From positions 1 to 23,035 of the IMG/VR virus record IMGVR_UViG_3300009130_000143: 23,035 bases of DNA; one strand, written 5' to 3'. Of the stretch, positions 1-23,035 are shown in pieces. Both the position numbers and the translations under genes were made by a program. The stretch's first letter is position 1, and every line of letters starts with the position of its first letter. The notes beneath the pieces were generated by a model. It was not told where the DNA came from, searched no databases, and saw nothing but the letters and a program-made list of their open reading frames with translations. This DNA comes from a virus.

Positions 1-325
1 ACAACTCTTGAATGCGGTGAAGGACAGCCCGACACTTGTGTACCCTATTAAAGCGACGCTCATACTCGTCGAGCATCTCCGCACAATGTACAACCAGCAT
101 ACAGAAATTATCTGAAGATTCCATAACCCACTTAGTAGATGGGTGGTGCTTGTGGGTGGTGCGATAAGGGGCGTCAGTGGTGCCGGACAACTCATTAATA
201 GCAGTTGACAACATCTGACAAGACTCTAGGATCATCTTAACAACGCGATAGTTGTCTTGAGAGCGAGCAGACTGTACCCAGTCAATGCCGCCGTGCTTAT
301 TCTTTTCGATAGCAAAAATATTCAT
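1..325 (-). CDS. Conserved phage protein of unknown function, partial (C-terminus off window)
   Basis: An open frame starts with ATG at 325 and stays open to the left edge, giving 108 codons without a stop, so the gene is truncated by the window. The visible part begins MNIFAIEKN and contains the segments VVKMILESCQMLSTAINEL (about residues 28-46) and THKHHPSTKWVMESSDNF (about 57-74). From memory these resemble a small protein family widespread in phages with a 'VKMILE..QMLS...THK.HPS..W' signature and no established function; it is sometimes annotated as a pyrimidine dimer glycosylase-like protein, which I cannot confirm. The His-rich THKHHP segment and conserved Trp are the most likely functional residues. 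No Shine-Dalgarno sequence precedes the ATG; a sigma70-like promoter lies directly upstream. The family resemblance is from recall, not a search. Confidence 0.75.
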   Translation of the reverse strand, partial: MNIFAIEKNKHGGIDWVQSARSQDNYRVVKMILESCQMLSTAINELSGTTDAPYRTTHKHHPSTKWVMESSDNFCMLVVHCAEMLDEYERRFNRVHKCRAVLHRIQEL

Positions 326-331
326 ATACAC

Positions 332-360
332 ACCATATAACAAAGAGCAAAGAATGTCAA
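332..360 (-). promoter_or_regulatory. Sigma70-like promoter for the leftmost gene
   Basis: Minus strand: perfect -35 TTGACA (355-360), 17-bp spacer, -10 TATGGT (332-337, four of six to consensus). Transcription would begin about 7 nt after the -10, at or next to the ATG at 325, which predicts a leaderless or nearly leaderless mRNA. The promoter sits in the 41-bp gap after the basic secreted-protein gene. Confidence 0.6.
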
Positions 361-366
361 GAGTTT

Positions 367-1020
367 TTATTTATTATTTCGCTTGTGCTTACGCTTGTTG
401 TGGTGTCGTTTATTATGGTTCGGCTTCGGCTTGTGATGCCTCTTTTGCTTAACCTGCCCACTGTGCTTATACTTGGGCTGCTTATATTTATATGGCTTAG
501 GTTTTGGTTTAACAGTGCCGGGAAGTGGATGATTGTGCGGCTTCACAATATGAGGATGGCGGTGCCCATAGTTATAAGGACGAGCATACTTTCTATATCT
601 CGGCTGACGCTGGAACCATCTATAATTATAATGAGGGTGATGCGGCTTATAATAATAATCCGCGTGATATCCCATACAGCGACGATACGCACGTCGGTGC
701 TTTCTCCAATGCCGGTGGACGTCCTTAACGAAATCCGCATCTACATATCCGTGGAAAAGCCAGACATTGAACCGAGTATCAAACTCGGCAATGATCAACG
801 CTCTGCGATAATCAATTGTGTTGCCCCATGGAAAGGTATTAAAATAAATTCTGGGAGTTCTAGAATTGTGCCACGATGCCACATATTCCACACCACCGAC
901 CTCATAATGAAGAGGGGAAGGGGTTGGATCGCACGGACGTGCGTGGGCTGCTTGATTGGCAAAAGCCAACAAGACCAAAAAAGACAGCAATGCTCCACCA
1001 AAAATTAATTTATTTCTCAT
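367..1020 (-). CDS. Exported, very basic His/Lys/Tyr/Pro-rich protein
   Basis: A 217-aa protein with a good Sec signal peptide: basic MRNK, hydrophobic core at about residues 5-21, and a probable signal peptidase I site after AHA (residue 27). The middle (30-115) is normal in composition and has the only two cysteines of the mature protein, C30 and C115, which could form a disulfide in the periplasm. From about residue 100 to the end the chain is low-complexity and dominated by His, Lys, Arg, Tyr and Pro, with repeats such as KPKPKPYKYK. The start overlaps the end of uvsX by 11 nt and a near-perfect AGGAGG lies inside the last uvsX codons, so translation is probably strong and coupled. I do not recognise the family. 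Metal binding, nucleic acid binding or an envelope role are possible; none is shown. Confidence 0.8.
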   Translation of the reverse strand: MRNKLIFGGALLSFLVLLAFANQAAHARPCDPTPSPLHYEVGGVEYVASWHNSRTPRIYFNTFPWGNTIDYRRALIIAEFDTRFNVWLFHGYVDADFVKDVHRHWRKHRRAYRRCMGYHADYYYKPHHPHYNYRWFQRQPRYRKYARPYNYGHRHPHIVKPHNHPLPGTVKPKPKPYKYKQPKYKHSGQVKQKRHHKPKPNHNKRHHNKRKHKRNNK

Positions 1021-2143
1021 CTCCTACCTCCTCTTCGTCGCCATAAAAATCTGACGCCTCTCCCAAGCGCTTATCAAACTTTAAAATGATCTCTTCATCC
1101 ATAATTTGAAGCACTCGGTTTTTAAATTTCTCACCCTGAAGTTTATCCATCCAATGTGCGGACTGAAACTTGTCTACAGAACCATCCTCATATACTAACT
1201 GGAACCATGCCCCGGCATTCTTAAGGTTCTCTGATCCCTTGATAGCGTCCAGCCAACTCTCTTCGTCCTGAACTCCCACCTCTTCTCCCCAGAGAATTTT
1301 AAACGCACTCTGGCGACCTTGTGTGCCGAAACGGGATTTCTGAATCTTGGCTTTAACCTCGGAGCCAATGCGGAACCCTCGCTCATCCGTAACAAAGGCG
1401 TTCTTTGCCTTGCGTCCGGTTAGCCAAATACGAAGCGAATAGGCATAATGCATTGCCTTTCCGCCGGGGGTGAAATATGGAGTTGTCATGGCTTCTGCGA
1501 TGTTGCTCGTAATATTTGTCTTAAGTTGATTGAGGACCAAGAATGTCGATTGACTGTTCGCAATTGGAACAGTGAGTTTTGACATTCCTTTGGACAGAAT
1601 CCTTGGCTTCACTGCCATTGAAGACAGGGGATTAAAGTCCCCCTCAACATCCGTTGTAGACGGAGTGAGTGCTAGCGAATCCCAGATGAAGAGCATACGG
1701 TTTTCATTTGTTTCCAAAAGGTCCTCAATGGTCTCCAGCACGAATTCTACTGATTGTGCCTGAACATACAATACACGATCAACATCACATCCGCCTCGGG
1801 CTAAAAACTCAGGATCGATAGCCGATTCGGAATCAAAATAGATTACATCAATGCCCTTCTTTTGGGCATTGGCTGCTACCTGTGCTGCTAAAAAAGATTT
1901 TCCTGTGGATTCAAGACCTGCGATCTCTGTAATCTTTCCAACGGGGATTCCCGCTAACTGCCCACGACAAATAATACTATCAAGCCATCGCGAACCTGTT
2001 GGAATCCAATCGTTAACTTCTGTGGGGTTGTCTTCTGCGAGGTTGTGAGCCACGTTGATACCAGCCTTCTTGTTAATTAAGGCTCGCATGTCGGCAATGC
2101 TCAATTTGCCGGTCTTCGTTTTACCTGATTTCGGTCTTGCCAT
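1010..2143 (-). CDS. uvsX: UvsX/RecA-like recombinase
   Basis: A 377-aa RecA-superfamily strand-exchange ATPase, close in length to T4 UvsX. The Walker A motif GLESTGKS is at residues 76-83, the catalytic glutamate region DSES at 104-107 (E106), the Walker B strand LFIWDS at 151-156 (D155), and the NQL at the base of the L2 loop at about 205-207. The C-terminus is acidic (GDEEEVGDEK), as often seen in UvsX proteins that act with gp32 and an accessory loader. It should form filaments on single-stranded DNA for recombination-dependent replication and repair. The start is ATG with GGGAG 6 nt upstream. The gene follows the FKBP gene and one copy of a 35-bp hairpin repeat, and shares its end with the downstream secreted-protein gene. 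UvsX is preferred over cellular RecA because of the gp32 neighbour and phage context. Confidence 0.95.
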   Translation of the reverse strand: MARPKSGKTKTGKLSIADMRALINKKAGINVAHNLAEDNPTEVNDWIPTGSRWLDSIICRGQLAGIPVGKITEIAGLESTGKSFLAAQVAANAQKKGIDVIYFDSESAIDPEFLARGGCDVDRVLYVQAQSVEFVLETIEDLLETNENRMLFIWDSLALTPSTTDVEGDFNPLSSMAVKPRILSKGMSKLTVPIANSQSTFLVLNQLKTNITSNIAEAMTTPYFTPGGKAMHYAYSLRIWLTGRKAKNAFVTDERGFRIGSEVKAKIQKSRFGTQGRQSAFKILWGEEVGVQDEESWLDAIKGSENLKNAGAWFQLVYEDGSVDKFQSAHWMDKLQGEKFKNRVLQIMDEEIILKFDKRLGEASDFYGDEEEVGDEK

Positions 2144-2167
2144 ATTCTTCTCCCATAAATGTAAATT

Positions 2168-2202
2168 GAGGCACCTGATATCCCTGTGCCTCCCTGTGGG
2201 AG
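2168..2202 (-). repeat. 35-bp hairpin repeat, copy 1 (FKBP-uvsX gap)
   Basis: This copy matches 2661-2695 at 32 of 35 positions in the same orientation. It contains a 7-bp stem, GAGGCAC with GTGCCTC, and an 11-nt loop (hairpin 2168-2192). On the minus strand it starts with CTCCC-ACA-GGGAG, which could form an alternative small hairpin. The RNA downstream of the stem is only moderately U-rich, so it may be a weak terminator, an mRNA stabiliser or a recombination site. Confidence 0.85.
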
Positions 2203-2206
2203 CGTT

Positions 2207-2632
2207 TTATGATACGCCGACCAACTCAACCTCAAAATTGAGGTCTTCCCCCGCCAAGGGATGATTGTGGTCCAGAGTAACAGTCTCGTCTTGAATCTCC
2301 GTAATGGTTGCCTGAAACGGCTGACCGTTCCCGCCAGTTCCGGTTACCACCGTTCCGACATTAAACTCAAAATCCTCTGGAAATGCCTGCTTTGGAACTG
2401 GAACAATTGCTTCGGGGTTTGGCGCTCCATATCCCTCTGCGATTGTGAAATTCTTCACCTCTCCAGTTTCCATCCCAACCACTGCGTTCTCAAAATCAGG
2501 AAGAAGTGCTCCTCCTCCCAATGTAAATTCTAGAGTTTCGCCGCGATCACGGGAGTTGTCAAACACTGTTCCATCATTCAAGGTTCCCTTGTAATGGACT
2601 TGGACTGTCTGTCCGCTCTCTGCCTTGCTCAT
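2207..2632 (-). CDS. SlyD-like FKBP peptidyl-prolyl cis-trans isomerase
   Basis: A 141-aa FKBP-type prolyl isomerase, predicted to be a cytoplasmic folding helper. The FKBP core starts with VQVHYKGTLNDGTVFDNS (about residues 10-27), continues with the flap region containing LGGGALLPDFENAVVGM (38-54), then an insert-in-flap chaperone domain at roughly 70-118, and ends with the SlyD-type closing motif DHNHPLAG at 121-128 followed by LNFEVELVGV. The His/Cys-rich metal-binding tail of cellular SlyD is absent and the protein stops directly after the FKBP fold. The start ATG has AAGGA 8 nt upstream. The gene lies between gp32 and uvsX with a near-identical 35-bp repeat on each side, suggesting a cassette acquired separately from its neighbours. 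Family membership is firm; the viral substrate is unknown. Confidence 0.95.
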   Translation of the reverse strand: MSKAESGQTVQVHYKGTLNDGTVFDNSRDRGETLEFTLGGGALLPDFENAVVGMETGEVKNFTIAEGYGAPNPEAIVPVPKQAFPEDFEFNVGTVVTGTGGNGQPFQATITEIQDETVTLDHNHPLAGEDLNFEVELVGVS

Positions 2633-2660
2633 GCTATTATCCTTTTTAAAAAGTAAAAAT

Positions 2661-2695
2661 AAGGCACCTGATAACCCTGTGCCTTCCTGTGGGAG
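2661..2695 (-). repeat. 35-bp hairpin repeat, copy 2 (gp32-FKBP gap), probable terminator
   Basis: This is the second copy of the element at 2168-2202. The stem is AAGGCAC with GTGCCTT (hairpin 2661-2685), so the first base pair has changed from G-C to A-T together on both sides, which supports selection for the RNA structure. On the minus strand the hairpin is followed by ATTTTTACTTTTT, so this copy looks like a rho-independent terminator or attenuator just after the gp32 stop codon. Confidence 0.85.
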
Positions 2696-2700
2696 ATGAA

Positions 2701-3468
2701 TTAACTGCCTAGCAACTCATCAAATGCGTCAGAAACGGAGTTCGCATCTGTCGTCGTTGTCTTCGAAGCATACTTAACTGTTTCCGTAGAAGCAGATTCA
2801 GCATCTTCATCAGTAAGAAGGAACTCGTCCAGAAGACCTTGGACTTCCGCAGTAGTCTTGCGGTCAAACAAGTCCTCAAACTCAGGAATCCCATCAAGCA
2901 ACTCTTTACACCGCTCTGGTGTAACATCCTCACAGAACTGTGAAGTTGAGCGCTTTGGGGTGAGTTTGGTTAGCGGAAACTGACCACCCGGAGGCTTGCC
3001 ATAAGTCATAACCAAGTCCGTGCCAGCCTCGGTATCGGTGATGTCCCCATACTCTGGATTGAGGACCAAGTTAAGAAGCGTCTCATACGCCATCTTGCCG
3101 TATCCCCAAACACGAACCCCTTGGTCCTCTTCGCCGCGAACCATCACAGGAGAGAAGAAGCGCTGGCGAGCAAAAAGCGACTTTGCCATCTTCTTGCTTC
3201 CATCGTTTTCCTCTCGCCAAAGTTGGCTTGCGAAATCACAGATAGGGCAATCCTCCCCATAATTCTTCTTCGGGCACAAAAAGCCAGAATTCTTCCCCAC
3301 ATTATAGTGGAACCAGTAATCCTTAAATGGATCTCCATCAGCAGTTGGAATAATCCGGATTGTCTGGACTCCATCTTGTGGCTTCCAAAATCCACTCTTG
3401 GACTTAGAACCACCTCGATTATCAAGAGCATACTTTCGCTCCTGAATCTTTTTCAAATCAATTCCCAT
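2701..3468 (-). CDS. 32: gp32-like single-stranded DNA binding protein
   Basis: A 255-aa protein with the layout of T4 gp32: a basic N-terminus (residues 1-25, KKIQERKYA) for cooperative binding, a DNA-binding core, and an acidic C-terminal tail (DEDAESAS at about 217-224, ending DAFDELLGS). The zinc ligands characteristic of gp32 are present as H54, C65, C74 and C77 (H-x10-C-x8-C-x2-C; T4 has H-x12-C-x9-C-x2-C). Aromatic residues that would stack on DNA follow (FWKP, YWFHY, RQRFF). It should coat single-stranded DNA and coordinate polymerase and UvsX. The ATG start has TAGGAG upstream. A sigma70-like promoter about 58 nt before the start and a terminator-like hairpin after the stop would allow separate, strong expression. 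I did not identify a gp32-style autoregulatory pseudoknot. Confidence 0.9.
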   Translation of the reverse strand: MGIDLKKIQERKYALDNRGGSKSKSGFWKPQDGVQTIRIIPTADGDPFKDYWFHYNVGKNSGFLCPKKNYGEDCPICDFASQLWREENDGSKKMAKSLFARQRFFSPVMVRGEEDQGVRVWGYGKMAYETLLNLVLNPEYGDITDTEAGTDLVMTYGKPPGGQFPLTKLTPKRSTSQFCEDVTPERCKELLDGIPEFEDLFDRKTTAEVQGLLDEFLLTDEDAESASTETVKYASKTTTTDANSVSDAFDELLGS

Positions 3469-3525
3469 TAATTTTCTCCTAGTTGTTAAAGTAAACTCAG
3501 CTAATCTTCCAAGTTTCTGTTATAC

Positions 3526-3554
3526 ACTTTAGCATAACAAGAACCTTTTGTCAA
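3526..3554 (-). promoter_or_regulatory. Sigma70-like promoter for the gp32 gene
   Basis: Minus strand: perfect TTGACA (3549-3554), 17-bp spacer, -10 TAAAGT (3526-3531). It lies in the 95-bp gap between the FtsZ-like gene and gp32 and predicts a leader of about 50 nt. This is one of the few places in this dense operon with room for a promoter. Confidence 0.6.
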
Positions 3555-3563
3555 GCATTTTTT

Positions 3564-4397
3564 TTAATTTTGTATTGCGGAACTTCGCGAGACAACATAG
3601 ACATAATCTTCTTCATACTGAGTTGAATAAATTCCATAAGATACATCCATATTCTCGTGTGTCGTTGCGGCAACCTGCGTATTAATTGTGTCCAATAAAC
3701 TAGAATCTGTTTCCAGTTTTTCTTCATTAATAGCATAATAATAACACTTCTCTCGTGGATAGTCAAGAGGAAAAAACAAATTTTCTTTGCCTGTTGTCAT
3801 ATCCATGTGCCCCACGGTAATAAGCCTAGCAGCCTCGTGGGGCTCCTTGGAACTTCCAAGGGCTGGCTTTGTCCGAGAAAAGACTTCAATCATATGAAGC
3901 GTCGACACCACCGCCTCTCTAATCTTAGTATGATAGTTTTTGACAGTCAGTCCTGTTAGGGTGTTTGCGATGATCCCAACGTCAACCAATATCATTTTTT
4001 CAAACACAGCGGATCTGGCATATTCCTGTAAAACTCCGCGAACTGTAGTTTCGTTCAGTCTTTCTGGTTTTGAAAGAAGATTTGAATCCGATCTAATATA
4101 TAAAATGGTAATGTCGCAGTTCTTTATATGAGACAATATTTTCAACGAAGCAGCCGAAACCAATTCGGCTCCATCAACAATGAATAGCACCTCGCCCTTC
4201 ACGTTTTTTAAAAAGTTTTTGAGCGAAGGGCACTTCTCTTCATACTTCTCGGCTGTCTTCTGTTCTTTGATGTAGGTCTTCTTTCCGTAGGTTCTTTTAC
4301 TTCCTACGGTAATATTATAAACGGTGTATGGGGGATATTTTTTAAATTCATTGGCGACAGCGCTGCCCATCTCCCCTAGCCCAATAACGTTACTCAC
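3564..4397 (-). CDS. Unrecognised protein with FtsZ/tubulin-like layout, nucleotide site degenerate
   Basis: A 277-aa protein with no family I can name with confidence. The N-terminus VIGLGEMGSAVANEF (residues 4-18) is a glycine-rich strand-loop-helix that could belong to a Rossmann or FtsZ/tubulin fold. The order of later segments follows FtsZ: a strand and loop at LFIVDGAELVSAASL (71-85) where FtsZ has its GGGTGTG signature, a strand at ITILYIRSD (96-104), a helix and strand at about 112-138, and a helix at NYHTKIREAVVSTLHMIEVF (154-173) comparable to FtsZ helix H7. The glycine-rich GTP signature itself is not conserved, so GTP hydrolysis is doubtful. The start is GTG, overlapping the polymerase stop as GTGA, which implies translational coupling and a role linked to replication. 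From memory, similar proteins sit beside polA in other uncultured phages. A dehydrogenase-type Rossmann protein is the alternative. Confidence 0.6.
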   Translation of the reverse strand: MSNVIGLGEMGSAVANEFKKYPPYTVYNITVGSKRTYGKKTYIKEQKTAEKYEEKCPSLKNFLKNVKGEVLFIVDGAELVSAASLKILSHIKNCDITILYIRSDSNLLSKPERLNETTVRGVLQEYARSAVFEKMILVDVGIIANTLTGLTVKNYHTKIREAVVSTLHMIEVFSRTKPALGSSKEPHEAARLITVGHMDMTTGKENLFFPLDYPREKCYYYAINEEKLETDSSLLDTINTQVAATTHENMDVSYGIYSTQYEEDYVYVVSRSSAIQN

Positions 4398-5581
4398 TTC
4401 TCATACCTCTTCATAGCACCAAAACTTTTTCCAACTGATATGTTCGTAACATACTTGCCAAGGTCTGTGTTGCTAAATGTGTTTACGATATCTTCCAACA
4501 TTCCGACGTCGCTCTTATCAAAATCTATAACCAAAGAGTCATGTAGAAGAAGAGCCACATTTGACTTTCGGTTATATAGCATTTTACCAATTTCTATCGC
4601 TCTTTTTAAGAGCAAATCGCTCGTTGTGCTCTGAATAATATAATTTAATGCGTGGTGTTTGTCCGCTGGGATTTCTCTGTCAAAGGCGGTTGTTACTTTC
4701 TCGCCATCGTAATATTCTTTCAGCACTCCGTCTCGGTCGTATGCCCTATCAGACAAATAGTCATTGGAGTTCGGATTATATAGCCACGCAAAAATTCTTT
4801 TCTTGGCTTCCTCTCTCGTTGGCATGCCGCGATAGACATTCTTTATATTCCAGTCGTGGATGTCAATCTCGGGCTGCTCTTTGCCGGAGAGTGCTAGGAG
4901 CGTGCGGAGTTCTGCTGCGTTAAAGTCAAGTTCTATAAAATAATCATTGTTGGGCTTCACAACGGAGCGAAAACTTTTATCGAGGGTCAATATCGGGAAA
5001 CTAGCCTTGCTGGTCGTCAAGCGACCTGTTTTGGATTTGAACGGAAGATAATCAATATGATGTTCTTTCTGTTTGATAAGTTTCTTATAAAGTTTCCGGG
5101 CTCTGGGGAGTGCGATAAGGTGCTTGAGAGCCGCAGGATCGATGTTTAACGGCTGTTCTTTAATCTGTGCCAGCAATCGCACCAAGTCAAGCAAAAAATC
5201 ATAGTTTCTTGGCTTGTCGCAATTGTTAATGACGTGCTCGGTAATCTGATTACGAAGTTCGCAGTATCGCATTAAAAACTTCTGTGGCACCAAATCATAA
5301 AAACAATTTTGATTTAAATCAACCTTCGCAATGTTACAAGCATTGATATAATTGCGTAGTTGTCCGTTCAGTGCCTGCCAACTTTCCGTCTTTCCCGGTG
5401 GGCACATTTCGCCGATAGATTTGCCGCCACAATATAGGCTGGCATACTCTACAGGTAGATCAAGGTGTGTGGTGTATTTCCAAGTTGCTGTCAGACCACT
5501 CGGAATGGTGTCCCTGACGATCTCGCCGGAAACATAAATCCCGGCACACTCTTTCTTTGTGTCTAATGTCTGAAAAATCAA
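4394..5581 (-). CDS. polA: Family A DNA polymerase, short form without visible exonuclease domain
   Basis: A 395-aa protein with all pol I-type core motifs: TGRL at 185-188, motif A with D219 and ELR at 224-226, the O-helix with R256, K260, F264 and Y268 (equivalent to E. coli R754, K758, F762, Y766), IIQSTTSDLLL around Q317, and motif C as HDS at 347-349. Both metal-binding aspartates are kept. The usual HDE of motif C reads HDS here. Residues 1-150 do not show the DxE signature of a 3'-5' exonuclease, so proofreading may be absent or supplied elsewhere. The start is TTG with an AGGA 5 nt upstream that overlaps the stop codon of the preceding gene. T4 itself uses a family B polymerase, so this phage combines T4-like virion genes with a different replisome. 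Confidence 0.9.
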   Translation of the reverse strand: MIFQTLDTKKECAGIYVSGEIVRDTIPSGLTATWKYTTHLDLPVEYASLYCGGKSIGEMCPPGKTESWQALNGQLRNYINACNIAKVDLNQNCFYDLVPQKFLMRYCELRNQITEHVINNCDKPRNYDFLLDLVRLLAQIKEQPLNIDPAALKHLIALPRARKLYKKLIKQKEHHIDYLPFKSKTGRLTTSKASFPILTLDKSFRSVVKPNNDYFIELDFNAAELRTLLALSGKEQPEIDIHDWNIKNVYRGMPTREEAKKRIFAWLYNPNSNDYLSDRAYDRDGVLKEYYDGEKVTTAFDREIPADKHHALNYIIQSTTSDLLLKRAIEIGKMLYNRKSNVALLLHDSLVIDFDKSDVGMLEDIVNTFSNTDLGKYVTNISVGKSFGAMKRYEK

Positions 5582-5588
5582 TATAATC

Positions 5589-6851
5589 CTATACTAGTTT
5601 ACTAGGAGTAGTCTTGATTAACATATTAACATATTCTTGCGCTTTGTCAAGTCCTAAATGCTGGTGGACCTGAAGTATTTTTTTAACTTCGCGATTAAAC
5701 GACTCATTGCTATTAAAAATCTTCAATTCGTGTAGGCGGATAAGATAATAAAGTTCAAGCCAATAGCGATCTGAGTAGAGTTCGTGATATTCATACGTTT
5801 TGAACCCCTGTGCGCCGTCATCAATATAGATTTTTTGCCCAACCTCTATCCTTCTTCTTTGCACATAACGCCTTTTAGTCTTTACGTTCGATCTGTCGCC
5901 AACGGTATATGGAATCAACATTGCCGGGTATGAAGTTGCATATGCGTTCCAAGCCTCAATAAAAAAGGCTTTCAATTCCTTGATGTCATAGGAGAGCGTT
6001 CGATAGTAATACGTTTTAAATAAATTGTCCGGAGTGACGTCATATTTCTCCATATATTCTTTCATAACCGGATGATTAAGGTCTGCAACCAGACGCCATG
6101 GCGCATGTTTATCCAACGCAAAGCCGTGGTTTTTCGCAGCGGCTTTAAAAAAATTAAAATTAGGGTCTTCAATCCATGCTGCTTTTATATTATCATTGCC
6201 GTGATCGCTCTTTGCTATTTCCAAACAAAGCCCACTGCCAAGCCTAGAAAAATATTTAGAACTAACAAATGCGCTTTTAGTTAAGGGAACTGTTCCGTTG
6301 GAATCGATTATCAATTCCAAAGTTGCCTTAATGAAAGATGACAAATCAATAATTTTATGTTCGCGGCGGACTTGGCAGCGACCAGAGACATTCTGTATGA
6401 ACCACCCTGTGACTAAATTGTCATAAAGCCCTTCTAGAAATTCACCATATGCCAAACTTGGGCTTTCCCAACCTCTTCTCGCCTCCGGCTTACGAATATC
6501 AGACAAGCCACTAGAAGCGAGATTTGCCATTTTCATGTGCGTTTGCAAATCCGTAAATGCATCGACCACAAAATCTGCCGCGAGGATCACCTCTGTCCTT
6601 GAACTACGAAATTCTTTAAGATTGGATTCAGAGATCCAAATGATATCTCCGCTGTTGTTGATCTTTCCATAATATGTCCGATCTCCACGAAAATTTACAG
6701 ACTGATCCATTGGACCACCCGGTCCCATTGTGCTTGCCCACCAATTTCGCAAGATAAACATATCCGCTGTGGAGGTGTGGTTTTCTGCTAATGTAATGTC
6801 TGTTATCTTAGTCAAAGCCCTTTCCTGACTCCTTTTCTGCCTTTCGGCCAT
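5589..6851 (-). CDS. Probable virion structural protein, family unknown
   Basis: The longest frame encodes 420 aa, but its ATG lies 40 nt inside the preceding gene without a Shine-Dalgarno sequence. A TTG at 6815 overlaps the upstream stop (TTGA) and has purine-rich AAGGAG and GGAAAGGG upstream, so the real protein is perhaps 408 aa. The conserved-looking part begins MFILRNWWASTMGPGGPMDQ (about residue 31 of the long form). The protein is rich in aromatic and charged residues, has no signal peptide, membrane segment or enzyme motif I recognise, and ends at a TAG that overlaps the polymerase ribosome binding site. Its position at the end of the baseplate genes suggests a virion or tail role; a replication-linked role is possible because it joins the polymerase gene directly. 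Confidence 0.75.
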   Translation of the reverse strand: MAERQKRSQERALTKITDITLAENHTSTADMFILRNWWASTMGPGGPMDQSVNFRGDRTYYGKINNSGDIIWISESNLKEFRSSRTEVILAADFVVDAFTDLQTHMKMANLASSGLSDIRKPEARRGWESPSLAYGEFLEGLYDNLVTGWFIQNVSGRCQVRREHKIIDLSSFIKATLELIIDSNGTVPLTKSAFVSSKYFSRLGSGLCLEIAKSDHGNDNIKAAWIEDPNFNFFKAAAKNHGFALDKHAPWRLVADLNHPVMKEYMEKYDVTPDNLFKTYYYRTLSYDIKELKAFFIEAWNAYATSYPAMLIPYTVGDRSNVKTKRRYVQRRRIEVGQKIYIDDGAQGFKTYEYHELYSDRYWLELYYLIRLHELKIFNSNESFNREVKKILQVHQHLGLDKAQEYVNMLIKTTPSKLV

Positions 6852-9800
6852 TTGCGTGCACGTTTGCCGTGCCCTGGATCTTTCGCCAGCGCTGCGGCGG
6901 TGTTGCGATGACCTATTTGTTCATAATCAAATCCGCCGGGTCCAAAACCATACTTTGGATCATTAATATCAATGCCATTTGCAGCAAGCTCATTTAAAAG
7001 TTGTTGTTTTGGACTGGGCTTCTCAAAGACTGGGTTTTTACTCCTTTTATCGACAAAATCTTCAACTTGTTGTGTGGCGCGCATATCGTCAGCAGGAGAG
7101 GTTTTTACCTCTATCTCCCAGCCACTTGAATTTATTGTGCCACGAACTTCGTGAATATTACTATACCCGCCGAAGCCAAGACCCTTGGCGATCTCGCGAG
7201 AGCCGACGTCGCCAATATCAGATGTAAGTATATCACACTTACCACCAACCTTAAATAAGTTGTTGCCAACCATTTTCACAGTGGCATCGTAACGGTTAAA
7301 AAAAGTGCCATTGTATCCCCTTTGGGTGATGTTTTTATTCGTGGCTCCGGAATATACCTCACCTCCGGCTTCTGGTCCGCCTGCGGTGTGTTGAGTAAAC
7401 GAAATAGACTTCACAGGTCCAACAGAACTTCTCACTGCTATCGGATATATGCCATTCAAGATATTTTCCTGCTCCCGGTGGGCTGGTTTAAACATACTTG
7501 CAGCAGATCGCCAGACCCCAGAGGCAGGACCATATAAGCAGTTAAACACCACATACTCGTATTCATTCTTACTTTGTGCAAACGTTGTTGTGCTTTGAGA
7601 TTTTGGAATAGAACCAAGTTGCGCTGTGCCGAATCGTCCAGAGCGCTGGATGCGGTTGTTCCCTCTTTGATCGCCCAAAGCCACAAATCCTAGAGCGCTT
7701 GGATTTTGCGATTCGCTTAAGACTCCGTGGCGTCTGCCAACAAAACATCCTTCTTCTCCGCCAGCGAATGCAGTTCGAAGCAATTTATTTAGCAAACTTT
7801 TTATAAACTCATTGAGTGTCATTGCGTCTCTTTGAGGTATAACAATTTCTGACATTATCCATGCTCTAAACAATTTAAAAGAAATAGGAATATCTGCTAT
7901 TGGCATACTCTTCGTTCTAGTATGATTGCCGGGATCTGAATATTGGATTGAGCCAAGTATCAAATGGGGATTTCGGGGGGATCCGTCAAGCTTGATATTA
8001 GTCTTTTCAATTAGTGTCTCGATGATGGCACCAAAATACACATACTCAAACTTCACAAAATCAGGATTGCTCTCGGAAACCTTCACATAGCCTGTCGATG
8101 CCAGTGTCCCGCCGCCCTTAAGGGTTTCTTGATTATCATCGGCGAAGAATAACCCTTGGGCTTTGTGTTTACGGGCTTCAATTTCTTCTGCTGTTGCCTT
8201 CTTCACATTATTTTTAACTTCCTCATTGGCAACCTCGCCACTGCCAACATTCGCTTTGCGCTTTGTTCTTCCACCCGGCTGTTGTTTTTCTTGGACCGCT
8301 TGGATGTCTTCCCTTTCTTTCTTAAGTCTATTATATTCCGCCTCATAGCCTTGACGCTGCTTTTCATCGATCTCGATGTCACCGATATCGTAATCTTGGA
8401 CCCCTTCGATATCGTAGGGTTTCCTATCTGGATATAATGTTGCAGCCACCTTCTCCCATTCGTGACGGCGCATATATCCTCCGCTTTCAGATATTTTCTT
8501 GAGCGCGGTGAAACGAGCATCCGCTTCTGCTGAGTTGTGTTCTGCACTGGCAGCAGCCAACTTCTTTCGCTCAATTTCATGGGTCGACCACCTTTGGTTG
8601 TTGGCAAGGTGTTCTTGGGAGGTGATACCAAGCTCACTCTTGGGAACAGCAATACTCCAGACACGATTATTATCTATCAACCTCACAATTAAATCAGAAT
8701 ACAACTGCATTCGCTCTGCATCGAGTTGGGCGAGGACCGTCCTTGTGTTAACATAGTCCTTTCCGGATTGCTGTGCTTTCCGGATCATTTCCCAGACCTG
8801 CGCTTTCTTCATAGACCTGTCTTGAGGATTTCCGGGCTGTGCTTGTTTCGAGGCACCCCCATGATATTCATTATATTGAAATTTGTCGCTGATGTCTCCC
8901 TCTTCAAGCCCCTGGATCGCAGCCCAGTTCGCTGCATCGATAGGTTCCCCTTGAATTTGCCCGTGTTCATCTGTTTTAAAGTATTCTTCAACATTTTCTT
9001 TATCAAGTTGATTCTTCAATTTTTGAAGCAGTTGTGCGGTATGTTTTTTAGCAGCGTTCGCTTTTACAATCTTTTCGGCAGCGTCCGTTTCCGACATATT
9101 TTGGTCGGCGAGTCGTGATGATGTCTGACGGAATCCATCAGCCAATGCGTTAACGCTATTATCCGGATCCAGTTCCACAGTAGCCATATATTCAAGCTCG
9201 ATATCAACGCGACCGTCCTCTGAGAAATTTATTTTTGGAGGTGCCTTAACGTGCAATATCATTTGGGTTATGCTTTTTTCAATTGCTTTTTTCTGTTCTA
9301 TTGAAAAGTTGTCTATAAATGCTTCTGGGATCATCCACCCATAAGCAACCCGAACCATAAAAAACTGTTGATTTGTAAAAGTTCTTCCTGCGATCTCTGT
9401 TCCGGCGGTTCTGGACATGAGCATATCCAAAACAGATGCGTAGTCATCGCCGGGTTTATAATTAAGAGCGGCTAGCGAATCAGCGCTGAATTTTAAACCC
9501 ACTTTTCTGGTTTCTGCCAATTGGTCACTCTTTTGTCCAGCCCCATCTTCATTAGTGCCGATTTCTTCATAATAAAATTCTTCGAGCCAACATTGTTTTA
9601 AAGTCCCTTGACCACTCGCAGTAATGCTCTGCACAGTCTTTGAGGATATGGTCTGTTGGAACGAAACTTCTTTGGATTTCCTGCCTCTCAAAGAGCGAAT
9701 GCCGCCCTTACCCGCTTCTTGATCTTTGGTGGGAACGATGCCAGCGGCATCAACAAGATACAATTTTACAACGGGCATCAGAGCACTCAATTGATACTCT

Positions 9801-10072
9801 TTCAACTCCATAAAAGTCAATAAATCTTCTTCAAGGCTTAATTTTTTTCGGAGTTCCCACGGATCGCCGGTATATACGGGGAATTTGCTATAATTGATCT
9901 TTGCACCTTGTGCGCTAAAAGCACCAAGGTGGTCCATCAAATAACACTGCTCGTTAAGGCGAATAACTGCCTGCGACTCGCGGAGGAGGTCTCCCTCGCT
10001 TTTATCGTCGTGACTATATGTATCCGTCTCCTTCCTTACTACTCTATTGTCCCATTTCGTTTTTTCAGCCAT
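6812..10072 (-). CDS. Large (1086 aa) probable baseplate or tail structural protein
   Basis: A single open frame of 1086 codons starting ATG with AAGGA 6 nt upstream. I do not recognise a named family. The N-terminal half includes a stretch ending in VDIELEYMATVELDPD (about residue 290). Roughly residues 485-640 are charged, Lys/Glu/Gln-rich and likely helical or flexible. A second globular region begins near residue 675 (KFEYVYFGAIIETLIEKTN) and runs to about 1000. The last 30 residues are strongly basic (RARKWPKGRKGVRKGL). The gene follows the gp53-like LysM gene, a place where many contractile phages encode baseplate hub or wedge proteins, and the predicted cytoplasmic, motif-poor composition fits a virion component. 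A hub protein is possible, but I see no gp5-type lysozyme or gp27 signature. Confidence 0.8.
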   Translation of the reverse strand: MAEKTKWDNRVVRKETDTYSHDDKSEGDLLRESQAVIRLNEQCYLMDHLGAFSAQGAKINYSKFPVYTGDPWELRKKLSLEEDLLTFMELKEYQLSALMPVVKLYLVDAAGIVPTKDQEAGKGGIRSLRGRKSKEVSFQQTISSKTVQSITASGQGTLKQCWLEEFYYEEIGTNEDGAGQKSDQLAETRKVGLKFSADSLAALNYKPGDDYASVLDMLMSRTAGTEIAGRTFTNQQFFMVRVAYGWMIPEAFIDNFSIEQKKAIEKSITQMILHVKAPPKINFSEDGRVDIELEYMATVELDPDNSVNALADGFRQTSSRLADQNMSETDAAEKIVKANAAKKHTAQLLQKLKNQLDKENVEEYFKTDEHGQIQGEPIDAANWAAIQGLEEGDISDKFQYNEYHGGASKQAQPGNPQDRSMKKAQVWEMIRKAQQSGKDYVNTRTVLAQLDAERMQLYSDLIVRLIDNNRVWSIAVPKSELGITSQEHLANNQRWSTHEIERKKLAAASAEHNSAEADARFTALKKISESGGYMRRHEWEKVAATLYPDRKPYDIEGVQDYDIGDIEIDEKQRQGYEAEYNRLKKEREDIQAVQEKQQPGGRTKRKANVGSGEVANEEVKNNVKKATAEEIEARKHKAQGLFFADDNQETLKGGGTLASTGYVKVSESNPDFVKFEYVYFGAIIETLIEKTNIKLDGSPRNPHLILGSIQYSDPGNHTRTKSMPIADIPISFKLFRAWIMSEIVIPQRDAMTLNEFIKSLLNKLLRTAFAGGEEGCFVGRRHGVLSESQNPSALGFVALGDQRGNNRIQRSGRFGTAQLGSIPKSQSTTTFAQSKNEYEYVVFNCLYGPASGVWRSAASMFKPAHREQENILNGIYPIAVRSSVGPVKSISFTQHTAGGPEAGGEVYSGATNKNITQRGYNGTFFNRYDATVKMVGNNLFKVGGKCDILTSDIGDVGSREIAKGLGFGGYSNIHEVRGTINSSGWEIEVKTSPADDMRATQQVEDFVDKRSKNPVFEKPSPKQQLLNELAANGIDINDPKYGFGPGGFDYEQIGHRNTAAALAKDPGHGKRARKWPKGRKGVRKGL

Positions 10073-10080
10073 ACTTGTCC

Positions 10081-10422
10081 TTAAAATCCATAAATTGTCA
10101 ACACTCTACTTAAAGGCGTTGGCACATATATTGAATCACCTGTCCTCACATGAGCCTCTGTGGGAATTCCGTTATACATCGCAATAACCCACCACGCTTC
10201 CGGCTCTCCGTAATATTTCTGCGCAACTTTATAAAAACGGTCACCGTGCTTCCAAGTATGTTGAACATGGTCTATCTGCGACAATTCCAAATCATCTGGT
10301 GTGATAAAAAACGGTCCCTCGTAATGGGGCGTATGCAGGCTTCTGTTTCTACGGATCAGGGTTTTGCCCATTCGTGGGTGCGCTGTTTGTATAATATCCC
10401 TATTGTAAAAACGACTAATCAT
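10081..10422 (-). CDS. 53: gp53-like baseplate wedge protein with LysM domain
   Basis: A 113-aa protein whose C-terminal part (residues 56-101) is a LysM-type motif of the T4 gp53 kind: TWKHGDRFYKVAQKYYG, then WWVIAMYN and a closing GDSIYVP. In T4-like phages gp53 is a baseplate wedge component, and a LysM protein of this size regularly sits just downstream of the tape measure and tube-cap genes, as here. The short N-terminal part (1-50) would contact neighbouring baseplate proteins. The start is ATG with GAGGGAGA directly upstream. The protein is shorter than T4 gp53 (about 196 aa), keeping mainly the LysM core. It ends 8 bp before the start of the 1086-aa gene. Confidence 0.85.
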   Translation of the reverse strand: MISRFYNRDIIQTAHPRMGKTLIRRNRSLHTPHYEGPFFITPDDLELSQIDHVQHTWKHGDRFYKVAQKYYGEPEAWWVIAMYNGIPTEAHVRTGDSIYVPTPLSRVLTIYGF

Positions 10423-10444
10423 TCTCCCTCTTCTCCTTTATATC

Positions 10445-11434
10445 TTATATGATACCATTGCTACCTATGGTGTTTGCGGTTGAATTCAACACGCTATTAG
10501 CATCGCTTTGCTCTTTCCTATCGGCTGTGCGTTCGGAATTAGATGAACCTTCTCCAGTGCTTACTGGTTCTGCGCCCGGATCTGTTTTTGCCGCCCCCAA
10601 CTCTGCGTCCACAACTGCTTGTGGAACATCTCCACCTGAATTCGGCTTAGGAGCATTCGAACCCTGTGTTTCTGGAGCGCCGGGAGTGTTGCTTCTCAAA
10701 ATATTCTTAGTCACTGTTGAGTTGTAAGGGAAGCCAACAAATGCACCCTGTCGGTCGTCAGAACCCCTATTACTGTATCCCAGTTGGTGTTCGTGTTGCA
10801 CCGTTAATTCCAAACTCAGAGACACTTTCTTGGGATATATTTGACCTCCACTAGACGTAAAAACACCAACATCAAAATCTGGTGAATAATCAATTCCAGC
10901 AGGAGTGCATAATAGACCAGACTGTGCCGCCGTGCCATCCCCAGCGCCATGAGATTTTTTAATCAAATTGCCAAACTTGGTTTTAATATATGGAGGTGCA
11001 CCAATGCCTTCTCCAATGCGACTTGTGCCCTCGCCACCAGCCCTTTGAAAAACCGGATACATCATTTGCACTAAGCGTTCACATTTCTGAAGGTTGTTTA
11101 TAGCCTCGGTCAAGCCGTTGGCTACGACGTCCCACTCAAGGGTGATCTTTCTTCCTGTGCCCTGATATGCTTGAATTGGATCCATTCTGCCCTGAGCCGT
11201 GACCGAATCCCAACGCACTTCAAACGAGTCCGTAAATGCTGTCACAAATGCTTTAAATTTAACATTAACCTGAGTTGGAACGCTATAAAATTCAATATTA
11301 TGATATCTTAGAAGAAAGTCCGACGCATCTCCATGTCCGGTCAGGTTTTCAGGAACGTTCTGAGCCGCTGCTGCGGCGTCGGAGATGGCGCGAGTGGCTT
11401 GAGTCGCTTTTCGTAAAGTTTCGTTGAAACCCAT
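10445..11434 (-). CDS. gp48/gp54-like baseplate tube cap or initiator protein
   Basis: A 329-aa protein with a short helical, Ala-rich N-terminus and a beta-rich middle: VNVKFKAFVTAFTDSFEVRW (about 56-75) followed by DPIQAYQGTGRKITLEWDVV (about 85-104) and NNLQKCERLVQMMYPVF (about 113-129). This resembles what I recall of tube-like baseplate proteins of T4-like phages (gp48/gp54 type), which close the baseplate and start tail-tube growth around the tape measure. A further beta segment (YPKKVSLSLELTVQHEHQLG) follows near residue 200-220. The last 100 residues are Ser/Asn/Gly-rich and probably disordered. The gene lies directly between the tape measure and the gp53-like gene, which supports the assignment. 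Whether it is gp48 or gp54 cannot be told from sequence alone. Confidence 0.65.
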   Translation of the reverse strand: MGFNETLRKATQATRAISDAAAAAQNVPENLTGHGDASDFLLRYHNIEFYSVPTQVNVKFKAFVTAFTDSFEVRWDSVTAQGRMDPIQAYQGTGRKITLEWDVVANGLTEAINNLQKCERLVQMMYPVFQRAGGEGTSRIGEGIGAPPYIKTKFGNLIKKSHGAGDGTAAQSGLLCTPAGIDYSPDFDVGVFTSSGGQIYPKKVSLSLELTVQHEHQLGYSNRGSDDRQGAFVGFPYNSTVTKNILRSNTPGAPETQGSNAPKPNSGGDVPQAVVDAELGAAKTDPGAEPVSTGEGSSNSERTADRKEQSDANSVLNSTANTIGSNGII

Positions 11435-11494
11435 TTGTTCGGTCCTCCCTCAAGAGTAAATAGAAAAATAAATTTATTTTTTCTTGTCGCCAAT

Positions 11495-14400
11495 TTATTT
11501 CTGAATATTTAATGGATACTGCTCTTTCGCAAGTGCCTGCTTCACAGACCTGCCAAGCTCTCGGTCATTGAGTTTCAACACGACCACTGTTTCACCAGCA
11601 TTTGCGCCAGCACCAGCAGCGGCTGGTTGTGCGGCATTTGCCGAGTTGATAGCCTCAACCAACTCCGTCAATTGAGTCATAGGTCCTTTAAACAACCAAC
11701 TAGACCAGCCAATGTCGCGAACAGCGTCTGCCACGTTGATCAAGTTTTCGCCTGTCTGCGGATTTATTTTGACTATCTCGGGAGTTGCTTCTGCCATGGC
11801 ATCCATAGACAAGTCAAAGGCTTCAAGGTGCGGAATTGACAATCTATTGACCGAGTACCCGAACCACCATAAAGAAGAGCCGACACTGCTCAAGGCATCA
11901 GCAAATATATAAAGCCCAAAAGATCTTAAAACCATCGTATCAAGAAGGGACACGAACCTCTCAAGCCCATCATTAAGGAATTGCAGAGGCTCTGTGAAAC
12001 TGACAGAAATATTTAATGTCTCTCGCAACGATTCATTGAACCCCGGCAAGTATGTGTTGCCAACATATGCTGCGTTTCCAACATCAACGAATGCGTTGCC
12101 CATTCTTCGCAAAGCCGGGGCGATCCCCTCGGCGTCAAGCCAAGTTTTCATTGACAACAGGGTCTTCATCAAAGATTTAACCTTTGGCACGGCTGAACTC
12201 ATCCCTTTTCCAGCAAATTCTGCGACCTTGCCCAAACCTTGCATCATATTTCCTAGAGCAACCAAGTCATCTGTTTTGATGAAGAATAGAGAAAACGCCA
12301 GTCCAACCAGACCCACTGCCATCGCAAGAAGACCTGCCATTGCGATGAAACCACCCGCACCGACGCCAATAGCACTAACGGCGAGCATCGCGAACCACTG
12401 GGCGAATGTGCCAAGTTGATCTGTATAAGGCAGCATTACAGCAAGACCTTCTGCAATTGCTGCGATTCCCCACGCAGCAACCCTGAATGCCAATGCCACG
12501 GCAAAAAACACCCCGGCGATGGCAACAAACGGTATCATCATTGTCATTGCCATCGTTCCTGCGGAGCCGAGGGCTATAATGACACCTATAAGCGTTGCGG
12601 CAAATACAAGCAATGCGAACGAAATAGCCATTATTTGCCCACCAGAAAAATCCTTAAAAGCCTTGACAAATTCAGCCACACCCAAAGCGGCAATCGCAAT
12701 TCCACCGCCAATCATCAGGGCAGCAGCCCCGAGACCCAGCAAGACGGGGACCGCTTGTCTCCCGTGCTTTGCAATATTTTTAAGTGCAGTTCCAAAAGAC
12801 TTGCCGCCCTTCTCTGCGCCCTTTCCGGCTTTGGCTGCGGACTCGCCTGCACCTCCGAGCGAATCGGTAAGCCACGATCCAGTCCAAATCGATTTAACAA
12901 ATGCTCCCACCTTGCCCAGTGTCCAAAAGGCACCCGCCATGGCTGCAACCGTAACCCAAGCATTTGTATTTTCTGCCAACAAGACAAACGGGGATAAAAG
13001 GAAATTTAATATCTCCAATACTGGGAGCGCTGCTTCCGCTAATGTCGCAAACGCTTTTGCAAAATTAGCCATCGGATCCTGCGCTTTTTTCGCCTCTTCC
13101 ATCAACTCTTCAATTGTCATCCCACTTTCTTCTGCCTTCTTTGCCATCCTCTCCATTTCAGCAGAACTGGTGTTGCCAAAGAATTTCATAGCATTGGACA
13201 TTTTTTCAAACCCAAAGGCTGCTTTCATTCTTTGTTTTTCTATCATGCTCATCGACTTGAACGACTTGCCACTTTGTTCAAATGCCTTCTTTTCCAACAT
13301 AATCCGCTCAGAATATGTGGCGTTCCTCATCTTGTTTGCATCAATGGCAGCATAGCCAAGAACAGTGTTAATTCTTGCTGCGCGAGCCATTGATCCCGAA
13401 ACAGTGTTATACTCTTCGATATTATCAATCAAACTGCCCATCTCCATCTTGAGGGCTTTTGACATACCTAATAGATTTTTAAATTCTCCGGTGGCGTTGT
13501 CTCCAAAAACTGCCAATCTGTCAAAGTTCTGATTTAACTCAGCAACAACTTGACCAACATTCATTTCAAGGGCGCGACCCAGACCAACCATATCTGCTGA
13601 CATCCCTTGGGCTTGCTGCTGGGTGTAGCCAAGCGTTGCCATAAAATGGTCCATCATCTGGCTATTTGCCTGTGCAGAGACTCCCATCTTTTCCATCGCC
13701 CCAGAGAAAACAGCAAAGCCCCCAACATCAGTTATGTCTGAAAAGGCTTTCATTTCGCCACGGGCAGTCGCAATGGCTTGTCCGGCATCATCCGCGCTAA
13801 GACCCATTTTTCTCATTTCAGAATTAGTGCCTGCCAGCACCTCATTATATTTTTCCCCTGCACCAGTGGCTTTCATCAATGAGTCTTGCGCTTTTGCCAG
13901 ACCAAATGCCATTTTTACAATTACAGCACCGATGCCAATGAACCCAGACATCAAAATGTTCTGAAGTGTGAACAGCGATGCCATAGCGGTGCCGACTGTC
14001 CCCAAGGCAACAGCAAGACCTTGAGTCTGCGCTAGAACGATCATCGATCCAATACCAGACGCTTTCCAACTTTCGCCAACGCCGGTCATCATGGTCAATG
14101 TAGTAGAGATGCTGCCTAAAGCCTTCTCCTGCTCTTGACGTGCTCGCTTGGCTCCATCAGCGATGGCTTCTTGATGATCTCTTTCTTGTCTCTTGCCCTC
14201 TATCAGACCTTCGGCGCTTTTCTCATGCGCTTGGGCAAACTTTAAAGCATCTTCTGCTGCTTTAACAGCCTCCTCGGCTTCTTTCCTCTGCGCGAGGGTG
14301 GCTGCGCCTTTGGCTTCAAGGACTTGCAAGTGCCTCTGTGCCGTATCTAGTTCGTCTTCTAGTTGTGCTTGATATTCTTCGAACTCGTAGGCAATCTTTG

Positions 14401-14545
14401 CCAATTTTTGCAGTTCTTCATCGGCAAGTTTGGCTCGGCGTTCGGCGATGAGTTCACGCGCCTCTTCAAGGGTATTAATTTCCCCAAGAGCCTGCTTTTG
14501 CTTAATTAGGCTCTGTTCTTTTGCCGTGTAATTATCATCAGCCAT
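11495..14545 (-). CDS. Tail tape measure protein
   Basis: A 1016-aa protein with tape-measure features: a long charged coiled coil at about residues 5-145, an Ala/Gly-rich segment at about 165-215, a long helical middle, and a cluster of very hydrophobic Ala/Gly/Ile/Val segments at roughly 605-760 that could insert into the host membrane during genome ejection. The C-terminus is compact and ends in a short globular stretch (VVLKLNDRELGRSVKQAL). It occupies the usual place after the tail chaperone region and before baseplate tube-cap and LysM genes, equivalent to T4 gp29 in role though longer. No lytic transglycosylase or peptidase motif was seen. The start is ATG with AGGGA upstream. Several long open frames on the opposite strand are by-products of its Ala-rich codon pattern. 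Confidence 0.9.
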   Translation of the reverse strand: MADDNYTAKEQSLIKQKQALGEINTLEEARELIAERRAKLADEELQKLAKIAYEFEEYQAQLEDELDTAQRHLQVLEAKGAATLAQRKEAEEAVKAAEDALKFAQAHEKSAEGLIEGKRQERDHQEAIADGAKRARQEQEKALGSISTTLTMMTGVGESWKASGIGSMIVLAQTQGLAVALGTVGTAMASLFTLQNILMSGFIGIGAVIVKMAFGLAKAQDSLMKATGAGEKYNEVLAGTNSEMRKMGLSADDAGQAIATARGEMKAFSDITDVGGFAVFSGAMEKMGVSAQANSQMMDHFMATLGYTQQQAQGMSADMVGLGRALEMNVGQVVAELNQNFDRLAVFGDNATGEFKNLLGMSKALKMEMGSLIDNIEEYNTVSGSMARAARINTVLGYAAIDANKMRNATYSERIMLEKKAFEQSGKSFKSMSMIEKQRMKAAFGFEKMSNAMKFFGNTSSAEMERMAKKAEESGMTIEELMEEAKKAQDPMANFAKAFATLAEAALPVLEILNFLLSPFVLLAENTNAWVTVAAMAGAFWTLGKVGAFVKSIWTGSWLTDSLGGAGESAAKAGKGAEKGGKSFGTALKNIAKHGRQAVPVLLGLGAAALMIGGGIAIAALGVAEFVKAFKDFSGGQIMAISFALLVFAATLIGVIIALGSAGTMAMTMMIPFVAIAGVFFAVALAFRVAAWGIAAIAEGLAVMLPYTDQLGTFAQWFAMLAVSAIGVGAGGFIAMAGLLAMAVGLVGLAFSLFFIKTDDLVALGNMMQGLGKVAEFAGKGMSSAVPKVKSLMKTLLSMKTWLDAEGIAPALRRMGNAFVDVGNAAYVGNTYLPGFNESLRETLNISVSFTEPLQFLNDGLERFVSLLDTMVLRSFGLYIFADALSSVGSSLWWFGYSVNRLSIPHLEAFDLSMDAMAEATPEIVKINPQTGENLINVADAVRDIGWSSWLFKGPMTQLTELVEAINSANAAQPAAAGAGANAGETVVVLKLNDRELGRSVKQALAKEQYPLNIQK

Positions 14546-14566
14546 TCATTCAGGTTCCCTGCGCCT

Positions 14567-14908
14567 TTACTTGAACGGCCACTTGATGCCGGTCTTTTTC
14601 TGAAAATCTTTAATAGATTTATTTAATTTAAACTTATTCTTATATGTGCGAGGATCGTTTAAACCATATTTCTTATACGCTGAAATATACTTTTTTTCTC
14701 TTCCAAGAGTTTTCGCAAATGAGCGGACGTCCTCTTTGGAACCCTTGACAGAAACCGGAACAGATGCACCTCCGCCAAACATTAATTTTAACAATTCTTT
14801 AATCCCTGCGCCCATCATTGCAAAGATATTAAACTCATCCAACTTGCCACTTTTTGCGGCTTCCAGATCAATAACAATAGGCGTAAGGTCTTTCTGTGGT
14901 TCTGTCAT
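14567..14908 (-). CDS. Small conserved protein upstream of the tape measure, function unknown
   Basis: A 113-aa protein that begins MTEPQKDLTPIVIDLEAAKS and ends in GIKWPFK. An N-terminal helical segment (FNIFAMMGAGIKELLKLMFG, about 26-45) is followed by SVPVSVKGSKEDVRSFAKTL (about 50-69), a basic region and an acidic-aromatic motif, KKYGLNDPRTYKNK (about 79-92). From memory, similar small proteins precede tape measure genes in other uncultured T4-like phages, but no function is known to me. Its place between the gp26-like/frameshift gene pair and the tape measure suggests a role in tail assembly, for instance as a tape measure partner. The start is ATG with GAGGGAG 5 nt upstream, just after a terminator and a consensus -10 box. 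Confidence 0.8.
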   Translation of the reverse strand: MTEPQKDLTPIVIDLEAAKSGKLDEFNIFAMMGAGIKELLKLMFGGGASVPVSVKGSKEDVRSFAKTLGREKKYISAYKKYGLNDPRTYKNKFKLNKSIKDFQKKTGIKWPFK

Positions 14909-14926
14909 TTTACTCCCTCTTGGTAT

Positions 14927-14932
14927 ATTATA
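14927..14932 (-). promoter_or_regulatory. Possible -10 box before the 113-aa gene
   Basis: A perfect TATAAT on the minus strand lies about 20 nt before the start of the 113-aa gene and directly after a terminator. No good -35 is present at the proper distance (TTCTTT), so it may need a phage or accessory factor, or be chance in AT-rich DNA. Confidence 0.3.
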
Positions 14933-14953
14933 TAAATAGTTCTTCTAAAAAGA

Positions 14954-14978
14954 AAAAAGGGCACCTAAGTGCCCTTTC
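14954..14978 (-). terminator. Rho-independent terminator after the tail chaperone region
   Basis: Minus strand: 9-bp stem AAAGGGCAC / GTGCCCTTT with the 4-nt loop TTAG, followed by a T-rich run (TTTCTTTTT). It directly follows the small chaperone-like ORF. Its symmetry would also allow termination in the other direction. Confidence 0.8.
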
Positions 14979-14982
14979 CTCA

Positions 14983-15177
14983 TCATCTCCTGCGTGATGA
15001 TTTTTTTATTTTTTCCATCTCTTCATGCTCTTCGTCGAATTGTTTTTTAAGTCGGCGAACAAACCAATGGCGGATTTTAACCGGCAAGTTATATGCCTCA
15101 ATAAAACTCCATCCACCGTGATGTTTTAAAACAAATATCTGCTCATACACACTTTCAATGTATTCATCGCTTAGGCC
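14983..15177 (-). CDS. Chaperone-like ORF lacking a start codon, probably translated by frameshift from gp26
   Basis: A frame of about 64 codons overlaps the end of the gp26-like gene. It reads GLSDEYIESVYEQIFVLKHH, then GGWSFIEAYNLPVKIRHWFV, then RRLKKQFDEEHEEMEKIKK and a basic end. The pattern 'hydrophobic, GG-aromatic, AYNLPV.IR.W' is protein-like and resembles, from memory, small proteins found after gp26 in T4-like phages. There is no ATG in frame before its last tenth; the first GTG is 8 codons in and has no ribosome binding site. The upstream in-frame stop lies inside gp26, and between the two is a run of seven T. I infer synthesis as a C-terminal extension of gp26 by a +1 or -2 frameshift. 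The last few residues depend on my reading of a homopolymer near 15001, so the left end may be off by a base. Confidence 0.6.
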   Translation of the reverse strand, partial: GLSDEYIESVYEQIFVLKHHGGWSFIEAYNLPVKIRHWFVRRLKKQFDEEHEEMEKIKKSSRRR

Positions 15178-16018
15178 AAAAAAAGTCCGTTGTGAACGGA
15201 ACCTCCATCCTCATCTCAAATCCGCACTCGCCACATTCAAAGTGCTGGTTAAGGTTGACATTGGGCATCAACTGTTCATATGTAGCACGGAGGAAGCGTG
15301 CATCCTGCGCAGGCATTACATTAATAAATTTATTAATTGCTGATTTCTCAGCGCTGCCCTCTACGGACTTAATCATAAATTTAAGTTGTTCCGTTGCACC
15401 GGCTTCTGGTAGGTTGTTTTTCTTTCTTCGCTGGGCTGATTGAAGCAGCCACTTTTCGTCCTGCCCTGTCAGCAGCCCAAGACCTACTGTAACTCCGCTC
15501 TTGGGACATAAGACATCCCAAGTGCCAACACCAGTTGTCACTGCGCCTTCCGCGTCACCACCCGCATTAACCTCTTGCTCGTCCAAGTCGAACTCATACT
15601 CCTGAGTAGTAGAGCAAGCTGGGCAACTTACCTTTGTGACATATTCGCTGCCATAACCTGTAATACGTGCGGCAACAACCAAGGCATTTTTATCGCCAAT
15701 GAGCAAGCCGTCCAGTTTAATAGACTTGTCAACAATAATATTTTGCAACAGTCTGTCGACCGCGAGTCCCTTTTTAAGCAAAGACTTGGATGTTAAAATA
15801 TCCTCATCCTTCGCTGTCATGTAGCGAATCTCAACACTGTCCGCATTGTGCAAAGGATGGTCCTCGGGATAAAACGCACCTTTTGATGGTAGATCGACAA
15901 ATTCTGTTGGGGTTGTAAAGTCAAGTGCAGCGGTTGCTGCTTCTTCTGAAGTCGTAGAAGACGGCGGAGCGTCAGCCGACTTCCTTGCGCCGGAACGCTC
16001 CTCATTATTTCTAGCCAT
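15164..16018 (-). CDS. 26: gp26-like baseplate hub / tail assembly protein with split zinc ribbon
   Basis: A 284-aa protein that matches the T4 gp26 (T4_baseplate) family as I remember it: after a disordered acidic N-terminus (1-35) comes FVDLPSKGAFYPEDHPL (about 40-56) and SVEIRYMTAKDEDILTSKSL (61-80), the family signature. A zinc ribbon is formed by C132-x2-C135 and C262-x2-C265. It ends FFWPKR just past a run of seven T. In T4, gp26 helps assemble the baseplate hub. Its position between tail tube and tape measure is where siphophages encode the G/GT chaperones that bind the tape measure, which fits a chaperone role. The ATG start has AGAGGTG upstream, and a promoter lies 29 nt before it. 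Confidence 0.85.
   Translation of the reverse strand: MARNNEERSGARKSADAPPSSTTSEEAATAALDFTTPTEFVDLPSKGAFYPEDHPLHNADSVEIRYMTAKDEDILTSKSLLKKGLAVDRLLQNIIVDKSIKLDGLLIGDKNALVVAARITGYGSEYVTKVSCPACSTTQEYEFDLDEQEVNAGGDAEGAVTTGVGTWDVLCPKSGVTVGLGLLTGQDEKWLLQSAQRRKKNNLPEAGATEQLKFMIKSVEGSAEKSAINKFINVMPAQDARFLRATYEQLMPNVNLNQHFECGECGFEMRMEVPFTTDFFWPKR
15178..15184 (-). other. Candidate slippery site (seven T) for programmed frameshift
   Basis: On the minus strand the gp26 frame reads GAC TTT TTT TGG and terminates four codons later. A +1 slip, or a -2 slip on the T run, places ribosomes in the frame GGC CTA AGC GAT GAA of the downstream ORF. A -1 slip would meet TAA within five codons. Slippage on T runs is well known; its use here is inferred. 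Confidence 0.5.
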
Positions 16019-16046
16019 TTATCACCTCTTAACGTTGATATATATT

Positions 16047-16075
16047 ATAATAGAAGTTTTATTGTCTTTTGTTAA
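16047..16075 (-). promoter_or_regulatory. Sigma70-like promoter before the gp26-like gene
   Basis: Minus strand: TTAACA (16070-16075, five of six), 17-bp spacer, TATTAT (16047-16052, five of six). The predicted leader is about 22 nt and contains the AGAGGTG ribosome binding site. It lies in the 79-bp gap after the tail tube gene. Confidence 0.5.
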
Positions 16076-16097
16076 GTGTTATTTTTGAATATTAGAC

Positions 16098-16604
16098 TTA
16101 GCCAAGGGTCGCAAAGTCGTAACGAAGCTCAAGTTCGATCTCGACCATATCATCCGACTCATAATCCAACTCGCCAAACTTAACGTCTTTAATCCAAGCA
16201 TTGTTAAGTGTCCAAGTCTCCATCACATTGCCGTTTGGGTGCAACTGGTGAATGTAAACTTCTCTTAAGCCTTCCTGAACAGACTTCTGTTTACTCATTG
16301 TGCCCTTAATGTCTGGACCATCAGGTACCGCGTAGCCAGAATTGCGGATCATTTCGAGCACCAAATCTGCACCATTGGGAGTCACGGAGTCAACCAATGT
16401 CATTGTCACAGTGTTCCACTCGACGCGACCGGGATAATAAAACTTATGATTCAAGTATGTGTGTGCTGTCTCTGTAACAGTAAAACTAGGTTTTGAAACT
16501 TTCTTTGCGATAAATTCTGCGGCACCGCCGAGTTTTACCGTCCATCGATATGCTCTCTTAGGTTCCGCACTTGGGTCAGACCAAAATTTCTCTTTTGTTG
16601 CCAT
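16098..16604 (-). CDS. 19: gp19-like tail tube protein
   Basis: A 168-aa protein, close in length to T4 gp19 (163 aa), the subunit of the inner tail tube. It shows the typical beta-rich pattern: YRWTVKLGG near the N-terminus (19-27), FTVTETAHTYLNHKFYYPGR (41-60), VEWNTVTMTLVDSV (61-74), a helix ADLVLEMIRNSGY (79-91), EVYIHQLHPNGNVMETWTL (about 115-133) and a closing NNAWIKDVKFGELDYESDDM. It directly follows the tail sheath gene, the order found in T4. The ATG start has AGGAG upstream. It is separated from the sheath gene by a strong GC-rich hairpin, which could help set the different expression of tube and sheath. Confidence 0.92.
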   Translation of the reverse strand: MATKEKFWSDPSAEPKRAYRWTVKLGGAAEFIAKKVSKPSFTVTETAHTYLNHKFYYPGRVEWNTVTMTLVDSVTPNGADLVLEMIRNSGYAVPDGPDIKGTMSKQKSVQEGLREVYIHQLHPNGNVMETWTLNNAWIKDVKFGELDYESDDMVEIELELRYDFATLG

Positions 16605-16647
16605 TGTTTTTTAAACTCCTATTAAAAAATCGTTTCTATAATAAGTA

Positions 16648-16674
16648 GTTGGGGGTGTCTATTTCACCCCCAAC
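16648..16674 (-). terminator. Strong 10-bp hairpin between sheath and tube genes
   Basis: Perfect 10-bp stem GTTGGGGGTG / CACCCCCAAC with a 7-nt loop, just after the sheath stop codon. The following RNA lacks a good U run (TACTTATTATAG), so it may be a weak terminator or an mRNA end-protecting or processing structure rather than a full stop. Confidence 0.5.
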
Positions 16675-16682
16675 CTCACCTA

Positions 16683-19598
16683 TTAATCTTCAAATGATGC
16701 TCCACTGTTGGTAATCACGAAGTCAATCGCAATGTACTCAATGGCGCGGGTTGGCTTGAGTAAGATCTTGGCATACATAATGTTTCGATCAATCAAGTCT
16801 TCCGTTGTTGTGGTCTCATCCAAAACAACCTTGAAGTCGGACAGCCCTAAGCCTGCCTTCACAGCCTTCAAGAAAGGATTGACACGACCGGTAAAGCCGT
16901 CCCAAGTTCTCTGAACGTTGGGCTCAAAGATTGTTGTTGCTGCCATCTTAGAAATCTCTTTCTTGACATAAATCATCAAGCGGCGAACGTTAATCCTATC
17001 AAGCGCAGATGCCTGCACCTGCATGGTCTTCTGTCCAAAGATTACAATACCTTCTGCGGGGAATGACGCAATCGGATTGACGTTGGCTGCATACAGTTTG
17101 TCTCTATCCTTGGCAGTCAGACGATCACGCACTCCAGTAACTGGAATTCCTGCGGAACCCTCTGTCAAACCACCTCTGGTAAATCCAGCAGGGGCAAACC
17201 ACACATCAGACTTGGCTTCGGAGCTAGCAAAAGTCCCAAGAGCGGCAACTGAAGGCGGCACCCACAGAGCAGCGGAGTTCGCTTGATCTTGAACTTGAAC
17301 CCATGGATAGTAACAACAGGCATAACTTGAGTTGATATTCATCTCCTCAATCGTGTCCAGTGTATTATCAACACTACCGCCATATGAGTCATATGACTGC
17401 GCGGCAGATGTTCCTGCGCGATTGGCTCGGGGTTTGTACCCACCACCGATGTCAAGAACCGCTAGAGCATCGCCACGGCGCTCACAAACATTAACCAAGT
17501 GTACGTTTAATGCGCTATGATCAATACCGGGCATAGCAGCCAAGTTAATCTCGGTCTCCTCTGGGTCCGACACTGTGTCAATCGCCTTACGAACTGAATA
17601 ATAAGCATAGTCCGTCTTATCTGTTGAAGAGGCGTCCATTGCTTGCTCAGAGGCGAATGGGTCTAAATCTTGGATATCCAAGCCGTCGAATCCACCCCAG
17701 AGAGGCATTGTAAATCTATCAAGCCCCTGATCAAGAGAGCCGGACCAGCTTGCGCCGTTTCCGTCGCTTCCGCTAGCACTCCAAGAGTTTCCTGCGGCGC
17801 GATGACCCTCTGCCCACTCGGCAGTCCCATAAGAAGCGCCAGTCAATTTAACGTCGTCCAGTGAGAATACCCACTGTGACGCATCAACCAAACCAGTGTT
17901 GCTGGGGGTCAACCCATCAGGAAGTGGGAACATTAAATCTCCCCAGCTAGCATTTAGAATTTTGCTGCTTCCCGGCTCAAGGGTGTAAATTCCCCAATAA
18001 GCCTGCTTTCTGCTTGAAAGTGAACCAGATGTAGAAGAGGCACGAGTTGGAACTGTTGGGAATTTAAAGTGCATCGTGAGTTCAGCAAACGTGTTGACGT
18101 TGAAATACGCTTTTGCGGTGACACCTGTCGCAGTTGCCACAGTGGCTGCTTCCATATCCGCAAAGTCCTCATCCTCTGTGAAGGAACCAGTTCCTCCAGC
18201 GGTCGTGGTCGTCGCAATCGTTTTAAGAACAGGAGGACCAAAGAACCCAAAAGGAAGCAAGGACGGGTCAACCGCTGCTGCTTCAACATCCGCATCAACC
18301 TCGACACGAATGAAGCGAGACTGGTTGTCGTAGTCTCCTTGATAAGTGTATCTACGATCTGCCTCGTTCCAAGACAACACCTGATCGCCAATCTTTCTGG
18401 CAATGTAGTTTGGAGAGTTCGGATTTAAATTACAGTTTCCATAACTTTCTACAACCTGTGGTGACACATCGTTGTCATGTGCTCGGCGAACCTGAACTGT
18501 GAATGTTCCATATGGATCTTCATTCGGGTTTCTAGGATATTTGATGTCCGCGATAGAAACTTTAAGATTCTTCGATTCCCACTCTCCGCTATTCAGCGCG
18601 TGGATTCGGAACAAGCGAGTTACCCCGCCGGATACGACATCCGCGCTAGAGATTGCAGGAGCGAAATCTGCGTGCACTGTTGACAAATGCTGAGAAAAAA
18701 TCCAGCCAGTCTTAGCAGTCTGGGCTCCGCCAAGAGTGTTGTAATACTTACCTGCTTTGGTGCCTGTGTTACCCTCAGCGTGGCGAAGGATCATACCATA
18801 GACATCGCCCGCCGAACTTGATACTAAGGCGTCATCCAGTGCGTTTTCAAACGTTTGACCTAAGAAATACTGCTCCTGATTCGCTGCGCTAATCGTGCTG
18901 GTGTTCAGGAGAGTTGGATTCGTATTAAATACCTTACGAATAAACTTACTAGATCTTTTGTTGAAGTTGAATGTAGTGGAGTGCACAGAAGTCGCGGCTG
19001 TGAGGGAGTTGGTGATCAAGATCTTAAACTCACGGTTGTTACCAACACTTTCAACTAGTCCACCAGTAGACGCTGTAGCTATGGGTATCTCAAGATTGGT
19101 TCCCATATTGCCTGATAGAGCAGGCACATAGCCGTTCTTGGTATAGAAAATAGCCGCCAAGGAACCTGTAGTAAGCCCCTCTGCTCCGCCGTTAACGGAG
19201 CTTGAATCAAATAGCCACAAGCCCCAAGCGTCACCATCAACCGTCCAACCAGCCTTTCCGGCTGTTTGTGCTTCCTCATGTTCATGCCCCAAAAGACGAA
19301 CCACGGTTACAGGACCAGAGTTTTTCAAATAAGCCATTGCGGCATATGTTCCATACATAGGCGATTGCATATTACCATCGCGCCAAACATCGTTTGCGCG
19401 ACCACCGGGTACTGGTTCGCCAAATGTTTCTACAAATTCGGCTTGTGAGCCCACCGTGACCGGGCGCATTGCGGGTCCACGCAAGGCTCTAGTAATAATG
19501 GCAGGACCTGTTAGTTGTGGCTCCCTCGGTAGAAATGAGTTATCAATCTCATTAACAAAAATTCCGGGGGAAACAAATTTAAATCTTTTTACTGACAT
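16683..19598 (-). CDS. 18: gp18-like tail sheath protein, long form
   Basis: A 971-aa contractile sheath protein. The N-terminus has the family pattern: SPGIFVNEIDNS (10-21), GPAIITRALRGPAMRPVTVG (31-50), FVETFGEP (55-62), YAAMAYLKNSGPVTVVRLLG (about 84-103). The conserved C-terminal domain includes AANVNPIASFPAEGIVIFGQ, ALDRINVRRLMIYVKKEISK and a closing stretch with KPTRAIEYIAIDFVITNSG. The middle, roughly residues 120-690, is much larger than in T4 gp18 (659 aa in total) and rich in Ser, Thr, Gly and Ala, consistent with extra surface domains facing outward. The ATG start has AAGGAG upstream. It sits upstream of the tail tube gene as in T4, and downstream of a gp15-like tail completion gene. 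Confidence 0.93.
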   Translation of the reverse strand: MSVKRFKFVSPGIFVNEIDNSFLPREPQLTGPAIITRALRGPAMRPVTVGSQAEFVETFGEPVPGGRANDVWRDGNMQSPMYGTYAAMAYLKNSGPVTVVRLLGHEHEEAQTAGKAGWTVDGDAWGLWLFDSSSVNGGAEGLTTGSLAAIFYTKNGYVPALSGNMGTNLEIPIATASTGGLVESVGNNREFKILITNSLTAATSVHSTTFNFNKRSSKFIRKVFNTNPTLLNTSTISAANQEQYFLGQTFENALDDALVSSSAGDVYGMILRHAEGNTGTKAGKYYNTLGGAQTAKTGWIFSQHLSTVHADFAPAISSADVVSGGVTRLFRIHALNSGEWESKNLKVSIADIKYPRNPNEDPYGTFTVQVRRAHDNDVSPQVVESYGNCNLNPNSPNYIARKIGDQVLSWNEADRRYTYQGDYDNQSRFIRVEVDADVEAAAVDPSLLPFGFFGPPVLKTIATTTTAGGTGSFTEDEDFADMEAATVATATGVTAKAYFNVNTFAELTMHFKFPTVPTRASSTSGSLSSRKQAYWGIYTLEPGSSKILNASWGDLMFPLPDGLTPSNTGLVDASQWVFSLDDVKLTGASYGTAEWAEGHRAAGNSWSASGSDGNGASWSGSLDQGLDRFTMPLWGGFDGLDIQDLDPFASEQAMDASSTDKTDYAYYSVRKAIDTVSDPEETEINLAAMPGIDHSALNVHLVNVCERRGDALAVLDIGGGYKPRANRAGTSAAQSYDSYGGSVDNTLDTIEEMNINSSYACCYYPWVQVQDQANSAALWVPPSVAALGTFASSEAKSDVWFAPAGFTRGGLTEGSAGIPVTGVRDRLTAKDRDKLYAANVNPIASFPAEGIVIFGQKTMQVQASALDRINVRRLMIYVKKEISKMAATTIFEPNVQRTWDGFTGRVNPFLKAVKAGLGLSDFKVVLDETTTTEDLIDRNIMYAKILLKPTRAIEYIAIDFVITNSGASFED

Positions 19599-19669
19599 GA
19601 TCTTTGTTCTCCTTCAAACGTAAAGATTTTCTCTAATAAATAGTCGTATAAAATGTGAAAAACCTATAT

Positions 19670-20533
19670 TTAGTCCCGATATTTTCCGTCAATACCTATA
19701 TTGGTATTCTTTGAACCACCGTGCGGAATCTCATCTCCAAAAATCACACGTTCGCGACCAATCTTCACCTCCACAGCGTTTTCTCTGATCACTGTTTTTG
19801 GCTGCTCTTGATTTTTACCTGCTCCAATAAGATAGCCCAAGACTTTTATATCGAATGTAGTTTGGTAATATCTCTCTTCTTCTCCAATCTCTGCCACGTT
19901 GCTCTCTTGGGCAAAGTCAGACTGCATAAAAGCCTCGAAGCGATGCCCCTCGTGCTCAATAACAAAATAATTAATTCCACCAGAGGTTGTTATAAACGGC
20001 TGAATTATCTCATTCATCTGTTGTTGATATTCGCCTCTTGCACTCACTTTATAAGTGACGTCAACATAGACTGGTATTGGAATCGTAATTGTCTCGTAGA
20101 CAACTTTCTCGTTTTTTTTCGGGTAGTTAAACTGATTTCTTTTATATTTTGCCTCGGCGGCAGCAAATGCAGCAGTCCTATTTTGACCTATTCTCCTAGC
20201 AATGGTTATTGCCCCTCCCTTATAGTCGGGGTGCGACGGGATCGCAGAAAAAGCACTGCCCTTGCGCGCCGGATCTTTTTCCATGCCGGTTCTTTCAATG
20301 GTCATAATCGGCAAAATAAGAGCACCGGCTGAGTCGCGAGCTTCTTTATTTTTCTTCACAGAATATGATCTTTCTGGTGCCACCCATCGAACTGGTATTT
20401 TTTTAAAACCAGTGTTGGTCGTTGCGTGAAGGTTTTTATTTTTGAGCCAATTGACTATGGCATAATCAACAGTCTCTATGGTTGATGGCTGGAATGGGAT
20501 TTCTTTTGTTCTCGTATCTTTATCATTCGGCAT
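19670..20533 (-). CDS. gp15-like tail completion / sheath stabiliser protein
   Basis: I chose ATG at 20533 (287 aa) rather than the upstream ATG at 20569, because it has a strong GGGAGGG 8 nt upstream and gives an 11-nt overlap with the preceding gene instead of 47 nt. The protein begins MPNDKDTRTKEIPF. Segments such as VDYAIVNWLKNKNL, KIPVRWVAPERSYSVKKNK, ILPIMTIER and PIPVYVDVTYKVSARGEYQQ, followed by MNEIIQPF and YYQTTFDIKVLGYLIG, follow the layout I recall for T4 gp15-type tail terminators, which cap the tube and sheath and join tail to head. Position immediately before the sheath gene agrees with T4 order (15 then 18). Divergence is high, so this is a context-supported call. Confidence 0.65.
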   Translation of the reverse strand: MPNDKDTRTKEIPFQPSTIETVDYAIVNWLKNKNLHATTNTGFKKIPVRWVAPERSYSVKKNKEARDSAGALILPIMTIERTGMEKDPARKGSAFSAIPSHPDYKGGAITIARRIGQNRTAAFAAAEAKYKRNQFNYPKKNEKVVYETITIPIPVYVDVTYKVSARGEYQQQMNEIIQPFITTSGGINYFVIEHEGHRFEAFMQSDFAQESNVAEIGEEERYYQTTFDIKVLGYLIGAGKNQEQPKTVIRENAVEVKIGRERVIFGDEIPHGGSKNTNIGIDGKYRD

Positions 20534-21011
20534 TGAATATTCCCTCCCTTGCCTTGATGCATTTTGCAACGACTTCCATCTTGTGTTCAGTTTGACCGAA
20601 TATTTCTCGTGGCTCTCCTAACATAACAATCTCATAATAATTGCTACCATAAGCAACGAAGTCTCCTTCCCTGACATACAGGTCTTGATCTTCAACCAAA
20701 CGACGCTTGTGAAAATGCACTGTAATAGAACTTTTACGATCAATGCCCAAATTAGAAGTTGTCGTATCACTACCCTCCCAATCTACAAGTGCATATACCC
20801 TCACAGGTGGCAAAAATGTTTTTTTGATCGCCTCTCCGTATAGTGGATGATAGTTTGTGTGTTCAATGCTAATAGGATAATAGGTAATCTGCTGACCGAT
20901 GACCCTTTCAATCAATTCGTCATTAACCTGCTTAACTAAGTCACGCTCCTTCTCTCCCGTGAATAACGGAGGAGGGGGAGCAGTGGGCTGTGTCCATTTT
21001 TGATCTGCCAT
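20523..21011 (-). CDS. gp14-like neck / head-closure protein
   Basis: A 162-aa protein with a Pro-rich N-terminus (about 8-17) and then a compact beta-rich body: ERDLVKQVNDELIERVIGQQ (22-41), ITYYPISIEHTNYHPLYGEA (42-61), PVRVYALVDWEG, an SH3-like run SSITVHFHKRRLVEDQDLYV and DFVAYGSNYYEIVMLGEP. This arrangement, a short helix then a small barrel, is typical of head-closure or neck proteins. It lies between the gp13-like and gp15-like genes, which matches T4 gene order 13-14-15. It is shorter than T4 gp14 (256 aa), so the assignment rests on pattern and position. The ATG start has AGGA upstream. Confidence 0.6.
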   Translation of the reverse strand: MADQKWTQPTAPPPPLFTGEKERDLVKQVNDELIERVIGQQITYYPISIEHTNYHPLYGEAIKKTFLPPVRVYALVDWEGSDTTTSNLGIDRKSSITVHFHKRRLVEDQDLYVREGDFVAYGSNYYEIVMLGEPREIFGQTEHKMEVVAKCIKAREGIFNAE

Positions 21012-21022
21012 TTTTTATATTC

Positions 21023-22300
21023 CTATCCGCTATAAATCAACATAGGGACATTTGACTGAACCTTGTTAGAGTTCTCGACCATCTCAGCATCACCAGACAT
21101 CAATTCTCCGTATGTCATTTCGTCCAATACGGTCTTCAGTTCATCTCGCAAGGCAGTCTGCTCTTCCTTGGCTTGGCTGATTAGATCGCTGCCATTCAAA
21201 GAAACATCGTTGCCGGGGATCGGGATAGAAGCAAACTTACTTCTCACATGTCCTAACATCTCCTTGCTCAACGCCAAGGCAAAGCGTCGAATCCATTGCT
21301 TACCGATTGCATTGATATTGGCATATGGAATATTCTCGAAAGGCAAGGTGTTCATATTGTTAATACCCTCAACACCTTCTTTGCGGTCTGCCTGTTCCTC
21401 CCAAGTGTCTGTGCCGGTGGTTGAAAACTCCACCCACATTTTTGTAGGATAGCCACCGCCGATGGGGGGGATGGGGTAAACTCGCACATTATTATTTCTT
21501 AATTCATATGACCAGTGTGAATTACGGGTATATATCGAATCTTCAAACGCCATAGCCTGTGCCTTGTTTTGCCACACTGGAATCACTTGAAATGTGGAAT
21601 CATCGGCATACTGTCCATATGTTCCAAGGTTGCCAACTGTATTCAATCCGCCATAATATCCATAAAACCTCCATGTTGATGAAGGTGTTTTAAAATATAT
21701 CTTTGAAATTGAAACTTTATTAACCCCAACTTTATTATAATAAGGAAAATCGCTATTGTCCGAGTCCACTGAGGCACTATAAATTATTTTTTGAAGATCG
21801 TAATCTTGGACCCCGCCGGTCAAAGCAAATGAGGCTGAATACAATTGATTATTGCCCATTTGCTTTTCTGAAGAAATACCTTCGGCAATTTTACGAGCAT
21901 ATGCAAAGTCAAATCGTGGAAGGCGGAGATTGACGTTTTTTCCCTCAAGTGCGTGACCGTCGGTCAACTGCCCATCCTCATCGAACGAGCCGGTTGTTCC
22001 GCCTAAGACGTTGCCAAGAATATTCTTTGCTTGATGAATGTTGACCAAATAAGAATATTCTAATGTCGCCTCTTCATAGGCTGAATATACTTGACCGTCT
22101 GTGATTTCGATATCGAGCACATCGCCACCAAGTTTTTTAAATACATAAGCGACCTGATCTTTTGCACCAGACAAGAAAGGGTCAGAACCTGCGTATATAC
22201 CTAATGGCAAGTTTGTTGCGACGTCATCGAAGCTTCCCGTAATTGATAATTTTGAAGCACTTGTGCTCGAAGCCGGTCGTAAAGTAGGTGGTGCTGCCAT
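21023..22300 (-). CDS. gp13-like neck protein / head-tail connector
   Basis: A 425-aa protein that begins MAAPPTLRPASSTSASK. A helical part around residues 40-95 (KDQVAYVFKKLGG, then YSAYEEATLEYSYLVNIHQA) is followed by a Tyr/Ser-rich beta region and an Arg/Leu helix, RRFALALSKEMLGHVRSKF (about 340-358). The C-terminal part has SIPIPGNDVSLNGSDL, then EEQTALRDELKTVLDEM and a short conserved end, NVPMLIYSG. This is what I recall of connector-like virion proteins in T4-like marine phages. It is the first gene after the capsid terminator and precedes gp14- and gp15-like genes, so a neck role is likely. It is longer than T4 gp13 (309 aa). The ATG start has GGAGGA upstream. Confidence 0.65.
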   Translation of the reverse strand: MAAPPTLRPASSTSASKLSITGSFDDVATNLPLGIYAGSDPFLSGAKDQVAYVFKKLGGDVLDIEITDGQVYSAYEEATLEYSYLVNIHQAKNILGNVLGGTTGSFDEDGQLTDGHALEGKNVNLRLPRFDFAYARKIAEGISSEKQMGNNQLYSASFALTGGVQDYDLQKIIYSASVDSDNSDFPYYNKVGVNKVSISKIYFKTPSSTWRFYGYYGGLNTVGNLGTYGQYADDSTFQVIPVWQNKAQAMAFEDSIYTRNSHWSYELRNNNVRVYPIPPIGGGYPTKMWVEFSTTGTDTWEEQADRKEGVEGINNMNTLPFENIPYANINAIGKQWIRRFALALSKEMLGHVRSKFASIPIPGNDVSLNGSDLISQAKEEQTALRDELKTVLDEMTYGELMSGDAEMVENSNKVQSNVPMLIYSG

Positions 22301-22344
22301 GGTGCGTAATCCTCCAAGTGTAATTAGTTTTAGGACAAAAGAAA

Positions 22345-22375
22345 AGCCCCGTGCCAGTCAAACTAACACGGGGCT
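22345..22375 (-). terminator. Rho-independent terminator after the capsid gene
   Basis: Minus strand: perfect 9-bp stem AGCCCCGTG / CACGGGGCT with a 13-nt loop, followed by TTTTCTTTT. It lies about 27 nt after the capsid stop codon, where high-level capsid transcripts would be expected to end. Confidence 0.88.
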
Positions 22376-22401
22376 CTGCGATTAAAGCAATAACTCAGTT
22401 A

Positions 22402-23035
22402 TTAGCCAATCAGATCGCGAACCACGACAAGACCATACATGTCGGGGCGAACCATCTTCTTCGCGTAACGAGTCATCACGCCCTTGCGAGGCAGGAAGTC
22501 TTCGTCACCAAAGATGGTTGGAGTGACCTGAAGAGGAACATAAGGAGCATACACATAGCCACTCTCAAGGAAGCTACCGCCCTTACGTCCAACAAGGACC
22601 ACGTTGCGCGGGAAGTAAGGGTCAACCCAAACATCCCACTTCTTGCTGATTGAACCAGCGTTTACAGCACCAACTGTTCCCTTGTCATCATCAGCAGCAA
22701 TGTTCGCACGGAAACCACTGGTGAACTCAAGGATGTTTGCGACCTCGGGTCCACAAACAATAAAGTTGGCACCACCGCGAAGAGTCTTGCGGTGAATGCG
22801 AGCGGAAACGTCGTTGATCGTCTCAACAAGCGTCTCATACCACTCGGAAACAGTTCCGGTGAAGTCCGGAGGAGCAGTAGCGCTAGTAATGCTAGTTCCA
22901 GCCTCTGGATCGAGGAACTGACCGGGGCGGCGGCTCCAATAGAGCGTACCAGCGGTCGCACCCTGAACGAGATCATTGAGAATCTCCTGATCAATCTCAA
23001 GAGCAATCTGCTCGGAGAGAATACCAGTCAACTCA
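22402..23035 (-). CDS. 23: gp23-like major capsid protein, C-terminal part
   Basis: An open frame of 210 codons enters from the right edge; the real start lies outside the window. The first visible residues, LTGILSEQIALEIDQEIL, and the later segments HRKTLRGGANFIVCGPEVAN, KKWDVWVDPYFPRNVVLVGR and SGYVYAPYVPLQVTPTIF fit the C-terminal half of T4 gp23-type HK97-fold capsid proteins. The closing GVMTRYAKKMVRPDMYGLVV is strongly typical of gp23 in marine T4-like phages. Codon choice here is noticeably more regular than in neighbouring genes, as expected for a very highly expressed protein. A strong terminator follows. Confidence 0.93.
   Translation of the reverse strand, partial: ELTGILSEQIALEIDQEILNDLVQGATAGTLYWSRRPGQFLDPEAGTSITSATAPPDFTGTVSEWYETLVETINDVSARIHRKTLRGGANFIVCGPEVANILEFTSGFRANIAADDDKGTVGAVNAGSISKKWDVWVDPYFPRNVVLVGRKGGSFLESGYVYAPYVPLQVTPTIFGDEDFLPRKGVMTRYAKKMVRPDMYGLVVVRDLIG

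Follow-up and report, generated by a model that had tools for sequence, protein, structure and literature searches.

We identified a gp26-like gene and a second, start-less reading frame in a virus genome that are very likely recoded into a single extended chaperone. In our best reading, the pair quite probably encodes a tail assembly chaperone of the G/GT type, with +1 ribosomal frameshifting producing the long form. The DNA analyzed (hereafter the window) was the whole 23,035-nucleotide stretch of a 23 kb virus record (IMG/VR IMGVR_UViG_3300009130_000143, positions 1 to 23,035), which carries a T4-related tail module on its minus strand. Both frames, the shift site, its codon choice and a hairpin signal beside it are conserved, and the proteins are homologous to T4 gp26 and, via cyanophage sequences, to T4 gp51.

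The module consists of a sheath-sized ORF, a gp19-type tail tube gene, the gp26-type gene, the start-less frame (ORF2), a small ORF and a probable tape measure gene of 1016 residues. Its main features are as follows.

16098 to 16604, minus strand: tail tube gene, directly upstream of the gp26-like gene (Pfam Phage_T4_gp19, E=4.7e-7; PHROG 4542, E=8.2e-25)
15164 to 16018, minus strand: gp26-like gene, 284 aa, putative short chaperone form (G or TAC-N) (Pfam T4_baseplate, E=1.2e-12)
15202 to 15206, minus strand: Shine-Dalgarno (SD)-like GGAGG, 17 nt upstream of the first UUU
15186 to 15200, minus strand: hairpin TCCGTT-CAC-AACGGA, 1 nt upstream of the T run
15176 to 15184, minus strand: predicted shift site UUU UUU UGG; all dereplicated +1 loci (53/53 and 40/40) have UUU and then a pyrimidine
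15164 to 15166, minus strand: zero-frame stop TGA of the gp26-like gene
14983 to 15210, minus strand: ORF2, stop-to-stop open frame, +1 relative to gp26
GGC at 15177 to the stop at 14985-14983, minus strand: predicted productive part of ORF2, 64 residues, three helices
14567 to 14908, minus strand: small ORF between ORF2 and the tape measure gene (context)
11495 to 14545, minus strand: probable tape measure gene, 1016 aa, from length and position

The gp26-like protein matched PHROG 150 'baseplate hub' (E=6.8e-16) and PF12322, the T4 gp26 family, with 48.5 bits, above the curated cut-off of 24.5. As originally predicted, the gene pair (14983-16018) lies between the tail tube gene and a large ORF; this order is kept in three relatives (L003, L006 and L007), in which the equivalent of the large ORF is annotated as tape measure. 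Neither the large ORF nor the small ORF had a family match of its own in Pfam or PHROG. A small ORF is also present at the matching place in Microcystis phage Mel-JY01 (L001, 4027-4242). Elsewhere in the window, an ORF at 2207-2632 (minus strand) resembles by eye an FKBP-type peptidyl-prolyl isomerase, which is unusual in a phage.

The +1 offset of ORF2

The gp26-like gene ends in GAC TTT TTT TGG CCT AAG CGA TGA, with a run of exactly seven T (T7; minus strand 15184 to 15178) in the overlap, in agreement with the original prediction. ORF2 is open from 15210 and overlaps the gene by 47 nt, about its last 16 codons, and not the 25 codons first proposed. Its offset is +1 (equal to -2), which confirms that a +1 or -2 slip joins the frames and a -1 slip does not.

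A scan of IMG/VR for close gp26 homologues yielded 80 loci, 79 of which had the gp26 end present (L012 runs off its contig). The +1 offset was found in 77 of these 79 best homologues, making 78 loci with the window, and in 80/80 loci of a second clade seeded by Flavobacterium phage immuto (immuto-type). Both clades together have the offset in 158 of 160 loci; the two exceptions, L015 and L016, represent one shared site from two samples in which ORF2 is in the -1 frame. The same +1 offset occurs in Mel-JY01, the huge uncultured phage LR756508, Bacillus phage SP-15, Listeria phage LIS04, Streptococcus phage GXN1 and Streptomyces phage GiJojo. ORF2 homology is weak in the last four phages (hmmsearch E 0.0011 to 1.8), so these cases rest largely on position and frame, and gp26 scans seeded with SP-15 and GXN1 gave almost no further relatives. 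The GiJojo region (L184, 2351-3458), a gp26-like gene followed by a +1 extension-like frame (CTG TTT CGC), is annotated as two hypothetical proteins.

The T run (FFGL...), and no start codon, marks where conservation of the ORF2 protein sets in. Differences between relatives at codon positions 1, 2 and 3 of ORF2 numbered 14860, 7543 and 28834, an excess at third positions that is expected if this frame is translated; judged by this pattern, ORF2 is evolving as a protein in its own frame. Searches of ORF2 against Pfam, PHROG and NCBIfam gave chance-level matches only, e.g., DUF6760 (E=0.014). Should the weak DUF6760 match be real, it could point to the same extension in other systems that resemble phage tails.

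Shift site, upstream hairpin and competing explanations

Dereplication at 90% identity left 93 +1 loci, 53 from the window clade and 40 of the immuto type. The site reads TTT TTT TGG (47 loci), TTC TTT TGG (4) or TTT CTT TGG (2) in the window clade, and TTT CTT TGG (20), TTT TTT TGG (17), TTT CTA TGG (2) or TTT CTT TAC (1) in the immuto type. A zero-frame UUU followed by U or C is present in 93/93 loci, and therefore tRNA-Phe can shift one base forward and pair fully. TTC was never the second codon of the site in the window clade, although it accounts for 26% of Phe codons elsewhere. The Asp codon before the T run is GAC in 38/38 cases, whereas GAT makes up 64% elsewhere, implying that the -1 heptamer U_UUU_UUU is avoided in the +1 clades. 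Similarly, T just before the run was found in 1/63 and 0/57 cases in the +1 clades versus 77/77 in the -1 clade described below. The controls for codons and for hairpins leave sequence relatedness in place.

Loci of the +1 clades carry a hairpin whose 3′ end lies 0-4 nt upstream of the shift site. The window helix is common to much of its clade and most of the rest have other registers; forms in relatives include TCTGCCG/CGGCAGA, TGTACC/GGTACA, GCCC-UUCG-GGGC and TGGAGGTA/TACCTCTG. The mean hairpin score in the window clade was 12.6, compared with 6.3 after synonymous redraws (z 15.6) and 10.3 when codons were permuted within columns and amino acids (z 6.9). For the immuto type, synonymous redraws and column-preserving codon permutation gave z 3.6 and 2.3, respectively. 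Covariation was modest in one fixed register, with 73% of cells paired and two pairs showing double changes. No downstream RNA structure was detected in the +1 clades (mean z 0.2 and -0.35). At codon -7, the window clade has a dip in mean anti-SD pairing, with GAG found 38 times versus 13.7 expected. The spacing of the window's GGAGG matches neither known +1 nor known -1 stimulation.

The exceptional L015/L016 site reads GAT TTT TTT TGG and lacks the upstream hairpin, which looks like a natural reversal of shift direction. It has been reported that, in synthetic constructs, a 5′ stem loop 4 nt upstream of a shift site lowers -1 and can raise +1 frameshifting (PMC5009743). By analogy, a 5′ hairpin favoring forward over backward movement is probably the mechanism here, and it is the one we prefer. 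In the case of the SARS coronavirus 5′ stem loop, the natural shift is -1, whereas the hairpin described here accompanies a natural +1 offset.

According to this mechanism, one gene would give two proteins common over 280 residues. Most ribosomes would stop at TGA and release the 284-residue gp26-like short form, and some, with tRNA-Phe on the P-site UUU, would slip +1 (UUU_U to UUU) and resume at GGC, the hairpin directly behind the site probably favoring forward over backward movement. The slipped ribosomes would produce a 344-residue form with the three-helix extension, with the predicted junction ...TTDFF followed by GLSDEYIESVYEQ.... Together, the two forms would serve as a tail assembly chaperone of the G/GT (TAC-N/TAC-NC) type; if lambda is a guide, the common part would hold the tape measure protein and the extension would recruit tail tube subunits. 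We infer the ribosomal +1 nature of the event, its efficiency and the hairpin action from the features above. Two observations count against a +1 shift: UGG in the A site is not a clearly slow codon, and the window site has no prfB-like SD at 3 nt.

The hairpin could instead act on transcription. In stem-loop-mediated slippage, RNA polymerase, pulled by the nascent hairpin, would drop one U of T7, leaving part of the mRNA with six U and in frame. A hairpin 0-4 nt before T7 does resemble an intrinsic terminator, T7 is kept in 46/53 dereplicated window-clade loci, and losing one base yields exactly the required frame. However, the offset is kept where the longest T run is only 3 or 4 (23/40 immuto-type and 6/53 window-clade loci, as well as GiJojo, GXN1 and LR756508), and strong hairpins are kept beside the interrupted runs TTTCTTT (L022, L063) and TTCTTTT (L056, L062, L081). 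The near-homopolymer tract that follows the hairpin, T7 in the window, is absent in 29/93 dereplicated +1 loci. Slippage of this kind is unlikely as the explanation for these genes, and possible at T7 loci such as the window.

Phage Mu uses a -2 slip, and the original prediction had left both +1 and -2 open. A -2 ribosomal slip would give the product DFFFGLSDEY, 345 aa; the window T7 lets UUU re-pair two bases back, and the GGAGG far upstream could pull the ribosome backward. Yet TTC TTT TGG, TTT CTA TGG, TTC TTT CGT and CTG TTT CGC keep the +1 offset and allow +1 but bar -2 re-pairing. Because these variants do not allow it, a -2 slip is disfavored for the group and we regard it as improbable; +1 fits every site variant, and on the sequence evidence a +1 ribosomal shift is the one mechanism that best accounts for the group as a whole.

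Another proposal, that ORF2 is a separate gene translated from an internal or non-standard start or by re-initiation at the gp26 stop, turns on its start codons. The claim that ORF2 has no usable start stood insofar as no ATG precedes its domain in the window and no start is conserved, but an in-frame GTG occurs 14 nt beyond the gp26 stop (15150-15148) and a single TTG is found within the domain. This GTG, the short ORF2 pieces annotated from internal starts in public records and an ATG at the gp26 stop in some -1-side relatives are in line with separate initiation. In 11 of the 93 dereplicated +1 loci, however, there is no ATG, GTG or TTG between the upstream stop and the ORF2 core (in L104, a stop codon lies two codons upstream of FFGL), and separate initiation would not account for the conservation of FFGL or for the codon tuning upstream of all possible starts. 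We consider this proposal slightly more improbable still. Sequencing error or a decayed gene fusion is hardly credible: homopolymer runs are error-prone, but both frames are conserved as protein and the reading is contradicted by homologues that share the offset, in dozens of independent contigs as well as isolate genomes. A simple fusion of the frames, which six T would have produced, was looked for and found in none of the window-clade and immuto-type loci.

The homologue alignment suggested in the original prediction therefore upholds it, in that the T run or another slip-prone site, the frame offset and the lack of a conserved start all hold. The upstream hairpin, the -1 version in cyanophage-type phages and the composition of T4 gp51, the last two described below, go beyond that prediction.

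Cyanophage-type and T4 counterparts

In cyanophage-type genomes, the same two proteins occur in tandem, joined at the same FF dipeptide. ORF2 ('gp51') directly follows gp26, in the -1 frame behind U_UUU_UUC in 79/79 loci. The second Phe codon is TTC in 70/70 dereplicated loci, whereas 73% of the Phe codons elsewhere are TTT (P ~2e-40 on the assumption of independent sites, a value that is too small given the relatedness of the sequences). An SD-like GAGGG is located 9 nt upstream (GAG in 69/77 versus 23 expected), and the downstream 60 nt are more stably folded than shuffled versions (mean z -2.2 versus -0.4 for the control). The upstream hairpin gave no signal in the same two controls used for the +1 clades (z -0.6 and 0.3). 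Thus, these sites differ from the window in the -1 offset, the classical heptamer, the SD-like GAGGG, the downstream structure and the absence of an upstream hairpin.

In several cyanophage-type genomes, among them those of isolates Syn19 and P-SSM7, the ORF2 core is not preceded by any start codon. 'gp51' is annotated with its own start in S-SSM7 (L180), Syn19 (L267) and P-SSM7 (L268). In the latter two, which lack any start codon ahead of the core, the annotated start lies within the conserved domain and the annotation is therefore probably wrong. T TTT TTC with a -1 frame was also found in RaK2, Serratia BF, Paride, Atu_ph07, PC-Liy1, Ah1 and ORM_20, in some of which separate ORF2 initiation is possible because an ATG is present at the gp26 stop. 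Vibrio phage K362 is without the heptamer and has an ATG.

T4 gp26 and gp51 belong to one Pfam family: gp51 residues 1-201 matched T4_baseplate, the gp26 family (E=3.9e-52). T4 gp26 ends at EFFELL, the point where the gp51 extension starts in the alignment and where the shift would occur here. In hhalign comparisons, whose pairwise E-values are for single comparisons, the fused window-type profile matched the fused cyanophage type with probability 97 across the junction, and the fused cyanophage type matched T4 gp51 with probability 99 (97.8 for the extension alone). The window-type extension did not match the T4 gp51 tail significantly when compared directly by hhalign; the link runs via cyanophage-type ORF2, with local probabilities of 78 and 97.8 for the two steps. 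The fused protein was collinear with PHROG 634 'baseplate hub assembly catalyst', but at a weak E=0.12. On the hhalign and Pfam matches, T4 gp51 is a gp26 paralogue plus an apparently related extension. Since the window-type profile connects to the cyanophage type and the cyanophage type to gp51, the two forms that these phages would make from a single gene seem to be encoded separately in T4, by genes that lie on opposite strands and involve no frameshift.

The gp26 part and the extension were folded separately with AlphaFold. The extension model (pLDDT 93; helices 4-21, 25-29 and 33-63) had no fold match. The gp26-like model (mean pLDDT 89) was compared with 994 solved chains and, after re-alignment, the best were YqbN (3klu, Z 5.5), which we take to be a member of the same chaperone group from a Bacillus prophage, a V. 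cholerae island protein (5ir0, Z 4.2) and, third, the HK97 tail assembly chaperone (2ob9, Z 4.1; Foldseek E 0.55). These scores are low and could reflect a common arrangement, and the likeness of the model to tail chaperones is suggestive only. We infer the chaperone function and roles from position, homology and this weak fold match.

Relation to known systems and implications

The arrangement resembles lambda G/GT and other TAC-N/TAC-NC systems, in which two overlapping frames between the tube and tape measure genes give a short form and a longer one with a C-terminal extension, the junction being close to the end of the first frame. The lambda G/GT frameshift is -1, whereas here it would be +1, the first protein is gp26-like and a hairpin lies directly upstream of the site. 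In bacterial prfB (CUU UGA C), the P-site tRNA also slips forward onto UUU, and some relatives here have CUU UGG C; however, a sense UGG and not a stop occupies the A site, and there is no SD at 3 nt. A chaperone frameshift in the same direction as in the window was described as very likely +1 for the haloarchaeal myovirus HSTV-2 (PMC5009743). The original prediction took the link between T4 gp26 and tail chaperones to be undescribed, which is out of date (cf. Vladimirov, Gautam and Davidson 2022): a passage of PMC12846349 cites Vladimirov et al. 2022 for poly-T -1 signals in T4-like TAC-N genes and so, going by that citation, the T4 link and possibly the -1 form are already known. We found no description of the +1 form, its hairpin or a direction switch.

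On balance, we lean toward the view that these genes form one homologous chaperone family with forward and backward recoding at the same Phe-Phe, in which codons and RNA signals are tuned to the direction. Forward sites would combine UUU_Y and the absence of a U ahead of the run with an adjoining 5′ hairpin that acts as a natural forward-shift stimulator, whereas backward sites would have U_UUU_UUC together with downstream structure and an SD-like element. In at least one lineage (L015/L016), the direction would have switched, with loss of the hairpin and gain of the U.

Under this reading, the G/GT chaperone scheme would also cover a large set of myoviruses, both cultured and uncultured, in which current annotation lists these genes as a baseplate hub protein and scattered hypothetical ORFs. 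Natural homologous sites that shift in opposite directions would make the question of frameshift direction directly testable and, in particular, open to test whether a hairpin behind the ribosome favors +1 movement.
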